64,000 bases of DNA from Vulcanisaeta thermophila. GTDB taxonomy: Archaea; Thermoproteota; Thermoprotei; Thermoproteales; Thermocladiaceae. Position numbers and translations under genes: made by a program. The stretch is taken from positions 723,177 through 787,176 of the forward strand of contig NZ_BCLI01000001.1 in NCBI RefSeq assembly GCF_001748385.1, read 5' to 3'. Below the pieces are notes generated by a model, which worked only from the letters and a program-made list of their open reading frames with translations, searched no databases and was not told the origin of the DNA. Positions 1 to 64,000 of the stretch are shown in pieces; the stretch's first letter is position 1; every line of letters begins with the position of its first letter.

Positions 1-140
1 TTAACTAAGTAAAGAATGACTCTGAGTTGATGACCAACATTTAATGCGAGGAACATACCACGAGTCGCATTCGTTAAATTAGGTGGTAAACAATAAACTA
101 AGTAAACCCACAATACTTTTAAACTTACACAAAAACGTCA
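1..140. promoter_or_regulatory. Upstream region and promoter of thermopsin-like gene
   Basis: No gene is seen in this leading stretch. A TATA-like CTTTTAAA lies at 116-123; its centre is about 25 bp before the ATG at 144 and 21 bp before the ATG at 141, which fits a leaderless or nearly leaderless transcript for the downstream secreted protein. The first 80 bases show no recognisable structure. Confidence 0.5.
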
Positions 141-2138
141 ATGATGGAGATGGGGATGACCAAGGGGTTAATGAGAGCGTTAGTCATAGTGGCCCTAGCC
201 CTCACACTTTACTTAACCGCGGTGACCCATGCACAGGTAACCGTGACACCACCCAGTTGCTGGCGTTACTGGGTCATAAATGCCTCGTACTTCGTGATTT
301 ACAACTACGGCACTCAATCCTACACAATCTACGTAATGACACCCAGTGAGTACCAGGTCTTTAGCCAAGGATACACAACCGAGGCAATCGGTGAGTGGGT
401 CCTTAACCCGCAGTCCAGCCTTGCGGTTTTCCTACCCAGTTACGGTGAGTACTACGTGCCAGTAACAACAAGCACCCCCTCATGCTCGCAGGAACCAACA
501 CTCTACCTGTATATGGGCAACGTTAATTCCAGCGCACCAATGGGCGTGCCCATTGGTGTTTCAAGTTTTGGTCCAGTGAGCACCAACGAGGTTCTTGGCT
601 TCTTCAACATAACGGGCATAAGCGCCTACAACCCCGTGGGTGAGAGCAAGTACGGCGTACCCAATAGTGGCGCCTCCCTGCAGTTAAACGTGGTCATGGA
701 GGCTGAATTAACCGATGGAACCACGCAGTACTACTGGCTCCAGGATGTTATTCAATTCATTACCGATAGTAACGAGCTTAGATTCGTTGATAATGTTTGG
801 AATTTCACTGCCTATCCTGTGGGCTCACTCACTAACTCCACAATCAGTGGTGTCGGTGCGGTTTACATAAGCAGTGATGGCAGGCCCTACTACGCATACG
901 CCACAAGCAACGAGCCTCACTCACTGCCCTTGGCTGGTTACCTACTCATTAAGCTTGTGAGCCTCAACCCGCTTGAGGTTCAGTTCTGCTACTCAGTAAT
1001 CCAGAGTGGTGGGCAGTACTATCCACCCAACTTTAACTGCTACGACACGGTGACTATAAACACGCCCGAGCCCGTGGTCTCAGCATCAATAGTGGCATTG
1101 CCTAATGAGGAAACACCATCGCAATACCTATTAGATGCAGAGTTGGTCTTCGTTGGTTACGCCAGTGGTGAGTACACCACGTTCAACACCCTGAATGCAT
1201 ACCTGGCTTTGCTCTACCGCCGTGGTAATGCCTGGGTTCCTTACCCGAACCTCTACGTGAATGGTTGGGACACGGCTGAGGTGGCCACGGATCTCACGAG
1301 TTATGCGGAACCCAGTGGCTTTGTCTATGTAACCACTGGTTCCCTACCCACTGGCTCCACCTTCCTGACCCAGTCACTGCCTCAGCCACAGCTCCCAATG
1401 ACCTACGTCTACTACTTCAACATCGCAACCTATGAGTCATGGGGCATGTACATCACTGCGCCAACAACAATCACGGCACCCACAGTGGTGAGTGGTGGGC
1501 AGGGTGTTGAGTACGTGTTCACTGGCTTCCTTGTGAATGGCATGCCAGTCAGTGGTAACACGGTAACCCTGGAGCCAAGCAACGACTTCACCACCTACAC
1601 CGTACAAGCCAATTACGAAACTTACTACTTGGTCACAGTGGTTAGTCCAGTGCCTGTGACCGTGGCTACGTACAACGAGTCAACAACCACAACAGCATTC
1701 AGTGAGTGGGTACCTAGTGGTTCAGTGGTTAGCATCTACGTGCATGGGACTTACACATTCAATAACTACACGAGGCTTGTTTACCTGGGGGGTAACGAGT
1801 CAATCACCGTGAACAACCCAATGACAGTAACCCTAAACGACTTTGAGAGGCAGTACTACGTGGTGATTAACAGCCCATACCCAGTCACAATAAACGGCAC
1901 GGTGACCACGCACTACAGTGAGTGGTTGACCCAGGGCACCGTGCTAACCATAGAACCAAACACCGTGTTCGTAAACGGCGTATTCCTAAGCGAACCAGGC
2001 GCCATAATCACAGTCAACGCACCAACAAACACAACCATCCAATGGACCATAAACTGGACACTGACGGCATCGCTTTACCTAGTGATCCTGGTCATTATCG
2101 TGGTTGCGGTGGTCCTGGTGCTAAGGAGGAGAAGGTGA
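141..2138 (+). CDS. Thermopsin-like (peptidase A5) cell-surface protein
   Basis: A 665-residue secreted protein. Residues about 6-31 form a signal peptide (positive MTKG, hydrophobic core, THAQ). The C-terminus carries a transmembrane helix (about 640-660) followed by Arg residues, so it should be anchored with the bulk outside. The N-terminal half resembles thermopsin, the acid protease of Sulfolobales (family A5): an Asn-rich segment with PMGVPIGVSSFGP and a YYWLQDV stretch. The second half holds at least two repeats of a beta-rich module (about 500-570 and 575-635) that begin with a VxSPxPVTV-like strand and share an SEW...G motif. Thermopsins act in acid surroundings, which fits an acidophile. 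Many NxS/T sequons suggest glycosylation. Start is ATG 141 or 144. Family assignment is by pattern; catalytic residues were not assigned. Confidence 0.6.
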   Translation: MMEMGMTKGLMRALVIVALALTLYLTAVTHAQVTVTPPSCWRYWVINASYFVIYNYGTQSYTIYVMTPSEYQVFSQGYTTEAIGEWVLNPQSSLAVFLPSYGEYYVPVTTSTPSCSQEPTLYLYMGNVNSSAPMGVPIGVSSFGPVSTNEVLGFFNITGISAYNPVGESKYGVPNSGASLQLNVVMEAELTDGTTQYYWLQDVIQFITDSNELRFVDNVWNFTAYPVGSLTNSTISGVGAVYISSDGRPYYAYATSNEPHSLPLAGYLLIKLVSLNPLEVQFCYSVIQSGGQYYPPNFNCYDTVTINTPEPVVSASIVALPNEETPSQYLLDAELVFVGYASGEYTTFNTLNAYLALLYRRGNAWVPYPNLYVNGWDTAEVATDLTSYAEPSGFVYVTTGSLPTGSTFLTQSLPQPQLPMTYVYYFNIATYESWGMYITAPTTITAPTVVSGGQGVEYVFTGFLVNGMPVSGNTVTLEPSNDFTTYTVQANYETYYLVTVVSPVPVTVATYNESTTTTAFSEWVPSGSVVSIYVHGTYTFNNYTRLVYLGGNESITVNNPMTVTLNDFERQYYVVINSPYPVTINGTVTTHYSEWLTQGTVLTIEPNTVFVNGVFLSEPGAIITVNAPTNTTIQWTINWTLTASLYLVILVIIVVAVVLVLRRRR

Positions 2139-2215
2139 GGAAACACATAAGTTGGGCAACATTAAAATTCTATGTCTCTTTCCCCATATCCTGGTGTTCC
2201 GAATTACTGTTTATT

Positions 2216-2233
2216 GACGGGCCGTTGCCCGTC
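2216..2233. repeat. GC-rich hairpin downstream of the thermopsin-like gene
   Basis: GACGGGC and GCCCGTC form a perfect 7-bp stem around a CGTT tetraloop, about 80 bases after the stop codon at 2138. It lies in sequence with no intact gene and has no T-run directly after it, so it may be an RNA-level structure or 3' processing signal rather than a classic terminator. Confidence 0.35.
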
Positions 2234-2282
2234 CTAGGGGTGTTGGTTGTGGTATTTATTCCCTTGAGCGTTATTAGGTAAG

Positions 2283-2556
2283 TTACGTGCTTGTGCTAGG
2301 TACTGTTACTTGGTTGGTGTATACGTCGACGGTTATTGCAATAGTCGGTGGGTTGTTAAAGCAGATGCTTGGGTAATTACCGAAGGTTGCTGTGAAGTTT
2401 ATGGTTTCATAAGGCCGGGGGATACCCACCAGGCCTACTTGGGTCAAGCATGAAGATATCACTGGGTATTAAGAGGTATGTATATCCTGACTGGGCATTG
2501 TTGAATGCCCAGGTTCACAGGTCCTGGACAAGGCTTGGATTACCTGAATAACCCAA
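2283..2556 (-). pseudogene. Decayed gene for a secreted-type protein (remnant)
   Basis: On the minus strand two adjacent frames read like one broken protein. The first reads LGYSGNPSLVQDL, a TGA, then TWAFNNAQSGYTYLLIPSD and on to a stop near 2410. A shifted frame then continues PYETINFTATFGNYPS to a TAA at 2283. One in-frame stop and one frameshift therefore separate plausible coding segments. The Asn/Thr/Tyr/Pro-rich composition is that of an exported protein; QSGYTYLLIPSD resembles QSYTIYVMTPSE near the N-terminus of the thermopsin-like protein next door, so it may be a degraded paralogue in inverted orientation. A TATA-like GTTTAAATAAA at about 2580-2590 lies upstream on the minus strand. 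The link to thermopsin is inference. Confidence 0.4.
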
Positions 2557-2945
2557 TCAATGTTTCTCTGGATGCATGTTTATTTAAACACATCAAAAAG
2601 TATCAACGCTCATATGATCATCACCAGGTAAAGTAAACGGTTTTGTCTGAACTGAAATAGAAGGTTAAACCCAAACATAATCAACCTGTAGAAGCATGGG
2701 GGTACTTCCTGGCCGGTGTCTAGGCAGTCTGAGTTAGGCTTTTAACGAATTAACTATTATGAAGGAGCTGGGTATTAGCCTTTAACCATCGTGTCTGCGT
2801 CATTGCCGTGAGGAATATTGAGGAAGTATTACTAAATGATTAGGCATGCAAAAGGAGGGGTTCCCGATTGATACCCAGTACAATGCATGGATGAGCGAGT
2901 TGGGCAAGGAGTTCAGGCTCCCTCCAGCGTAGTCGGGTCTCTCCA
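2557..2945. other. Intergenic stretch with gene scraps
   Basis: No intact gene. A 28-codon plus-strand frame at 2846-2932 (MQKEGFPID to FRLPPA, then TAG) looks like a protein C-terminus. A different frame just before it (about 2755-2843, ending IEEVLLND, then TAG) also looks coding. Together they suggest the end of a decayed gene whose identity I do not recognise. Confidence 0.3.
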
Positions 2946-3056
2946 TGAATACGATACGGCTTTGTAAAAAAATGATTTACGCGAGAGAAGCGGTCCAGTT
3001 CGTCGAACGCGAGCGGGCATACGACGCGTTCTCCATAGGAAACGCCCCGGCCAGGA

Positions 3057-4757
3057 TTAAATTATTAAGGCGGCGTAGTATACTACGTAGGCGGCTGCGA
3101 GGCCCAACGCCAGCTGGATGGCCAGGGAGGCCAGCGTTATGCGCCATCCCACTAGCTTGACCAAGGACGAGGCCGTCGCTATGCAGGCGGAGTAGACGGC
3201 CAAAAACACCAACAACGCGAGAACAGAGGGCAGGGATAGGCTGGGCAGAAGCGCCGTGGCGCCGAGGGCCTCCATAAAGCCCCACACGACCTCCTTGAAG
3301 ATATAGCCGGCTATAAGCGACGCCGAGATCTGCCACGGTATGCCGAGAGGTGCGAGAACGGCGCCGAGGCGCTCGCCGGCTATCGCCATCCACGAGTTGG
3401 CCGGGCTCGCGGCGAGGCCGCCGGGCCCGAACGCTGTCAAGGGCCATAGAACGGACGGCAAAAGCGCTATTAACAAGCCGGCCTTCTTGAAGAAGTCCTT
3501 GAAGTAGTACCAGATCTTGATCGCGTAGATATTCCAGTTGGGCAACATCAGAGGGGTCGGCGGGAGCCCCTCGACGCGGGGCCTCGCGCGGAGGGCCCTA
3601 CTGTATATGGCAGAGGCCGCCAGTATGATAAGGGCCGAGACCGCGTAGGGGATGAACGCGGCAAAGGGCACTAGGTACGGCCTTTCGGCCAACGCCGCCG
3701 TCGCTATGGCCACGAACAAGGAGAGCCTAGCCGCGCAAGGCACGTACGGCACGAGGAGCGCCGTCAAGAGCCTATTGCTCCTCCCCCACATGACCTTAGT
3801 TATGGAGAGCGCTGGGACGTTGCAGGTGCCGCCCACGGCTAGGCAGAGGAGGCCTCTGCCCGGCACGCCGAGCGCGACCAGCTTGGACTCGATGGCCCTC
3901 GTCAAGGCGCCTATGATCCCCGTCTCCTCATAAAAGACCACGATGGCTAAGGCCGCCAACACGTAGGGCAAGAAGCCCACCAACGCCGATATGCCGGTCC
4001 AAAGGCCGTCGACGAGAAACGACGTAAGCAAGGGGGAAAGACCCGCAGAGGAGATCAGCTCCGGGACCGCGTCGAGGTAGCACTCCAGCACCGGGAGCAA
4101 GCCCGGCACTTGTCCTCCCCAAGGGAGGACCCCCTCTAAGGCCGCCATCAATAAAAACACAGTGGCCGTGGAGATGGCGAAGAGGGCTAAGGCGGCGGCC
4201 CAAGGCCTCGAGAATATCGCGCCGGCCACTCTAGCCGTAGGCCTCAAGGGGATCTCGACGGGCCTAACGGGCGTGGGTCCCTTCGGATCCCACTTCTTTA
4301 GGAACTCGACGAGCTCCGCAATGCCAGTGCGCTTGACGGCGGACGTGTAGAAGACGGGGATTCCCATCTCGGCGGCGAGGGTCTTGGCGTCCACCTCGGG
4401 CTTTCCGATATCCGACATGTTCAAGACAAACGCCACCGGCTTGTGTTTGCTCACGATCTCGGCCAACTCCAACGCCTCCCTCAATGCGTGCGGAGCGCCG
4501 ACTACGATAACAGCGTCATATGAGTCCTTGAGGACCGCGTCGAGCGCCAGCTTCTCGTCCTCGTCTCTGGGATTGCGCGGGTTGAACACGCCTGGGAGAT
4601 CCACTATCTCCACGTCCGTCCACTTGATTCTGCCCACGTTTATCTCTAAGGTCGTGCCGGGGTAATTCGCCGTCTTGACGTATCGCCCAGTGAGGGCGAA
4701 GAACAACGCCGACTTCCCCACGTTGGGAGGGCCCAAGAGCGCTATCCTCTTGACCAC
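3057..4757 (-). CDS. feoB: Compact ferrous iron transporter FeoB
   Basis: FeoB couples an N-terminal GTPase to a membrane domain for Fe2+ uptake. The G domain shows G1 GPPNVGKS (about 9-16), the G3 sequence DLPG, a FeoB-type G4 NMSD and G5 TSA near 140. After a short helical linker the protein has repeated hydrophobic segments with the two Gate domains typical of FeoB, including the GGTCNVPAL region. At 566 residues it is short compared with bacterial FeoB (about 750). Start is GTG 4757; a minus-strand TATA (GTTTAAATAG, 4778-4787) lies 25 bp upstream, so the mRNA is probably leaderless. No FeoA gene is adjacent. Base composition and codon use (GCC, CTC, CGC, many CpG) differ sharply from genes after 6 kb, suggesting transfer from a GC-richer relative. 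Function is well supported by the GTPase motifs and length. Confidence 0.88.
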   Translation of the reverse strand: MVKRIALLGPPNVGKSALFFALTGRYVKTANYPGTTLEINVGRIKWTDVEIVDLPGVFNPRNPRDEDEKLALDAVLKDSYDAVIVVGAPHALREALELAEIVSKHKPVAFVLNMSDIGKPEVDAKTLAAEMGIPVFYTSAVKRTGIAELVEFLKKWDPKGPTPVRPVEIPLRPTARVAGAIFSRPWAAALALFAISTATVFLLMAALEGVLPWGGQVPGLLPVLECYLDAVPELISSAGLSPLLTSFLVDGLWTGISALVGFLPYVLAALAIVVFYEETGIIGALTRAIESKLVALGVPGRGLLCLAVGGTCNVPALSITKVMWGRSNRLLTALLVPYVPCAARLSLFVAIATAALAERPYLVPFAAFIPYAVSALIILAASAIYSRALRARPRVEGLPPTPLMLPNWNIYAIKIWYYFKDFFKKAGLLIALLPSVLWPLTAFGPGGLAASPANSWMAIAGERLGAVLAPLGIPWQISASLIAGYIFKEVVWGFMEALGATALLPSLSLPSVLALLVFLAVYSACIATASSLVKLVGWRITLASLAIQLALGLAAAYVVYYAALII

Positions 4758-4939
4758 GCGTTGTTAACGATGTTAACTATTTAAACTCTTTTAATCGATT
4801 AGAGATATCGGAAGCAATATTAACATAGTAAAGAAAGCGATAGTCTTAAGAACATCTTCTCTCTTACAGAAACGACGTACCCCTGAACGCGAACGACGAC
4901 GTCCGGCTCGCTGGGTACTGTGAGCTATGTACCTGCTAC

Positions 4940-5191
4940 GTGGTAGATTGCGAAGAGACGCGCGGAATGTTGAAATCGTTCGGCGTGAGCGTCACGACTT
5001 ACGAGGAGGCTATGAGGAAGCTCATAGAATCGGCGCGTTTTAAGGATTCCGCCGAGGTTCTGGAGGAGGCCTTGAGGCTAAACATGGAGATGGTGAGGAG
5101 GCTCGCCGAGACCGTCAAGTTCGTAGAGGAGGTGCAATCGAGGCTCGTGGAGGAGCTTTTAAACGAGATCAGAAAAGGGCGGAGCCCTTAA
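4940..5191 (+). CDS. Small helical protein beside feoB, possibly 5'-truncated
   Basis: An 83-residue mostly helical protein with a charged, coiled-coil-like second half and no recognised family. The frame is open back to 4850, and that extension reads naturally and carries a cysteine cluster (CELCTCYVVDC, 4922-4954) that could bind metal. It contains no ATG and no GTG before 4940. I see no TATA box at the right distance before GTG 4940 or ATG 4967. The likeliest reading is a gene that has lost its 5' end and promoter; a real small gene starting at GTG is the alternative. Composition matches feoB, divergently oriented, so both probably arrived together. No function is assigned; a metal-sensing role is only suggested by the cysteines. 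Confidence 0.4.
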   Translation: MVDCEETRGMLKSFGVSVTTYEEAMRKLIESARFKDSAEVLEEALRLNMEMVRRLAETVKFVEEVQSRLVEELLNEIRKGRSP

Positions 5192-5280
5192 GGCGGATTT
5201 TCGGCGGCATAATCGCCTATTTCGAAAACGGCTTGGCTTTTAGAAACGGGCCGACGTCGCGGCGGGGACCAAAGGCGCTC

Positions 5281-5409
5281 TTATGTAGGCCAACGCCCCG
5301 TCGCGGCGAAGTACATCTCGGCGAACTCTCGTTGATTCGGCGGCCTTCCGTTTGAGGCGAAAAAGCTCAAGAGCAAGCCCTTGAGGAGGTCCCACTCGTC
5401 GGGCTCCAT
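5281..5409 (-). pseudogene. Short GC-rich minus-strand gene fragment
   Basis: A 42-codon frame from ATG 5409 to TAA 5281 reads MEPDEWDLLKGLLLSFF, then FASNGRPPNQREFAEMYF. It has the codon use of the feoB island. The frame is open further upstream (GTLRTPFGSYPMEPDEW) back to a TAG near 5459. Just before the stop, a +1 frame continues as GVGLHKSAFGPRRDVG, so a frameshift near the G-run of ACGGGG is possible. It is probably part of a larger broken gene; I do not recognise the family. Confidence 0.3.
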
Positions 5410-5647
5410 GGGGTATGAGCCGAACGGCGTCCTCAACGTCCCGCCGGAGGCCTCGAAGTCCTACGTGAGGCCGCAGAGCTTGAGAGTCAAGGTGGGGAGC
5501 GAGCTGGTCAACGTGGTGGACGATCCGACGATCCCTGGCACATATGGGTTCTACCTAGTCGACGAGGAGGGCGTGCCGGCGAGGCCTAAACAGCTCGTTG
5601 TTGATTCCACTCCCCATCTACCCATTAACGAGGCTAATCTAGGTTGA
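5410..5647 (+). pseudogene. Fragment of a TldD/PmbA-family metalloprotease
   Basis: The frame at 5492-5605 encodes VGSELVNVVDDPTIPGTYGF followed by YLVDEEGVPARPKQLVVD. This closely fits the conserved block of TldD-type proteins (ELVTVVDDPTIPG...DDEGVPARR) that follows the HExxxH zinc site. About 40 residues of a roughly 450-residue family are left: the catalytic histidines and the C-terminal half are absent. After position 5605 the frame turns into unrelated sequence and stops at 5647, so that point looks like the junction between foreign and native DNA. The residues before 5492 do not resemble TldD clearly. Non-functional remnant; the family call is from memory of the motif. Confidence 0.6.
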
Positions 5648-5652
5648 GGGGC

Positions 5653-5919
5653 ATGAAGCCTATGGGTAACTCCATGAGGGGACGGCCATGGAGGAGGGCA
5701 CGGCTGTACTTCATGGCATGGTTCAAGCTGGGGAGGGGGATCATCCTACTAATCCTTTACGCGGCTGCAATGGTAATGCTGTGGCTTATCTTCATAAACC
5801 CCCTGATGGTGGCTCATTATGGCTCAACCATCCCCTTGGTGGCTGGGGTTAACCTCTACTTCTTCTCGCTTCTCTTCATGGTGGGGTATTTGGCTGCTCC
5901 CGTGGAGGGATGGGGGTAA
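5653..5919 (+). CDS. Small protein with two membrane helices
   Basis: An 88-residue protein with an Arg-rich N-terminus and two hydrophobic segments (about 27-47 and 57-80) joined by a short loop. The size and topology recall the small subunits found beside sodium-solute symporters (DUF485/DUF4212 type), but no symporter follows; the next gene is trpG on the other strand. Composition is intermediate and the gene sits at the right edge of the feoB island. ATG 5653 is preferred over the TTG at 5644. It may be a real orphan gene or the remains of a larger locus. Confidence 0.4.
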   Translation: MKPMGNSMRGRPWRRARLYFMAWFKLGRGIILLILYAAAMVMLWLIFINPLMVAHYGSTIPLVAGVNLYFFSLLFMVGYLAAPVEGWG

Positions 5920-5994
5920 TGGGCCGAAGGCCTGGCCCGTGGCCGAACCCAAACGGGGATGAGGCCGTAAACCAACGAACCACCCAAAGGACAA

Positions 5995-6023
5995 CCTAAC
6001 CCCAGGACAGGGAGGAGGTTAGG
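5995..6023. repeat. Stem-loop between small membrane gene and trpG
   Basis: CCTAACC (5995-6001) and GGTTAGG (6017-6023) form a 7-bp stem with a 15-base loop. Just before it, the plus strand has a short frame (from ATG 5919 to about 5994) reading PNPNGDEAVNQRTT, which resembles the tails of archaeal TnpB proteins. The hairpin could be the right end of a lost IS200/IS605 element, or a 3' structure for the trp operon, which ends at 6092 on the minus strand. Confidence 0.3.
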
Positions 6024-6091
6024 CATGGAGTTGTCGTTATTATTTCAATGTCTTTATTAGTCCCGGATTTGAGAACGCACAGTAGGCGTTA

Positions 6092-6670
6092 TTATAGGTT
6101 TAGGAAGTTTTTTAGTATTTTCTTGCCCATGGGTGTTCCCACGCTTTCTGGGTGGAATTGGACTCCGAATATGGGGTATTCCACGTGTTGTATTGCCATT
6201 ATTTCGTTGTCGTCTGCGGAGACTGCGGTGACCTCTAGTTCTGGTGGTGAGTTGTCGATTACTAGGCTGTGGTACCTCATTCCCTCTATTTCGTTGGGTA
6301 TTCCCTGGAATATGGGTGATGGTTTTATTATCCTTATTATGCTTGTTTTCCCGTGCTTTATCGTCCTTGCCCTCCTGATCCCGGCCCCGAAGGCCACGCC
6401 TATGGTTTGGTGACCCATGCAAATGCCCAGTATGGGTACCCTGCCCTTGAAGTGTAGTATTACGTCCCTGGATATGCCTATGTCCCTTGGGTTTAGTGGT
6501 GTTCCTGGCCCTGGTGATATTATTATCCTGTCTGGCCTTATCCTCTCCAGGGCCTTTATGCTTATCTCATCATTCCTGAAGACCAGTGGTCTACTGCCGA
6601 GCTCCCCCACGTACTGGGCTATGTTGTATACGAACGAGTCGTAGTTATCTATTATGACTGTTATGTCCAT
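6092..6670 (-). CDS. trpG: Anthranilate synthase component II (glutamine amidotransferase)
   Basis: Supplies ammonia from glutamine to TrpE for anthranilate formation, the first committed step to tryptophan. The 192-residue class I amidotransferase shows DNYDSFVYN at the N-terminus, the oxyanion strand SPGPGTP, the nucleophile Cys in GICMGHQ (about 84) and the catalytic HPES near the C-terminus. Length is normal for a free-standing TrpG. It is the last gene of the trpABDFEG operon; its ATG at 6670 lies inside trpE (10-base overlap), implying translational coupling. It could in principle also serve aminodeoxychorismate synthase, but the context makes the tryptophan role clear. Confidence 0.93.
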
Positions 6671-7917
6671 ACCCCCATCACCGCCTTGAGACTACCCAGC
6701 TTGTGCTCTGTCTCGAGGAATTCTAGTTCTGGCTTTGAGTCGTAGACAATGCCTGCGCCGGCCTGTATCCTGGCGATGCCATTGCTTATGAACATGGACC
6801 TGATGGTTATTGCGAACTCCCCACCACCCCCATGCACCACGCCAATGGCCCCTGCGTATGGTCCCCTGGCCTCTCCCTCGTACTTGGCTATTAACTCCAT
6901 GGCCCTGGGCTTTGGGGCGCCGCTCACAGTGCCCGCTGGGAATGTGGCGAATAACGCATCCACAATGTCGTACCCACGCTCCAGTATTCCCTCAACCCTG
7001 GAGACCAGGTGTTGGACGCTTTGGTACTTCTCCAGTGCGTATAACTCCTTAACCCTGACCGTGCCGAACCTGCAGACCTTGCCCAGGTCGTTCCTTGCCA
7101 GGTCCACGAGCATCACGTGCTCAGCCCTATCCTTAATGCTCGAGAGTAATTCATCCTCAAGCTTCAAATCCTCAATGTGGTCCCTACCCCTGGGCCTTGT
7201 GCCGGCTATTGGGTGTGTCTCCACCCTGTCCCCATCGACCTTCACCAGGAGTTCTGGGCTTGTGCCCAGTATGTACCTGCCCCCAAACCTTGCTATGTAC
7301 ATGTACGGTGATGGGTTTAGGTCCGCAAGCCTCGTGTAGAGGTGCATTGGGTCCCCAACCACTTTATAATCCTCGTACCTGGACAGTACCACCTGGAACA
7401 CCTCACCATTCCTTATATCCTCCAGCGCCGACTCAACCCAGGATATGAAGGCCTCCCTGCTCGTTCCACCCACCCTACCCAGAACCTCGAATTTATCTGT
7501 GCGCCTGGGCTCCACCCTCGGTACTTCACCCCTCACGTAGGCCCTGCCCAGGAGGTTGTCGTATATGACCACGTTCCTTGGCTTGAAGAATTGGGCAAGG
7601 GGCCAGTTGGGTCTTGGTAGTAGGTCCTTGAGGTATGGCTCCATGTTTATGACCGCCTCGTAGGATAGGTAGCCCAGGGCTAACTCGCCATCCTCAAACC
7701 TACCTAAATCCCTGACCAGGTCCTTAAGCCTCCCGTATAGGTCATCGCCCCACTCAACCACGACCTCCTCCTCGGCATCCCAGGCAACCACGGTGTACCT
7801 TGCCCTGTCTGGGAAGCCAGGCCCACTCTCTAGGAGTGCCACGTACCTGTGATCGCTTAGGAGGTACTGTACCAAGTCCCTGGGCCTTGGTACCTGGTCC
7901 ATGGGCACCTTAATCAT
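6661..7917 (-). CDS. trpE: Anthranilate synthase component I
   Basis: Converts chorismate plus ammonia to anthranilate. The 418-residue protein has the chorismate-binding domain in its second half: [21 protein letters not shown], the [11 protein letters not shown] block (about 275), [11 protein letters not shown] and GAGIVYDS near the end. The ATG at 7917 overlaps the trpF stop (ATGA), and the end overlaps trpG. An N-terminal domain of about 130 residues matches the regulatory half that binds tryptophan in this family, although I did not identify the feedback residues. TrpE needs TrpG for glutamine use, and the two genes are adjacent. Confidence 0.93.
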
Positions 7918-8546
7918 CCCTTAACCACCCTGTGGAGCCTCCTCACCAACTCCTCATCCTTAATTCCCGGTGTTCTTTCGACTCCGGAGCTAACATCTAT
8001 TAGGTAGGGCCTGTACCTCATGACTAGGCTCGCGTTGTCTGGGTTTATTCCTCCGGCGATCCCCACCCTGCCCATTGACGATGCCTCGCTGATTATGCTT
8101 AGGGGTATCTTGAGGCCGTGCTCATACATCCTAAAGCCCACCTTGGGCGCGTCGATGAGTACGTACTCTACGTTTTCGAGACTTAGGAGTGGTGGTATTG
8201 CCTTGCCCAGTGAGCACTGCCCGTTGTATGTGATGACTGGTATCACCCTAATACCGTAATCCCCAAAGACCCTGAGATCCTCCCTGGATACGTGGTTATG
8301 GTACTGAACCAGGGAGAATCCCAACTCACTGGCGTACCTAGCGGCTTGCTGGGGCTTCAACCCCTCAATGACTGCCACGGCCCTCTCCCTACCCACCACC
8401 CTCAGTATTTCCCTTGCCGTGCCCTCATCAACGAGCCTCGGGGTCTTAATGCTGGATGCCACTATGACGCCCACGTAATCCGCATACCCAATAACCCACT
8501 GGGCATCCCTCACGTTCGTTACCCCGCATATCTTGAGCAGTGTCAT
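7914..8546 (-). CDS. trpF: Phosphoribosylanthranilate isomerase
   Basis: Catalyses the Amadori rearrangement of phosphoribosylanthranilate to CdRP. The protein begins MTLLKICGVTN, in which the Cys of KICG is the catalytic base, and retains the phosphate-binding end IAGGINPDN and DVSSGVE. The start is set at ATG 8546, which forms an ATGA overlap with the trpD stop; a longer reading from 8585 would lie inside trpD and adds no family sequence. The result is 210 residues, the usual size of this (beta/alpha)8 barrel. Fourth gene of the trp operon. Confidence 0.92.
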   Translation of the reverse strand: MTLLKICGVTNVRDAQWVIGYADYVGVIVASSIKTPRLVDEGTAREILRVVGRERAVAVIEGLKPQQAARYASELGFSLVQYHNHVSREDLRVFGDYGIRVIPVITYNGQCSLGKAIPPLLSLENVEYVLIDAPKVGFRMYEHGLKIPLSIISEASSMGRVGIAGGINPDNASLVMRYRPYLIDVSSGVERTPGIKDEELVRRLHRVVKG

Positions 8547-9553
8547 GACCTGCTCACCCTGGCCAGGGTGTTTATGTAGTCCCAAATACCATCATTGAGG
8601 TTCGCCATAACCATCTCAACGCCATCTCTTGGGTCCCTGACCACACCGGCTATGTAGAGGGCGAAGGCGGCGTTGGCGGTTATGAAGTCCCTGGCAGCCT
8701 TGTCAAGCCCGGTAACGGCCCTCCTAAACCTTTCAACACTCTCCGCGGGGCTTGAAACCCTCACGTCATCCACCCTGTGCATTCCCAGGCCCAGGTCCCT
8801 GGGCTCTATGTGGTACTTCTCCACGTTGCCCCTCCTGACCTCCATGACCTGGGTCCTACCGAATACCGAGACCTCGTCGATTCCTGGTTCGCCGTGAACT
8901 ATGACCAGGTGCTCGAACCCCAGCATTTCCGCTGCCTCCGCAATCTTACCCATGAAGACCCCGTCTGAGACGCCCAGTAGTTGCCTCGTTATTAATGCGG
9001 GGTTCGCCAACGGGCCCACTAGGTTGAATATTGTCCTAACCCCCAGCTTCCTCCTAACGGGCATCACGTTCTTCATAGCTGGGTGGTAGGCTGGGGCGAA
9101 GGCGAAGGTGAATTTGTGGTTCATAGCCATGTAGGCGGCCCTCTCGGGTGGTATGTTTATGTTGAAGCCCAGGGCCTCTAGGAAGTCCGCACTGCCCGAT
9201 GTTGATGATACGCTCCTGTTCCCGTGCTTAACAACCCTGGCCCCCAGGTACGCGGCCACCAGGGCCGCTGCCGTGGATACGTTCATTGTGCCGAAGCCAT
9301 CGCCGCCCGTCCCAGCCGTGTCTATGAAGGAGCCCCTTAATTCATCACTTATGGGTATCCTAACGCAGTGATCCCTTAGGGCCTTTGCGAAGCCTGCTAT
9401 CTCCGTTGATACCTCGCCCCTGACCCTCAGGCCCATGAGTATCGCCGCCGCTATGGCCTCGTCAACCCCCTGGAGCATGGACTTGGCTATCTCATAAGCC
9501 TCGTGGAACTCCAGGTTTAGTCCCCTGGCTATTCTCTCCAGGTACTCCCTCAT
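8543..9553 (-). CDS. trpD: Anthranilate phosphoribosyltransferase
   Basis: Transfers phosphoribose from PRPP to anthranilate. The 336-residue protein carries the PRPP-binding DTAGTGGDGFGTMNVST motif (about 78-94), KHGNRSVSSTSGSAD (about 110) and the GxxNPxxLxxQ-like region around LVGPLANPALITRQLLG. Its ATG at 9553 directly abuts the trpB stop at 9554-9556. The N-terminal helical domain (about 1-65) is complete, so the gene looks intact. Third gene of the trp operon. Confidence 0.93.
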   Translation of the reverse strand: MREYLERIARGLNLEFHEAYEIAKSMLQGVDEAIAAAILMGLRVRGEVSTEIAGFAKALRDHCVRIPISDELRGSFIDTAGTGGDGFGTMNVSTAAALVAAYLGARVVKHGNRSVSSTSGSADFLEALGFNINIPPERAAYMAMNHKFTFAFAPAYHPAMKNVMPVRRKLGVRTIFNLVGPLANPALITRQLLGVSDGVFMGKIAEAAEMLGFEHLVIVHGEPGIDEVSVFGRTQVMEVRRGNVEKYHIEPRDLGLGMHRVDDVRVSSPAESVERFRRAVTGLDKAARDFITANAAFALYIAGVVRDPRDGVEMVMANLNDGIWDYINTLARVSRS

Positions 9554-10798
9554 TCAGACCACCTCGTGCTCGTAGGCGTCTGGGTCCAGGAGCCCGTGGC
9601 CCGACAGGTTGAATACTATGACCGAGCCCTTGGGCATCCTCCTGGCCTCGTCAATCACGGCCTTGATAGCGTGGGCTGACTCGGGGGCTGGTATTATGCC
9701 CTCAGTCCTCGCGAAGAGCCTGGCTGCCCTGAGGACCTCCTCCTGCTCGTAAGCCCTGGTCTCCACGTAACCCTCCTTAATCAGTAATGATAGGCTTGGC
9801 GCCGCCCCGTGGTACCTAAGCCCAGCTGCGTGGGTTGGTGGTGGTACGTAGTCGTGGCCCAGGGTCAACATCTTGATCATCGGTAGTAAACCCCCTGTGT
9901 CTGGGAAGTCGTATGTGTACCTGCCCTTGGTTAGTTTGGGCGCCGCCGTGGATTCCACGGCCAGGAACCTCGTCTTTTCGAAACCCTCCCCCCTGAGTTT
10001 CATTCCCATCATTGGGAAACTGAAACCGCTGAAGTTCGAGCCACCACCAACACAGCCCACCACTAGGTCGGGCTCCTCTGGGAGTTGTTGGAGTACCTCC
10101 TGACCGATCACGGTTTGGTGAAGCACCACGAAGCCCAGGACACTCCCTGGTATGTACTTCCTACCCTCACCCATTAGCGTGAACTCTATGGCCTCAGTAA
10201 TCGCAAGCCCAAGGCTCCCTGGGTGGTCCGGCCTTGACCTCAGGGCCTCAATACCGTACTTAGTAACCTCACTGGGGCTTGGGTACACATCCGCCCCGTA
10301 AACCCTCATGAATAGGACCCTCTGTTTCTTATTCATGTATGAGTTCCTGGTCATGAAGATCGTGGCCTTAACCCCAAGCAGCGCGGCGGCTAGCGAGACC
10401 GCCAGGCCCCACTGCCCAGCGCCCGTCTCGGTAACCACCTCCTTGGCGCCATCCCTAATCGCGTAGTAAACCTGTGGGATTGCCGTGTTAAGTTTGTGTG
10501 ATCCAGTGGGTAGTGCGCCCTCGAACTTATAGTAAATCCTAACGCCATTGCCCAGGGCCCTCTCCAGCCCCACAGCTTCCCTGAGGGGTGTGGGTCTACC
10601 CATCCTTGCATAGAGCTCCCTGACCTCCTCTGGTATGGGTACGTACCTCAACGCCGTGAACTCCTGATCCAACAACTCACTGGGCATTATCCTCATGAGT
10701 AGGGCAATCCTGGAATCGCCCTCGTAGGGATCAATGGGTGGTGGTAGTGGTTTTGGTAGGTCCACGTTTATGTTGTACCAGTAGTGGGGCACGTTCAT
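9554..10798 (-). CDS. trpB: Tryptophan synthase beta chain, TrpB2 type
   Basis: Joins indole and serine to tryptophan using PLP. The 414-residue protein has the PLP lysine in [10 protein letters not shown], the TETGAGQWG substrate loop, and the phosphate-binding CVGGGSNF. The GSHK form, the N-terminal extension with several prolines and the length point to the TrpB2 class rather than bacterial TrpB1 (GAHK, about 395 residues). Start is ATG 10798, overlapping the trpA stop by ATGA; an upstream ATG at 10819 would lie deeper in trpA. No TrpB1 is present in the window, so this copy seems to work with the adjacent TrpA. TrpB2 enzymes elsewhere often act alone or with atypical TrpA. Confidence 0.9.
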
Positions 10799-11514
10799 TG
10801 AAGCCCACCCCTGAGCCACTTCAGGAACTCACCGCACCTCTCCTGGTCGTGTATTTTATCCAGGAGTGCCGTGCCCACCACAACCGCGTCAGCCCCGGCG
10901 TTTATGACGACCCTAACCATGTCGGGGTTATTTATTGCGAAGCCAGCCACGAGAAATACGTCGCCAATGAGCCTCCTAACCTCCCTCACATTACGCTCTA
11001 TGTAGAGCGGTAACCTAATGCCAGTGGCTGCGTAGAGACCCAGGTATATGAAGAGTGGGTCGTACTTAACGAGCCTCGTTATTATCCTATGCGGTGTGTT
11101 GCTGGATATGAAGAATGAGGGCATGAGCCCATAACTCCTCATGACCTTTACGTACTCATCAACCAGGTCCAGGTATTCGAATATCAGGTCTGGGAATAGT
11201 ACGGAAACAGCATTGACCTCCTGGGCCACCTGGGCAACCATGGGTAGTTTATCCACGTAATCCTCAACATAACCCATGAGTATCGTGGGCACCTCACCAT
11301 ACCCACCCACCATGACTGCCTCGAGGCCCTTCATGGATGATTGGAAGTGTGTCCTCCTGATGGCCGGCCCATCATACTTGGGATTGACCGTGGGTATGCC
11401 AACCTCCAGGAAGTCTGAGTGCTTAACCAAGCACTCAACAACCCTTGGGAAGGATTCTTTATCTGGGTATGTGGCTGTTATGTACGTGCCGAGGCCCGGT
11501 TTCCTTATACCCAT
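10795..11514 (-). CDS. trpA: Tryptophan synthase alpha chain (short archaeal form)
   Basis: Cleaves indole-3-glycerol phosphate to indole and glyceraldehyde 3-phosphate. The 239-residue protein is shorter than bacterial TrpA (about 268). The catalytic Glu lies in FLEVGIP (about 37) and the Asp in KYDGPAIRR; the phosphate-binding end reads [13 protein letters not shown]. First gene of the minus-strand trp operon, diverging from trpC. A minus-strand TATA candidate overlaps the palindrome TAAAGCTTTA (11560-11569), which would leave a short leader of about 20 bases before ATG 11514. The short alpha chain paired with TrpB2 is typical of crenarchaea such as Sulfolobus. Confidence 0.9.
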
Positions 11515-11660
11515 TGGGGCATGTCCACACCCACCAGGGCTTGGTTTGGTTGTGGGTTTTAAAGCTTTATGCTCTATGTATTCCTTGATCGTGAGTATTT
11601 AATCATTGCCATGGATTAAATAAGGTAAATACTTATATAATGAGCTGGGGAGGACCCACA
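11515..11660. promoter_or_regulatory. Divergent trpA/trpC control region with 8-bp dyad
   Basis: Between trpA and trpC lies a perfect inverted repeat, ATTTAATC (11597-11604) and GATTAAAT (11614-11621), with a 9-base spacer. It sits 11 bp before the trpC TATA box CTTATATAA (11632-11640). A second palindrome, TAAAGCTTTA (11560-11569), overlaps the likely trpA TATA box. The trpC TATA centre is 25 bp before ATG 11661. The dyad is placed to bind a regulator that could act on both directions; which protein binds is unknown. Confidence 0.55.
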
Positions 11661-12407
11661 ATGCAGGACTTCCTGAGTCACATTGGGGAGTTGACGAGGA
11701 TGAGGATTAATGCCCTGAGGGGCGGTTTCAGGGCGCCAAGCCTTAGGAGGGCCATTGAGGGTAGGAATGCCGAGGGGTTCCTGGCATTGATAGGTGAGTA
11801 TAAGAGGGCGAGCCCCAGCGGTGTTATTCAATTAAATATTGACCCCTGGACCTACTTCTCAAGGCTCAGGGATTACGTGGCGGGCTTCAGCGTGCTTGTG
11901 GAGCCCATTTACTTCCTGGGAAGCCCACACCTGGTTAGTATTGCGGTATCCTTCGGTAAGCCCGTGCTTTATAAGGACTTCGTGATATCCAGGGAGCAGG
12001 TTAATGAGGCCTCGGGCCTCGGCGCCAGCGCGGTTCTCCTAATAACCAGGTTGTTGGGTGAGGGGATTGGGGAATTCATTGATTATAGTAGGAGGCAGGG
12101 GCTGGAGCCCCTGGTCGAGGTAGATAATCTCGAGGATGCCCTCAGGGTTTTGGATTTGGATAGGAATGTGATGCTGGGTATTAACTCCAGGGACTTAGGC
12201 AACCTCTCGGTGTCCATTGCGAGGGCTGTGGAGATAATTAGGGGTGTTAGGTCCAGGGCTGATTTGATAATTGCCGAGAGCGGTGTTAATGGCGTCAGGG
12301 AGGCCCTTGAGCTTGCCAGGGCCGGTGCCAACGCGGTACTCGTGGGCACGGCATTGATGAAAAAGCCTGAACTCGCGGTGGAATTAAGCGGTGTTAGGCT
12401 TGCTTAG
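11661..12407 (+). CDS. trpC: Indole-3-glycerol phosphate synthase
   Basis: Closes the indole ring of CdRP to give indole-3-glycerol phosphate. It has the catalytic KRASPS motif (about 46-51), PVLYKDFV (catalytic Lys near 104), LGINSRDLG and the phosphate-binding AESGV and AVLVGTALM. Start is taken at ATG 11661, 25 bp from the TATA centre, giving 248 residues; the ATG at 11640 lies inside the TATA box and cannot be in a leaderless mRNA. It is transcribed away from trpABDFEG, so all seven trp functions lie in one locus. Its end overlaps the convergent next gene by four bases. Confidence 0.94.
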   Translation: MQDFLSHIGELTRMRINALRGGFRAPSLRRAIEGRNAEGFLALIGEYKRASPSGVIQLNIDPWTYFSRLRDYVAGFSVLVEPIYFLGSPHLVSIAVSFGKPVLYKDFVISREQVNEASGLGASAVLLITRLLGEGIGEFIDYSRRQGLEPLVEVDNLEDALRVLDLDRNVMLGINSRDLGNLSVSIARAVEIIRGVRSRADLIIAESGVNGVREALELARAGANAVLVGTALMKKPELAVELSGVRLA

Positions 12408-12940
12408 AGTATTTCCGCATCATTATAGGTAAGCTTTGCGAGGGTTGAATTACTCCTAAGCCAGTCCATGTCCTCAATGCCCATCACCCTAAGGACTGCA
12501 CCAAGCATTGCAGTCACTACATCGTTCCTACCCACCCTACCATACCTGCTGGTGTTTACGTAAATAACACGCTTACCTGCCCCTGAAACCTTCATGGCTA
12601 TATCCCTACTCGGTGCATTTATTATTACGTACTTCCTGGCACTCATAACCTCATCCGCATGTGTGTCAAGTAGCCTGTGGTCAGTCACCACAACCACGTC
12701 GGGCTCCTTAATGGGGCCCCTACCATGTGCCTTTGAGTCCAGGATCCTCATGTGCACCTTAGCAATGGTTTCCCTCCTCTCGGGATCGTACTCTGGGTAT
12801 ACCATCACGTAGAACCCCTGCTTTATGAGGTACTGTGCCAGGGATTCCACGGTTTTTAATAACTCATCCCCGCTCCGCCCGTAGAAGATAATTCCACTTA
12901 TCTCCGGCATATTTACGAACATTATTACTTCATCCCACAT
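12404..12940 (-). CDS. Orphan 2-oxoacid:ferredoxin oxidoreductase gamma-like subunit
   Basis: A 178-residue protein resembling the gamma (catalytic-domain) subunit of pyruvate/2-oxoacid:ferredoxin oxidoreductases: GIIFYGRSGDE near the start (canonical GRGGQG, here degraded), YPEYDPERRE, EPDVVVVTD, YVIINAP and NDVVTAMLGAVLRVMG. No alpha, beta or delta subunit is nearby, and the GRGGQG loop is altered. It sits between the trp operon and aroA, so a link to an aromatic 2-oxoacid such as indolepyruvate is possible but unsupported by sequence. TATA TTATAAATAC at about 12967-12976 suits ATG 12940; M11 is an alternative start. Confidence 0.72.
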   Translation of the reverse strand: MWDEVIMFVNMPEISGIIFYGRSGDELLKTVESLAQYLIKQGFYVMVYPEYDPERRETIAKVHMRILDSKAHGRGPIKEPDVVVVTDHRLLDTHADEVMSARKYVIINAPSRDIAMKVSGAGKRVIYVNTSRYGRVGRNDVVTAMLGAVLRVMGIEDMDWLRSNSTLAKLTYNDAEIL

Positions 12941-13008
12941 AAAAGGTTTTGTATTAATTCTAAAGTATTTATAATGATTGAATTAGGCAATGGGAGAATT
13001 ATCAATCA

Positions 13009-14301
13009 TTAATTGGTTAATTCAATCCGCGCCCCAAGCTCCTGTAAGTCCCAGGGGAATGTGGTCCAGGATTTTAGGACATCCTCCCAATTAACCACGG
13101 TGATGGGCTCCCTGGATGCCAACCCGGCTATTGTGGCCATCATCACAATCCTATGATCACCCTGCGAACCCACCTCGCATCCTCCCCTGAACTCACCAAC
13201 ACCATTTATCTCTAAAACACCAACCTCCTCATTAACACTCACATTGGCACCCACGCACTTGAGCACCTGCGCCATGGACCTAAGCCTATTGCTCTCCTTA
13301 TGGGCTAGGTGCTCGATCCCTGTGATTCTAGAGGTTCCGCGGGCCCTCGCCATGAGTAGTGCCAGTGGCATGGCTATGTCTGGGGAGTCCGAGAGATCCA
13401 CAGAGACTGATTTCAACTCGCTCGTCCTAGAGCCCAGGACTAGGACCTTATCACCATGCTCCAGGAATTCCACACCCATCTCCCTAGCGTAATTAATGAA
13501 TGAGTACTCACCCTCCACCGCGTACTCCCTCGATAACCCATTGATTTCCAGGTCAAACCCTAGCAGTACCGCTAGTACCATGTAGAATGCCGCCAATGCG
13601 TAATCCCCTGGGATCACTATCTCCGTGCTTGGCGGCCTGAATTCCTGGGCTCCGTTTATGAATACGGTGTTTCCGTTAATCTCCACATTAATGCCGAATT
13701 CCCTCAGGACCTTGGCCGTGGCGTCTATGTAGGGTTTTGACTTAATGGGCGGCCTTATGCTTATTTCAATTCCCCCAGTGGTGAGTGGTGCCAGGTACAT
13801 CAGGGATGAAATGAACTGGGAACTCACGGAACCACTAAGCGAAACATAACCACCACTTAACTCCCCACCCCTCACCCTAACCACACCGCCAACACTCTCA
13901 ACATCAACGCCCAAACCCCTCAGTGCCGTTATTAGGGGTTCCATGGGCCTCGTGGTCAGTGAGCCCCTGGGTATTAGGTAGGTCATGCCCTTAATTCCCG
14001 AGTAAACCCCAGTGAGGGTTCTCAGGGTGAATCCACTCTCGCCAACGTCCACCACCCTCAGGGGCTCCGCATCAATTGCCCTCCTAACCCTTACCAGGTC
14101 CCTTCTTATTTCCAGGTCGCTTATGGGTTTTATGCCGTTTACCATGGCCCAGGTGTCCGAGCCCCAATTCAACCCCTTAATTGTTACCCAGGACTTGGAA
14201 AGCCCCGATGCCAGTAGGTACCTCAGGGTGAATGCCTTGGATGGTGGCGCCTTAATCTCCCTCCTCCTAAGTTCAAAGCCCCTTGTAACCAGCTTACCCA
14301 T
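13009..14301 (-). CDS. aroA: 5-enolpyruvylshikimate-3-phosphate synthase
   Basis: Transfers enolpyruvyl from PEP to shikimate 3-phosphate, step six of the shikimate pathway. The 430-residue protein has the N-terminal KAPPSKAF loop, a GESGFTLR version of the NSGT/LR motif, SGSVSSQF, DLSDSPDIAMPLA (catalytic Asp) and GDHRIVMMA near the end. The two globular halves are complete. It is the last gene of the minus-strand aro cluster, about 80 bases after the transketolase gene. The Gly-Glu-Ser variant where most EPSPS have GN(S/A)GT is unusual but lies in the same loop. Confidence 0.92.
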   Translation of the reverse strand: MGKLVTRGFELRRREIKAPPSKAFTLRYLLASGLSKSWVTIKGLNWGSDTWAMVNGIKPISDLEIRRDLVRVRRAIDAEPLRVVDVGESGFTLRTLTGVYSGIKGMTYLIPRGSLTTRPMEPLITALRGLGVDVESVGGVVRVRGGELSGGYVSLSGSVSSQFISSLMYLAPLTTGGIEISIRPPIKSKPYIDATAKVLREFGINVEINGNTVFINGAQEFRPPSTEIVIPGDYALAAFYMVLAVLLGFDLEINGLSREYAVEGEYSFINYAREMGVEFLEHGDKVLVLGSRTSELKSVSVDLSDSPDIAMPLALLMARARGTSRITGIEHLAHKESNRLRSMAQVLKCVGANVSVNEEVGVLEINGVGEFRGGCEVGSQGDHRIVMMATIAGLASREPITVVNWEDVLKSWTTFPWDLQELGARIELTN

Positions 14302-14382
14302 TCATGCGCACTTGCCCCTTGGGTTCATAAGGTTTGTGCCACCATGACTTCCAAAATACATAGGTCCATTTCCCAGGATGCT

Positions 14383-16146
14383 TTAGACGTAGTTCCTAAG
14401 GAGTTTGAGGGCCTCGTTGGTTATGGCCTCCTCGTCAAGCCCATAGAACCTTATCAACTCATCCTCACCCCTGCCCCAGTGACCATACGAATCAACCCCC
14501 AAAACCCTAACCCTAGACAGCCCACTCACTATCTCGGCAATTGCAGACCCAAGACCACCCCTTGGTGAGTGCTCCTCAACCACGAGTATGCTCCCAAAGC
14601 CCTGGGCTATCTTGGTCACCTCGTACTCGTTGAGGGGCTTTATTGTGGGTACGTTGTAAACGGCCGCGCTTATACCCATACTCCTCAGGTTCTGGGCGGC
14701 GTTGACTGCGTGGTACAGCACTGGGCCGTGACCCATTATGGCTATGTCCGAACCATCCAGTATTGGGTAAACCTCGCCGATCCTGAACTGGTAGTCCAGG
14801 TCCATGGTTATTGGCGGGCTGTAGTCACGGCCGATCCTAACGTAGACGGGGCCCCTGTACTCCACAATCCTGGGTATTATCCTCTCCACATCCCAGGCAT
14901 CCGCCGGTGCCACCACCACGAAGTTGCTTAGGCTCCTCATTAGGGCTATGTCCTCCAGGGCCTGGTGGCTCGGTCCATCCGCGAAGTCGCTAAGTCCTGC
15001 GTGGGTTGCCACTAGCTTCACATTTAGGTTCATCCTGCCTATGGAATTCCTAATTTGCTCAAACCCCCTCATCATGAACATGGCGTACGCCGTGACCACG
15101 GGTATGAGGCCGCCAATGGCTAGGCCTGCGGCTACTCCTATCAGGTCCTGCTCCGAAATCCCCACATTGAAGTACCTACTTGGGAATCTCTCCCCGAAGT
15201 ACCTGGCCCTCGTGGACTCACCCACGTCTGCTGTGACCACCACCAGGTTCTCAATCTCCTCACCAAGCCTTGCCAGGGTTAGTCCAAGGGCCTCCCTCAT
15301 GGAGAATTGGGGCCTTGGTGGTGCATTGAGGGTTTGCTTATGGCTATTCTCCAACTGCCTAATCCCCCTACCCCTGATGGTGCTTAGGAATATTGCAATG
15401 GGTCCCCCAATCTCTAGGGCCTTCGTGAGCAGGGCCATGATCTCCTCATAATCATGCCCATTCCCCGTGAGTACCCTCCACCCCATGGCTTCGAAGACCC
15501 TCACGTAGTTGATGGGCTTTATGCTTGATGTAGGCCCATCCAGTTGGAATCCGTTTAGGCTTATTATTGCTATGAGGTTCCTCAATCCGTACTTAACCGC
15601 CGTTGCCGCAGCCTCCAGTGTCTGGCCCTCATTCAATTCACCATCCCCCATCAACACGTAGACAAAACCATCCTCGCAACCCATGAGCCTATTCCTAAGG
15701 GCCAACCCAACACCCATGCTTAGGCCCTGCCCGAGGGACCCGGTGGTTGCGTCTATGAAGGGTATGTCCATGTTATCCGCGTGCGTTGATATCCTGGAGT
15801 CCAGTTGATTCACTGTGAGGAGTTCGTTGGGTTTGAAGTAGCCCATTACGGCGAGTATTGCGTATAACGCCGGGGCCACGTGCCCTATACTCAGTATGAA
15901 CCAGTCCCTGCATTTCCCGCTCCTCCTCAATATCCTCACTAGGACGTTGAGTATGTCCAGGGATGCGAGTGATGAGCCCAGGTGTACGTATGGGAATTCC
16001 CTATCCATGTTTAGGAGTATGTTCACCGCAGCCTCCCTATCCCTGAGGAGCTCATTAATTCTACTTCTCAACCTCAGGAGTTCCTCCCTTACCATTGGAA
16101 TTGGTATTCCATACGCCACTGCGTAAGCCATGCCCTTTATAAGCAT
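14383..16146 (-). CDS. tkt: Transketolase (single-chain)
   Basis: Makes or interconverts erythrose 4-phosphate, a precursor of DAHP. The 587-residue protein joins the TPP-binding half (GDGELNEGQTLEAAA; DATTGSLGQGLSMGVG) and the pyrimidine half (GISEQDLIGVAAGLA, THAGLSDFADGPSHQ) in one chain; many archaea encode them as two genes. Shorter than bacterial transketolase (about 660), it has the archaeal size when fused. The start is unsettled: a TATA-like GCTTATAAAG overlaps ATG 16146, so ATG 16131, GTG 16119 or ATG 16095 may be used. Its place inside the shikimate cluster strongly suggests a role in feeding aromatic synthesis. Confidence 0.9.
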   Translation of the reverse strand: MLIKGMAYAVAYGIPIPMVREELLRLRSRINELLRDREAAVNILLNMDREFPYVHLGSSLASLDILNVLVRILRRSGKCRDWFILSIGHVAPALYAILAVMGYFKPNELLTVNQLDSRISTHADNMDIPFIDATTGSLGQGLSMGVGLALRNRLMGCEDGFVYVLMGDGELNEGQTLEAAATAVKYGLRNLIAIISLNGFQLDGPTSSIKPINYVRVFEAMGWRVLTGNGHDYEEIMALLTKALEIGGPIAIFLSTIRGRGIRQLENSHKQTLNAPPRPQFSMREALGLTLARLGEEIENLVVVTADVGESTRARYFGERFPSRYFNVGISEQDLIGVAAGLAIGGLIPVVTAYAMFMMRGFEQIRNSIGRMNLNVKLVATHAGLSDFADGPSHQALEDIALMRSLSNFVVVAPADAWDVERIIPRIVEYRGPVYVRIGRDYSPPITMDLDYQFRIGEVYPILDGSDIAIMGHGPVLYHAVNAAQNLRSMGISAAVYNVPTIKPLNEYEVTKIAQGFGSILVVEEHSPRGGLGSAIAEIVSGLSRVRVLGVDSYGHWGRGEDELIRFYGLDEEAITNEALKLLRNYV

Positions 16147-16196
16147 TACCTTCAGCTATATTACCTATTTACATGGGGTTGGGGGCTAAATACTCC

Positions 16197-17012
16197 CTAC
16201 ACCGTGAACCTAACATCCACAAACCCACTCGTTAGGTAATAACCAAACCTGGAACTCACGAAGTCCAGGAATGGCCCCTCCTCCTCACGCTTAAACACCG
16301 CGAAGATGGCTGGACCATTACCACTAACCCCACTGGCCACCGCGCCCATGGAAATGGCCCTACCAATGACCTCCAGGGCATCCCAGTAGCCCAGGGACTC
16401 GGCCACCAACACCCCATTCAATGTGGCTGCCCTCCACACATCCCTAAGGGCAATGCTAAACAACTCCCTATAAACACCACCCAATGCCCTGAGCCTGTCA
16501 AGATTTGCAAGCCTCTTACCCGACCTAAAGCCCGTCAGAACAACCACATACTCATCACCAAGCCTAAACTGCTTAATAACCCTCATGGACCCATTGTCCG
16601 TCAGGACACCACCACATAGTATACTGGCGCTGGCGTCGTCGAAGGCGCCCGTTATTGAGGACCCATGGGCCTTCGTGGCCTCTGCGGCGACCCTCGCGGC
16701 ATCCACGGGGCTTAGACCCAGCCCTAGGTAATTACTTAATGCGTAAACCACGCCCGTGGCCACGGCGCTATTGCTCTTCAAGCCACTACCACTGGGTACC
16801 TCACTATCCACGGTGATGCATAAATCACTGGGTGGCTCAAAACCCAGTTTATTCCTTGTGTAATTAATTATGAAGTTGATGAAGTCGTTGGTGGGGCATG
16901 GGCCTCCCCTTTCAATTTTAACGGTAACCCTCAGGTTTATTGCCATGGCTCCGCCCAGCAGTGCCGGTACTGCATTTATTACTGAGATTCCGCCGTACGT
17001 TGTGAACTCCAT
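16197..17012 (-). CDS. aroK: Archaeal shikimate kinase (GHMP family)
   Basis: Phosphorylates shikimate at the 3-OH. Archaea use a GHMP-superfamily enzyme unrelated to bacterial AroK. The 271-residue protein shows the ATP-binding PSGSGLKSNSAV motif (about 92-103), GAFDDASASI, and the C-terminal GVSGNGPAIFAV. Context in the aro cluster separates it from homoserine or mevalonate kinases of the same family. Start is ATG 17012; it shares a 43-bp AT-rich divergent promoter with aroD. Confidence 0.9.
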   Translation of the reverse strand: MEFTTYGGISVINAVPALLGGAMAINLRVTVKIERGGPCPTNDFINFIINYTRNKLGFEPPSDLCITVDSEVPSGSGLKSNSAVATGVVYALSNYLGLGLSPVDAARVAAEATKAHGSSITGAFDDASASILCGGVLTDNGSMRVIKQFRLGDEYVVVLTGFRSGKRLANLDRLRALGGVYRELFSIALRDVWRAATLNGVLVAESLGYWDALEVIGRAISMGAVASGVSGNGPAIFAVFKREEEGPFLDFVSSRFGYYLTSGFVDVRFTV

Positions 17013-17055
17013 ACCCTATAAAATAATTAAAAATCCATTAATAAATTATCTAGTA
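17013..17055. promoter_or_regulatory. 43-bp divergent aroK/aroD promoter
   Basis: Only 43 AT-rich bases separate the two start codons. The central ATAATTAAAAAT (about 17023-17034) lies roughly 25 bp from aroD ATG 17056 on one side and about 20 bp from aroK ATG 17012 on the other, so a single AT-rich core may seat the preinitiation complex in either direction, making transcription mutually exclusive. This is inferred from spacing. Confidence 0.5.
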
Positions 17056-17736
17056 ATGATGCCATGGAAGCAACTACTGAGTAGGAAACCACTGCTGGTC
17101 TGTGCGTACCCAGTTACGAGCCTCTCTACACCCCCTGTACCCAGTGGTTGTGAGGCTGTGGAGTTGAGGCTTGATTACCTGGATGGTTTGGAGTCCAGGA
17201 TTGAGGGCGTTAAGGAATTCATAAGGCACATATCCAGTGGGTGCCCAACCATCGTGACCATTAGGGAGCCCAGTGAGGGTGGTGCCCAGTGGGTGAGTGA
17301 GGATGTGAAGTGGGAACTGCTCAGTTTCAGTAAGGGGTTGGGCGCGCTGGTTGATGTGGAGGCTGAGTTGGTAATGAGGGATCCAAGGTTCAGGGGCTTA
17401 GCCAGCGACTCCATAGTCTCCAGGCACGTGTTCAATGAGGGAGTGAGCGTGGTGAACTACCTAAATGGTGATCTTAGGTTAGCCAGGGAGGTTGGCGCAT
17501 TGGTTTACAAGGTGTTCACGGTTAGGGATGAGGACTACCCCGAAATGATGAAGCTATTACTAATGGGCGGTGATGACTTAAACATAGCCGTGATACCCAT
17601 GAGGCCCAGGTTCAGGGCTGCTGCTATGTTCATGGGCACGGCGCTGATGTACTGCTCAGTGGGTCAGGGAACGGCGCCGGGTCAATTGGGTATTGAGGAG
17701 TGCGTGAGGATAAAGGAATTGATTCACAGGCTTTAG
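17056..17736 (+). CDS. aroD: 3-dehydroquinate dehydratase, type I
   Basis: Dehydrates 3-dehydroquinate to 3-dehydroshikimate by a Schiff-base mechanism. The 226-residue protein has ELRLDYL near residue 35, TIREPSEGG, the catalytic His in SRHVFN and the Schiff-base Lys in VYKVFT; the C-terminus reads CSVGQGTAPGQLG. Start at ATG 17056 (or 17059) follows the TATA spacing; the frame is open further upstream inside aroK but that part is antisense to aroK and non-coding. It is the only aro gene on the plus strand here, inserted between aroE and aroK. Confidence 0.9.
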   Translation: MMPWKQLLSRKPLLVCAYPVTSLSTPPVPSGCEAVELRLDYLDGLESRIEGVKEFIRHISSGCPTIVTIREPSEGGAQWVSEDVKWELLSFSKGLGALVDVEAELVMRDPRFRGLASDSIVSRHVFNEGVSVVNYLNGDLRLAREVGALVYKVFTVRDEDYPEMMKLLLMGGDDLNIAVIPMRPRFRAAAMFMGTALMYCSVGQGTAPGQLGIEECVRIKELIHRL

Positions 17737-17763
17737 CCACTCAACGTACAACCTACCAACCAT

Positions 17764-18582
17764 TTAGGGGGTTGGGTGTGACTCAGTTATCACCCTCCTT
17801 ACCTCACGCCAGTCCATGTTTACCTCCATGCCCAGCCATATCCTGTCAGCCTCCAGCGCCTGCCTTATGAGGATTTCAATACCATCAATGACCAACAAAC
17901 CCCTACCCCTGGCCCACGCTGTCAGGGCCGTGTCACCCTTGGGTTTGTAGGGTAGGTCTAGGACTATCCTTGGCCTCATCCTGCCCAGGTTTATGGGCAA
18001 CTCATCATTTTCACCGGTACCCAGTGGTGTCGCGTTTATCAGTAGTTCGTAATCACCAGCAACATCATCACCCACCATTACCTGGCAATCCAAACCACCC
18101 AACTGGGACTCCCTACACAGCTCCAGGGCCCTTTCTCTGGTCCTATTCACAACGTGAACAATCCTGCACCCCAAGTCCCTCACGGCAATGAGTGCCGCCC
18201 TTGCCACACCACCGGCCCCGATCATTAATGTGGGCCCTCCACCGTAGCCCCTCTCCCTCAGCGAATTAACTATGGCCCTGTAGTCCGTGTTGTACCCATG
18301 GAGTCTCCCATTGATCACGTGCACAGTATTAACACTGCCGGTCTCCACAACCTCCCTAGACGCCCAATCTAGTTCCTTAGCCACCTCGGTCTTGTGGGGC
18401 ATGGTTACGTTGAAACCCGCCAGTGATTCCCTGGCCACCTCCAGGAAGTGATGGAGCTTCTCTGGGGATACCCTGAGGGGTACGTACATGGCGTCCACGC
18501 CCAGTTTCCTGAATACGTAATTATGAATGCTCGGTGATAGGGTGTACCTGAGCGGGTAGCCTATCACTGCGTAAACCTGCAT
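17764..18582 (-). CDS. aroE: Shikimate dehydrogenase
   Basis: Reduces 3-dehydroshikimate with NADPH. The 272-residue protein has the substrate site YPLRYTLSPSIHN at the start, NVTMPHKTE with the catalytic Lys, NTDYRAI with the catalytic Asp, the Rossmann loop GAGGVARAA and NRTRERA, which favours NADP. The end shows DGIEILIRQA. The start overlaps the end of aroB by 19 bases. Last of four tightly packed genes (tyrA, DAHP synthase, aroB, aroE). Confidence 0.93.
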   Translation of the reverse strand: MQVYAVIGYPLRYTLSPSIHNYVFRKLGVDAMYVPLRVSPEKLHHFLEVARESLAGFNVTMPHKTEVAKELDWASREVVETGSVNTVHVINGRLHGYNTDYRAIVNSLRERGYGGGPTLMIGAGGVARAALIAVRDLGCRIVHVVNRTRERALELCRESQLGGLDCQVMVGDDVAGDYELLINATPLGTGENDELPINLGRMRPRIVLDLPYKPKGDTALTAWARGRGLLVIDGIEILIRQALEADRIWLGMEVNMDWREVRRVITESHPTP

Positions 18583-19613
18583 GTCTCAGTCACCATCCTT
18601 GTGAATTCCTCAATGGGCACCTTAACCATGGCCCAACTACCCACTTGGGTAACCACGGGCAGTTTAATAACGGAACCACTCCTCTTCTTATCACTGAGCA
18701 TGGCCTTAATGAGGGCCTCGTTGTTTAAGGGCAGGTTTTTGGTTAATAGGTCGTACATACCCAGCGCCTTTATTAACACATCAACCACGTACTCCCTCGT
18801 AAACCCTAACCTAACGCCCACCTGGGCCTCGCATACCATGCCCATGGAGACAGCCCTACCATGGGATATACTGAAATTCGTTGCGCTCTCTATGGCGTGA
18901 CCCACGGTATGCCCGTAATTAAGCACAAGCCTTACGCTCAGTCTATCTTCCTCATCTTCCTCCACAATCCTGGCCTTGAGGGTTAGTGACCTGGTTATTA
19001 CGTACTCCAACGCCCTGGGGTCCCTGGCCCTTAGGTCCCCGTGATTTGTGATTACGTAGTTAAGTAGGTCCCTGTCCAGGGTCACGCCGTACTTAATAAC
19101 CTCCCCAAACCCATCAAGGTAGTTATGCTCTGGTAATGTCCTTAGGAAGCCCAGGTCCACTATTATGGCCCTGGGCTGCCTTATAATGCCAATCACGTTC
19201 TTAATCCCCATGGCGTTAACTGCGGTCTTACCCCCAAGGGCAGCGTCCACCATGGACAGCATGGTGGTTGGTACATTGACGTAATCCACACCCCTCATGT
19301 ATATGGATGCCGTGAAGCCCACGGTATCCAGGACACTACCACCCCCAACCCCCACGATTAGCCCATCCCTATCAAGGCCCATTGAGTGCGCTTTCCCTAT
19401 CAGGGTGAGCACCGTGCTCATGTCCTTGGACTCCTCACCATCACCAATGATTATTGTTGGGTGGCTTGTGCGTAGTTGGTTGACTATGGATTTTGAAGCA
19501 ATCACTAGGACCTTGGTGTGGTCCCTGGTCAGCTCATCAATGGCCTCCCCGTGGTCCACGTTGATTAGGACCCTCGTTAATCCATCCCTCGTCCTGTAGT
19601 GGAACTCCCTCAT
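18564..19613 (-). CDS. aroB: 3-dehydroquinate synthase
   Basis: Cyclises DAHP to 3-dehydroquinate using NAD and a metal. The 349-residue protein has GDGEESKD (NAD site), [30 protein letters not shown], and metal ligands in [21 protein letters not shown] and [10 protein letters not shown]. It uses DAHP, so the classic rather than the archaeal aminoshikimate route operates, consistent with DAHP synthase beside it. Start ATG 19613 overlaps the DAHP synthase stop by four bases. Confidence 0.94.
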
Positions 19614-20605
19614 AGAGACCTACCAATTGCCCTGGCCACCTCACGGGCCTTACTCATTAACTCCCTAAACATATCAAAGGTTAATTGCTGCTCTGCATCT
19701 GAAAGGGCCTCCCAGGGCCTTGGATGAACCTCCACGAGTAGCATGTCAGCCCCAGCGGCTATGGCGGCCAGGGCCATGGGTATCACGTACTCACGCTTGC
19801 CCGCTGGATGTGACGGGTCCACGCAAATGGGTAGGTGCGTTAACTGCTTGGCCACTACCACGGCTCCTATGTCCAGGGTGAACCTGGTGGAGTGCTCAAA
19901 GGTCCTAATACCCCTCTCGCAGAGTATCACGTTTCCATCACCCTCCAGCATCACGTACTCAGCAGCCTGTAACCACTCCTCCACAGTATTACCAAGGCCC
20001 CTCTTGAGTAGGACTGGCTTACCGGTCCTCCCCACCTCCCTGAGTAGGTCGAAGTTCTGGGCATTCCTAGCCCCTATCTGGAGCACATCAACGTACTCGG
20101 CCACGGTCCCCACCATCCTGGTATCCATAACCTCACTAACCACTGGCAGCCCAACCTCATCACCCACCTTCCTGAGTATTTTCAGCCCCTCAACACCAAG
20201 CCCCTGGAAGCTGTACGGGCTTGTCCTGGGCTTGAAGGCACCGCCCCTGAGCATCCTTGCACCGGCCTCCTTAACCGCAACCGCGGTCTCCCTAACCTGC
20301 TCATAACTCTCCACGGCGCAGGGCCCCGCGGCAACCACAACCTCACTCCCCCCAACCCTAACCCCGTTAACGTCAATGACGGTCCTGCCCCTCCACTTAT
20401 TACTGGCTAGTTGGTACTTGGCCTTTACCTCAATGATAACTGCGTTTGGGTCTATGGCCTTGATGGCCTTATCATCAACCTTTGCATCGGGCCACGTGAC
20501 TATCAAGTCCTCGTTGTAAATCCTCACCGTTCTGAAGGGTACCCTGGACTTATCAAGGAGACTGAGTACCTGGTCTAACCTGTCCCTACTGACCCTGATT
20601 ATCAT
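19610..20605 (-). CDS. DAHP synthase (3-deoxy-7-phosphoheptulonate synthase)
   Basis: Condenses PEP and erythrose 4-phosphate, opening the shikimate pathway. The 331-residue protein is of the AroA-I-beta type: a short N-terminal ferredoxin-like domain (about 1-70, a regulatory domain in Thermotoga) and a barrel with [52 protein letters not shown] and the metal/substrate site DPSHPAGKR. It overlaps tyrA upstream and aroB downstream. The N-terminal domain suggests feedback control by tyrosine or phenylalanine, as known for relatives, which is inference here. Confidence 0.93.
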
Positions 20606-21659
20606 CCCCCACCACCTCGCTCAGCCTACCATCCTCAGCCCACCTAAGGACCTTTTTTAACGATTGAGCCAGCGCCTCCCTAGCAATGCCCGAGTAGGGA
20701 TTGAGCCTCTGTATCTCATCAACAACATCCACCTGGGAAATAACCCTGTCCAGCGCCATTAACGTGTACCTAAGGCTGTGGGTGAGTAGGGCCCCGTCCA
20801 ACCTTATACCGGCGTCCCTGAGGGCCACGTACATGGAGAGGAGGACCAGGTGGTGCATTGCCTGTAAGTAGGCCATGACCCTATCATGCTCATCGGGGCT
20901 CCCCATGACCACAACGTTAAAGCCTGACTGCGTCAAAACCCTCCTAACCAGCTCAAGCCCATCACCGCTGGTTGTGGATGGTATCACCACCACGGTCTCG
21001 CCAATGGGGTTGGGCACATCACCGAAGAGTGGGTGTATACTGACGTACCTAAACCCCAGCCTCAGGGATTCCTTCTCTAGTGTGTTGAACATTATCGATT
21101 TCACGGAGAAGGCATCGGCAACAACGGCGCCCCTGAGCCTCCCTGAATTATCATTTAAGTACCTGACCACGTCTGTGGTGGGCCTGGTGGCCAGTATAAC
21201 CAGGTCAGCCTCAGTAATGGGCTCCCCAAAGCCGATCAGTGATGCCTTGGTCACCCTACTGAGCGCATTATGGAGCGTTTTGCCCAGCCTACCCCTACCA
21301 ACTATGGTCACGCTGACCCCTAGGTCCGTGCCTAACTGCGTTGATGTTGATGCCTTAACTATGGCCTGGGCTAACTCCAGCGCCGTGCCCACATCAACCC
21401 CATGCTCCGCCAGGGCTTTAACCCACTTCGAGAATACGCTTAGTTCCCTATCCTTATCCACAATGGGGAGCCCCAACTCCCTCTTAACCCTACCTAATTC
21501 CCTGGCTATTGACAACCTCCTGATCATCAACCTTATCAACTCATCATCAACCTCATCAATCTCCCTCCTCAATTGAGAAATTACCCGTGGATCTACGCCT
21601 CTAGATATTCCATATGGATCCCACGCGAATAAACAGACTATATTTAAAAGCATTACCAC
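20586..21659 (-). CDS. tyrA: Chorismate mutase-prephenate dehydrogenase fusion
   Basis: Converts chorismate to prephenate and then to 4-hydroxyphenylpyruvate for tyrosine. Residues about 25-105 are an AroQ chorismate mutase ([16 protein letters not shown], then [14 protein letters not shown]); residues about 115-350 are a dehydrogenase with GRGRLGKTL, a slightly degenerate Rossmann loop, and [16 protein letters not shown] Lys/Arg-rich first helix keeps the mutase residues. TATA-like TTTTTATTTA at about 21676-21685 suits ATG 21653; ATG 21659 is also possible. First gene of the tyrA-DAHPS-aroB-aroE operon. No prephenate dehydratase is present in the window. Confidence 0.88.
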
Positions 21660-21714
21660 TATTTAAACAATAAATAAAAAGGATTGTAACCAGGTTCTAA
21701 CCCAAAGGCATGGC

Positions 21715-23574
21715 TTAAGGACTCCCAGCCCTCTGTATGGCTGCCTTGAGGTCCTCCGTCATGAAGGCGCTGCGAACGGCGTATAAGTGTATTGCTACGC
21801 CCATTATTATTGCGATTAATGTATCATACGGGAATGGAATTAGTGGCTTGGCTAAGTAACCAAACTGGCCAAAGAATGACAGGGGTAGTACCGTGAATAT
21901 AACTGCAACAACCCACCAACCAGCATTAATATGCTGCCTTGCCTCTCTCGGTATTTTTCTCGATAGGAATAACGTTAGGCCCACGGTTAACGCAAGCATT
22001 ATTAGGTAGAAGCTTAAGAAGCTACCCACGTAGTACGTATTCAGTGGTAGACCGTGTAGTTTCTGGTATGGAACAACAACTGGGTAGTATAGGAGGAATA
22101 CCGTTGATAACACAAGGGCTAACCAGTATATAATGCCGGCGATGATACCTTCAGACCTACTGGCACCTAACTTGGGCAGTACGTATATGAAGAATAGGGG
22201 TAGACCTGCTAACATAAACACAACAACGCCCCAGAGCACATCGAACGTGGACCAGTAGAGGATTAGGTAAACCGATATTGTTGCTAATGCTGAGAATATT
22301 GAGATGGCGGGTATCCTGTAATACCTCGGTATGTTGGGTGCCATTTTCCTAAGTGCCAGTGGTAATGGCCCTGAAATTATGAACGTGAAATAACCAGCGC
22401 TGGTGATAAAACCAACTATTAAGCTCCATGCCGGGAATTTATAAATAAATAGGAAGCCCAGGATCAACGCGGCTATCGTACCCCACTTGGGTACCCTGTA
22501 CTTATTGAGGTGGAGGAAGAACTCAGGCAATTGCCCGTTCGCAGCCATGCCGTAAAGCGACCTTGCTGTACCACCAATGTAAATCCACCCAGTGCCTGAT
22601 GGAGAGAGGATTGAGTCTATGATCATAAACACTGCGAAGGCTAGCAATACCGATATACCCGATAACGTTAGCACCTGGTATATAGGGCCATGAACCAGGA
22701 CTGATGAGGTTAAGGCTTTCCAATCACCAGGAGTAACACCTACCTTACTCCACTCAATGGCGCCGACAAATGCGGTCTCGAGAAGTACGTAGATTATGAC
22801 AACCAGTGTGAAACCTAAAACAGCACCTATCGCAATCTCCCTAGGCCTCCTTACCTCCCCTGAAAACTCAACACTTTGCCTAAAGCCTAGGTATGCAAAG
22901 GCTATCCCAGTTGTGGGTATTGCCACAAACACACTGGCCAAGCCATAGGGCATGAAACCACCTGGTAAGCCCGAGTAGTTAATTGGGTGAAGTAGGAAGG
23001 CCAGGAGTAGTATTACCGTGAATGTGGGTATCAGTAGCTTATACCAACCAACTGCAGTGTTGACTTTACCCATTACGTGAACACCAAACCAATTGAGGAA
23101 GAAGTAGAAGATCAACAACACAGCGGCAACCAGGTAACCAAGTGGACTTAGGATGGAGGTTCCTGGAATTAGTAATTGCGGGAAAATCGCCGATAAGTAC
23201 GTGGTCGACGCCAAAGCCTCGGCTGGTGCCACCGCAATTACATAAAGCAGTGTCACCCACCCAATCCAAAATGCAGCGAAAAGCCCATGAGTATACTGCG
23301 GGAACCTAACCAAACCGCCAGACCTGGGAAATGCACTGGCCACTTCGGTATATGCCTCCGCTATGAAATAAACAAGTATTCCCGCTATTAACCACGAGAG
23401 TATCGAGGCAGGCCCTGCAACGGCGGCTGCAAATAAGGGTGCGAACATCCAACCACTACCAATCATCGAACCAATCTCTAGGTACGCTATGTCCCAAAAA
23501 CTTAAAGCTCTCCTAAGCTGAGCATCATATTTAGAGGCTCTCTCCTCACCAGGTATCCAAGCCATCACATCCAT
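21715..23574 (-). CDS. APC-superfamily amino acid permease (long form)
   Basis: A 619-residue membrane protein with about 14 hydrophobic segments. The N-terminal YLEIGSMIGSGWMFAP is the unwound TM1 region (GSxIGSG) of APC transporters, followed by AEAYTEVASAFPRSGG in TM3. Its position directly downstream of the aro genes is suggestive of aromatic amino acid uptake, but nothing in the sequence fixes the substrate. It has its own AT-rich promoter region before 23574 and stops 55 bases before tyrA begins, so co-transcription with tyrA is possible. Confidence 0.82.
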   Translation of the reverse strand: MDVMAWIPGEERASKYDAQLRRALSFWDIAYLEIGSMIGSGWMFAPLFAAAVAGPASILSWLIAGILVYFIAEAYTEVASAFPRSGGLVRFPQYTHGLFAAFWIGWVTLLYVIAVAPAEALASTTYLSAIFPQLLIPGTSILSPLGYLVAAVLLIFYFFLNWFGVHVMGKVNTAVGWYKLLIPTFTVILLLAFLLHPINYSGLPGGFMPYGLASVFVAIPTTGIAFAYLGFRQSVEFSGEVRRPREIAIGAVLGFTLVVIIYVLLETAFVGAIEWSKVGVTPGDWKALTSSVLVHGPIYQVLTLSGISVLLAFAVFMIIDSILSPSGTGWIYIGGTARSLYGMAANGQLPEFFLHLNKYRVPKWGTIAALILGFLFIYKFPAWSLIVGFITSAGYFTFIISGPLPLALRKMAPNIPRYYRIPAISIFSALATISVYLILYWSTFDVLWGVVVFMLAGLPLFFIYVLPKLGASRSEGIIAGIIYWLALVLSTVFLLYYPVVVPYQKLHGLPLNTYYVGSFLSFYLIMLALTVGLTLFLSRKIPREARQHINAGWWVVAVIFTVLPLSFFGQFGYLAKPLIPFPYDTLIAIIMGVAIHLYAVRSAFMTEDLKAAIQRAGSP

Positions 23575-23692
23575 TTCTTTATATTAAATTAAAAAATTTT
23601 ATTTGTCTTTAGAAAGTATTTCATTTTATATTTAGTACTAATAATTGTGATATTATCTATTTTATGCAAAAAGCATTGAATTACAGAGAATA

Positions 23693-24412
23693 TTATTTAA
23701 TATTATTGGTTGTTTTATTTATTGATAAAAATGGACAGTTAGAATTTAAAATATATCCTTTAAGTTTGCATTGTATGGCTAATGGTTTTGGACCATACTT
23801 AGTATTGATAATAACTGCCCGGCAACCATCGAATAATGATGCGTTTGGGAAGTAATTAAGCAATGCCTTGGCAATTATGCCTTCAGCCTTATTGATAAGG
23901 TTTGGGTCGCCTAAGTGATCAATTAGTAAATCCTTAATGGAGAATTTATTATTTGCATTTAGTTGGGGTGGCATGAGTAAGAGTACGGATTCTGGGTAGT
24001 CATAATTGGATAGAATGTTTAGTATGTTGTTGGAATCCACACCCCTCTTCTCGAGACTTATTTTTAGTAATTTTAGGTAAGCCGCCAGTTCATCATCGCC
24101 GAATCCCTCAAGGCCCCATGTACGCCTTAGCTGTGTTAATGCGCCTATGCATACGTCATCATCTAATTTGCTATCGTCTTGATAAATGCATGACAGTGCA
24201 ATTAGCATTAATCCTTTAGTACTTAGTATATACCTACCCTTCCCTACCCTCTTTATGAAGCCATTATTAATTAGCTCGTTAAGTGCCCTGTATAGTGTTG
24301 CCACACTTATATTAATGCCGTAGTTGCCGAGTATAGACATAATAAGGTTAATATCATAGGGCCTCTGATGCTTGGTCATTTTAAATATTGCTTTAAGGAT
24401 CACGAGATACAT
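23693..24412 (-). CDS. PadR-like winged-helix regulator with unknown C-terminal domain
   Basis: Residues about 1-75 form a winged helix: PYDINLIMSILGNYG, ISVATLYRALNELINNGFI (recognition helix) and a wing RVGKGRYILS, closest to the PadR family. The remaining 160 residues match nothing I know. Start is ATG 24412, 23 bp from the centre of the minus-strand TATA CTACATAAAT (24431-24440); a longer reading from 24454 would place the TATA inside the gene. It lies between two APC permease genes, one frameshifted, and may control them. The 118-base gap downstream (23575-23692) is AT-rich and empty. Confidence 0.6.
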   Translation of the reverse strand: MYLVILKAIFKMTKHQRPYDINLIMSILGNYGINISVATLYRALNELINNGFIKRVGKGRYILSTKGLMLIALSCIYQDDSKLDDDVCIGALTQLRRTWGLEGFGDDELAAYLKLLKISLEKRGVDSNNILNILSNYDYPESVLLLMPPQLNANNKFSIKDLLIDHLGDPNLINKAEGIIAKALLNYFPNASLFDGCRAVIINTKYGPKPLAIQCKLKGYILNSNCPFLSINKTTNNIK

Positions 24413-24521
24413 TAACCCCACACCTAATGCATTTATGTAGCACATTATCTTCAATAATTATGTAATGGTAATTTAAGTTTTAAGTACCCTGTAAAATAAT
24501 GTCTTCCTTGCCACCTCCCAC

Positions 24522-26080
24522 TTACTCTAGCTGTACTGCATACTTTGTATATGGTGTTGGTAGTCTTGAGTATACACCCCATACATAGAAGATTATGGAG
24601 AGAATGGTAACCACAACCATATCCCATGGGAATGGCAGTATGGGAAATGGCCCACTAGCTGTTTGGCCTATGTAGGTGAGTATTACCATGACAATCATAT
24701 ACACTATGTACCAAACGGCATTTCTTAAATGCTCATAAACCCTGAAGATACCTCCGAAGATTAACGATGCAACTAGTATAAACGCGACTGCATAAGGTAC
24801 GGCAGGCCAGCCTGACCAGTATGTGATGTATGATGCACCTATGAAGGCTATTAAACCTATCCAGAAGCCCCCGGGTAATTTGAACAATGGCTCCTTACCC
24901 TGCATCCTGGATGCGATCATGGCCACGGGATTGACAGCGAACCCTAAGTAGCCAGCGACCACGGCATCATCGATCAGGCCGTAAATACTGGGGAATGGTG
25001 CAGTCAGTAATGCGAGTAGTATCCCCACCATGCCGAAGGTTATCAATGCCCAGTAGGGTATTGCGTACCTCTCATGTACGTACCTCATCAAGTCAGGTAC
25101 ATACCTTGACCTGCCCATGGCAAATAAGATCCTGGTACCGCCACCAAGGTATATGTAACCGACTACGAAGGGTCCAAGTAAAGCCACTATCAAGGTAACA
25201 ACAAAAACTATGGGTATTCCGTAAGTACCGCTTAAGTAAAGGAATGGGTTTGTTTTCCTAATAAACGCTAAACCTGCCCAATCACCAGAGGTGACATCTA
25301 ACTTTGACCAGTTTATCGCGCCCACAAACGCAATACTAAAGAGTATGTACACAAGTAATTGGCCCAGGACCACGAGGACTATTGAGAGGGGTATTGTTCT
25401 ATGCGGATTCCTCATTTCCTCGGCAAAGTCAGGTATTATCCTGACACCACCAAAGGCAAACATACCAAAGGGCACGGCCATGAAAATTCCGGCTATCCCG
25501 TAGGGCGTGAAACCGCCTGGTAGACCAAAGAAATTACTTGGTATGAATACCACAGCCATAAGCCCAATGGCAACGATTAAGTACAGAATGATCTTAATTA
25601 CACCTATTACAAGGTTTGATATACCGAAGGTCTTAACACCGAAGTAATTAAATGGAACCATGAGGAGTATGAGGAGGGCGGCAACGACAGCGCCCAATAA
25701 TGTAGGCGTGCCCGAGGGAGTTAGTAGGTTATGTGTGAAGTAGTTTATTCCGTATACTACGGCTATGGCCTCAATTGGTGGTATGAATAAGTACCACAGT
25801 AAATCGGCGAAGGCATTAAGCATGTTAGTAACCCTACCATGCGTATAAAGTGAGTACCTACTTGGCCCACCGGCCTCGGGATACGCTGTGCCAAGCTCAG
25901 CATAGGTGAGACCTATAAAGAAGTAGAAAATCCCACCCAGTAGCCATGCAAGGACAACAGCGGGCCCGCGAGCTCGGCCATTCTAGGTGTACTAAACAGA
26001 ATCCCCGTGCCTATGGCACCTATTAAGCTCGTGATTGTTACCTGGGTAGTGGTTAACTCCCTACGTAACCTCCTTTCCAC
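24522..26080 (-). pseudogene. APC permease interrupted by a single-base frameshift
   Basis: An APC transporter whose 5' part and main part lie in different frames. From GTG 26080 the first frame reads SLIGAIGTGILFSTPRMAEL and AGP, the TM1 motif, then hits a stop. Shifting by one base at about 25960-25966, in the run GCGGGCCCG, restores VVLAWLLGGIFYFFIGLTYA and AELGTAYPEAGGPSRYS into the long frame that ends at 24522. The full product would be about 519 residues. A minus-strand TATA (ATTTAAAATAAT, about 26103-26112) fits GTG 26080. The remainder lacks no other segment, so the lesion is recent, a sequencing error, or a programmed shift. Confidence 0.75.
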
Positions 26081-26206
26081 AGTGTTTATACATAATGTAC
26101 ATTATTTTAAATTTTACTTGTTGCGTATTTTTAATCAGCCATGAAGACACCCTAAGCTCCTAGGAAGGTTGTTAAGGTTTATTAAGAATTTTAATTATTT
26201 ATTGTA

Positions 26207-26596
26207 ATGATGGGGTTTGTTTACGTAAATGTGGTTATTCATGGTATCAGGGCATCGAGGAGCATCAATATGCTGGTGGATACGGGATCCACGTACATAG
26301 TGCTAAGTCCCGGGGTTATAAGGGAGTTGGGGCTTCATGAGACTCCCTACACCGTGGACCTGGTCATGGCTAATGGCGGTAAGGTTAGGGCCAGGTTATA
26401 CCTGGCGGAGGCTGAGGTTAAGGGTAGGAGGGGGCCTGTGCTTGTGGCTGAGTTAAACACCCCAGTGCCCCTCCTCGGGGTTTATGCGCTCGAGACCCTG
26501 GGCTTTAGGGTAAATCCAAGGACTGGGGAGCTTGAGGAGGTTTCGCCAGAGGGTGGTTACCTACTTACGCTACTTCCTAACGACCCTCGGTATTAA
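26207..26596 (+). CDS. Retropepsin-like aspartic protease (clan AA), single domain
   Basis: A 129-residue protein with one DTGST motif (about residue 24-28), an ILE/LVD-type hydrophobic strand before it, and a downstream [15 protein letters not shown] that matches the second psi-loop strand of retropepsins (hydrophobic-hydrophobic-Gly). Such domains act as homodimers, each chain giving one Asp. No membrane or signal segment is seen, so it is cytoplasmic. TATA-like GTTTATTAAG (26177-26186) lies 25 bp before ATG 26207. The end overlaps the convergent aroC by 27 bases. A divergent relative occurs at 35434-35802. Cellular role unknown. Confidence 0.75.
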
Positions 26597-27667
26597 CCCA
26601 GCCCTCATGGCGTGGTCCACGAGGACTATGGCGGTCATGGCCTCCGCAGCCAGTATGGCCTTGGGCGCAGTGGACACGTCATAACGCCCCCTAAATACTA
26701 TGGTGGTCTCCTCCATCTTCTCCAGGTCCACGGTCCTCTGGGGCTTCCTAATGCTTGGTGTGGGCTTGAAGGCGACCCTGAACCTAATGGGCTCGCCAAT
26801 GCTCATACCGCCCAGGGTACCCCCGATCCTGTTCGTGGCAAGCCTCGGCCTCCCGTTCCTCAGTATTACCTGGTCATTGGCCTCGCTACCCCTCATCCTA
26901 GCCAACCTAAAGCCCAGGCCGAACTCTATGCCCACGGCACTCCCAATGGACATCACGGCCTTGGCTATGTCCGCCTTTAACTTATCGAACACCGGCTCCC
27001 CAAGCCCTGGAGGTACCTCAGTGGTCAGTACTTCACCAATCCCGCCCACGCTATCGCCCTCCTTAACGGCGTTTATCAATACCTCAATGGCCCTATTCAT
27101 TGCTTCGTCATCAACCATGGGGAGTGGTTTCTCCCACGCCTTAACCACATCCTCGAAGGTGTAATCATCCCTATTAATGGCAACACCACCGATCTCCACC
27201 AGGTGGCTTATTACCTCAACACCAATGGTCTGCCTAAGCACTGCCTTGGCCACGGCACCGGCGGCTATCCTGGCCGCGGTTTCACGACCGCTGGCCCTAC
27301 CACCACCCCTATGATCATAGAACCTACCAAACTTTAGGTAGTAAGCCAGGTCCGCATGCCCTGGCCTTGGCTTCATCCATAACTCCTGGTAGTAATCTGA
27401 CACTGCCCTCTTATTCCAAATGACGATGGCTATTGGTGTACCCTCGGTGAAGCCATCCTTAACCCCAGACAGGATCTGGAACTCCTCATCCTCACACCTG
27501 GGGTTTAGAATGGGCAATTGGCAGAACCTCCTCCTATTGAGCTCACGCCTAATTTCATCCTCCCTCAACTCAATACCCGCGGGCACACCATCAATAACCA
27601 CGCCAATCGCTGGTCCATGACTCTCCCCGAATGTGGTCACCCTAAAGACCACACCAATACTACTCAT
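26570..27667 (-). CDS. aroC: Chorismate synthase
   Basis: Makes chorismate from EPSP using reduced FMN, the last common step to aromatic amino acids. The 365-residue protein has the signature TTFGESHG at residues 11-18, [26 protein letters not shown] (FMN site) and GGxxxGxPI-like [11 protein letters not shown]. Start ATG 27667 is 27 bp from a minus-strand TATA (ACTTATATAG, about 27690-27699), so the mRNA is leaderless. It sits 5 kb from the other aro genes with its own promoter. Typical full length. Confidence 0.95.
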
Positions 27668-27714
27668 TGTAGCATGCGAATCAATAAACTATATAAGTAT
27701 TAATCTGGTCATTA

Positions 27715-28866
27715 TTAATGAAAAACAAGTGGTCTATAACCACCCCTGTAATTATACCTGCTCCCTAGTAATTCCTGGTTTATGGAAACACCCACACCCG
27801 ACCCCCTCATCAACCCAGCTATACTAATCATACCATTCCTTATTGGTAAATCCACATTAATTAGGTCCTGGGGCCAGGGCGCCAGGGGCCACTCCACAGT
27901 GACTATTTCATTGCTTAACGAGGCTATGTGCAGCGTGTATGTATGCGCCAATATGGACCTGTGGGGCCTGTGGTGAGGGGCCACGGGCTTACCCATCCTT
28001 GCCAGTTCATTGGTTATCTCCATCATTTTTAATACACCGCCCACCTTGGATATGTCGGGTTGTACGTAGGCAACGCCAGTACTCGCTAATGCCCTGAAGC
28101 CGGTTAGTGTGTACTCATTCTCCCCAGCAGCCACTGGAATGGGTGACTTCTGGGCTATTGTGCTTAGTTTCTCATAATCATAAGGGGGCCATGTGGGCTC
28201 CTCAACCCATGCGGGCTCATACCTATGAATCCTCCCTATGAATTCCAGGGCATCCTCAGGGCGCTCGAAGGGTGCATTTACATCAACCGCCACCTTCACA
28301 TCATAACCCTGGGAGTCCCTAATGGCTTTTAGCGCCTCAGGGACTTGGTCAGGGTGTTCATGTAGCTTAACCATGGTGAATCCCCTGCTCAGGGCCTTGT
28401 CTACGGCCTTAACCACGTAATCAATCCTCGAATACCTGGGAAAACTCGCGTAAACGGGCACCTCGTACCTAACGGGACCACCCAAGAGGCTTGCCAGGGG
28501 CTTACCCACGTACTTAGCGTATGCATCCCATAGGGCCATCTCAACACCACCCACCGCACCCATCACAACGCCGCAGAGCCCCGCTGTGAATAGTAACTTC
28601 TCGAGCCTCTTAACAACACCCCCAATATCACCCACAGCCTCTATGCTCGACCCAACCAACGCTGGTTTTATTACGTCATTAATCACACCAATATAAGCAT
28701 CCACAACCCCACTACCGTAAACAAGGACCTCGCCCCAGCCCACGTAACCCCCTAGATCCACTTTAACGTATAATTGAACGCCCCATGAATCCCTAAACAC
28801 CGTGGGCGGGTCATCATCATACGGTATCGATGCCGGGAAGACACCAATATCCACAAGCCTAGGCAT
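27715..28866 (-). CDS. Enolase-superfamily sugar-acid dehydratase (MR/MLE type)
   Basis: A roughly 383-residue member of the mandelate racemase/muconate lactonizing group. Visible elements: the capping domain, TMVKLHEH in the position of the KxK/H motif, metal ligands DVNAPF, VEEPTW and AAGENEY, then PHHRPHRS, where a histidine acid/base would lie. Gluconate or other aldonate dehydratase is likely, as known for Thermoproteales, but the substrate cannot be read. The start is moved to ATG 28866 (or 28872), placed about 22-28 bp from the TATA AATACTTATAAG (28888-28899); ATG 28917 lies before the promoter. Neighbours (UxaA-like dehydratase, MHS transporter, GntR regulator) support sugar-acid catabolism. 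Confidence 0.8.
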   Translation of the reverse strand: MPRLVDIGVFPASIPYDDDPPTVFRDSWGVQLYVKVDLGGYVGWGEVLVYGSGVVDAYIGVINDVIKPALVGSSIEAVGDIGGVVKRLEKLLFTAGLCGVVMGAVGGVEMALWDAYAKYVGKPLASLLGGPVRYEVPVYASFPRYSRIDYVVKAVDKALSRGFTMVKLHEHPDQVPEALKAIRDSQGYDVKVAVDVNAPFERPEDALEFIGRIHRYEPAWVEEPTWPPYDYEKLSTIAQKSPIPVAAGENEYTLTGFRALASTGVAYVQPDISKVGGVLKMMEITNELARMGKPVAPHHRPHRSILAHTYTLHIASLSNEIVTVEWPLAPWPQDLINVDLPIRNGMISIAGLMRGSGVGVSINQELLGSRYNYRGGYRPLVFH

Positions 28867-28920
28867 TAACATTACTATTGATCTCAACTTATAAGTATTA
28901 TCCCAAATGGGATACATTAA

Positions 28921-29061
28921 CTAATATGAATCAGTATCCAACCCCCAATCACACAATAAACCCAATTCGTAATGCTTCCTAACCATGTTCCTGAGGGCTT
29001 GGTAATTGCCACCCAGTGTCCTTCGTGCCATCCATGTTACCATGTATTGTAAAACCACCCT
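28921..29061 (-). pseudogene. C-terminal gene remnant of unknown family
   Basis: A 46-residue minus-strand frame reads VVLQYMVTWMARRTLGGN, continues as ALRNMVRKHYELGLLC and ends DSY at TAG 28921; it is blocked upstream by a TAG. It has normal local codon use and looks like a protein C-terminus. No promoter is seen. The rest of the gap, 29062-29192, shows nothing recognisable. Confidence 0.3.
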
Positions 29062-29192
29062 CTAAGTCCCATAATCCTCAATGGAGTAGCGGGCATAAAT
29101 GGATCACCGAGGATGACCATGAGTGAGGCATACGAAATTAATTACCGTAATACTAAGACTGGTTTTACCAGGGATTTTGACTCTGGTTGTTA

Positions 29193-30368
29193 TTATGCGC
29201 TTATGTATAATTTAATTGGTGAGAATTCATCATGCTGTAGGACCTCGGCGGCCGTTAGGCGACCATTTATTACCCTCAGTGCGTAGTTGAATATCCTCTC
29301 ACCAGCCTCCTTAAGGCTCACCTTAAGTTGTAACAGGTCTGAGACATCCACGTCTATGTGCTCGCTCATGGATGCCACGGTCTTAGGGTTGGCACTTATC
29401 TTAATTACGGGTATTATTGGGTGCCCAACCACGTTGCCCTGCCCCGTAGTGAAGAGGTGCATTACCGAGCCCTTAGCTGCGAAGAGGGTTACGGCCTCGG
29501 CGGCTGCTGATGAGGTGTTTACGAAGCACAGTTGCCCCTGGCCCTTGGGTGGCTTTGTTAGTGGGTCCAGGTAATCAAGGACGCAGGTTATGGGTTTCGT
29601 CCCCAGCTTCTGTATGTTTCCCAGGGCCTTCTCCTCTATCGTGGATAAACCACCCTTTATATTGCCCTCCGTGGGTTGTGAACCCAGTAAATCCACGCCC
29701 TGGCTCTCTATAAAGCCCACGTACTCCCTATAAATCCTCCAGAACTTCTCCCTGAGCCCAGGGTCTGGTATCCTCTCCGCAACTATGTCCTCGGCACCCG
29801 TTAACTCACTGGTTTCCCCAAACATCACGGTGTTACCTAAATCCACGAACTTATCCACGGCGTATCCCGTGGCTGGGTTTGAGGCAAGGCCTGAGGTGGT
29901 GTCTGACTCCCCGCACTTTATACTGAATACGAAACCAGACAGGTCCACCTCGGTCCTCTGCTGCTCACTGGCCTCCTGGACAAGCTCCTTGGCCTTCCTG
30001 GCAGCCATCTCTATGGTCTTTAAATCACCATTACCCTCAATGGGGAATACGTAAACGGGCTTCCCAGTCCTGGCAATGCCATCAGCCACCTTATTGGCCC
30101 AATTCTCCTCAATACCAATGACTATGACGCCGTAGACATTGGGGTTAGCACCCGTGCCACTCAGTATGTGGAAGAGTAGGTCTAGGTCCTTACCGAACTG
30201 AAGCCTACCGTAGGGATGGGGAATGGCAACCACGCCCCTAATGAGCTTGGCCACGCCTAGGGCTGCGGTGTTTGATAAATCATCCACGGGTATCACAACA
30301 ACGTGGTTCCTAATGCCCAGGGAACCATCAGGCCTTATGTAGGCCTTCACGGTGTACCTCTCCATCAT
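29193..30368 (-). CDS. UxaA/SuyB-family dehydratase or sulfo-lyase, large subunit
   Basis: A 391-residue protein of the altronate/galactarate dehydratase C-terminal family, which also includes SuyB of (2R)-sulfolactate sulfo-lyase. It begins with AYIRPDGSLGIRNHVVVIP, typical of the family, and keeps IKCGESDTTSGLASNPA and FTTGQGNVVGHPIIPVIK. Iron or Fe-S binding is expected through the conserved Cys residues. The ATG overlaps the stop of the small SAF-domain gene by four bases, so the two chains form the split enzyme. Substrate could be a hexonate such as altronate or galactarate, or sulfolactate. Confidence 0.82.
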   Translation of the reverse strand: MMERYTVKAYIRPDGSLGIRNHVVVIPVDDLSNTAALGVAKLIRGVVAIPHPYGRLQFGKDLDLLFHILSGTGANPNVYGVIVIGIEENWANKVADGIARTGKPVYVFPIEGNGDLKTIEMAARKAKELVQEASEQQRTEVDLSGFVFSIKCGESDTTSGLASNPATGYAVDKFVDLGNTVMFGETSELTGAEDIVAERIPDPGLREKFWRIYREYVGFIESQGVDLLGSQPTEGNIKGGLSTIEEKALGNIQKLGTKPITCVLDYLDPLTKPPKGQGQLCFVNTSSAAAEAVTLFAAKGSVMHLFTTGQGNVVGHPIIPVIKISANPKTVASMSEHIDVDVSDLLQLKVSLKEAGERIFNYALRVINGRLTAAEVLQHDEFSPIKLYISA

Positions 30369-30679
30369 TTGGAACCACCCCTCTTTGCCAAGTCACCCCA
30401 CCTTAATGACTTCAGGTTGCGAATGTGAACGTGCTCCCCAGCCCTAATGTCCCTGGTGGCCACGCCAATAACCCTACCGTACTTAATAACCCTCTCCCCA
30501 GCTCTAATATCCCTGAGCGCGATTTTATGCCCAAGTGGTATATCATTTAGTGCCCTTAGTCGTGGCCCCTCACTTCTATCCTCAATATACACACCCATCA
30601 CATCCTCCCCAGCCTTTATATCATCAATGGCCACACCCACGTTATCCAACTTATTATGAATAACGAACTTCAGCGACAT
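30365..30679 (-). CDS. SAF-domain small subunit of UxaA/SuyAB-type enzyme
   Basis: A 104-residue protein (MSLKFVIHNKLDNVGVAI...) with the SAF fold found as the N-terminal domain of altronate dehydratase or as SuyA. It has DDIKAGEDVMG, and DIPLGHKIALRDI, where His is the family residue, plus a final VHIRNLKS that fits the usual HxHN-like end (here reduced to EHVHIRN). ATG 30679 lies 26 bp from the minus-strand TATA GTATTTAAAG (30701-30710), which rules out the longer start at 30724. First gene of the two-gene dehydratase operon. Confidence 0.82.
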   Translation of the reverse strand: MSLKFVIHNKLDNVGVAIDDIKAGEDVMGVYIEDRSEGPRLRALNDIPLGHKIALRDIRAGERVIKYGRVIGVATRDIRAGEHVHIRNLKSLRWGDLAKRGGSK

Positions 30680-30797
30680 CAACAAGAGATAGGTAAGCCC
30701 CTTTAAATACCTTTCTGGATACAATATAGTATATCATAGGATTTAAAGGATTAAAATTAATTTTGAATTAATTTAAATGAAAATACAAAGATTATTA

Positions 30798-32102
30798 TTA
30801 TTCTTTATCCAACATCTCTAGGTTAATATCCTTTGTTTCTCTTAGTAATAATGCTGCTATTATTGCTATAACAGCATATATTGCGTAAAATCCCGGTATT
30901 ATGTACAGTGCCCTTTCCACTTGATTCCTTATTAACGATTCCAATATTGCGGGCGTGAAGGCACCACCAATGAAGGCGGCTGTTTCATAGGCAATACCAG
31001 GCCCTGAGTATCTATACTTCGTTGGAAACTGCTCGGAGGCCCAGGTAGGTGCAAATGCGTGCAGTATTCCTACACCCCATAAAACTATAAGCGCCTGCAT
31101 CAGGAGCACAAAGGCAAGGTTTCTTGAGAGTAAAGCCAAAACGTAGGGGTACGATAGCGCCGTAGTTATTAATATAGTTATGATAGCTTCCGTTCTTCTT
31201 CTCATGAATCTAGCCAGGAAGCCATTAATTGGTACACCTAAGAAATCAAATACTCGCCCAACGACTAATGTTAACGTTATTATTATCGTAGAATAGCCTA
31301 ACTGATTCATTAGTCTAACTATGTACGTTAATGAGGTGTATCCATCAAATTGCTGAAATGCTGATAGTAGTGCCAGTAGTATTATAGGTGCCCAGTACCT
31401 CTTGAATACGGTTATGCTTGGTGCCCTTTCAGTAAGTTTTCTGCGCAGTATCTCCATGAACATGGGGCTTTCGGCGATAATATACCTGGTAATTATCGCT
31501 GGTATGGCAATAACGAGGGATAATAGGAAAGCTATTCTCCAGCCAGTTGTTGAGAAGTTAGGTATTAACAATGCTAAGGCACCGAGCGCACCCCCTATTG
31601 GGAAACCAGCGTTTGCAAACCCAACCCAAAATGCCCTATATTTTCTCCTGGCACCAAACTCCGCCAGTAGGGCCGTGGCCCCGCCAAACTCACCACCAAG
31701 CCCAAATCCCTGGAAGAAACGTAGAAGGGTCAGCAATATGGGCGCCGTCGCATACCCTATCACAGAGGCTGGTGGTAATAGGCCGATAAGTGCAGTTGCG
31801 GCACCCGTGATTACTAAATCCCATGTGAATGCAACCCTCCTACTAATCTTATCACCAAAATGACCGAAAACGAAAGCGCCGATGATCCTAGCGGGAAAGC
31901 CCGCCGCAAATGTTAGGAAGGCAAGTACCGTACCCAGTGACGGAGGAACATGGGGGAAAATGAGCTTTGGAAAAACAAGTGCGGCTGCGTAGCCGTAAAC
32001 CACGAAGGAGTAAAACTCGATTGTTAATCCCGCAGTAGATGCTATCGCCAATAGAATCATTATCCTTAGGCTAGGCTCCTGGTGGCTATCATGGGGTTGC
32101 AT
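30798..32102 (-). CDS. MFS transporter, metabolite:H+ symporter (MHS) family
   Basis: A 434-residue protein with 12 predicted membrane helices. The loop 2-3 motif reads FGHFGDKISRR, RFFQGFGLGGEFGGATALL is the classic MHS helix-4/5 signature, and the loop 8-9 sequence is FLARFMRRR. Members carry dicarboxylates, sugar acids, shikimate or osmolytes with protons. Next to two dehydratases and a GntR regulator, a sugar acid or sulfonate is the best guess. A TATA (ATACTTATAAATACC) lies at about 32128-32142, before ATG 32102. Confidence 0.85.
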   Translation of the reverse strand: MQPHDSHQEPSLRIMILLAIASTAGLTIEFYSFVVYGYAAALVFPKLIFPHVPPSLGTVLAFLTFAAGFPARIIGAFVFGHFGDKISRRVAFTWDLVITGAATALIGLLPPASVIGYATAPILLTLLRFFQGFGLGGEFGGATALLAEFGARRKYRAFWVGFANAGFPIGGALGALALLIPNFSTTGWRIAFLLSLVIAIPAIITRYIIAESPMFMEILRRKLTERAPSITVFKRYWAPIILLALLSAFQQFDGYTSLTYIVRLMNQLGYSTIIITLTLVVGRVFDFLGVPINGFLARFMRRRTEAIITILITTALSYPYVLALLSRNLAFVLLMQALIVLWGVGILHAFAPTWASEQFPTKYRYSGPGIAYETAAFIGGAFTPAILESLIRNQVERALYIIPGFYAIYAVIAIIAALLLRETKDINLEMLDKE

Positions 32103-32203
32103 ACAAATTAGTATTAGATAAGGGGTATTTATAAGTATTATCCTATAAATTTTATGGAGAATGCAAAATCATCGGTATCCGTAGTGGGATCCTTGGTTAA
32201 AGT

Positions 32204-32218
32204 GATGTGGTATACATC
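32204..32218. promoter_or_regulatory. Candidate GntR-family operator
   Basis: GATGT (32204-32208) and ACATC (32214-32218) form a dyad around GGTAT, with TGGTATAC inside, similar to the short palindromes (TGGTATACCA-like) bound by GntR/FCD regulators. It lies between the divergent MHS transporter and gntR genes, 45 bp before the gntR start, so it could control both. Confidence 0.5.
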
Positions 32219-32262
32219 ATGGTATTTATTAAGTAAGGCTTATTAGATTTGAATAACCATCT

Positions 32263-32922
32263 ATGGTACGTACTATGGCATTATCAGAGAGGGTATACAG
32301 GGAATTGCTTAATGGTATAGTGAGTGGTAGGTTTAGGCTTGGTGAGGTCCTTAAGGAGGATGCCCTGGCTGAGTTATTCAACGTAAGTAGGACGCCCATT
32401 AGGGAGGCTTTGGCGAGGCTCGAGCGTGATGGGCTTGTTATCAAGTCGGGTAAGTCCTACGTAATAGTGCCCCTGTCAAGGGATGACGTACTTCAGCTCT
32501 ATGAGGTTAGGAAGCCATTGGAATTATTATCCGCTGAGTTGGCTGCCAGGAGGATCAGTGATGAATTAGTTGCTGAGTTGAGGGATGCTGTGGCTAGGAT
32601 GAGGGATGAGGCTAGTAAGCCCGACCCAGACCCCGTTTTATTAGCTGAATTGAACGGTAAAATACACAACATCATTGCTAGGGCTAGCGGTAATAAGTAC
32701 CTTGTGGAGTACCTGAGTGAGATTAGGCTTAAGCTTATGGTGGTTAGGGTGACGTTATTCACAACGTACGGTAGGAGGGTTGAGGAGGCTGTGGAGCACG
32801 CGGCCATAGCTGATGCCGTGATACAGAGGAAACCCGAACTTGCCAGAGAGAGGATGGAGGAGCACATGGACCACGTAATTGATTACGTGAAGAGTAAGGT
32901 ACTGCCCCTGTTATTCCCATAG
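32263..32922 (+). CDS. GntR-family regulator, FCD (FadR) subfamily
   Basis: A 219-residue one-domain-plus-effector regulator. Residues about 5-70 are a GntR winged helix (GRFRLGEVLKEDALAELF, SRTPIREALARLERDGLV). Residues about 80-215 are an all-helical FCD domain, with metal-site candidates in LNGKIHNII, VEHAAIADAV and EHMDHVIDY. FCD proteins sense organic acids. It is divergent from the MHS transporter and the sugar-acid genes and probably controls them. This family is common in bacteria but rare in crenarchaea, so transfer is plausible. ATG 32263 or 32275 may be the start. Confidence 0.87.
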   Translation: MVRTMALSERVYRELLNGIVSGRFRLGEVLKEDALAELFNVSRTPIREALARLERDGLVIKSGKSYVIVPLSRDDVLQLYEVRKPLELLSAELAARRISDELVAELRDAVARMRDEASKPDPDPVLLAELNGKIHNIIARASGNKYLVEYLSEIRLKLMVVRVTLFTTYGRRVEEAVEHAAIADAVIQRKPELARERMEEHMDHVIDYVKSKVLPLLFP

Positions 32923-33235
32923 ACCGTAACTAAGTGATAAATGAAGGCTGATATTATTCTACTGCCTCCTCAATTCCCTTTCACCAAGCTCGCTCAACTT
33001 AATACTCATATCCAGGTGATAAACCAATATGATGTACTCCTTGCGTGGGCTTCGCGCATGTTTTTCAGGGGCATTTTAATATTGTGATTATTCTCGTAAC
33101 CACAAATCTTTATGAAGGCATTACTCCTACCATATTTATCACCGAAGTGATTAAACATGAGGGAGCCCATAATCCTAAAGGTCAGATAATCAATAAAGTA
33201 GTGCATTCCTCATAATAATGGGGTTGTGGTGGCCA
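32923..33235. other. Intergenic stretch with transporter and short leader-like remnants
   Basis: No intact gene. It contains the MHS transporter fragment described separately and, on the minus strand at 32959-33009, a 16-codon frame MSIKLSELGERELRRQ that resembles the N-terminus of thiamine-monophosphate kinase (ThiL) and then stops at TAG. Both suggest local gene loss and rearrangement. Confidence 0.35.
33110..33206 (-). pseudogene. Fragment of a second MHS/MFS transporter
   Basis: The minus strand encodes LTFRIMGSLMFNHFGDKYGR followed by SNAFI. This aligns with FPARIIGAFVFGHFGDKISR in the intact MHS transporter at 30798-32102: it is helix 2 and the loop 2-3 motif. The rest of the transporter is missing; the frame runs on into unrelated sequence and stops near 33006. 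A remnant of a paralogue. Confidence 0.65.
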
Positions 33236-34381
33236 CTACATGAGCCTTGACTGCCTCAGGTTGGTTGTGTACTTGGTCCAGAGCTTCCTGGTTATTAATA
33301 CCTGGTTAGTGTAATTAATGGCTTCGTTTAAATCACTGAACCTTACCACGTCCTTACCCATGCCGTTCCTAACGGCCTCCCTGGCCTGCCAAATACCCAC
33401 GGGTACCTTATAATCGGGGGTTACCTCCCTAATGGCAACGACGGTGGCCTGCCTCCTAATTCTTTCTAGGTATTCCAGGACACCGAGCCTTATGGCGTAG
33501 AAGGCGCCCCCGGTCTCCTCCGCGTATTTCCTCATGCCCATGGTTCCCTCCCTATCCACGTAGATTCTTGGCTTATCACCACTCCTATTCCACACGGAGC
33601 CTGGCATTTTTACCTCAATTAATTCGTAGGACCAGGGCCCAGGGATCAGTAGGATCACGTAGTTATTCCCCATGTAACTCATTCTGTGGATCTCGTAATT
33701 ATTAATCCAATCGTAGTCCTTAATCCCACTCCTTAACTCGTCACCCACTATGCTATCCACAGCGGTTATGGACCACCTGGTGGGTACTAATCGCCTACTC
33801 CTTGCGTTACCCAATAAGCCCACTGAGAACATCCTCTGAATCCTCGATATGGGTATACCAGCCCTGTAGAGCTCTATCACTGCGGTTCTGGCATCTACAT
33901 CAGCATCATTAATCAACCTCTCAACAACCCTCTCGGCACTAACGTTTGATGTTATCCTTAGGCTATCCATTATGGCAACCACACCTAGGGGTGCGTGGTA
34001 ACCATCGGCCATGAGCCTCGGTGCGGGGCCCCTTAACCTAACCTCCACGTCCACGGGCTTACGACTAATACTCAACTCCTGAATCTTCCTAACCAACGGA
34101 TTGTTAACATCCTTAACATTCACCTTGGTCCTGGCCAGCACGAGCTTCATCCTGAACTTCACAATATCCCATTGACCGAGGCCCATTCGATACCAAGCCT
34201 CGGGGCTATCGAGAACCTGTGCATCCTCATTCGTTGTTAAGGCACCAACATTCAGTACTGGGTAGCCCACGGACCCTACGAAGTTACCGGGTGGGGACTC
34301 ACCACTCAAAACCCCGGTAACACTACGCCACTGCTTAAACTCCCTCCAGAAGTCTGGCGGTAATTGTGCAAACCTAACCAC
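33236..34381 (-). CDS. nreA: Archaeal DNA repair protein NreA
   Basis: NreA is a conserved archaeal protein that binds PCNA and aids survival after mitomycin-type damage. The 381-residue protein has the N-terminal VGYPVLNVGALTT, the DSPEAWYRMGL segment and PLGVVAIMDSLRI, typical of the family, and SRRLVPTRWSITAVDS in the middle. It lacks the extra zinc finger of euryarchaeal versions. The last residues (QSRLM) may be a degenerate PCNA-binding tail. Start GTG 34381, with an AT-rich TATA candidate about 25 bases before it (around 34400-34410). Confidence 0.85.
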   Translation of the reverse strand: MVRFAQLPPDFWREFKQWRSVTGVLSGESPPGNFVGSVGYPVLNVGALTTNEDAQVLDSPEAWYRMGLGQWDIVKFRMKLVLARTKVNVKDVNNPLVRKIQELSISRKPVDVEVRLRGPAPRLMADGYHAPLGVVAIMDSLRITSNVSAERVVERLINDADVDARTAVIELYRAGIPISRIQRMFSVGLLGNARSRRLVPTRWSITAVDSIVGDELRSGIKDYDWINNYEIHRMSYMGNNYVILLIPGPWSYELIEVKMPGSVWNRSGDKPRIYVDREGTMGMRKYAEETGGAFYAIRLGVLEYLERIRRQATVVAIREVTPDYKVPVGIWQAREAVRNGMGKDVVRFSDLNEAINYTNQVLITRKLWTKYTTNLRQSRLM

Positions 34382-34581
34382 TACCTAAGGGTTGATGCAA
34401 TGATTGATAAGGTTAATGCTCATATTCACTTGAATACATAAGCACTCATTTAATAACTTAACCATTAATACTTATTAATTTAAGTAATTAGTTATTGATT
34501 AAAATATTAATTACATTTTTATTTTTAAACCATTCTTTTCAGCGCACTTTCTGCATTTTTATTAATAAAATATAAGGAACT

Positions 34582-35262
34582 ATGCCTACGGTAAATTCGG
34601 TGAGTGGGATGGCACTGTTCATAGATCAACTGGATATCTGGTTAATGACCCTGGGAATAACACTAATCACGTCGGCGTATGGTGTATACATGACCTTTAT
34701 CAGGAGGCCTAAAGTAGCCACTGATGGTGCCTCGGAGACTGTCCAAGTCACGAGGGCTGTTTATGTCGAGGTTAGTAGGGTTCTTGGTATTTTCTACACC
34801 GCGGTGGGTGTTTATGCATTGGCCACTGGTGTTTGGGCTTCGATTACCTGGCCACTGCCAAGCTCCTACAATTTAATGTTCTCAGATGCGTGGCCCATGT
34901 TTGGGTTTGTTTCGTTAATGATTGGTTTAGCCCTGGCCCTTGGTTATGATGTTAGGTATCTCTCCATACCCCTAATGCTCTTTGGAATACCCGTTATTGT
35001 GTATGGTGCCGACATACTGACTTATCACCTAACCCGCGAGCCCACGTTGGCCGCTGGCATGTACATACTACTGGGCCTAGCCCTACTGCTTAATCCAGGC
35101 GTGATGCTCACAAGGGGTAATGTGAGTAGGTACATGGGTTACTTGGTGATGATGCTCCTGGTGCTCTCGGGCATACTGGCCTTTGTAATAGGCATACCAG
35201 CAACCTTTGAGCATACGGCTGGTTGGTTGAAGTGGGCGCCTTGGTACGGAGTCTCAGGCTAA
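34582..35262 (+). CDS. Integral membrane protein, DUF981-like
   Basis: A 226-residue protein with about six or seven membrane helices and a short cytoplasmic loop after the first (IRRPKVATDG). The pattern resembles DUF981 proteins, which are frequent in thermoacidophilic archaea and of unknown function. TATA-like TTTTTATTAA (34553-34562) lies 25 bp before ATG 34582, giving a leaderless mRNA. A run of six T residues at 35300-35305 may end transcription. The 200 bases before it (34382-34581) are AT-rich promoter sequence for this gene and nreA. Confidence 0.65.
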   Translation: MPTVNSVSGMALFIDQLDIWLMTLGITLITSAYGVYMTFIRRPKVATDGASETVQVTRAVYVEVSRVLGIFYTAVGVYALATGVWASITWPLPSSYNLMFSDAWPMFGFVSLMIGLALALGYDVRYLSIPLMLFGIPVIVYGADILTYHLTREPTLAAGMYILLGLALLLNPGVMLTRGNVSRYMGYLVMMLLVLSGILAFVIGIPATFEHTAGWLKWAPWYGVSG

Positions 35263-35299
35263 GTCTAGATTACCCGTTGCGTGCCCCCTTAAAATAACC

Positions 35300-35315
35300 T
35301 TTTTTCCTTCAGTTT
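35300..35315 (+). terminator. T-rich terminator after the DUF981-like gene
   Basis: CCTTTTTTCC and a following AGTTTTCC lie about 40 bases after the stop codon. Archaeal polymerase ends transcription at T-runs without a hairpin, so this is a likely terminator. Confidence 0.4.
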
Positions 35316-35433
35316 TCCCCTCAGGGATAAGGGTTAATAATAAGCCCTGGTTACTATTGAGGGGTGAGGATAAAAGGGCTGCTGCCTGAGTTTATGATGA
35401 TTGGGAAGAGTGCCGATGAGTGTTTCGGTATCA

Positions 35434-35802
35434 TCAGTAGAAGTAGTAAGTGTTGGGTGGCCTGGTCTCCTCTAAATCCCCCGTCACTGGGTTTACCCTT
35501 AGGCCCAGTAACTCAAGCGTTAAGTCGCCCACCACTGGTTTGGCGTTTTCAAAGCCAGCCACCAGCGTCCACGCGCTCCTATCCTTAATCGCCACCATGG
35601 CCACGTATAGGTCAGCCCTGACCCTCCTACCATCCCCAAGCTCCAGCTCCACAGTGCCCATGGGTAGTCTCAAGCCACCAACTTCGTCAAGTAACTCCTT
35701 GGGCATTACCGTTAATGAGGCCCCGGTATCCACTAGCACGCCCTTCAGTAACTTCCTTCCTTTAGTGCCTATTAGTTCCAGGTTAGTAAATACATGACCC
35801 AT
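35434..35802 (-). CDS. Second retropepsin-like aspartic protease
   Basis: A 122-residue single-domain protein with the DTGAS motif at about residue 25 and the second strand DLTLELLGLRVNP. It shares with the protein at 26207-26596 the order V-DTG, hydrophobic strand, ELEL/RARLY, and an identical-looking ending LGxRVNPxTGxLEE, so the two are paralogues. No signal peptide. ATG 35802 stands 34 bases before thrS ends, so it may be co-transcribed with thrS. The function of these archaeal proteases is unknown. Confidence 0.75.
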   Translation of the reverse strand: MGHVFTNLELIGTKGRKLLKGVLVDTGASLTVMPKELLDEVGGLRLPMGTVELELGDGRRVRADLYVAMVAIKDRSAWTLVAGFENAKPVVGDLTLELLGLRVNPVTGDLEETRPPNTYYFY

Positions 35803-35836
35803 TGTTGATTCACTGTTTGTCCCTGACTTATTAACC

Positions 35837-37699
35837 CTACATCATCGCCGGCCTCATACTTAGGTACTTGGGCATTGTTAGTGGCCTCCTTGGGTATCCC
35901 TTTATCTCCTCCTCAATCCTCCCAATCAACTCCTCAACACCAACCTCCAAGGTCTTCCCCAACCCCCTAACCCTAACGCTGAGGATTCCCGTCTTGGCTT
36001 CCCTATCCCCTACGACCACTATGTACGGAACCCAGAAGGTCTCCGCATCCCTAATCCTCCTACTCAGGGTTTCATCAAACCTGTCATCTATGTCCACCCT
36101 AATCATCCTCCCCTCAAGCTCCGAAGCCACCTTGTTGGCTAGGTCCAGGTGCTCCCTGCCTATGGGTATTATCCTAACCTGTACGGGTGCTATCCACGTG
36201 GGTAGCCTGGGCACCTCCTTCCTGGATTCCATTATTGCCGCCGTGTCCAGTAGTGCGTATATGTACCTCTCCACACTGCCCAGTATTGCCGTGTGTATGA
36301 TCACTGGGTACTTTACCTCGCCATTCTCATCCCTATACTTAATACCGAACCTCTGGGCGTTACCCACGTCGAATTGGAATGTGGCTATCTCCCTGGGCCT
36401 CCTGAGCTCATCCACTATGTGGAACTCCACATTCAAAACCCAGTAATACTTCTGCTCGGGCATTATCCTAACCAGTATGGGCTTACCCTCACGTCTGGCC
36501 AATTCCACCAGGTAGTCCCTGTGCTCATTGTAGAATTGCCTGGTCACGTTGTAAAGGCTCACGTAGTCCCTACCCAACCTCCTAATCTCCCTGAATATGA
36601 TCTCATGGAGCCTCAGGGCCAACTCCATGGCATTGCTCAAGTCCCTGGTGAATATGTGGAGGTCCGGCATGTAGAACCTCCTGAGCCTGAAGCATAGTAC
36701 GGTCTCCCCGGGCTGCTCATACCTGTAACTATCGGCTATCTCCAACATGCCGAGGGGCAGGTCCCTATAGCTCAGTACCCAGTTCCTTATCATTGCGAAT
36801 TGCTGGAAGCACGCTGCGTACCTCATTATCAACTCATCCCTATCACCCTCTATTGTGTACATCCTCTCGTTGAACAACCTGGCGTGCTCGTCAATGGCCC
36901 TCTCACCGCGCCTGAACATGTTGGTCCCCCTTATCTTGAAGACGGGTATCCCCAACTCATTGGCCAGTTTCCACGCGTAGTCCTCCACAAGCTCCATCAT
37001 TAGTGTTGCGGCTGGTCCATACCTCATGTGCCCAGTGTCGCTCATGGGCTCCCACTCAAAGCCAAACTTACGGCAGTAGTCCAGGTACCTGGGCTCACCA
37101 CCACCCTCAAGCTCCCTCTTAAACACCTCCTTCTCCACCAAGGCCCTTAGGTCATCCTCACCCTCCCTGAACTGGTACTTGGAGGCTTCGTACTCTTCAC
37201 CATTTGGCGTTAGTATTACGTATAAGTCCCTGGGCGCCTGGGGCTGGGCCGCGGTTGCCGTTGTGGTGGCCATTGATGGCGTGAGTGACTTACTGAGCTC
37301 CGATAGTGGGTGTCCGTAGCACTTTATGTCGAAGGCCTTGTAATAACCGAAGGGTGCCCTCATCACGGGGACTGGGGACTTGGCCTTAAGTGTGTTGTAG
37401 AGCGCGTTTAGTATTGCCATGGCCCTGGTGGGCCTTGCCAGGTTGGGGCTTAGGTGCGCGTATGGGTAAAGCACCAGGGTTTCCGCCTTAACCCTGTTTA
37501 GCACGTCCAGTATTTGGTCGGCTACGTAGTTCATATACCCAGGGTCCTCATTATCCCCCTCCTCAACGCTCGTGAAAACCACAAGGGCATTCTTGGCACT
37601 GCCCCTCTCCAACTCCGGGGTTAGTGGTTCTGGGTTTTCAATGGCCTTCTCCCTGACCTGGAACCAGAAGTCCTCTGCGTGTATGAATAATAATCTCAT
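35837..37699 (-). CDS. thrS: Threonyl-tRNA synthetase (archaeal type)
   Basis: Charges tRNA-Thr. The 620-residue protein starts with the archaeal editing domain (MRLLFIHAEDFWFQV, about 1-140), which removes misacylated serine and is related to D-aminoacyl-tRNA deacylases. The class II catalytic core contains RYGPAATLMMELVEDY, the zinc-binding AACFQQFAM, RYEQPGETVLCFRLRRF (motif 2) and the anticodon-binding end. Some crenarchaea split catalysis and editing into two genes; here both are in one. An AAATAAATTAAATG TATA region at about 37720-37733 fits leaderless ATG 37699. Confidence 0.95.
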   Translation of the reverse strand: MRLLFIHAEDFWFQVREKAIENPEPLTPELERGSAKNALVVFTSVEEGDNEDPGYMNYVADQILDVLNRVKAETLVLYPYAHLSPNLARPTRAMAILNALYNTLKAKSPVPVMRAPFGYYKAFDIKCYGHPLSELSKSLTPSMATTTATAAQPQAPRDLYVILTPNGEEYEASKYQFREGEDDLRALVEKEVFKRELEGGGEPRYLDYCRKFGFEWEPMSDTGHMRYGPAATLMMELVEDYAWKLANELGIPVFKIRGTNMFRRGERAIDEHARLFNERMYTIEGDRDELIMRYAACFQQFAMIRNWVLSYRDLPLGMLEIADSYRYEQPGETVLCFRLRRFYMPDLHIFTRDLSNAMELALRLHEIIFREIRRLGRDYVSLYNVTRQFYNEHRDYLVELARREGKPILVRIMPEQKYYWVLNVEFHIVDELRRPREIATFQFDVGNAQRFGIKYRDENGEVKYPVIIHTAILGSVERYIYALLDTAAIMESRKEVPRLPTWIAPVQVRIIPIGREHLDLANKVASELEGRMIRVDIDDRFDETLSRRIRDAETFWVPYIVVVGDREAKTGILSVRVRGLGKTLEVGVEELIGRIEEEIKGYPRRPLTMPKYLSMRPAMM

Positions 37700-37741
37700 T
37701 GCACCGGTTTATAGGGGTCTGCATTTAATTTATTTTGGTTC

Positions 37742-38908
37742 CTAGCCCCTCCACCTAACCCTGGGCATGATGACCCCACGCAGCTTATCAATCCTATCCC
37801 TATACCTAGCCAGGTCCCTCAGCATCACCTCAACCTCATCCTCCATAATCCTACTCAACCCGTAAATACCGAGCTTCGGTAATACCCTCCTCTCGGGCTC
37901 GTACATAACCTCATCCTCAGGCTCAACCCTTGGGTTTGGGATGTGGGTGACGCCTGGGTCATAACCCAAAACCTTGATGGAGGCCCTCCTCACCAGCTCC
38001 GCCATCTCATTCAGGGTCTTTATCTCCCTATAGTGGTGAACAACCCTGAACTCACCGGGGCTTGGTGGGTTCTCTATTAATGCCGTGAGGGCGGTCACGG
38101 TGTCCTCAAGCGATGTGAAGCCCTTCTTTTGATGGCCACTTCCGTATATGGTCAGTGGGTGCTTAATGATGGCTTGTGCCAGGAACCTATTTATCACGGT
38201 ACCCCACACATCATCTATATCGAACCTTGTGAATAATTCATCACTTATTAAGTCACGGGTTCTACTCCCGTAAACGGGTCCTTGGTGGAAGTCCGTTATT
38301 GTTAAGCCCCAGAGCTTATTGGCGTAGAGTAGTATGTAGGAGTCAAAGACCTTGCTCCAGTGGTACCATGAACCAGCCCACCTGGGAACCACTATCCTAT
38401 CCCTGGCCCCATTTATTACGGCATCCACGAAGGCGTCCTCGGGTATCCTAAAGGCTGGGTACCCGTACTCACCAAGCGTCCCCATCTTTAGTATGTGAAT
38501 GTCGCGCCCTAACTCCTTGATTGCGTAGATTAGGTTGAGGGTTGATGTTAAGTTGTTGATCATCGTGTACCTTGCATGCTCAACATCAATCATTGAGTAA
38601 GGCGCCGATCTTTGTTCGGCGAAGTGAACCACAACATCGGGCCTGAACCTCTCGATGACCTTCTTCAGTAATTCATAATTTGTTACGTCACCCTCCACGA
38701 ACTCAACCTTGGCGCCAAATACCTCCTCAATAACCCTCAACCTCTCACTCATGGGTAGTATGGGTAGTGCCGAGTCAGAGCCCACCTCACTAACGGCCTT
38801 CCTGGTGTAGAAGTTATCTATGCCGGCTACCTCATGGCCCCTCCTGATCAACCTAAGGGTTAATGCCCAGCCAAGGTAGCCATCAATACCCAGTATCAAT
38901 ACCCTCAT
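37742..38908 (-). CDS. agl3: UDP-sulfoquinovose synthase (Agl3/SQD1)
   Basis: Adds sulfite to UDP-glucose to form UDP-sulfoquinovose, used for sulfoquinovose in S-layer N-glycans in Sulfolobus. The 388-residue extended SDR has MRVLILGIDGYLGWALTLRL at the start (GxxGYxGW, the SQD1 form of the Rossmann loop), EVGSDSALPI, HFAEQRSAPYSM, and the catalytic WYHWSKVF (YxxxK) motif. Start at ATG 38908: TATA AACATTAAAATATG (about 38930-38943) lies 25 bp upstream, and the reading from 39049 passes through the promoter. A divergent cis-prenyltransferase gene, which makes the lipid carrier, supports a role in glycosylation. Confidence 0.88.
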   Translation of the reverse strand: MRVLILGIDGYLGWALTLRLIRRGHEVAGIDNFYTRKAVSEVGSDSALPILPMSERLRVIEEVFGAKVEFVEGDVTNYELLKKVIERFRPDVVVHFAEQRSAPYSMIDVEHARYTMINNLTSTLNLIYAIKELGRDIHILKMGTLGEYGYPAFRIPEDAFVDAVINGARDRIVVPRWAGSWYHWSKVFDSYILLYANKLWGLTITDFHQGPVYGSRTRDLISDELFTRFDIDDVWGTVINRFLAQAIIKHPLTIYGSGHQKKGFTSLEDTVTALTALIENPPSPGEFRVVHHYREIKTLNEMAELVRRASIKVLGYDPGVTHIPNPRVEPEDEVMYEPERRVLPKLGIYGLSRIMEDEVEVMLRDLARYRDRIDKLRGVIMPRVRWRG

Positions 38909-39022
38909 ACACCTGCCTTGAACATGCTGACATATTTTAATGTTACACTCCCTAATCACCCCATGGGGCTGAGGTAAGTAAAATATATTTAAAGGGAGAG
39001 GTATCACTTGATTGTCAATGTA
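38909..39022. promoter_or_regulatory. Divergent agl3/cis-prenyltransferase promoter region
   Basis: The minus-strand TATA AACATTAAAATATG is at about 38930-38943, and the plus-strand TATA AAATATATTTAAAG is at 38981-38994. They are about 50 bp apart and point away from each other, so the dolichol-phosphate carrier and the sulfoquinovose genes can be controlled together. Confidence 0.55.
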
Positions 39023-39742
39023 ATGATCATGACGGGGCTGCCGAGGCATATTGGGGTTATACCCGATGGGAATAGGAGGTGGGCTCGTAAGGTGGGCCTA
39101 TCCATAGCGGAGGCTTACAGGGTGGGTGCTGATAAGGTTGAGGAATTCCTGAATTGGTCCCTGGACCTTGGTATAAAGGTGGTCACGGTCTATGCACTAT
39201 CCACCGAGAACTTCCTAAACAGGTCAAAGTTGGAGCTGGAGCTCCTCTTTTCACTGCTCAAGGAGAAGCTGAGGAAGATTAGGAATTATGAGAGGGTGCA
39301 CATGGATGGTGTTAGGGTCAGGGTTATTGGTAGGACGTGGCTCCTACCCAGTGATGTCATTGAGGAGGTGAGGCTCACCGAGGAGGCCACGGCAAAGTAC
39401 TCCAACCACTACCTCAACCTGGCCGTGGTCTATGGTGGTAGGCAGGAGATTGTGGATGCTGTGAAGCGAATACTCACTGATTATCAAATGGGCTTGTTAA
39501 AAATTAGTGATTTGAATGAGGAGGTACTCACCAAGTACCTGTACCTGGGTGATGAGCCATACCCGGAGCCCGACCTGATAATAAGGACTGGTGGTGAGTA
39601 CAGGCTCAGTAACTTCCTAACCTACGAGTCTGCGTACTCGGAGCTTTACATACTCAATAAGTACTGGCCCGAAATAACCAGGGAGGACTTGTTAAGGGCC
39701 ATTGAGGAGTACTCAAGGAGGGAGAGGAGGTTTGGTAGGTGA
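39023..39742 (+). CDS. uppS: cis-prenyltransferase (undecaprenyl/dolichyl diphosphate synthase type)
   Basis: Elongates isopentenyl diphosphate to a long cis-polyprenol diphosphate, the lipid carrier for archaeal N-glycans. The 239-residue protein has HIGVIPDGNRRWAR (catalytic Asp), YALSTENFLNRSK, NLAVVYGGRQEI and the end RTGGEYRLSNFLTYESAYSE. Length and motifs are complete. The start is ATG 39023 or 39029, about 35-45 bases past the TATA centre (38987), so a short leader is expected; the frame is open back to TTG 39008. Divergent partner of agl3. Confidence 0.92.
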   Translation: MIMTGLPRHIGVIPDGNRRWARKVGLSIAEAYRVGADKVEEFLNWSLDLGIKVVTVYALSTENFLNRSKLELELLFSLLKEKLRKIRNYERVHMDGVRVRVIGRTWLLPSDVIEEVRLTEEATAKYSNHYLNLAVVYGGRQEIVDAVKRILTDYQMGLLKISDLNEEVLTKYLYLGDEPYPEPDLIIRTGGEYRLSNFLTYESAYSELYILNKYWPEITREDLLRAIEEYSRRERRFGR

Positions 39743-39743
39743 C

Positions 39744-40649
39744 CTACCTTATTAATGATAATACGTTGACCACGGGCACGGCACCATCCCTCGTGACTAT
39801 AAAGGTATCCTCAACCTGGGCCACAAGGCCCTTACCCCTCTCAATGAGAACTGGGTAACCGTACAGGTAACCCCTGGCGCTCAATTCATTGACCACGTTA
39901 ACCACGCCATCACCGAACCACGGAACAAGCCACCTAGGTGTGAAGGGTAGGGGGCCTATTTCACTATTTATGCGGCTCAGCACTTCGTAGTGGGGATCCC
40001 TGGGCCTTGGGTTCTTTATTAACCTGAAAATCGTTACCTGGTTACCATCAACCACATAACCAGCGCCGTTGGTTGCGAAGGGCTCCACTGCGTAGACCTC
40101 ACCCTCAAGGATCCTCTGCTTATCCCCATTATCGTAATTGGGCACCGACTTGCCCGCGTGGAGTTCGTACCTCCTTATTAAGTGCCCCGTTAGGTTCTCA
40201 ATGGGCTTAAAACCGAATGACTTAATGGCCCTCTCTATGTTCGACCCCACAAAGCCCAGGTTAACCCCAGGCTTTATGACTAACTGGGCCGTTTCCAGGG
40301 CCTTCGCGGCAGCCTTGATTAATTGGTTGTACATTGGGTTGAAGGTTACCGTGACCGCAGCGTCCACTATGTAACCGTCTATGTGGGCCCCGAGGTCTAT
40401 CTTCACCACGGAGTTCCTGGGTATCACTGACTTATCATTAACAACCGCCGTGTAGTGCGCGGCCACTTCGTTGATACTCACATTTAATGGAAAGGCGGGC
40501 TTGGCACCCCCCTGCCTAATCCTATCCTCGACCCTCTCGCAGAGTTCGAGTATGGGCATGCCCGGCTCCACTATGGACATGGCATATGATAGGGTGTCCC
40601 TGGCAATCTTACCAAGCCTCTCATAAATCCTCAGAACCTCCTCGTCCAC
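39744..40649 (-). CDS. map: Methionine aminopeptidase, type II
   Basis: Removes the initiator Met. The 301-residue protein has the pita-bread fold with metal ligands in VVKIDLGAHIDGYIVDAA (two Asp), GHLIRRYELHAG (His), EVYAVEPFAT (Glu) and AQVEDTFIV (Glu). The ~60-residue insertion characteristic of type II is present around 180-240. Start GTG 40649 lies 26 bp from the strong minus-strand TATA GGTATATAAAG (40669-40680), so the mRNA is leaderless with a GTG start. Confidence 0.94.
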   Translation of the reverse strand: MDEEVLRIYERLGKIARDTLSYAMSIVEPGMPILELCERVEDRIRQGGAKPAFPLNVSINEVAAHYTAVVNDKSVIPRNSVVKIDLGAHIDGYIVDAAVTVTFNPMYNQLIKAAAKALETAQLVIKPGVNLGFVGSNIERAIKSFGFKPIENLTGHLIRRYELHAGKSVPNYDNGDKQRILEGEVYAVEPFATNGAGYVVDGNQVTIFRLIKNPRPRDPHYEVLSRINSEIGPLPFTPRWLVPWFGDGVVNVVNELSARGYLYGYPVLIERGKGLVAQVEDTFIVTRDGAVPVVNVLSLIR

Positions 40650-40763
40650 ATTACCCCGTGGTTCCCTGGCTTTATATACCCTTGTCCTTTCACAACGCTG
40701 TTGAAACAGACATTAAGAGAAACAGTTTTAACTGCTTTTTACTACGGTATAACCGGTGCCATT

Positions 40764-42086
40764 ATGGGAGCCTTAACCATAGTTGCGAAGTACCTGATCG
40801 TGGCAAACGTGGAGGTTCAGGGAAATGTGGAGAAGTACGACATAGTGGGTGCCCTCTTTAGTCAAACAGAGGGCTTGCTGGGCAATGAACTGGACCTTAG
40901 GGAGTTGCAAATGAGTGGTAGGATTGGTAGGATTGAGGTTGAGGCCGAGTATAAGGGTGACAGGACCGTGGGTAGGATCTACATACCATCCAACCTGGAT
41001 CGCTACGAGACGGCCCTGGTGGCTGCGATGATAGAGACCGTGGACAAGGTGGGGCCTTACAACGCCAAGGTACAGGTTACGGAGATCAAGGACCTCAGGG
41101 AGGAGAAGAGGAAGAGGATTATTGAGAGGGCCAGGGAATTACTCACGAAGATAGAGCATGAGTCACTACCAGACACTAAGGAGTTGCTCACTAAGTTCAT
41201 AGAGAGCGCTAAGGAGATGGAGGTTATTGAGTACGGCCCCGAGAAACTACCCGCGGGCCCTGAGGTGGATAAGTCCGATACGTTAATAATAGTCGAGGGT
41301 AGGGCTGACGTACTGAACCTGGTGAAGCACGGTATTAGGAATGTAATTGGGCTCGGCGGGTCCAGCGGTGGTATTCCCAAGACCGTGGTTGAGTTGAGTA
41401 GGAAGAAGACCACCATAGCCTTCGTGGATGGTGACAGGGGTGGTGAAATGCTCCTCAGGGAGTTACTTAAGTATGCCGATATTGATTACATAGCGAGGGC
41501 GCCCCCTGGTAAGGAGGTGGAGCAGTTAACGGCTAAGGAGATACTAAAGGCGTTGAGGAATAAGGTGCCCACAGAGGAGTACCTATTAACACTGGAGAGG
41601 AGGGAGAGGAGGATTATTGAGGAGGCCAGGCAGCAGATTCAGGAGGCACAGGCACAGCCGCCCGTTGAGGTTCCTGTGATTAAGGAGCAAACCCCAGAAC
41701 AGCAGGTTCAACCACAACCAGCCACCCAGCCTGCCGAGGCACAGGCACCCCAACCACAGGCCCAACAACCCACTGTGCCCCAGTTACCCCAGGGTGTTGT
41801 TGATGAGATTAAGAAATTGAGCGGCACCCTCGAGGCCATAATATACGATGACCAGTGGAATGTCATTAAGAGGGTGCCCGTGAGGGACCTGGTGGATACA
41901 CTACAACAACTGAACAGTGCCTATGCGGTTGTGTTCGATGGTGTGTGCACCCAGAGGCTTGTGGATGTGGCTTCGAGTAAGGGTGTTAAGCTCCTTATGA
42001 TGTCCAGGGTTGGTAACATTGCCAAGGTGCCCACGGACATGCTAATAATGACCTTTGACGAGTACCTAAGCAAGGCTGGCAGGTGA
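40764..42086 (+). CDS. dnaG: Archaeal DnaG-like protein (Toprim)
   Basis: In archaea DnaG associates with the exosome as a poly(A)-binding subunit and may prime weakly. The 440-residue protein begins MGALTIVAKYLIVANVEVQ and continues KYDIVGALFSQTEGLLGNEL, the conserved N-terminus. The Toprim core has TLIIVEGRADVLNL (Glu) and AFVDGDRGGEMLL (DxD). A linker of about 45 residues (about 315-360) is nearly all Q, P, A, E and V, followed by a conserved C-terminal domain (DEIKKLSGTLEAIIYDD). Start is ATG 40764, 25 bp after a weak TATA (GCTTTTTACTA, 40734-40744); the upstream reading to 40701 is probably not translated. Confidence 0.9.
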   Translation: MGALTIVAKYLIVANVEVQGNVEKYDIVGALFSQTEGLLGNELDLRELQMSGRIGRIEVEAEYKGDRTVGRIYIPSNLDRYETALVAAMIETVDKVGPYNAKVQVTEIKDLREEKRKRIIERARELLTKIEHESLPDTKELLTKFIESAKEMEVIEYGPEKLPAGPEVDKSDTLIIVEGRADVLNLVKHGIRNVIGLGGSSGGIPKTVVELSRKKTTIAFVDGDRGGEMLLRELLKYADIDYIARAPPGKEVEQLTAKEILKALRNKVPTEEYLLTLERRERRIIEEARQQIQEAQAQPPVEVPVIKEQTPEQQVQPQPATQPAEAQAPQPQAQQPTVPQLPQGVVDEIKKLSGTLEAIIYDDQWNVIKRVPVRDLVDTLQQLNSAYAVVFDGVCTQRLVDVASSKGVKLLMMSRVGNIAKVPTDMLIMTFDEYLSKAGR

Positions 42087-42090
42087 CGTG

Positions 42091-44445
42091 TTAAAAGTAA
42101 TCAAGTATTGATTTACCACCTTTACCACTTATTAATTGGGATTCCCTGACACCAAGCACCTCGAGTATCCTCAGCGCCGCGGGAACCACCTGCTTCTCCA
42201 CGTAGTAATCCACATCAACCTCCCTGATATCCTTGAGCAATACGTACGGCTTAACCTTATAGGCTAGTTTACCACCGCCCTTAACCACCACGTAGCCTAT
42301 CATGTCGCCCTTACCCACCTTATAACCAGCCTCTATTAACTGCTTGGCCGCAGCCACGTGGGGTGCCAACACCTTATACTCATTAATGGACTTATCCAGT
42401 GTCTTCCATATGATCACGTCATCAATCTCGAACTGGTAAGCCTTTAACTTATCAATGACGGACTTCACGTAGGATATCGCCTTGTTGATATCGCCAGTCT
42501 TTAGAACCACCTCGGCCACGTTTTCCTGGACATCCTTAGCAATCTCGGCCCAATCACTCCTAACCGCCTCGAAGCCCACGATGTCCAGCTTCCCATCCAC
42601 TGTCAGCCCCACGTATCGCTTCTTAGCCTCCGTGAACAGGACCCTCTTGTAAATCTTATCCACCTTAATCTCAAAGCCCAGTTCATTGTTTATGTAGTTC
42701 AGGAGTTCATTAACCTTATCGCTGATGTTCTTAACGAATAGGCTATCAGTATCGCCGTAAATCACGGGTAGGCCCAGGGACCTTGCCTTCTCGATTACGG
42801 TCTTAAGCAGGTTTCTGCCCCATGCGGTGACGGACTCGGCAACCTCACGCCTATACCACCTGGCGCCCTGCCAACCGCAGTATCCGTACATGGCATTGGC
42901 CATTATCTTAAGGGCCCTCTGCCTCTCGTTGAGAAGCACCCACTCTGGGCTGTCCTCGGGGTAATTCCTCATTAACTCCCTAACCCTACGCCTACTCTCC
43001 ACCAGGATCCTAAGAAGCCCTGGGTATAAACCCTCGGGTGACTTCCTAAACCTGTAATTAACCTCGGGGGCCACGTAATAATCAACGCACTTAGACTCCT
43101 CAGTGCACAGGGTGTCCGGCGACACGTTATACTTCATCATTATGCTTGGGTACATGCTTGAGAAGTCAATGACCGCGATGTCCTCATGGAGCCCAGGCCT
43201 GGGCTCCAGAACCACGGCGCCCTTGTACGTCTCGTAAGGCCTCTCCTCACGGTTAGGGGCTAACTCACCCCTCTTAACGGCTTCGTAGAATATCATCCAC
43301 TCAACCCTGGCACCCACACTCGCGGCGCCCACTTGATCGAGTGGTAGTCCCGATATTGAGGAGAGCTGTATTGCGAATGGTATTAACTTCCTTGCCAACC
43401 CATAGGTGCTAACCACATCATCCTTAGCATACCTAATGAGTAATTCACGCTTGTCCCTGTCATCCCAGTATTCATGAATCCTGTGACCAGGTATCAAGAC
43501 CCTCTCGCTCCTACTCATGATACCGAAGTACTCAGCCACCCTGTCCAGACTCTTCACCTTGACCTCGCTCATCTCCTCAATGAAGTTGTAAAGATCCACG
43601 TTGGCCCTACCAATCAGTGACCAATGACCATAAACACTCTGCTCAGGTAGTGTGTTCATCCTCGATATACTAAGCCTAACACCAACCTTCGCAGACCTAT
43701 TGACTAGGTATGGCCAGTCAAACCCATTATTGTTATAACCAACCACTATGTCCGGGTCGTACCTCCTGAGGTAGTCCGCGAACTCCCTAATTATCCTCAC
43801 GTCATTTTTACTGTCATCAGTCACGAATTGCTTAACCCCATCCTCCTCGGTCATTGTTGATATTATTATCACGGGATCCCTATCGGGGTTAGGCATGCCC
43901 CTTGGGTTGTAAACCTCAATGTCAAACGCCAGAATCCTAAAGTTGGGGAGCCTATGCTCCTCAATCATGCTGGGCCTTCCCTTGGCTATGCACGCCACAT
44001 CCACCTGGTAATTAGTCTTCACCTCCTCGCAGTTGTCTATGTGGATCCAATTACTGGGTTTAATCCCCATATCCAGGAGGTACCTCTGCGAGAACCTAAT
44101 GTCAGCCTCCAGCACATCCTCCACACCCTCCACCTCAGCAGCCAACTCCCTAAGCTCCCTGACCTTCTCGGGTATTGTGGCCGTGACCCTTATGGCATCC
44201 ACCTCATTACCGAACAACCTCCTCTTAACAACCTCAATGCCCAGGACCTTACCCTCCAACCTACGCCTGAGGTTTTGCAACGTGGTATTGACATCACCGC
44301 TGGGTAATACGTAGAAGTACGGCCTAAAGCCCCTGTCAATCACCAGGGCCCTCCTACCATCCTGCGTGATCCCAAATAGCCTAAGCTCCGGCGTGTTGCC
44401 TGTGACGCCGTAGGTAATGTCCAGAAGCCAGAGGGTTAAGTCCAT
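42091..44445 (-). CDS. polB: DNA polymerase B (archaeal replicative type, PolB3-like)
   Basis: A 784-residue family B polymerase. Exonuclease motifs: AFDIEVYNP, VVGYNNNGFDWPYL and YAKDDVVSTYGL. Polymerase motifs: DFSSMYPSIMMKYNVSPDTL (motif A), KIMANAMYGYCGWQG (motif B) and YGDTDSLF (motif C). The C-terminus GGKSILDYF is a PCNA-interacting peptide. The uracil-recognition pocket at the N-terminus is plausible (FRPYFYVLP). Start ATG 44445 is 29 bp from the TATA AGTTTAAAC (44471-44479). Intact full-length enzyme, probably one of several polymerases in the cell. Confidence 0.95.
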   Translation of the reverse strand: MDLTLWLLDITYGVTGNTPELRLFGITQDGRRALVIDRGFRPYFYVLPSGDVNTTLQNLRRRLEGKVLGIEVVKRRLFGNEVDAIRVTATIPEKVRELRELAAEVEGVEDVLEADIRFSQRYLLDMGIKPSNWIHIDNCEEVKTNYQVDVACIAKGRPSMIEEHRLPNFRILAFDIEVYNPRGMPNPDRDPVIIISTMTEEDGVKQFVTDDSKNDVRIIREFADYLRRYDPDIVVGYNNNGFDWPYLVNRSAKVGVRLSISRMNTLPEQSVYGHWSLIGRANVDLYNFIEEMSEVKVKSLDRVAEYFGIMSRSERVLIPGHRIHEYWDDRDKRELLIRYAKDDVVSTYGLARKLIPFAIQLSSISGLPLDQVGAASVGARVEWMIFYEAVKRGELAPNREERPYETYKGAVVLEPRPGLHEDIAVIDFSSMYPSIMMKYNVSPDTLCTEESKCVDYYVAPEVNYRFRKSPEGLYPGLLRILVESRRRVRELMRNYPEDSPEWVLLNERQRALKIMANAMYGYCGWQGARWYRREVAESVTAWGRNLLKTVIEKARSLGLPVIYGDTDSLFVKNISDKVNELLNYINNELGFEIKVDKIYKRVLFTEAKKRYVGLTVDGKLDIVGFEAVRSDWAEIAKDVQENVAEVVLKTGDINKAISYVKSVIDKLKAYQFEIDDVIIWKTLDKSINEYKVLAPHVAAAKQLIEAGYKVGKGDMIGYVVVKGGGKLAYKVKPYVLLKDIREVDVDYYVEKQVVPAALRILEVLGVRESQLISGKGGKSILDYF

Positions 44446-44500
44446 TATTAACGGGTAGTGCGCGGGTTAGTTTAAACTTACTCCTTTAAATCCTCAATCC

Positions 44501-44965
44501 CTAAATGGGTAGTCTCGGGTCCTCCTTTATCACCTTAGCCACTATGAGGGTTGATGTCCTCTCCACCTCCTCCATATTCATTATCTGCTCCAGTATCTTC
44601 AGTATCTCATCCTTACCACTAGCCCTAACCTGAACCACAAAGTCCCACTCACCAAATATGTAGTAGACATGCGTAACCCCAGCCACGGAGGCGAGTTTCT
44701 GACCTACAGTTTCATGATAACCAGGCCCGTACTTGGCCTTGACCAGTATCACGGCCACGTAGTCCTTACCCATCTTCTCAGGGCTGAGCTTAGCGTGGCA
44801 TCCAAGGATGACGCCAAGCCTCTCGAGCTTCTTTATCCTGTAGTAAACCGTGGACTTGGATATCTTCAACTTACTGGCCATTTCATCCAGCGTCACCCTA
44901 CAGTCATCCTGTAACATCTTGAGTATCTCCAAGTCGGTCTGGTCTATCTCCTCACTCACCGCCAT
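44501..44965 (-). CDS. Lrp/AsnC-family transcription regulator
   Basis: A 154-residue regulator. Residues about 8-62 are the helix-turn-helix (LEILKMLQDDCRVTLDEMAS, KSTVYYRIKKLERLGVI) and the rest is a RAM ligand-binding domain with the conserved YYIFGEWDFVVQVRA, an aromatic-rich form. These proteins sense amino acids. Target genes are not adjacent; the aro/trp cluster is 30 kb away. Start ATG 44965 has a minus-strand TATA (GTTTTTTAAATTAC, 44986-44999) 26 bp upstream. Confidence 0.92.
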   Translation of the reverse strand: MAVSEEIDQTDLEILKMLQDDCRVTLDEMASKLKISKSTVYYRIKKLERLGVILGCHAKLSPEKMGKDYVAVILVKAKYGPGYHETVGQKLASVAGVTHVYYIFGEWDFVVQVRASGKDEILKILEQIMNMEEVERTSTLIVAKVIKEDPRLPI

Positions 44966-45284
44966 TGCTTAATCAAGTACATGAGTAATTTAAAAAACAT
45001 TCGCTTGATATAAAAATGCCTATTTTATGCTGAGCATTATTGCTAATTATTGAAATGTCCCTATAATTAAGGAGAACATGAACGATATATGTTCCCAGGT
45101 ATTTAGCGTAAATAATTCATGTCCATGAAAGACGTAAGAAAAAGTAAGAGTTTAAACATGCAGTAACCACCGTTTCGATTTGCCGGTAACGTGTCGATTA
45201 GGTGGTCATGATAAAAAAGAAATGTTTTTATACCAGACCAAGCCCGCTTTACTGGGTTGAGGAAATCCTCCTGGGTGATTTAAT
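44966..45284. promoter_or_regulatory. 319-bp intergenic region with nested inverted repeats and the UPF0147 promoter
   Basis: Contains the minus-strand promoter of the Lrp gene, an imperfect nested dyad at 45166-45206 (ACCACC...GGTGGT outer arms, ACCG/CGGT inner arms, with direct repeats GTTTCGATT and GTGTCGATT), and the TATA TTTTTATACC (45224-45233) of the downstream gene. Nothing else is recognised in the first 150 bases. Confidence 0.45.
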
Positions 45285-45581
45285 ATGTCCAGTGGGCAAG
45301 TCCCTGGGTTAACGAAGGATGACGTGGATGAGAAGATAAGGCAAGCACTCTATTACCTAACTAGGATTGTTCAGGACATGGGAATACCGAGGAATATAAG
45401 GAGGGCTGCCAGCGAGGCCACCAGGATTTTAATGGACCCAAACATGAGCCCTGGACTTAAGGCTGCCACTGTGATAAACATACTGGATGAGGCTCTCTCG
45501 GACCCCAACATGCCCCTGTTCAGTAGGGTTATGTTTTGGCAGGTAATATCAATACTTGAGCAGATAAAGGATGTTGTTTAA
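45285..45581 (+). CDS. UPF0147 family protein
   Basis: A 98-residue all-helical protein of the archaeal UPF0147 family (MGIPRNIRRAASEATRIL, SPGLKAATVINILDEAL, DPNMP, RVMFWQVISIL). Function unknown. It is one of the few genes here with a leader: the TATA at 45224-45233 places the start of transcription near 45255, about 30 bases upstream, and GGTGAT (45274-45279) is a perfect match to the 16S 3' end, five bases before ATG 45285. Strong translation by the Shine-Dalgarno route is likely. Small predicted hairpin GAGGAAATCCTC at 45259-45270. Confidence 0.85.
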   Translation: MSSGQVPGLTKDDVDEKIRQALYYLTRIVQDMGIPRNIRRAASEATRILMDPNMSPGLKAATVINILDEALSDPNMPLFSRVMFWQVISILEQIKDVV

Positions 45582-45613
45582 TGAAAAATGTTAAATATTT
45601 TATTGAGGGGTTA

Positions 45614-46945
45614 TTAAATTAGATCATAAATTAAATCCTTAATTAAACCCTTCCCATAGAGCGCCTCTATCATTAAACGTGCACTGGCTATTACCTCCCT
45701 GGCCCTCTCATACTCCTCCCTCCAGCTTAGGGACTTCCTAGCCACACCCTGCTCTGCGGCCTTAGTGGCAACCGCAGCAGCGACCCTTGGGTAGAAGTCC
45801 CACTCCTCCATTGTGGGTAATATCTTATCCTCACTTAATTTATCACCCACGAAGTTTGCGATTTCCTGGGCCGCGGCTATCATCATCTCGTCAGTGATTG
45901 TCCTAACCCTGGCATCCAGGGCCCCCCTGAAGACCCCTGGGAATACTAGGCTGTTGTTTACCTGGTTTGGGAAGTCGCTTCTCCCTGTGGCTACGATCCT
46001 AGCACCAGCCTCCTTGGCCTCCCAAGGCCATATCTCTGGTATTGGGTTTGCCAGGGCGAATACTATGGCATCCTTATTCATCTCCCTAACCCACTCCTTC
46101 TTAATAACCCCAGGCCCTGGGGTTGAGGCTGCAATGACCACATCAACGCCCCTCATGGCCTCCCTAATACCGCCCCTCCTCCTCTCGGCATTGGTCTTTA
46201 TGGCTAACTCGTACTTCCATGGGTTCGTGAGCATGAGTTTATCCATATCCTCCCTCTCCGGGTGCAGTATTCCCTTGCTATCTACCATTATTAAATTGCC
46301 TGGCTTAGCCCCTGCCTTCATTAGTATCCTTGCTGTGGCTATGTTGGAGGCGCCGGCGCCTATTAATGCTATTTGTACGTCCTCGAGCCTCTTACCCACG
46401 ATCTTGAGGGCATTGTATAGACCAGCCAATGTGGCGGCTGCGGTTCCCTGTTGATCATCATGCCACACGGCGATCTGTAACTCGGACCTTAGCTTATCGA
46501 GTACGTAGAAGCACATGGGGGATTCAATATCCTCAAGGTTAATCCCACCGAAGGCCGGCTCTATCATTTTAGCCACGTAGACCATCTCCTCCTGCGTCTT
46601 AGCCCTCACCGGTAATGGAACCGCGTCCACGCCACCCAGGTACTTAAAGAGTAGGGATTTACCCTCCATGACGGGTAACGCAGCCTCAGGGCCCACATTA
46701 CCAAGCCCCAACACCCTGGTACCATTGGTCAACACGGCAATGGCATTCCAACGCCAGGTGTACTCGAAGGATAGGTCCGGGTCCTTACTAATCTCCTTAG
46801 ACACAGCGGCCACACCGGGCGTGTACCATATGGAGAACTCGTTAAATGACTTTAGGGGTACCTTTGGTAATACCATTATCTTACCACCGTACCTCCTGGC
46901 CGCCTCAATGGCGGCTTTAAACCACTTCTCTGACTTGTCACTCAT
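45614..46945 (-). CDS. NAD(P)-dependent malic enzyme
   Basis: Decarboxylates malate to pyruvate with NAD(P). The 443-residue archaeal/bacterial small form shows [48 protein letters not shown], the Rossmann loop [14 protein letters not shown], and [12 protein letters not shown] and [13 protein letters not shown]. The catalytic Tyr and Lys (in AVWHDDQQG and MEGKSLL) are kept. Start ATG 46945 is 26 bp from the TATA ATATAAAGG (46967-46975): leaderless. No phosphotransacetylase-like tail is present. Confidence 0.9.
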
Positions 46946-47028
46946 CGAGGATTCATAAGTTAGACCCTTTATATTGATTTCTAATTATTAACTCGACGAT
47001 TGCTACATGACGAAGACCTTATAAAAAT

Positions 47029-47045
47029 AATCTATTGAATAGATT
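47029..47045 (-). terminator. Palindrome and T-run after the tungstate-type transporter operon
   Basis: AATCTATT and AATAGATT form a perfect palindrome with one central base, 14 bases after the wtpC stop at 47059; on the minus strand ATTTTTAT follows. This can fold into a short stem and end with a T-rich tail, so it is a candidate terminator; it could also be an operator for the malic enzyme promoter just downstream. Confidence 0.4.
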
Positions 47046-47058
47046 ATAATGCATTTAT

Positions 47059-48111
47059 TTATAATCGAATTAAATGAACCCGCTCTGGAGGTATGAATAA
47101 CGTGACTACTTGGCCCACCTTCACGGCATCATTTGTTAAAACCGTGATTGTTAACCCATGGCCCACATTAACCGTCACCTGATAACCGACCCTGGTCCTC
47201 ATGACCCCATCAACAACACCCCTGAGTTTGTTAACGCCGTTATATCCATCGTCAACAATCCTGACCCACTCGGGCCTTATAACCACGTAAACATCACCCC
47301 CCATGGTCTCCGTGCTTATGAGCTTAATCTCATCGTTAATCCTCACAATGGTTTGGGTTCCATGGACCTCAGCGAGCCCACGGATTATGTTCCTAAAGCC
47401 CAGGAAGCGTGCCGTGAACTCACTCCTGGGGTTGTTAAACACGCTTTCTGGGTCCCCCTCCTCCACGATTAAGCCCCTGTTTATTACAATGATCTTATCC
47501 GCCAGTGAGTATGCCTCGTCCCAATCATGGGTTACGTGCACCACGGTAACCCCATACTTAAGCGGTAACTGTTTAAGCATGGGTAGTATCCTGTCCCTGG
47601 TCTCCATATCGAGCATGCTCAGGGGCTCATCGAGCAGTAATACCCTTGGGGAAACCACCAGGGCCCTGGCCAGGGCAACCCTCTGCTGCTCACCACCGCT
47701 TAGGTTGTGCGCCCTTCTGTTTAGTATGTGTTCTATTCCCAATTCATGGGCAATACCAAGGACCAACTTCCTCCTCTCATCTCTGGGCACACCCCTTATC
47801 TTAAGTCCATACTCAATATTCTCGTAAACGGTCATGTGGTCAAACACTGCGTATCCCTGGGGCACGTAGGAAACACCCCGCCTCTCGGGTGGTTCCCTGG
47901 TCACATCAACACCATCAATCAAGACACTACCCCTCTGCGGCCTGTAAATACCCGCTATGACCTTAAGCACGGAGCTCTTACCAGAACCTGTGGGCCCCAG
48001 GATTACCGTATAGGCGCCGCCGGGGAATACCGTGCTTATGGGACCCAGTGTGAAGGAACCGAGGCGAGCCATGACGCCCCTTAATTCAACGCCCTCAACC
48101 ACCAGCACCAC
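47059..48111 (-). CDS. ABC transporter ATP-binding protein (tungstate/molybdate type)
   Basis: Drives oxyanion import. The 350-residue protein has Walker A GPTGSGKS (about 34-41), SGGEQQRVALARALV, Walker B RVLLLDEPLS, the H-loop VTHDWDE, and a C-terminal TOBE-like domain (about 240-345) that often senses the anion. Its start overlaps wtpB by 17 bases. Third gene of a binding protein-permease-ATPase operon. The order and the binding protein point to tungstate or molybdate, needed by the tungsten enzymes common in Thermoproteales. The exact anion cannot be read from sequence. Confidence 0.87.
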   Translation of the reverse strand: MVLVVEGVELRGVMARLGSFTLGPISTVFPGGAYTVILGPTGSGKSSVLKVIAGIYRPQRGSVLIDGVDVTREPPERRGVSYVPQGYAVFDHMTVYENIEYGLKIRGVPRDERRKLVLGIAHELGIEHILNRRAHNLSGGEQQRVALARALVVSPRVLLLDEPLSMLDMETRDRILPMLKQLPLKYGVTVVHVTHDWDEAYSLADKIIVINRGLIVEEGDPESVFNNPRSEFTARFLGFRNIIRGLAEVHGTQTIVRINDEIKLISTETMGGDVYVVIRPEWVRIVDDGYNGVNKLRGVVDGVMRTRVGYQVTVNVGHGLTITVLTNDAVKVGQVVTLFIPPERVHLIRL

Positions 48112-48973
48112 CCAGTCTATACGTGGTTCCCCCCACGCTTATTAACAACCTGTATATTATGAATACCGCGAGCATGAGGACTACGAGGGCCGCTGAGTAC
48201 TTAACCGCATTAACAAGCCCAATGCCCACGTAACTACCATAAATATAAACTGGGACCGGGTACACCAGGTTTCCGTGGAGGTAAACGTAGTATGCCACTA
48301 TGAAGAGCGCCCCCGCCTCTGATGCTGACCTGGCCCAGGTAAGCAGCGCACCGCTAGCCATGGACCTCCAAATCCTGGGAAGCACAATTGTTGTGAAGGT
48401 TCTAAGGGGCCCCGCACCCAGGGTTCTAGCCACAATCTCCATCTCAGGGTTAACCATGCTTATTGCGGTCTCCACAACCCTTATGTAGTACGTCGAGGAT
48501 AGGAAGGCCACGGCGGTGGTGGCGCCCCATAGCGTGTTTATGAAGTTTATGCCGTGAGCCCTGAGGACCGGCCCAATGCCGTACCAGACAAAGGCCAGGA
48601 CAACCATTATACCCACTATTATGTGGGGTATCATTATGGGTATGTCTATGAGGGCATCCACAACACCCTTAGCCCTGAACTCGTACCTAGCCATTACGTA
48701 GGCTAATGGCGTACCCATTACTATGGCTATGATTGATGAGAGTGTTGAGTAAATCATGGTGGCCTCCACAGCCTCGAGGAAGCTGTACGTGGACAGGGCG
48801 CTGGGTATTGAGTCCAGCCCAAGGGTTATTAGGAGGGCCAGTGGGTATAGGATTATGAGCGCTATGAGCATTATAGATATCGCTAATGCCAGAAGGACAG
48901 GTACTAACTCAAGTCTATTTCTAATCCTATTGATGAAATTACTGGTGGTTTTAAGGTTCTGCCTTACATCCAT
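48095..48973 (-). CDS. ABC transporter permease (tungstate/molybdate type)
   Basis: A 292-residue inner-membrane component with six hydrophobic segments. The EAA loop reads EIVARTLGAGPLRTFTTIVL (about 190), the coupling helix that touches the ATPase. The N-terminal helix and the loop PLAYVMARYEF match ModB/WtpB/CysT-type permeases. The start ATG 48973 comes four bases before the binding-protein gene's stop (48977), and the end overlaps the ATPase gene. Typical translational coupling. Confidence 0.88.
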   Translation of the reverse strand: MDVRQNLKTTSNFINRIRNRLELVPVLLALAISIMLIALIILYPLALLITLGLDSIPSALSTYSFLEAVEATMIYSTLSSIIAIVMGTPLAYVMARYEFRAKGVVDALIDIPIMIPHIIVGIMVVLAFVWYGIGPVLRAHGINFINTLWGATTAVAFLSSTYYIRVVETAISMVNPEMEIVARTLGAGPLRTFTTIVLPRIWRSMASGALLTWARSASEAGALFIVAYYVYLHGNLVYPVPVYIYGSYVGIGLVNAVKYSAALVVLMLAVFIIYRLLISVGGTTYRLGGAGG

Positions 48974-48976
48974 GCC

Positions 48977-50116
48977 TCAGCCCCTCCTTGGAAATATTGA
49001 GGCATACTGTGGATACTGGCTCAATGGTACAACAAAGGGTTTAATTACACTGGGTACCGCTGAGTAATTGCCGTAGACTATGCCAGGTACTATGGGTGTT
49101 ATACCGTAACTCCTAAGTATTTCCTGTCCCTCGGGACTAAAGAGCAGTAATAGGAAGTACTCAGCAGCTTGTTTATTAGGTGCTTGGAACGGGATGGTTA
49201 TTGTGTAAACCACTGGGTTGCAGGTGAAGGTCTTCGTTACACCACTCTCGGTCCAGATAACATTTACCTGGTGGTAATAATCAACGTAACTAAGGTTCCC
49301 CAGGTTTATGAAGGGTGGCAGCGTTATGTACGTGAGGCCCTTATAGGCCTTAGTTTGCGGTATTGCATTACTTTCATAAGCCGAGAGTATGAAGTCCATT
49401 TTACTTGTTAGCATTAACGTTAGTAAGTCCGTTTCCGTATCCCTCATTATGTATTTACTAGCATTACTATAAATTGCATTGTATAGATATGAAGAGTTAC
49501 CAAAGAAAGCCAACCCAGCCAGTTTAATGACACATTGAGCCTGGTAACCGCTGGGATCTGTGAATGGGTTTGAAACACCTACGACAGTGTTTGGGTTAAG
49601 TGCCACTATACTCCAGATCTCTCTCCAAGTTTCGTTGTACTGCATTGACCCTATAGGGTATGACTGAGCCTTTCTCCATAGTTGGTAAACCTCCTGACCG
49701 TAAGTAGTATTTAGGTTAACTATTATAACTACCTGTGTAATCCCAAAGGCTATTTCGTAATTTGTGTAATTAGGGAATAATACGGATGGTATTGTGGTAG
49801 GGTCTGCAGAGGCCACGATACTGAACTGCTTCGTAATCACCTCCTCATGGGCAACTTCGCCGCTACCCCTAAAGAACGGGGGCGCTATGGTTATGCTGGG
49901 GTACACTTTACTCATTACGTTTAATATGTCTGTAAATGCAAACTTAAGGGTCCCCGCAGCACCCACGGCGAAGGGCGCTGAGGATGCTACCATCGTCCCA
50001 TTAACATACACTGTTTTCGTGATGTACTTAGGGGGCATTAAGGCGTAACCTATGCCGATACCCACAACCAAACCCACTATTAAACCAACCATTAACCAAA
50101 CGGTTGTGCTGGGCAT
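48977..50116 (-). CDS. Tungstate/molybdate ABC substrate-binding protein (WtpA-like)
   Basis: A 379-residue exported binding protein. Residues about 5-25 form a non-cleaved membrane anchor or signal (VWLMVGLIVGLVVGIGIGYA). It then has AVGAAGTLKFAFTDIL and the GSGEVAHEEVITKQFSIVAS block, followed by SADPTTIPSVLFPNY, the order seen in WtpA/ModA proteins, and ends with SPEGQEILRSYGI. Aligned with permease and ATPase genes, so an oxyanion importer is likely. Start ATG 50116, with TATA AAACTTAAAAAGG (50138-50150) 28 bp upstream. Confidence 0.8.
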   Translation of the reverse strand: MPSTTVWLMVGLIVGLVVGIGIGYALMPPKYITKTVYVNGTMVASSAPFAVGAAGTLKFAFTDILNVMSKVYPSITIAPPFFRGSGEVAHEEVITKQFSIVASADPTTIPSVLFPNYTNYEIAFGITQVVIIVNLNTTYGQEVYQLWRKAQSYPIGSMQYNETWREIWSIVALNPNTVVGVSNPFTDPSGYQAQCVIKLAGLAFFGNSSYLYNAIYSNASKYIMRDTETDLLTLMLTSKMDFILSAYESNAIPQTKAYKGLTYITLPPFINLGNLSYVDYYHQVNVIWTESGVTKTFTCNPVVYTITIPFQAPNKQAAEYFLLLLFSPEGQEILRSYGITPIVPGIVYGNYSAVPSVIKPFVVPLSQYPQYASIFPRRG

Positions 50117-50219
50117 ACAACCGCTGTACTTATCAATCCTTTTTAAGTTTTATCATATATTAAATATATGGATTTAATGATTTTTGTTGAAAATTCGTTA
50201 AAATTAATCTTCCTTTTTA

Positions 50220-51734
50220 TTATTCAGGTGGTATTTCTGAGTACGCTATTGATATGTCAAATCCGTACTTCCTAACATTTATGTAACGTGACACCAGGTA
50301 TATTATCATGCCTAGGGCAACTGCCGCTAACTCTACACCGTAGGCGAGCCAATTACCGCCCCAAATGCTGGGGTATGCCAGGAATTCGTAGGTTAGGTAT
50401 GCCATTACAATAGCCATTAATACCCCTGAGATGGTTAACGAGGCCCTGATCCCACCGCCCATGTTAAATGAACCATACTTAAGTAGCCCCATAACCGCGG
50501 CTCCTATGCCCACGAACATGTAGTAGAGGAGTGCCTCCACAACGGCGCCGTACAGTGCTGTGAATGTATTGTATAGGAGGCCCGCTGCTGTTATTAAAGC
50601 CGCGGTTATTAAGAAGTCTGTTATGTGTGCGTATATTGGTGTTCCGAACCTTGGGCTTAGGTATGCGAAGAAGCTGGGCCAAACCCTATCAAAGGCAAGG
50701 GCAAACCAATACCTAACCACCACGATAGCTCCATAGGCTAGTATAGCCAGGTACCAAAGGATGGATGCCACACCCAGGAACCAGGCAATCACTGGGTTTC
50801 TTGATAACACCATGGCCGCTGTCCAGAAGTTTATGTAGCCGTTGGCCAACGCCATGGTTGTGAACTCAAAGCCTAGTGAGTGGTACATGGCCTCAAAACC
50901 CAGTGTTAGGAGTGCCAGGGTGATTAGGAATGAGAGGGGCACGTTCCACTTAACCGCACTCCTACCCTTAATCTCAGAGGCAATTGCAGGGCCTGCATTG
51001 AGCCATGGGTAGACGTAAATTGCGAAGAAGGGGAGGAGCATTAGGGCTTCGTTCATGGTGAAGTAGGGTCCCTTGTACCCACTGGCCACGGCTTGATAGG
51101 TTACGCCCTTGGGGAGTAGTGTTGATATTGAGCTTATGGCCACGCTCCTCGGTGTTGCGAATAGCACCACCATGGCCATTAACAGGCCAATCATTGATAA
51201 CGTGGTTAGTACGGTCATGAGCCTAATACCATACCTAGTGCCCAGGATATTAACAAGCACTATTATGCCGAAGAATGCCGAGGCTATAACTATTTCCTCA
51301 TAAGTGTTGAGTGATGCGCCCACGCCGAGTATTGGTAGCACGCTCTCTAATTGGCCAACGGCTGAGTAGGCTATTAATGCGTAGTATGTTAGGCTCTCCA
51401 CTATGAAGCCCAGGACAAGGCCGTTGGTTAGCCAGGCAAGCCTGGGCCCCAATGCTCTACCTAACCATACATAGTCACCCCCCACCCTGGGTATGTGGGT
51501 GGTTAATATTGAGTATACGATTACCTGGGGCACCGCGAACAACGCAGCTATGAGCGATGCGAGAACCAGGTTAGAGCCTGTTACTGTGGGTAGTACGGCC
51601 AGTGTGAAGCCTATACTCGCCAGTGCGGCGCCAACGGACATGTTGGCTATGTTTATTGATACGGCATCCCAGAAGCCAGCCTCCTTAACCAAACCCGTGG
51701 ACTCCCTCACGAATACCCCGTATTCTCCGCCCAC
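50220..51734 (-). CDS. APC-superfamily amino acid permease
   Basis: A 504-residue transporter with 12 or so membrane helices. TM1 has NIANMSVGAALASIGFTLAV and TM3 THIPRVGGDYVWLGRALGPR, the archaeal APC pattern. The loop VGGDYVWLGR is close to GGxYxxxxx in the family. Substrate unknown. GTG 51734 is 27 bp from the minus-strand TATA CTTATAAAT (51757-51765), so the gene is leaderless with a GTG start. It lies beside the tungstate-type transporter but has its own promoter. Confidence 0.83.
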   Translation of the reverse strand: MGGEYGVFVRESTGLVKEAGFWDAVSINIANMSVGAALASIGFTLAVLPTVTGSNLVLASLIAALFAVPQVIVYSILTTHIPRVGGDYVWLGRALGPRLAWLTNGLVLGFIVESLTYYALIAYSAVGQLESVLPILGVGASLNTYEEIVIASAFFGIIVLVNILGTRYGIRLMTVLTTLSMIGLLMAMVVLFATPRSVAISSISTLLPKGVTYQAVASGYKGPYFTMNEALMLLPFFAIYVYPWLNAGPAIASEIKGRSAVKWNVPLSFLITLALLTLGFEAMYHSLGFEFTTMALANGYINFWTAAMVLSRNPVIAWFLGVASILWYLAILAYGAIVVVRYWFALAFDRVWPSFFAYLSPRFGTPIYAHITDFLITAALITAAGLLYNTFTALYGAVVEALLYYMFVGIGAAVMGLLKYGSFNMGGGIRASLTISGVLMAIVMAYLTYEFLAYPSIWGGNWLAYGVELAAVALGMIIYLVSRYINVRKYGFDISIAYSEIPPE

Positions 51735-51844
51735 ATTGAATCAAAAGCGTAATGCATTTATAAGTCTTTTCCTTATTTTTCCCAGTATTTATTTAATTAA
51801 TTATTTAAACAGTAAGAACCAAGAATTTATTAAAAGGGGGCCAT

Positions 51845-52402
51845 GTGGCGGGTATTGTGTATGAGGTTGAGGTTAAGTATAGGGTCAACGACCTGGGTAA
51901 GGTTAGGGAGAGGCTTAAGGAATTGAAGGCAAAGTTCCTGGAGCATACCGATGAGAAGGATATATATTTCAATAGCCCCTGTAGGGACTTCTCAAAGACC
52001 GATGAGGCACTTAGGGTGAGGGTTTACGGTGATGGCACGGTGGTGGTTACCTACAAGGGTCCTAGGGTTGGGGGCCTTGGTAAGACTAGGGAGGAGGTTA
52101 ATGTTCAGGTTAATGACTTGGATTCTGCGTTGGAGCTCATTAATAGGCTTGGGTTTAGGGAGGTGGCTAGGATTGTTAAGTCCAGGGAGGTTTATAACTA
52201 TGAGAACTTCACCATATACCTAGATAATGTTGAGGGGCTTGGTTACTTCGTGGAGGTGGAGACCATGGTCAACGATAAGGAGTTGATAAATAAGGCCGTT
52301 GAGGAGGTACTCTCCCTCGGTGATAAACTGGGCCTTGATAGGAATTCCATCGAGAGGAGGACCTACCTGGAGTTGAAGTTGGGCGTTAATCCAGGGGAGT
52401 AG
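51845..52402 (+). CDS. CYTH-domain protein (class IV adenylate cyclase/thiamine triphosphatase fold)
   Basis: A 185-residue triphosphate-tunnel enzyme. The N-terminal VEVKYRV is the EXEXK signature (Glu, Glu, Lys), followed by RVRVYGDGTVVVTYKGPR with the basic residues that bind triphosphate, REEVNVQV, and VEVETMV late in the protein. Archaeal members may be CyaB-like cyclases or tripolyphosphatases; sequence does not decide. GTG 51845 or GTG 51857 is the start; TATA-like AATTTATTAAAAGG lies at 51823-51836, 25 bp before GTG 51857. Precedes the nucleotidyltransferase gene by 29 bases. Confidence 0.85.
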   Translation: MAGIVYEVEVKYRVNDLGKVRERLKELKAKFLEHTDEKDIYFNSPCRDFSKTDEALRVRVYGDGTVVVTYKGPRVGGLGKTREEVNVQVNDLDSALELINRLGFREVARIVKSREVYNYENFTIYLDNVEGLGYFVEVETMVNDKELINKAVEEVLSLGDKLGLDRNSIERRTYLELKLGVNPGE

Positions 52403-52431
52403 CGTTTAAATGCAATTACTGTAATAATGCT

Positions 52432-53610
52432 GTGCATTTTGATAGCGTTGTGATTCAGGAGAGCAACCCCGAGAACTTCTACCCACTATCACTGAGTACA
52501 CCAGTACCTGCATTAATAATTGGTGGGCTTAGGTACTACGAGGCAGTGGCTCTATGGCTCATTAACCATGGGGTCGAGCCCGAAATCTACGTAGTAACTA
52601 GGAAGCACCTTGCCCAACGCTGGGGCGCCATTAATAAGTCTCTACTGATGGATTTAGGCCTCAAGTTTAACCTACGGTTTGTGGAGGCAATGGATGAGGT
52701 GCCCCATGGCAACTCACTACTAATAAGCACATCGTTACCGCCCAGCATTGACTTACTTAGTAAATTAGTGGGTACGTTGGGGATGGGCGGTGCAATTACC
52801 TGTAATGGCTCATTACTACTTGGTATTACAAGGAATGGGGAGATCAGTGAGGTGATGAGGCAATGCCCTGACAACGTGATTAATGGTGTCTGGGACATCA
52901 TTAGGTTGAACACGGAATTACTAATCACCAATGAGACTAACCTAATGAGGGTCCTTGGCAGTAGGGTCGTTAATTCCGAGGTGGATCACAGAGCCGTTAT
53001 TAACGAGTCCAGGGGCCCTGTCATAATCATAAACTCAGTAATTGATGCATTAACGTATATAAGGGGGCCTGCGTTGATTGGGCCTGGCGTTCGCATACTC
53101 CCCCATGCGTACATTAGGGAGGGTTCGGTGTTTTACATGAACAATGCCGTGGGTGGTGAGGTTAAGAATTCGGTCATGGACCATGACAGCCTGAAGGAGC
53201 ACCTGGGTTACTTGGGCGACTCGTACGTGGGTAGGTGGGTAAACCTTGGCGCAGGCTCGGTAACCTCCAACCTAAAGAATACCATTGGCCCCATTAGGTA
53301 TAATAACCACGAAACTGATATGATAAAGCTGGGCTCGGTCATTGGTGATTGGGTTAAGGTGGGCATTAATACGTCAATAATGAGTGGCAGGTTCATTGGG
53401 CAGGGTAGTAGTGTCCTTGGGCTCATAAGGAGGGACGTGCCCCCATTCAGCATATGCATTAATGATGATTGCAGCCCCTTCCTACTGGGTAAGGCAATTG
53501 AGGTTTATAGGAGGTTTGCCAGGTTGATGGGTAAGGAGCCCAGTGGTTATGAGGAGGGGTTGATCGAGGAGGTTTACGCCATAAGTAGGGGTGGCCCTAA
53601 TCCTCCATGA
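52432..53610 (+). CDS. GlmU-like sugar nucleotidyltransferase with beta-helix end
   Basis: A 392-residue protein. Residues 1-210 are a divergent nucleotidyltransferase-like domain with FYPLSLSTPVPALIIGG, similar to the GlmU N-terminal family (NTP_transf_4) found in Bacteroidetes and archaea. Residues about 210-360 are hexapeptide repeats of a left-handed beta-helix: GRWVNLGAGSVTSNLKNTIG and GDWVKVGINTSIMSGRFIGQ. This combination suggests a sugar-1-phosphate nucleotidyl/acyltransferase. GTG 52432 is 25 bp from TATA CGTTTAAATGC (52403-52413), so leaderless with GTG. Overlaps the convergent lhr gene by 14 bases. Confidence 0.78.
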   Translation: MHFDSVVIQESNPENFYPLSLSTPVPALIIGGLRYYEAVALWLINHGVEPEIYVVTRKHLAQRWGAINKSLLMDLGLKFNLRFVEAMDEVPHGNSLLISTSLPPSIDLLSKLVGTLGMGGAITCNGSLLLGITRNGEISEVMRQCPDNVINGVWDIIRLNTELLITNETNLMRVLGSRVVNSEVDHRAVINESRGPVIIINSVIDALTYIRGPALIGPGVRILPHAYIREGSVFYMNNAVGGEVKNSVMDHDSLKEHLGYLGDSYVGRWVNLGAGSVTSNLKNTIGPIRYNNHETDMIKLGSVIGDWVKVGINTSIMSGRFIGQGSSVLGLIRRDVPPFSICINDDCSPFLLGKAIEVYRRFARLMGKEPSGYEEGLIEEVYAISRGGPNPP

Positions 53611-56527
53611 ACCTCCTCTTCAACTCCCTACGTTCAAGCTCGTGTATTATGATGACCAGTTTATCAAGGTCGTGAATCCTGGGTATGAACTCCTTAATCT
53701 CATCAAGCCTAACCCTGCTTGATAGGGCCAGTATGGCTAGTTTACCGTACTTCTCCACCAGCTCCGCCGTCTCGTTGAGCCTCCTCATTATTTCCTCATC
53801 CTCAGCCCTCGCCCTTCCCTCACTAACCCTGCTCAATACCTGCTTTATCCTCTCCTCATCAAGCCCTGTACGTCCCAGCCTAGTGGATCCGCAAACTGGG
53901 CATGTGGGTTTGTCGGGTATGTCCTTATTCCTGAACATACCAACCCAACCACACTTTAGGCATACCAGGGTGCTGGATTCATTGAGTAGCCTAGCCTTTA
54001 GGCTCTCCCTGACCAGTTTATCGATTTTCTCGGGCGCCATTATCTCAAGCCTGTGGCTTATCTTATCCACAATCTCTTTACTCATGGGGCTGAACTCCCT
54101 ACCCTCAACAACCTTTATCTCCCTCTCACCAGTGAGTAGTGACTTGAGGAATAGGTACGCATTGTCTAGGTCGAAGTCCCTCGTTAGCGCCTCCTTAAGT
54201 GTCTCCGTGAATACGGGCGATCCCTTGTAAAGCTCTATTAGGTTTGATATTGTCACGTCACTAAGCTCCCTATCCTTCTTAATCACGTTGAACCTCCTGG
54301 CCACGTGGACGAACTTCCTCTTGAAAATCCCAGTCCTTGCTATGGCCCTTATGGCCAGGTCTATGAGGGATTTATCATCCATGGATGCCAGGTCCATTAT
54401 TGTCTGAAGCACCAGTGATGTGTCGATCCCAGGCCTTGGCAGTTGAATAATTATTGCGTAGGCATCCTGCTGAACACCCACTGGGTAACCAAGGCGCTCC
54501 GTGAGTAAGTCACCCAGTAGCCTCGCTATGGTCCTGTTGACCAGGGTACCACCGTGAGTATGCATCACTATTAAGTCCCCAACCCTCTCAAGGAGGACCA
54601 CCCTGTCCGTGGGTATGGGCACCCCACTCTCCATGTGCTCCATTACCCTATCCACCACGTACTTAACCGTGTCGCTGGAAACGCCCAACTTCGTGGTTAG
54701 GATGTTAACAGTGGCCTCGGGACCCACCTTCCTAATCAAGCCAGCCGCCTCAGCCTTTATCAACCCCACGTCCTGGGCCACCTCAAATGGCACAGGTAGC
54801 TCCTCACCAACCCACGAGGGTATTGCGCCCACCACGTCCTTGGCTGGGATTACATAAACTGTGTCACCCACGATCTTCTGGAGGACCCAAACGCCGCCCC
54901 TGAACACGAACTTCACCCCTGGCTCCCCATACTCGGCAATGAATGCCTCATCCAAAACCCCTATGGGTTCCTCATTAGTCTGGTTTATGACTAGGTAGTG
55001 CTTCTCATCGGGTATCATGGACATTTGGTCGAAGAAGTACCTGTACATCTCCCTCCTAGCCCTAACACCGCTGGGTTTCAAAACCGTACCCTCCTCCTCA
55101 ATGTAGTACGCTAGGCGTGGGCTTAGTATATCGCTCATGAACCTCAGTACCCCCTTCAACTCCTCAAGGGTCAGGTTCCTATACGGGTAGGCACCTCTGA
55201 TTATGTCATAAAGCTCATCAACACTCCACCTGCTCTTTATCATTAGTAGCGAGACTATTTGGTGAACGAGGACATCATAGGGCTTCTCGGGTATTTGAGT
55301 ACGCTCAAGAAGCCCAGCCCTGGCCCTATTAACAATCGCTATGGCCTCGAGGGTGTCATTAAGGTCCTCGGTGATCACCAATCCCCTGGGCACCTTATCA
55401 AGCCTATGGCCACTACGCCCAATCCTCTGAACAAGCCTAACCACCTGGTGCGGTGATAGGTACTGGATAACGAAGTCCACGTGGCCAATGTCAATACCTA
55501 ACTCAAGGCTTGATGTGGCTATCACCGCCTTAAGCCTACCCTCCTTAAACGCCCTCTCGGTGGTTATCCTGGAGGTTTTGGATAGAGAACTGTGGTGTAT
55601 ACCCACGGAGTCCTGGCCCGCCATGGAGAACCTGTACATGAGGAGCTCCGCCATGGACCTTGTGTTTACGAAGATTATTGTGGAGCCATTCTTATTAATC
55701 AATTCCCTAATAACCCTAAGCCTGGCCATGGCGTCTGGGTAGAGGTACGCATTCTTGGCCGCCTCCTCATCCTCCTTGGTGGGTATTGGGTGTATTACGT
55801 CAAGCCTCATCTCCCTAATTATACTCGACTGAACAATCTCACACTCACCATCAACACCCACCAGGAACTTGGCAACCTCCTCTGGGCTGCCCACGGTTGC
55901 TGAGAGCCCAATTATCTGGGGCTTCCTACCAATCAACCACTTAATCCTCTCCAACGTCAACGCTAATTGAGTCCCCCTCTTATCCTCAGCCAATTCGTGA
56001 ACCTCATCAATAATTATCCACCTAACCTTCTTAAGGTGCTCCCTGAGCCTCTTACCAGCCAGTATTGCCTGCAGGGTTTCTGGGGTTGTTATGAGCATGT
56101 GGGGCGGATCCCTACTCTGTCTAGCCCTGTCACTTTGCTCAGTATCCCCATGCCTAACACCAACCTTAATACCAACCCTCTCACCCCACCACATGAGCCT
56201 ATCCAGCAAGTCCCTATTCAATGCCCTGAGGGGTGTTATGTAGAGTATGTAAATACCCTTATCCAAATACTCGCCCCTATCCATGCCCCACCTGAACATT
56301 GATAGAACGGGTAGGACAGCGGCCTCAGTCTTACCACTGCCCGTGGGTGCTATTATGAGGACATTCTTACCCTCTAGGATCTTCGGTATTGCCAGTTCCT
56401 GGGGCTCGGTGGGCTTTATAAACCCCTTCTCCCTAATGGCCTCTTTAATTACAGGGTGAAGTAGGTTGTAGGCTCCAATCAATTCCCCATAATTAAAACC
56501 TCGAGTTTTTTCCGACATCGTGGTCAA
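53597..56527 (-). CDS. lhr: Lhr-type superfamily 2 helicase with zinc ribbon
   Basis: Large helicase involved in DNA/RNA repair or turnover in archaea. The 976-residue protein has Walker A APTGSGKTEAAVLPV (about 59-73), IIIDEVHEL (DEVH box), LSATVGSPEEV, TSSLELGIDIGHVDFV and QRIGRSGHR (helicase C). A winged-helix region and the Lhr core domain follow (about 470-800). A zinc ribbon, CLKC...CPVC at about 855-880, distinguishes it from bacterial Lhr. Start ATG 56527 or 56518. The long convergent neighbour overlaps it by 14 bases. Confidence 0.92.
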   Translation of the reverse strand: MTTMSEKTRGFNYGELIGAYNLLHPVIKEAIREKGFIKPTEPQELAIPKILEGKNVLIIAPTGSGKTEAAVLPVLSMFRWGMDRGEYLDKGIYILYITPLRALNRDLLDRLMWWGERVGIKVGVRHGDTEQSDRARQSRDPPHMLITTPETLQAILAGKRLREHLKKVRWIIIDEVHELAEDKRGTQLALTLERIKWLIGRKPQIIGLSATVGSPEEVAKFLVGVDGECEIVQSSIIREMRLDVIHPIPTKEDEEAAKNAYLYPDAMARLRVIRELINKNGSTIIFVNTRSMAELLMYRFSMAGQDSVGIHHSSLSKTSRITTERAFKEGRLKAVIATSSLELGIDIGHVDFVIQYLSPHQVVRLVQRIGRSGHRLDKVPRGLVITEDLNDTLEAIAIVNRARAGLLERTQIPEKPYDVLVHQIVSLLMIKSRWSVDELYDIIRGAYPYRNLTLEELKGVLRFMSDILSPRLAYYIEEEGTVLKPSGVRARREMYRYFFDQMSMIPDEKHYLVINQTNEEPIGVLDEAFIAEYGEPGVKFVFRGGVWVLQKIVGDTVYVIPAKDVVGAIPSWVGEELPVPFEVAQDVGLIKAEAAGLIRKVGPEATVNILTTKLGVSSDTVKYVVDRVMEHMESGVPIPTDRVVLLERVGDLIVMHTHGGTLVNRTIARLLGDLLTERLGYPVGVQQDAYAIIIQLPRPGIDTSLVLQTIMDLASMDDKSLIDLAIRAIARTGIFKRKFVHVARRFNVIKKDRELSDVTISNLIELYKGSPVFTETLKEALTRDFDLDNAYLFLKSLLTGEREIKVVEGREFSPMSKEIVDKISHRLEIMAPEKIDKLVRESLKARLLNESSTLVCLKCGWVGMFRNKDIPDKPTCPVCGSTRLGRTGLDEERIKQVLSRVSEGRARAEDEEIMRRLNETAELVEKYGKLAILALSSRVRLDEIKEFIPRIHDLDKLVIIIHELERRELKRRFMED

Positions 56528-56690
56528 TCCTACTACAGATAAACCACGTGGAAGATCCCATTTTAAACCATTTGCCCTATTTAAGGGAAGATAACATCAA
56601 AGAAACTTATAAAAAGCCCCATATAGATTTATCACACCTCAAGGCATAGTAAGGATATCCTTTAAATATAGGTTAATATTAGGATTACCA

Positions 56691-56870
56691 ATGCTCAAAT
56701 GCAGCGCTTGCGGTTCCCCAAGGGTCACCGTATTAATAAATGGGAAACCCTACTGCGCATCCTGCGGCTCAAAAATACTAAGGATGCACCTAGTAAAGAC
56801 GTTGATCAACATGAAGAAGGAAGGGTTAGTATCATCAATAGTCAACATTGAGGGGATCAACGACCCCTAG
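56691..56870 (+). CDS. 59-residue zinc-ribbon protein
   Basis: ATG 56691 to TAG 56870 encodes 59 residues. It has two CxxC knuckles, CSAC at 4-7 and CASC at 22-25, 14 residues apart: a small zinc ribbon followed by a helix rich in Lys and Met (KILRMHLVKTLINMKKEG). A strong TATA TTTAAATATA (56661-56670) lies 25 bp before ATG 56691, so a leaderless transcript is predicted. I do not recognise a named family; similar ribbons act in nucleic-acid binding. It stands alone between lhr (minus) and a membrane protein gene (plus). Confidence 0.75.
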   Translation: MLKCSACGSPRVTVLINGKPYCASCGSKILRMHLVKTLINMKKEGLVSSIVNIEGINDP

Positions 56871-56911
56871 GTGGGTAACTAATATTAAGTGTTCACAGGC
56901 ACGCATCATGT

Positions 56912-57691
56912 ATGGAGGTTAGGCAATTATTAATAATGGTGTTAATCATAGTAGGGATAACATTGATAATACCAATCATAGAATGGGTAGCCTTAACCTA
57001 TGTGCAGCATTCAACACAATCACTGGGTTCATTAATCAATGAAGTAAGTAATCACGTGCAACAGGTATTACGGGGGTGCGGGGTCCCAGGTAATGCCTTT
57101 ATAGTCACGCAGTCCACAACGTATAGTAATGGCTCGGTGCTTATGGATATTGGATTAAGTAATAATGATGAGTTAGTAATAGCGCTAAACCTAAGCCCAA
57201 GCCAAATACCCATTGGTTCGGTGAACATAACCCTGAAAACACCGAGCGGTAAAACATGCCCAGCACACCCTGTGCAATTAAACATACCATCAGCCGGTAA
57301 TTATAATTACTATGTTGAGGAGACCAACTACGCAATAATCATAGTTTCATACAAAGGTACGCAACCACCCTTTGTCACGAATACCACGGGGTCCGTGACC
57401 ATATACGGGGTCACCCCAGCCACCATAGTGGCTATACCGCGTGATCCTTTCGAAACCATAACATGCAACACTGGCTCATTAACCCCGACCTACATGGTCA
57501 CCCTGCTTGGGCACCCAATTATTTATGTGAAGCCGGGTAATCCACACAGCTCCAGTGTGCTTTGTACGTATTACCAGGGTGGCTCATTGTATTTCTTAGT
57601 AATGGCGTTGATAATGGGCATTTCCATAGCCGTCGCTTACGAGGCCCTTATCCTACTCATCGGCACTATTCGCTCCCTTAAGCCTAAGTAA
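56912..57691 (+). CDS. Membrane protein with external Cys-containing domain
   Basis: A 259-residue protein with a membrane helix at each end (about 6-27 and 225-250) and an exposed domain of about 190 residues between. The outside part has several Cys residues (CGVPG, TCPAHP, TCNTG, LCTYYQ), some probably paired as disulfides, and is Asn/Thr/Ser-rich, as in glycosylated surface proteins. No recognised family. TATA AATATTAAG (56881-56889) lies 27 bp before ATG 56912. The end overlaps the convergent rdgB gene by 39 bases. Confidence 0.65.
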   Translation: MEVRQLLIMVLIIVGITLIIPIIEWVALTYVQHSTQSLGSLINEVSNHVQQVLRGCGVPGNAFIVTQSTTYSNGSVLMDIGLSNNDELVIALNLSPSQIPIGSVNITLKTPSGKTCPAHPVQLNIPSAGNYNYYVEETNYAIIIVSYKGTQPPFVTNTTGSVTIYGVTPATIVAIPRDPFETITCNTGSLTPTYMVTLLGHPIIYVKPGNPHSSSVLCTYYQGGSLYFLVMALIMGISIAVAYEALILLIGTIRSLKPK

Positions 57692-58234
57692 CCACTCACC
57701 CAGCGCCATGAATGCCCTGGCCCTGTGGGAAATTGCATTTTTAATCTCAAGGCCCAGCTCTGCGAAGGTTTTATTGAAGCCCTTGGGTATGAATATGGGG
57801 TCGTAACCAAACCCCTCACTCCCGCGGATCTCCCTTGAGATCTCACCATCGACAGTGCCAGTGAATAGGTGGATCTCACCATCTGGTGTGCACAGGCCCA
57901 CTATGGATTTGAAATAGGCCTCCCTGTCGTTAATGCCCTCCATTAATTTCAGTATACCCTTAAGCCCAATGGTTTTGTAGACGTACGCTGAGTATGGCCC
58001 TGGGAAGCCCCCTAGGGCCTTTATGAACAATCCATCATCCTCAACGACCAGGTAACGCCCAGCACCATTGCAGACCAGGCTTAGTGAGTACTTGACTATG
58101 TCCTCTATGTTTTCGCTTTGTATTTCAATCTTCCTAAGGCCCCTCTCCATGACCACGCCAATCCCGTACCTACTCAATACGCTGCTTGCCTCTCGATACT
58201 TATGCTCATTACCTGTTATGAAGTGTATAATCAC
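57653..58234 (-). CDS. rdgB: XTP/dITP diphosphatase (Ham1/RdgB family)
   Basis: Hydrolyses non-canonical purine triphosphates to prevent mutation. The 193-residue protein has the start ITGNEHKYREA (T/S-x-N-x-x-K), SLVCNGAGRYLVVEDDG, GGFPGPYSAYV, GSEGFGYDPIFIP and the SHRARAF end. Typical archaeal length. Start GTG 58234 is 25 bp from the minus-strand TATA CCTTAAAAGCAC (58254-58265), so leaderless with a GTG start. Confidence 0.93.
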   Translation of the reverse strand: MIIHFITGNEHKYREASSVLSRYGIGVVMERGLRKIEIQSENIEDIVKYSLSLVCNGAGRYLVVEDDGLFIKALGGFPGPYSAYVYKTIGLKGILKLMEGINDREAYFKSIVGLCTPDGEIHLFTGTVDGEISREIRGSEGFGYDPIFIPKGFNKTFAELGLEIKNAISHRARAFMALGEWLLRLKGANSADE

Positions 58235-58286
58235 GTGTGGAAGACCGTTAGTGTGCTTTTAAGGATTTGGATTTAAATTCCAAGAT

Positions 58287-59036
58287 TCACTGGGTTTGTA
58301 CTCCGCCGTAGTCCAGGACCTTCTTAAGGAGGTCACTCTCGGGTGGGACGCCTATGAATTCCACATTACCTGTGTCCTGATCCTCACGCATTAGTATTAC
58401 CGTGGGCACCGCGGACACTTGGTACGCATCTGCTATATCGCTCTGTTCATAAGCCTCCACGGTTATTGAGACCACCTTACCCTTACTGTCGTAGGCGAAC
58501 ATGTTGGCCATTAGGACTGCGTATGGGCAGTATGGGCATGATGGTGTGACCACGGTCATCACGTGAACCCTCTTACTATCGGCGGATGCCAAGGCCTCAA
58601 GCCCCTTCTTAGTCCTTGGCCTTAACTTGGTCTCTCCCGTGGATATCCTCACTATGGTCTCTATGAATGCCCTAACCTCCTCACCCAGTGGTGCGCCCAG
58701 GTACCTAATGGCGCCATCAAGCATGTAAATAACCGGTACCCTATTGGGGTCAACACCGTACTTCTCAAAGGTCTCCTTATCCTCCTCATACCTCACCTTC
58801 CTAACATTGAGCATACCCTGGGGCGCCAGGCTCGCTAGTAGGTCCAGGAGCTCCTCTGTGGGTACGCACCAGTTGGTGTCCCGGTTACCGCAGGTACTGC
58901 TTGTGAAGAATAGTATGTCCACGGGGTTCCTCATTTGTGATAGTATTTCCTTGATTATTTCCTTGGTTTCCTCATCAACCTCTATATGAGGAACCTCGGT
59001 AGGACCCTCCGGCTTTTCCAATGGTGTGGCTGACAT
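58287..59036 (-). CDS. Protein disulfide oxidoreductase (two thioredoxin units)
   Basis: Archaeal PDO makes and shuffles disulfides, common in hyperthermophile cytoplasm. The 249-residue protein has two thioredoxin folds. The C-terminal unit has the intact active site CPYC (SCPYCPYAV, about residue 165) with the cis-Pro AVPTVILM. The N-terminal unit has TSSTCGNRDTNWCVPTEELL, in which two cysteines are separated by seven residues instead of two, so that site may not be redox-active in the usual way. Start ATG 59036 is 28 bp from the minus-strand TATA GGTTTTATAGGG (59058-59069), so the longer reading from 59081 is rejected. Confidence 0.85.
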   Translation of the reverse strand: MSATPLEKPEGPTEVPHIEVDEETKEIIKEILSQMRNPVDILFFTSSTCGNRDTNWCVPTEELLDLLASLAPQGMLNVRKVRYEEDKETFEKYGVDPNRVPVIYMLDGAIRYLGAPLGEEVRAFIETIVRISTGETKLRPRTKKGLEALASADSKRVHVMTVVTPSCPYCPYAVLMANMFAYDSKGKVVSITVEAYEQSDIADAYQVSAVPTVILMREDQDTGNVEFIGVPPESDLLKKVLDYGGVQTQ

Positions 59037-59112
59037 TCGGCTTACGTAGGCACAACCCCCTATAAAACCCTTATGCGCCAAACCACTTAGTATCTCCTAA
59101 TGGGTTGTGGGA

Positions 59113-59550
59113 TCATGAGGATTTGCTTGATTTCCTGGACTTCCTCCTTTTCTTCCCCTTACTCCTGGAGCTCCTGGACTTCCTCTTAGTCTTCCTCCTG
59201 GCCTTTTTCTTCTTTGCCTCGCTTATGGCCTTCTCAATCAGTTCCTTAATTACACCACTACTTAACCAATTACTTATCTTGTTAACCTCCATGTTAATCA
59301 CATCATTAATCGTGACATCACTCATCAAGTCCACACCCACTGATAGTGCCCTTACCAGGGCTTTGGAGTCGTTTATGTTAATAACGCCCATGAACTCCTC
59401 ACCCAGTTTCTCCTTTATCTGCTTCATCAACTTCCTATACTTCTCCTCACTAAACCCATTGATGATTAGGGCCTCCACCAACACTGACTGGTTCTCCCTT
59501 AGGAATAATACCCTCAGATCCCCATTACTAAACTCCCTAAGGACCTCCAC
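59113..59550 (-). CDS. Basic-tailed protein of unknown function in ribosomal gene cluster
   Basis: A 145-residue protein. Residues about 1-110 are a small alpha/beta unit (VLVEALIINGFSEEKYRKL). The last 35 residues are almost all K, R and S (KKKKARRKTKRKSRSSRSKG ending), a flexible tail suited to RNA or DNA binding. I do not recognise the family. It follows L23 on the same strand, after a 155-base gap, with its own TATA near 59573-59583 before GTG 59550. The gap itself (59551-59705) is otherwise empty. Confidence 0.65.
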   Translation of the reverse strand: MEVLREFSNGDLRVLFLRENQSVLVEALIINGFSEEKYRKLMKQIKEKLGEEFMGVININDSKALVRALSVGVDLMSDVTINDVINMEVNKISNWLSSGVIKELIEKAISEAKKKKARRKTKRKSRSSRSKGKKRRKSRKSSKSS

Positions 59551-59705
59551 GCCTACGTAAGGCCTGGGATTAACTAATAAGTTTTTATTGCCGTAAATCC
59601 TTATAAGGCTTGTCTAAACCATGGGTTGTGGGGAGGGATTTAAGTGCTGAGCAAATGATGTGGAACCCACGAACCGACGCCAGAACTAAACCATGATTAA
59701 ATTAA

Positions 59706-59960
59706 TTACACAAGCCCTAGCCTGCTGAGTAGGTCATAAGCATTGTACTCACTGGTTAATTTCACATAGGCCTTCTTCTCACCTGTGGGTGTTATCATGG
59801 TGTTCACAGACTCCACCTTAACATTGTACGTACTCTCCACATAATCCTTAATCTGCTTCTTAGTGGCTTCCCTGGGCACTATTATCGTAACCTTATTCTC
59901 CCTCTCAGCAAGCCTGAGGCTCTTCTCTGTGACCACAAACCTCACTATCATGCCCATCAC
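59706..59960 (-). CDS. rpl23: Ribosomal protein uL23
   Basis: Large-subunit protein near the exit tunnel and a docking site for SRP. The 84-residue protein has VTEKSLRLAERENKVTIIV and KKQIKDYVESTYNVKVESVN followed by KKAYVKL. Start is GTG 59960, overlapping the L4 stop; ATG 59957 or ATG 59951 could also be used. Third of three consecutive ribosomal genes; rpl2, normally next in archaea, does not follow. Confidence 0.92.
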   Translation of the reverse strand: MMGMIVRFVVTEKSLRLAERENKVTIIVPREATKKQIKDYVESTYNVKVESVNTMITPTGEKKAYVKLTSEYNAYDLLSRLGLV

Positions 59961-60787
59961 CCCAGGAACAACCCCCTCCTTAACTCCTCAATGGCATTTA
60001 AAGTCCACAGTGTTAACCTACCAGGGACACCACCAGGTGCTAGGTATAGTACGCTTAGGTTCCTCACGGGCACAGCATCAACGCCGGGCAGGTTGTTTGC
60101 AACCTCAATGACTGGGGTTACGGAGCCCGTGACTATGAGTAAGCTCCTCCTCTCCTTATACCTCCTGCCTCTCCCCTTACCCTTGCCAGACCTAATCCTA
60201 ATGCTTTCATGGGACCTCTCAATATCATCCCAAACGCCCAGGGCCGTCAGGGCCCTCCTTAGGTCGTTCATTGTACCTATCCTTTCAAAGTCATTATTAA
60301 CAATGAGGGGTATCTGCGGTACCTTATCAATAACGTGGCCCCTGGCCAGCACCAGGTCCTTAATCGCCGTGGCCGCTATGGCGGACCTAATGGCCTTCCT
60401 ACGCTCCCTCTTATTTATGCGTTCATGAAGCACCTTCTCAACCTTGGGTGGGTGCGCCCTCCTACCCTTAACAACGTTTGGTGCAAACCTAGCCGTGGGC
60501 CACAGGCTACCCTTAACCCTGGGGACCCTGGCCAACCCAAGCCCTATGCCGAAGCTTATGGCTGTGGTCCTCTTACCAGCCATGGGGTCCGTACCCTTGG
60601 GCTGGAGCCTGGCGGTTAATGCGCTTAGGTAAGCCCTTAATATCAAGTCCTCCCTAACGGTCTCGAAGAACTGCTGCGGTAACTCCACATCTCCCACGGT
60701 GCTGCCGTCTATGCCGTAGACCTTAACCACCCTGTTGACCTCAAACCTGGGCTTTATGAATGGTGATAGGTCCAGGGTCATGGTCAT
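59957..60787 (-). CDS. rpl4: Ribosomal protein uL4
   Basis: A 276-residue eukaryote/archaea-type L4. It has GKRTTAISFGIGLGLARVPR in the long extended loop and RRAHPPKVEKVLHERINKRE, then KRSxxAxAATA-like segments. ATG 60787 overlaps the L3 stop by four bases (ATGA). Second gene of the L3-L4-L23 run. Confidence 0.93.
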   Translation of the reverse strand: MTMTLDLSPFIKPRFEVNRVVKVYGIDGSTVGDVELPQQFFETVREDLILRAYLSALTARLQPKGTDPMAGKRTTAISFGIGLGLARVPRVKGSLWPTARFAPNVVKGRRAHPPKVEKVLHERINKRERRKAIRSAIAATAIKDLVLARGHVIDKVPQIPLIVNNDFERIGTMNDLRRALTALGVWDDIERSHESIRIRSGKGKGRGRRYKERRSLLIVTGSVTPVIEVANNLPGVDAVPVRNLSVLYLAPGGVPGRLTLWTLNAIEELRRGLFLG

Positions 60788-61812
60788 GCACCCTGGATTG
60801 GCTGTGTTGATAACCAGACAATCTGGACCTTACCCGTTGGGTATGTGTGCGGCCTAGGCCTCACTGGGAACCTCATGGTAACCAACCTCTTAATCACACC
60901 CGGGACTGAGCCGTCTAGGACCACGTAGGGGCCCTTAATAATGCCGTAGTGTGGGAAGCCCGATTTTGGGGTTACCTCGGCACCGTTTAGTCCAATCTTT
61001 AGTATTCGCTTATTGTACTCGGTCCTCTTTTGGAGACCCATCTGTCCAGGCCTTGGTGTTGTGAAGGTTAGCGCTGGGTTTTGGGGGCCTATGGCGCCAA
61101 TCCTCCTATAACCCTTCCTATGCTTATGCCACCTGGGCAGTATCTTCACATTGAACCTCTTAACAACACCCTGAGTCCCCTTGCCCTTGGTCACAGCCGT
61201 TACATCCACGTACTGCCCCTCACTAAATACGTCCGTTATGTTCAACTCCTTGCCGAGCACCGAGTCCGCGTACTTAATTATTTCGTTAATGTCATCAACA
61301 CCGCCAATGGGTATTTCGAGGATTTCCGGGGTCTTCTTACCAATGCCGCTGAGCCTTGGTTGTGTGGCTACTATCGCCCTCACCTCCATTATGAGGTCGA
61401 GGTTGTCGAGTATCTTCTTCATGGCCTCCTCCTTATTGAACTTCTCGGGTAGTGTGGGTATGACCCTCAGGACATCCTTTGGAACCTCAGAGGCCCAGAC
61501 CTCGCCCATGCTTAGTTTGAGGTTTTTCCATGGGTCGTAGGTGTAGGCCCTAAAGCCCAGAACCCTTATGGGTGGTGTGTCCAGTATTGTGACGGCCCTA
61601 ACCACCTCCTTACCGTAGAATGGGCTTGTGGGCCTATCATCAACCATGACCACATGGGCCATCCCAGCCTTATAACCCACAAAACCCAGTAAAATGGGCT
61701 TGCCAGGCTTTGGGTCTGGCCAAACCCTAAACCTAGCCACTAGGGATTCTGCACGCTTCCTTGGGTAGTAAGCCATGGATCCACGCTTAGGCCTATGAAT
61801 CTTTAAACCCAT
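60784..61812 (-). CDS. rpl3: Ribosomal protein uL3
   Basis: A 342-residue archaeal L3 with RGSMAYYPRKRAES at the start, FVGYKAGMAHVV, RYAMAH-like WHKHRKGYRRIGAIGPQNPA and TPRPGQMGLQKRTEYNKR. Has its own promoter: TATA TTTAAATAG (about 61838-61846) gives a start about 5 bases before ATG 61812. First gene of the three-gene ribosomal run. Confidence 0.95.
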   Translation of the reverse strand: MGLKIHRPKRGSMAYYPRKRAESLVARFRVWPDPKPGKPILLGFVGYKAGMAHVVMVDDRPTSPFYGKEVVRAVTILDTPPIRVLGFRAYTYDPWKNLKLSMGEVWASEVPKDVLRVIPTLPEKFNKEEAMKKILDNLDLIMEVRAIVATQPRLSGIGKKTPEILEIPIGGVDDINEIIKYADSVLGKELNITDVFSEGQYVDVTAVTKGKGTQGVVKRFNVKILPRWHKHRKGYRRIGAIGPQNPALTFTTPRPGQMGLQKRTEYNKRILKIGLNGAEVTPKSGFPHYGIIKGPYVVLDGSVPGVIKRLVTMRFPVRPRPHTYPTGKVQIVWLSTQPIQGA

Positions 61813-61895
61813 AACTCAAGGGGCGGTAGAGCAAACCCTATTTAAAAATTATTGGTCCACGTAACGGCGTAAAACGGCCCGAAAGACCCCAACCG

Positions 61896-62774
61896 TTAGG
61901 TTCTATGGGATGGCTTGGTGCCCAGGGATCTCAGTAGGTTCAGTATCGATAGCACCGCTATGACTGCCTCCTCAGTCCTTACGGTCTCAACGCCCTGCCC
62001 TGGTATGAAGTTAATGAATGGGTGCTTGCCCAGGAGGTCCTCAAGTCCCTCAGCCCTGAGTATCTCATCAACACCATTCCTGGGTGAACCAAAAACCACC
62101 AGTAACCTCTCGGTCCTTAGTGCGTTTATGACCCTTTCCATGGCGTTACTTATGTCCTCACCCTCCCTACCCGTGAACACCACGCTGTCATAGGCACCAC
62201 TGGTGAGTAACTCCCTTAGGCTCATGACCGCAACATCGAAGCCCCAGTAAATGCCCAGTTTGTCCCTGGGCACCACGTGGGCCCTGTACGTATCCTCCCT
62301 ATTCGTGGGCGCCTCTATCTGGACCACTACCCTGGTGCCCAGGGGCATGGGCCTTGGGACCTTTGCATAGACTCCATCGCCTATCTTAACGATTGAGTAG
62401 TAACCATCCCACCTAATCACCACACCATCCCTAAACTCACCCCTCTCGGGTCTACCCTCACTTGCGTGATTCGGCGTCTTCAGGGGTGGTAGGAGCCCCG
62501 CGAGCCTTAACTCCCTACTGAGTTTGAATAGGTCCTTCCTTAGGTATGGCGGTGTTGATAGGTACTGTAGGTTCCTGCTTATTAACTCGGACCTATCATT
62601 ACCCCCCGCCAGTGCGTGTTTGTAAATTATTATTTTACTCACCTGGAATATGCCCGCGCCCCTACCAATAAGCCCAATCTTCCTAATGGCCTCACGTTCA
62701 TCAGGCGCCTCCGAAATAACGTCGCTAGGTATTGCGATGTCAATTATTGGTTTTAACAACTTAACAACCCTCAT
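61896..62774 (-). CDS. SPOUT-class RNA methyltransferase (COG2106 family)
   Basis: A 292-residue archaeal protein of the family found upstream of rpl3 in many archaea. It has an N-terminal half of the trefoil-knot type (IDIAIPSDVISEAPDEREAI, which matches the family start), a central OB-like insertion, and the SAM-binding knot near the end with VVFGSPRNGVDEIL (typical GxPxxG-like motif) and NFIPGQGVETVRTEEAV. Predicted to methylate rRNA or tRNA. Start ATG 62774 follows a small gene (stop at 62784) by nine bases; TTG 62783 is a less likely start. Confidence 0.87.
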   Translation of the reverse strand: MRVVKLLKPIIDIAIPSDVISEAPDEREAIRKIGLIGRGAGIFQVSKIIIYKHALAGGNDRSELISRNLQYLSTPPYLRKDLFKLSRELRLAGLLPPLKTPNHASEGRPERGEFRDGVVIRWDGYYSIVKIGDGVYAKVPRPMPLGTRVVVQIEAPTNREDTYRAHVVPRDKLGIYWGFDVAVMSLRELLTSGAYDSVVFTGREGEDISNAMERVINALRTERLLVVFGSPRNGVDEILRAEGLEDLLGKHPFINFIPGQGVETVRTEEAVIAVLSILNLLRSLGTKPSHRT

Positions 62775-62783
62775 CCCAATCAA

Positions 62784-62912
62784 TCACTTCTTACCCTTCC
62801 CCTGCTGTTGCTGTGACTTGGTTGATGATGTGGTTTCACCAACCGCCTTACCCAGTTTCCTCTCCTCCTCCTCACTGGTCATGAATAGTGTGGTGCGTTG
62901 CCTACCGCCCAT
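62784..62912 (-). CDS. 42-residue basic small protein between secY and the methyltransferase
   Basis: ATG 62912 to TGA 62784 encodes 42 residues, beginning MGGRQRTTLFMTSEEEERKL and ending in Ser/Gln/Lys-rich tail. No membrane segment, so it is not the Sec61-beta subunit. The TATA CTTATAAAT (62935-62943) lies 27 bp before ATG 62912, and the next ATG upstream (62921) is too close to the TATA. It shares the strand with secY and the methyltransferase and ends ten bases before the latter. Too short for family recognition. Confidence 0.6.
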   Translation of the reverse strand: MGGRQRTTLFMTSEEEERKLGKAVGETTSSTKSQQQQGKGKK

Positions 62913-62951
62913 ACAACCCATTGGGTACTTGGGGATTTATAAGTACTCCCA

Positions 62952-64000
62952 TCATGTCTTACCAATGAGCCTCTTAAGCCCTGGGTATATCTCGAACAAC
63001 TGCTCCTGCAACGCCAATGTGTAGTACTGAATCACTATCTCCACCACCAGTATCAAGCCAATACCACCGCCGAAGACGCCCGCTATGTCACCAATAGCCG
63101 CTATGACGCCCACAATCAAACCACTGACTATGGTGAGCACCTTGATGTACCTATCCAGGAACCTGGCAATGACCCTGGGGTTCGGTCTAAACCCTGGTAT
63201 TTGCATACCACCCTGCACAATGTACCTGGCCTGATCCTCAGCACTAAGCCCTGCCAGGTTTACCCAAACCATTGCGAAGGCCATGGATAACAAAGCGTAC
63301 ATTATAATGTGCACCACCACGTAGGCAGCATCTATGTTTGGGGGCACTACGGTGAAGTAGTAAATGAGTGAGTTGGGGCATGGTACGAAGCCCACGTTGG
63401 GGACCACGTGGCCGCAGGCCAGTATGTTTAGTAATGGGTTTGCATTCGCCTTATTGTAACTGCTCCATAGGAGGAGTAACCCCTCATAGACGAAGTAGAC
63501 GGTGTATGCCGTGAATATTATGGGTAGTACCGAGACGTAGATCAACTTAAGGGGTACCGATATCTTATAGCCCCTGTACTGGACGAGGGCTACGGGTATC
63601 GAGACCTCCATCAACTCTAGGTAGAGCACGATGAGCGCCAAGGCTATGGTGGCTATCAACCCCGTCACGTTGGGGATCCCCACGTGGTACAGGATACTCA
63701 TTAGGTAGTTGAGTTTACCACCGATTGCGTAGTATATGGAGGTGGCCAGGGCTGGTATTACGCCTATGGGTAGTGAGGTGACTGCGGAGACGAAGGGTGT
63801 GAAGGCCTCGGCGAACATCTGCCTAATTATGGTAACGAGTATGAAGAGTGAGATACCACTACCAAGCCCCCAACCCTTGGATATTAAGTCATCCATTAGG
63901 ACTATTATTATAGTGGCCACCAATAACTGCAGAACCACGGCGACGCCCCCGATGAAGTTCACGGGTATTAATTGACCACTCACCACCAGCGCCACGGCCT
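62952..64000 (-). CDS. secY: SecY translocase subunit, 3' part
   Basis: The last about 348 residues of SecY (Sec61-alpha), the protein-conducting channel; the 5' end lies beyond position 64000. Visible features: WGLGSGISLFIL, then the extracellular loop and ten-helix pattern, GGKLNYLMSILY, YRGYKISVPLKLIYVSVLP (cytosolic loop 4 bound by the ribosome), PGFRPNPRVIARFLDRYI (loop 5) and the final ALQEQLFEIYPGLKRLIG. Followed by the small protein, SPOUT methyltransferase and rpl3. The intact start and upstream rpl15-type genes cannot be seen. Confidence 0.95.
   Translation of the reverse strand, partial: AVALVVSGQLIPVNFIGGVAVVLQLLVATIIIVLMDDLISKGWGLGSGISLFILVTIIRQMFAEAFTPFVSAVTSLPIGVIPALATSIYYAIGGKLNYLMSILYHVGIPNVTGLIATIALALIVLYLELMEVSIPVALVQYRGYKISVPLKLIYVSVLPIIFTAYTVYFVYEGLLLLWSSYNKANANPLLNILACGHVVPNVGFVPCPNSLIYYFTVVPPNIDAAYVVVHIIMYALLSMAFAMVWVNLAGLSAEDQARYIVQGGMQIPGFRPNPRVIARFLDRYIKVLTIVSGLIVGVIAAIGDIAGVFGGGIGLILVVEIVIQYYTLALQEQLFEIYPGLKRLIGKT

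What the first reader, a model, noticed from the sequence alone, without database searches (positions are those of the whole stretch)
11597..11621. Perfect 8-bp dyad between trpC TATA box and trpA: candidate tryptophan operator
ATTTAATC-N9-GATTAAAT is a perfect dyad 11 bp before the trpC TATA box and in the divergent gap to trpA. A second palindrome TAAAGCTTTA (11560-11569) overlaps the trpA TATA box. Archaeal trp operons are known to be repressed (TrpY in Methanothermobacter), but no such regulator is encoded here.
Basis: partly seen in the sequence, partly recalled or inferred. Interest (0 to 1): 0.5.

Follow-up and report, generated by a model that had tools for sequence, protein, structure and literature searches.

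The report
Incidental dyad beside conserved trp promoter site
The inverted repeat between two tryptophan genes of this heat-loving archaeon is real but looks incidental; a different, conserved DNA site next to it, and a tiny conserved reading frame at the head of the tryptophan operon, are better candidates for its control.

Summary
The dyad is real and is the only exact copy in the genome. It is weak as evidence: 5% of shuffles of the same 146-bp gap give an arm of at least 8 bp, 1.5% an arm of at least 9.

Comparing the gaps shows two better candidates.

(1) A conserved block just upstream of the trpA BRE/TATA: in trpA orientation roughly RTAATTAYYAAYGAACAA-N3-ATACATAAA, in some species extended to the pseudo-palindrome TTGWTCG-N14-CGAACAA. 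The window keeps a diverged copy (11575-11613; 0 of 2000 shuffles align as well). It is probably bound by an unidentified regulator of trpABDFEG.

(2) A mini-ORF in the trpA leader (window: MGVDMPQWV*). Its start codon sits at the predicted transcription start and its end overlaps the trpA ATG, with a Trp codon across it. It is intact in 15 of 16 leaders from three genera, but not seen in a fourth.

There are no binding or expression data.

The parts
11596..11622 (.). The reported dyad, TATTTAATC-N9-GATTAAATA (9-bp arms)
   Evidence: not conserved in the genus
11575..11613 (-). Diverged copy of the conserved block upstream of the trpA BRE (CATGGCAATGATTAAATACTCACGATCAAGGAATACATA); half-site CGATCAA at 11585-11591
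   Evidence: Local alignment to six relatives' blocks, 0 of 2000 shuffles as good in sum; footprint in relatives
   Evidence: The corresponding segment is the most conserved of the gap, mean pairwise identity 0.956 in five relatives
11505..11534 (-). Leader mini-ORF GTG GGT GTG GAC ATG CCC CAA TGG GTA TAA (MGVDMPQWV*), start codon at the predicted transcription start, end overlapping the trpA start
11624..11640 (+). trpC BRE/TATA (GGTAAATACTTATATAA), about 24.5 bp from the TATA centre to ATG 11661, i.e. probably a leaderless transcript
   Evidence: Sequence and similar spacing in relatives
10795..11514 (-). trpA, first gene of trpABDFEG
11661..12407 (+). trpC, divergent from trpA

Best explanation
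The dyad as drawn is an incidental, species-specific inverted repeat in AT-rich DNA. It straddles the edge of the element that evolution has kept: a block directly upstream of the trpA BRE/TATA, RTAATTAYYAAYGAACAA-N3-ATACATAAA in trpA orientation, which in part of the genus is a 28-bp pseudo-palindrome TTGWTCG-N14-CGAACAA. Shown: the sequence, its conservation above the neighbouring spacer, its restriction to the trpA-trpC gap, and a diverged copy in the window. Inferred: a dimeric helix-turn-helix regulator, not identified, binds there and sets transcription of trpABDFEG. The position just upstream of BRE/TATA suits an activator that recruits TBP/TFB, as for Tar in Thermococcus; an effect on trpC, further away, is less likely.
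For: Non-conservation of the dyad: 0 of 9 other gaps. Mean pairwise column identity in five representatives: 0.43 in the spacer, 0.62 over the 28-bp block, 0.72 in its proximal 17 bp, 0.96 in BRE/TATA; 0.31 expected from composition. Of 31 listed matches to TTGWTCGTWRGTAATTAYTRYC at up to 3 mismatches in 12 genomes, the 7 with 2 or fewer are all in the trpA-trpC gap, one each in 7 genomes. Window copy: 0 of 2000 shuffles reach the summed alignment score. Tar binds a palindrome upstream of BRE/TATA of the trp, aro and tyr-phe operons and activates them, and Crenarchaeota almost all lack Tar and TrpY (PMC6737238, passages and Discussion).
Against: The full pseudo-palindrome is perfect in one genome only (G008); several relatives keep only one half-site, and G007 (L077) has no recognisable copy. 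TTGWTCG-N14-CGAWCAA at up to 2 mismatches is not commoner than its reversed control in any of the 12 genomes (for example 13 against 21 in G008), so no regulon is visible. The window copy has extra bases (4 inside the block, about 7 between block and BRE). No regulator is identified. The 22-mer was built from the sequences it finds; only its absence elsewhere is informative.
Confidence: 0.6

Rival explanations
1. The dyad is a lineage-specific operator: in this species the ancestral block was remodelled, so that a dimer now reads TATTTAATC and GATTAAATA and controls both trpA and trpC.
For: Perfect 9-bp arms, unique in the genome, between the two promoters; arms of 9 or more in only 44 of 3000 shuffles; the TAATTA core of the relatives is disrupted in this species where the left arm lies.
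Against: No relative shares it. A relative (L080) has an unrelated AT-rich dyad of the same 9-9-9 shape, and 8 of 10 gaps have some perfect dyad with arms of 7 or more, with no arms common to all. No second copy in the genome.
Confidence: 0.12
2. There is no specific regulator here: the conserved block is only an extended upstream part of a strong core promoter, and the dyad is chance.
For: The block abuts BRE/TATA; no regulon; the strongest conservation is in BRE/TATA itself.
Against: The half-site GAACAA, about 7-13 bp upstream of the BRE, is conserved across divergent species, with a less conserved gap (0.47) between, and no other place in 12 genomes has the 22-mer at 2 or fewer mismatches.
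Confidence: 0.22
3. Control of the operon is mainly translational: a leaderless mini-ORF with a Trp codon overlapping the trpA start couples trpA translation to decoding of UGG, by termination-reinitiation or by stalling. (Not exclusive with a promoter site.)
For: In-frame mini-ORF with a start codon within 2 nt of the predicted +1 in 15 of 16 leaders from Vulcanisaeta, Caldivirga and a third genus; start-to-trpA distances of 17, 20 or 23 nt, all in the same frame. Shuffled leaders do this in 3-10% of cases in each of ten tested. The Lrp gene of the window has a similar ORF, but in its 11 relatives that frame is closed by a stop before or at the gene start. trpA heads the operon in all of them.
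Against: W-x-stop follows automatically from a trpA start ATGGNNATAAG; there is only one Trp codon. Stalling at UGG would cover the trpA start, the wrong sign for derepression on starvation. L074 breaks the frame (draft assembly). The four genomes of genus g3 show no such leader (read by eye). Seen first, tested after.
Confidence: 0.2

Closest known systems
Tar (TK0271) site of Thermococcus kodakarensis trp, aro and tyr-phe promoters (PMC6737238; passages and Discussion seen)
   Same: Pseudo-palindrome directly upstream of BRE/TATA of a trp operon in an archaeon
   Different: Different sequence (TGGACA-N8-TGTCCA is not in the gap); no further strong sites found in the genomes; Tar reported almost absent in Crenarchaeota
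TrpY / TRP boxes of Methanothermobacter (via PMC6737238; TGTACA recalled)
   Same: Divergent promoter region at a trp operon
   Different: No TGTACA in the gap; the divergent gene is trpC, not a regulator; TrpY reported almost absent in Crenarchaeota
Cysteine-responsive leaderless short ORFs of mycobacteria (Canestrari et al. 2020; only a review passage seen, PMC9031893)
   Same: Leaderless mini-ORF ahead of a gene, with a codon for a relevant amino acid
   Different: One Trp codon instead of contiguous codons; overlap with the trpA start; archaeal; no experiment
Translational coupling by termination-reinitiation in archaea (PMC6728339, PMC10666635; listing and start of abstract seen)
   Same: Stop codon overlapping the next start region
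   Different: Here the upstream ORF is an 8-10 codon leader, not a gene

Membership tests
   0 of 9 other Vulcanisaeta gaps
TrpY-type control | TRP box TGTACA in the promoter region | tested here: not met
   None in 11515-11660; motif recalled
TrpY-type control | TrpY homologue in the genome | not tested
   Only the statement of PMC6737238 on Crenarchaeota
Tar-type control | TGGACA-N8-TGTCCA upstream of BRE/TATA | tested here: not met
Tar-type control | Site located just upstream of BRE/TATA | tested here: met
   Position of the conserved block; resemblance in position only
Regulator binding site (any) | Conserved above the neighbouring non-coding DNA | tested here: met
   0.62-0.72 against 0.43; window copy 0 of 2000
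Regulator binding site (any) | Bound by a protein | not testable with these tools
   Needs gel shift or footprinting
Amino-acid leader peptide / attenuator | Short ORF at the head of the operon, conserved in frame | tested here: met
   15 of 16 leaders in three genera; not seen in g3
Amino-acid leader peptide / attenuator | Run of codons for the regulated amino acid | tested here: not met
   One Trp codon, which the trpA start ATGG itself supplies
Amino-acid leader peptide / attenuator | Translated, with effect on the operon | not testable with these tools
   Needs ribosome profiling and reporters

The most novel reading that the evidence does not exclude
The trp operon of Vulcanisaeta, Caldivirga and a third related genus begins with a leaderless leader peptide (MGVDMPQWV* in the window) whose Trp codon and stop overlap the trpA start, so that tryptophan availability is sensed by a translating ribosome: a trp leader peptide in Archaea without a hairpin attenuator, working together, in Vulcanisaeta, with a new crenarchaeal trp operator upstream of the BRE.
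Probability: 0.15. Interest if true: 0.78.

Novelty: new member of a known kind. Interest (0 to 1): 0.4.

Why it matters
How Crenarchaeota control tryptophan synthesis is open: the two known archaeal regulators, TrpY and Tar, are almost absent from them (PMC6737238). A conserved site confined to the trp promoter gives a bait for finding the missing regulator. The conserved mini-ORF, if translated, would point to ribosome-based control at an archaeal biosynthetic operon.

Tried and rejected
Tried and rejected: (a) the dyad as a repeated genomic motif: one exact copy, nothing at 1 mismatch. (b) A trp or aromatic regulon sharing TTGWTCG-N14-CGAWCAA: not above the reversed control (its list was cut, the counts per genome are complete). 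(c) The window's Lrp-type protein (44501-44965) as a trp-specific regulator: present at 90% identity or more in all 11 other genomes of the genus, including two where trpA and trpC were not found (both are incomplete assemblies). The genome holds three proteins with the AsnC ligand domain. (d) A known RNA family in 11400-11800: none at gathering score. (e) TrpY and Tar sites in the gap: none. (f) Mini-ORF overlap in one genome as evidence: 8 of 53 long ORFs of the window have some such ORF at their first start, several being only tails of upstream genes, so one genome alone proves nothing.

Limits: gap lengths in the dyad comparison were set by hand at about 160 (146 for the window, 270 for L077). 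Loci from the genome search on the minus strand were at first read unturned and corrected. Shuffle frequencies are for ten leaders out of sixteen. Genomes whose trpA start was not covered (G020) or not found (G006, G010, G017, G022) are not in the sixteen, nor are the four g3 genomes with a match.

Full report
Observation. The gap is 146 bp, 42% G+C, between trpA on the minus strand and trpC on the plus strand. The dyad is the only exact copy in the genome; two places have 2 mismatches and three further ones 3. In 3000 dinucleotide shuffles of the gap, 157 hold a perfect dyad with arms of 8 or more and 44 with arms of 9 or more, spacer up to 20. With 28 such dyads in the window, one in a promoter gap is not remarkable.

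Conservation of the dyad. The divergent trpA-trpC arrangement is kept in the genus. Ten gaps could be read: the window and nine others, some from closely related pairs. None of the nine has the dyad. Eight of the ten gaps hold some perfect dyad with arms of 7 or more, with no arms common to all; one relative, L080, has an unrelated AT-rich dyad of the same 9-9-9 shape, and two (L079, L092) have none. Two genomes of the genus (G006, G010; 87% and 79% complete) gave neither trpA nor trpC. The relatives are about 59-71% identical in TrpC or TrpA over whole matches, so very recent operators would be missed.

What is conserved. Read towards trpA, relatives show TAATTA-N5-GAACAA-N4-TACATAAARCTTTTAAA. 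In G008 the block is a perfect TTGATCG-N14-CGAACAA, in G009 it has one mismatch, in G003 two; L078, L079 and L080 keep the proximal half only; L092 keeps the distal half and a weak proximal one; L077 has no clear copy. Among five representatives (L073, L075, L078, L079, L092; chosen one per close group; L074, L076 and L080 dropped as near copies, L072 and L077 left out) mean column identity is 0.43 in the spacer, 0.62 in the 28-bp block, 0.72 in its proximal 17 bp, 0.47 in the gap to the BRE, and 0.96 in BRE/TATA. The 22-mer TTGWTCGTWRGTAATTAYTRYC at up to 2 mismatches occurs at 7 places in 12 genomes, all in the trp gap; at 3 mismatches there are 24 further listed rows, one of them the opposite strand of the G008 trp site. 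In the window, CATGGCAATGATTAAATACTCACGATCAAGGAATACATA (minus, 11613-11575) aligns with the block; the summed score against six relatives is reached by 0 of 2000 shuffles, the single scores by 0 to 30 of 2000. The dyad's left arm and spacer are inside this copy, the right arm outside.

Mechanism. The block ends a few bases upstream of the BRE of trpA. Tar of Thermococcus binds a palindrome in this position and activates the trp, aro and tyr-phe operons; the same paper states that Crenarchaeota almost all lack Tar and TrpY and may use a third regulator (PMC6737238, passages and Discussion). I infer a dimeric regulator that acts on trpABDFEG, more likely as activator. The regulator is unknown. 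The Lrp-type protein of the window is present throughout the genus, also where trp genes were not found. Neither a TGTACA box nor the Tar site is in the gap, and Rfam finds nothing.

Leader mini-ORF. trpA is the first gene of trpABDFEG in Vulcanisaeta and in Caldivirga, and of at least trpABD in one genome of a third genus, where the fetched stretch ends. Upstream of its ATG, in another frame, 15 of 16 readable leaders (10 Vulcanisaeta, 5 Caldivirga, 1 third genus) hold a short ORF that ends CAA TGG NNN TAA across the trpA start: window MGVDMPQWV*, relatives such as MDSMPQWT* (reading GTG as the start), Caldivirga MRDGKLQWV* and MSGEARLQWA*, third genus MMVTMKLQWR*. The start codon lies within 2 nt of the +1 predicted from the trpA TATA, using the spacing of the leaderless-looking trpC as yardstick, and its distance to the trpA ATG is 17, 20 or 23 nt, always in the same frame, although leaders differ by indels. 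The exception is L074, from a draft whose trpC is also broken. Shuffled leaders give this in 3-10% of cases in each of ten leaders tested. In the window the Lrp gene also has such an ORF, but in its 11 relatives that frame is closed by a stop before or at the gene start. Against it: W-x-stop follows from the trpA start itself; the four genomes of genus g3 with a match do not show it; and a stall at UGG would cover the trpA start. A coupling role by termination-reinitiation is the simpler reading; tryptophan sensing is the bolder one.

Verdict. The dyad is ordinary in itself. The gap is not: it holds a conserved block confined to this promoter and a conserved leader ORF, neither of which I found described. 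That statement rests on the paper searches in an open-access library only.

Noticed in passing
window 11505-11534 (minus): Conserved leader mini-ORF of trpA (MGVDMPQWV*), start codon at the predicted transcription start, Trp codon and stop across the trpA start; 15 of 16 leaders in three genera.
   Followed up: partly
window 44966-45040 (minus), loci L136-L147: The promoter of the Lrp-type gene has a conserved stretch between TATA and start, roughly TTTTTATAACAAGCGAATGTTTTTTAAAT, in nearly all 12 genomes: a candidate self-regulation site.
   Followed up: no
window 12972-13011: Perfect dyad with 10-bp arms and a 20-bp spacer, TAATGATTGA...TCAATCATTA, upstream of the small POR-domain gene 12404-12940 and touching the end of aroA.
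   Followed up: no
window 12404-12940 (minus): A 178-aa protein with a pyruvate ferredoxin/flavodoxin oxidoreductase domain (Pfam POR) stays between trpC and aroA in the five Vulcanisaeta regions examined.
   Followed up: no
loci L074, L076: Two draft assemblies have longer C runs in the trpA leader (6 and 7 instead of 4) and broken trpC frames, possibly homopolymer errors.
   Followed up: no
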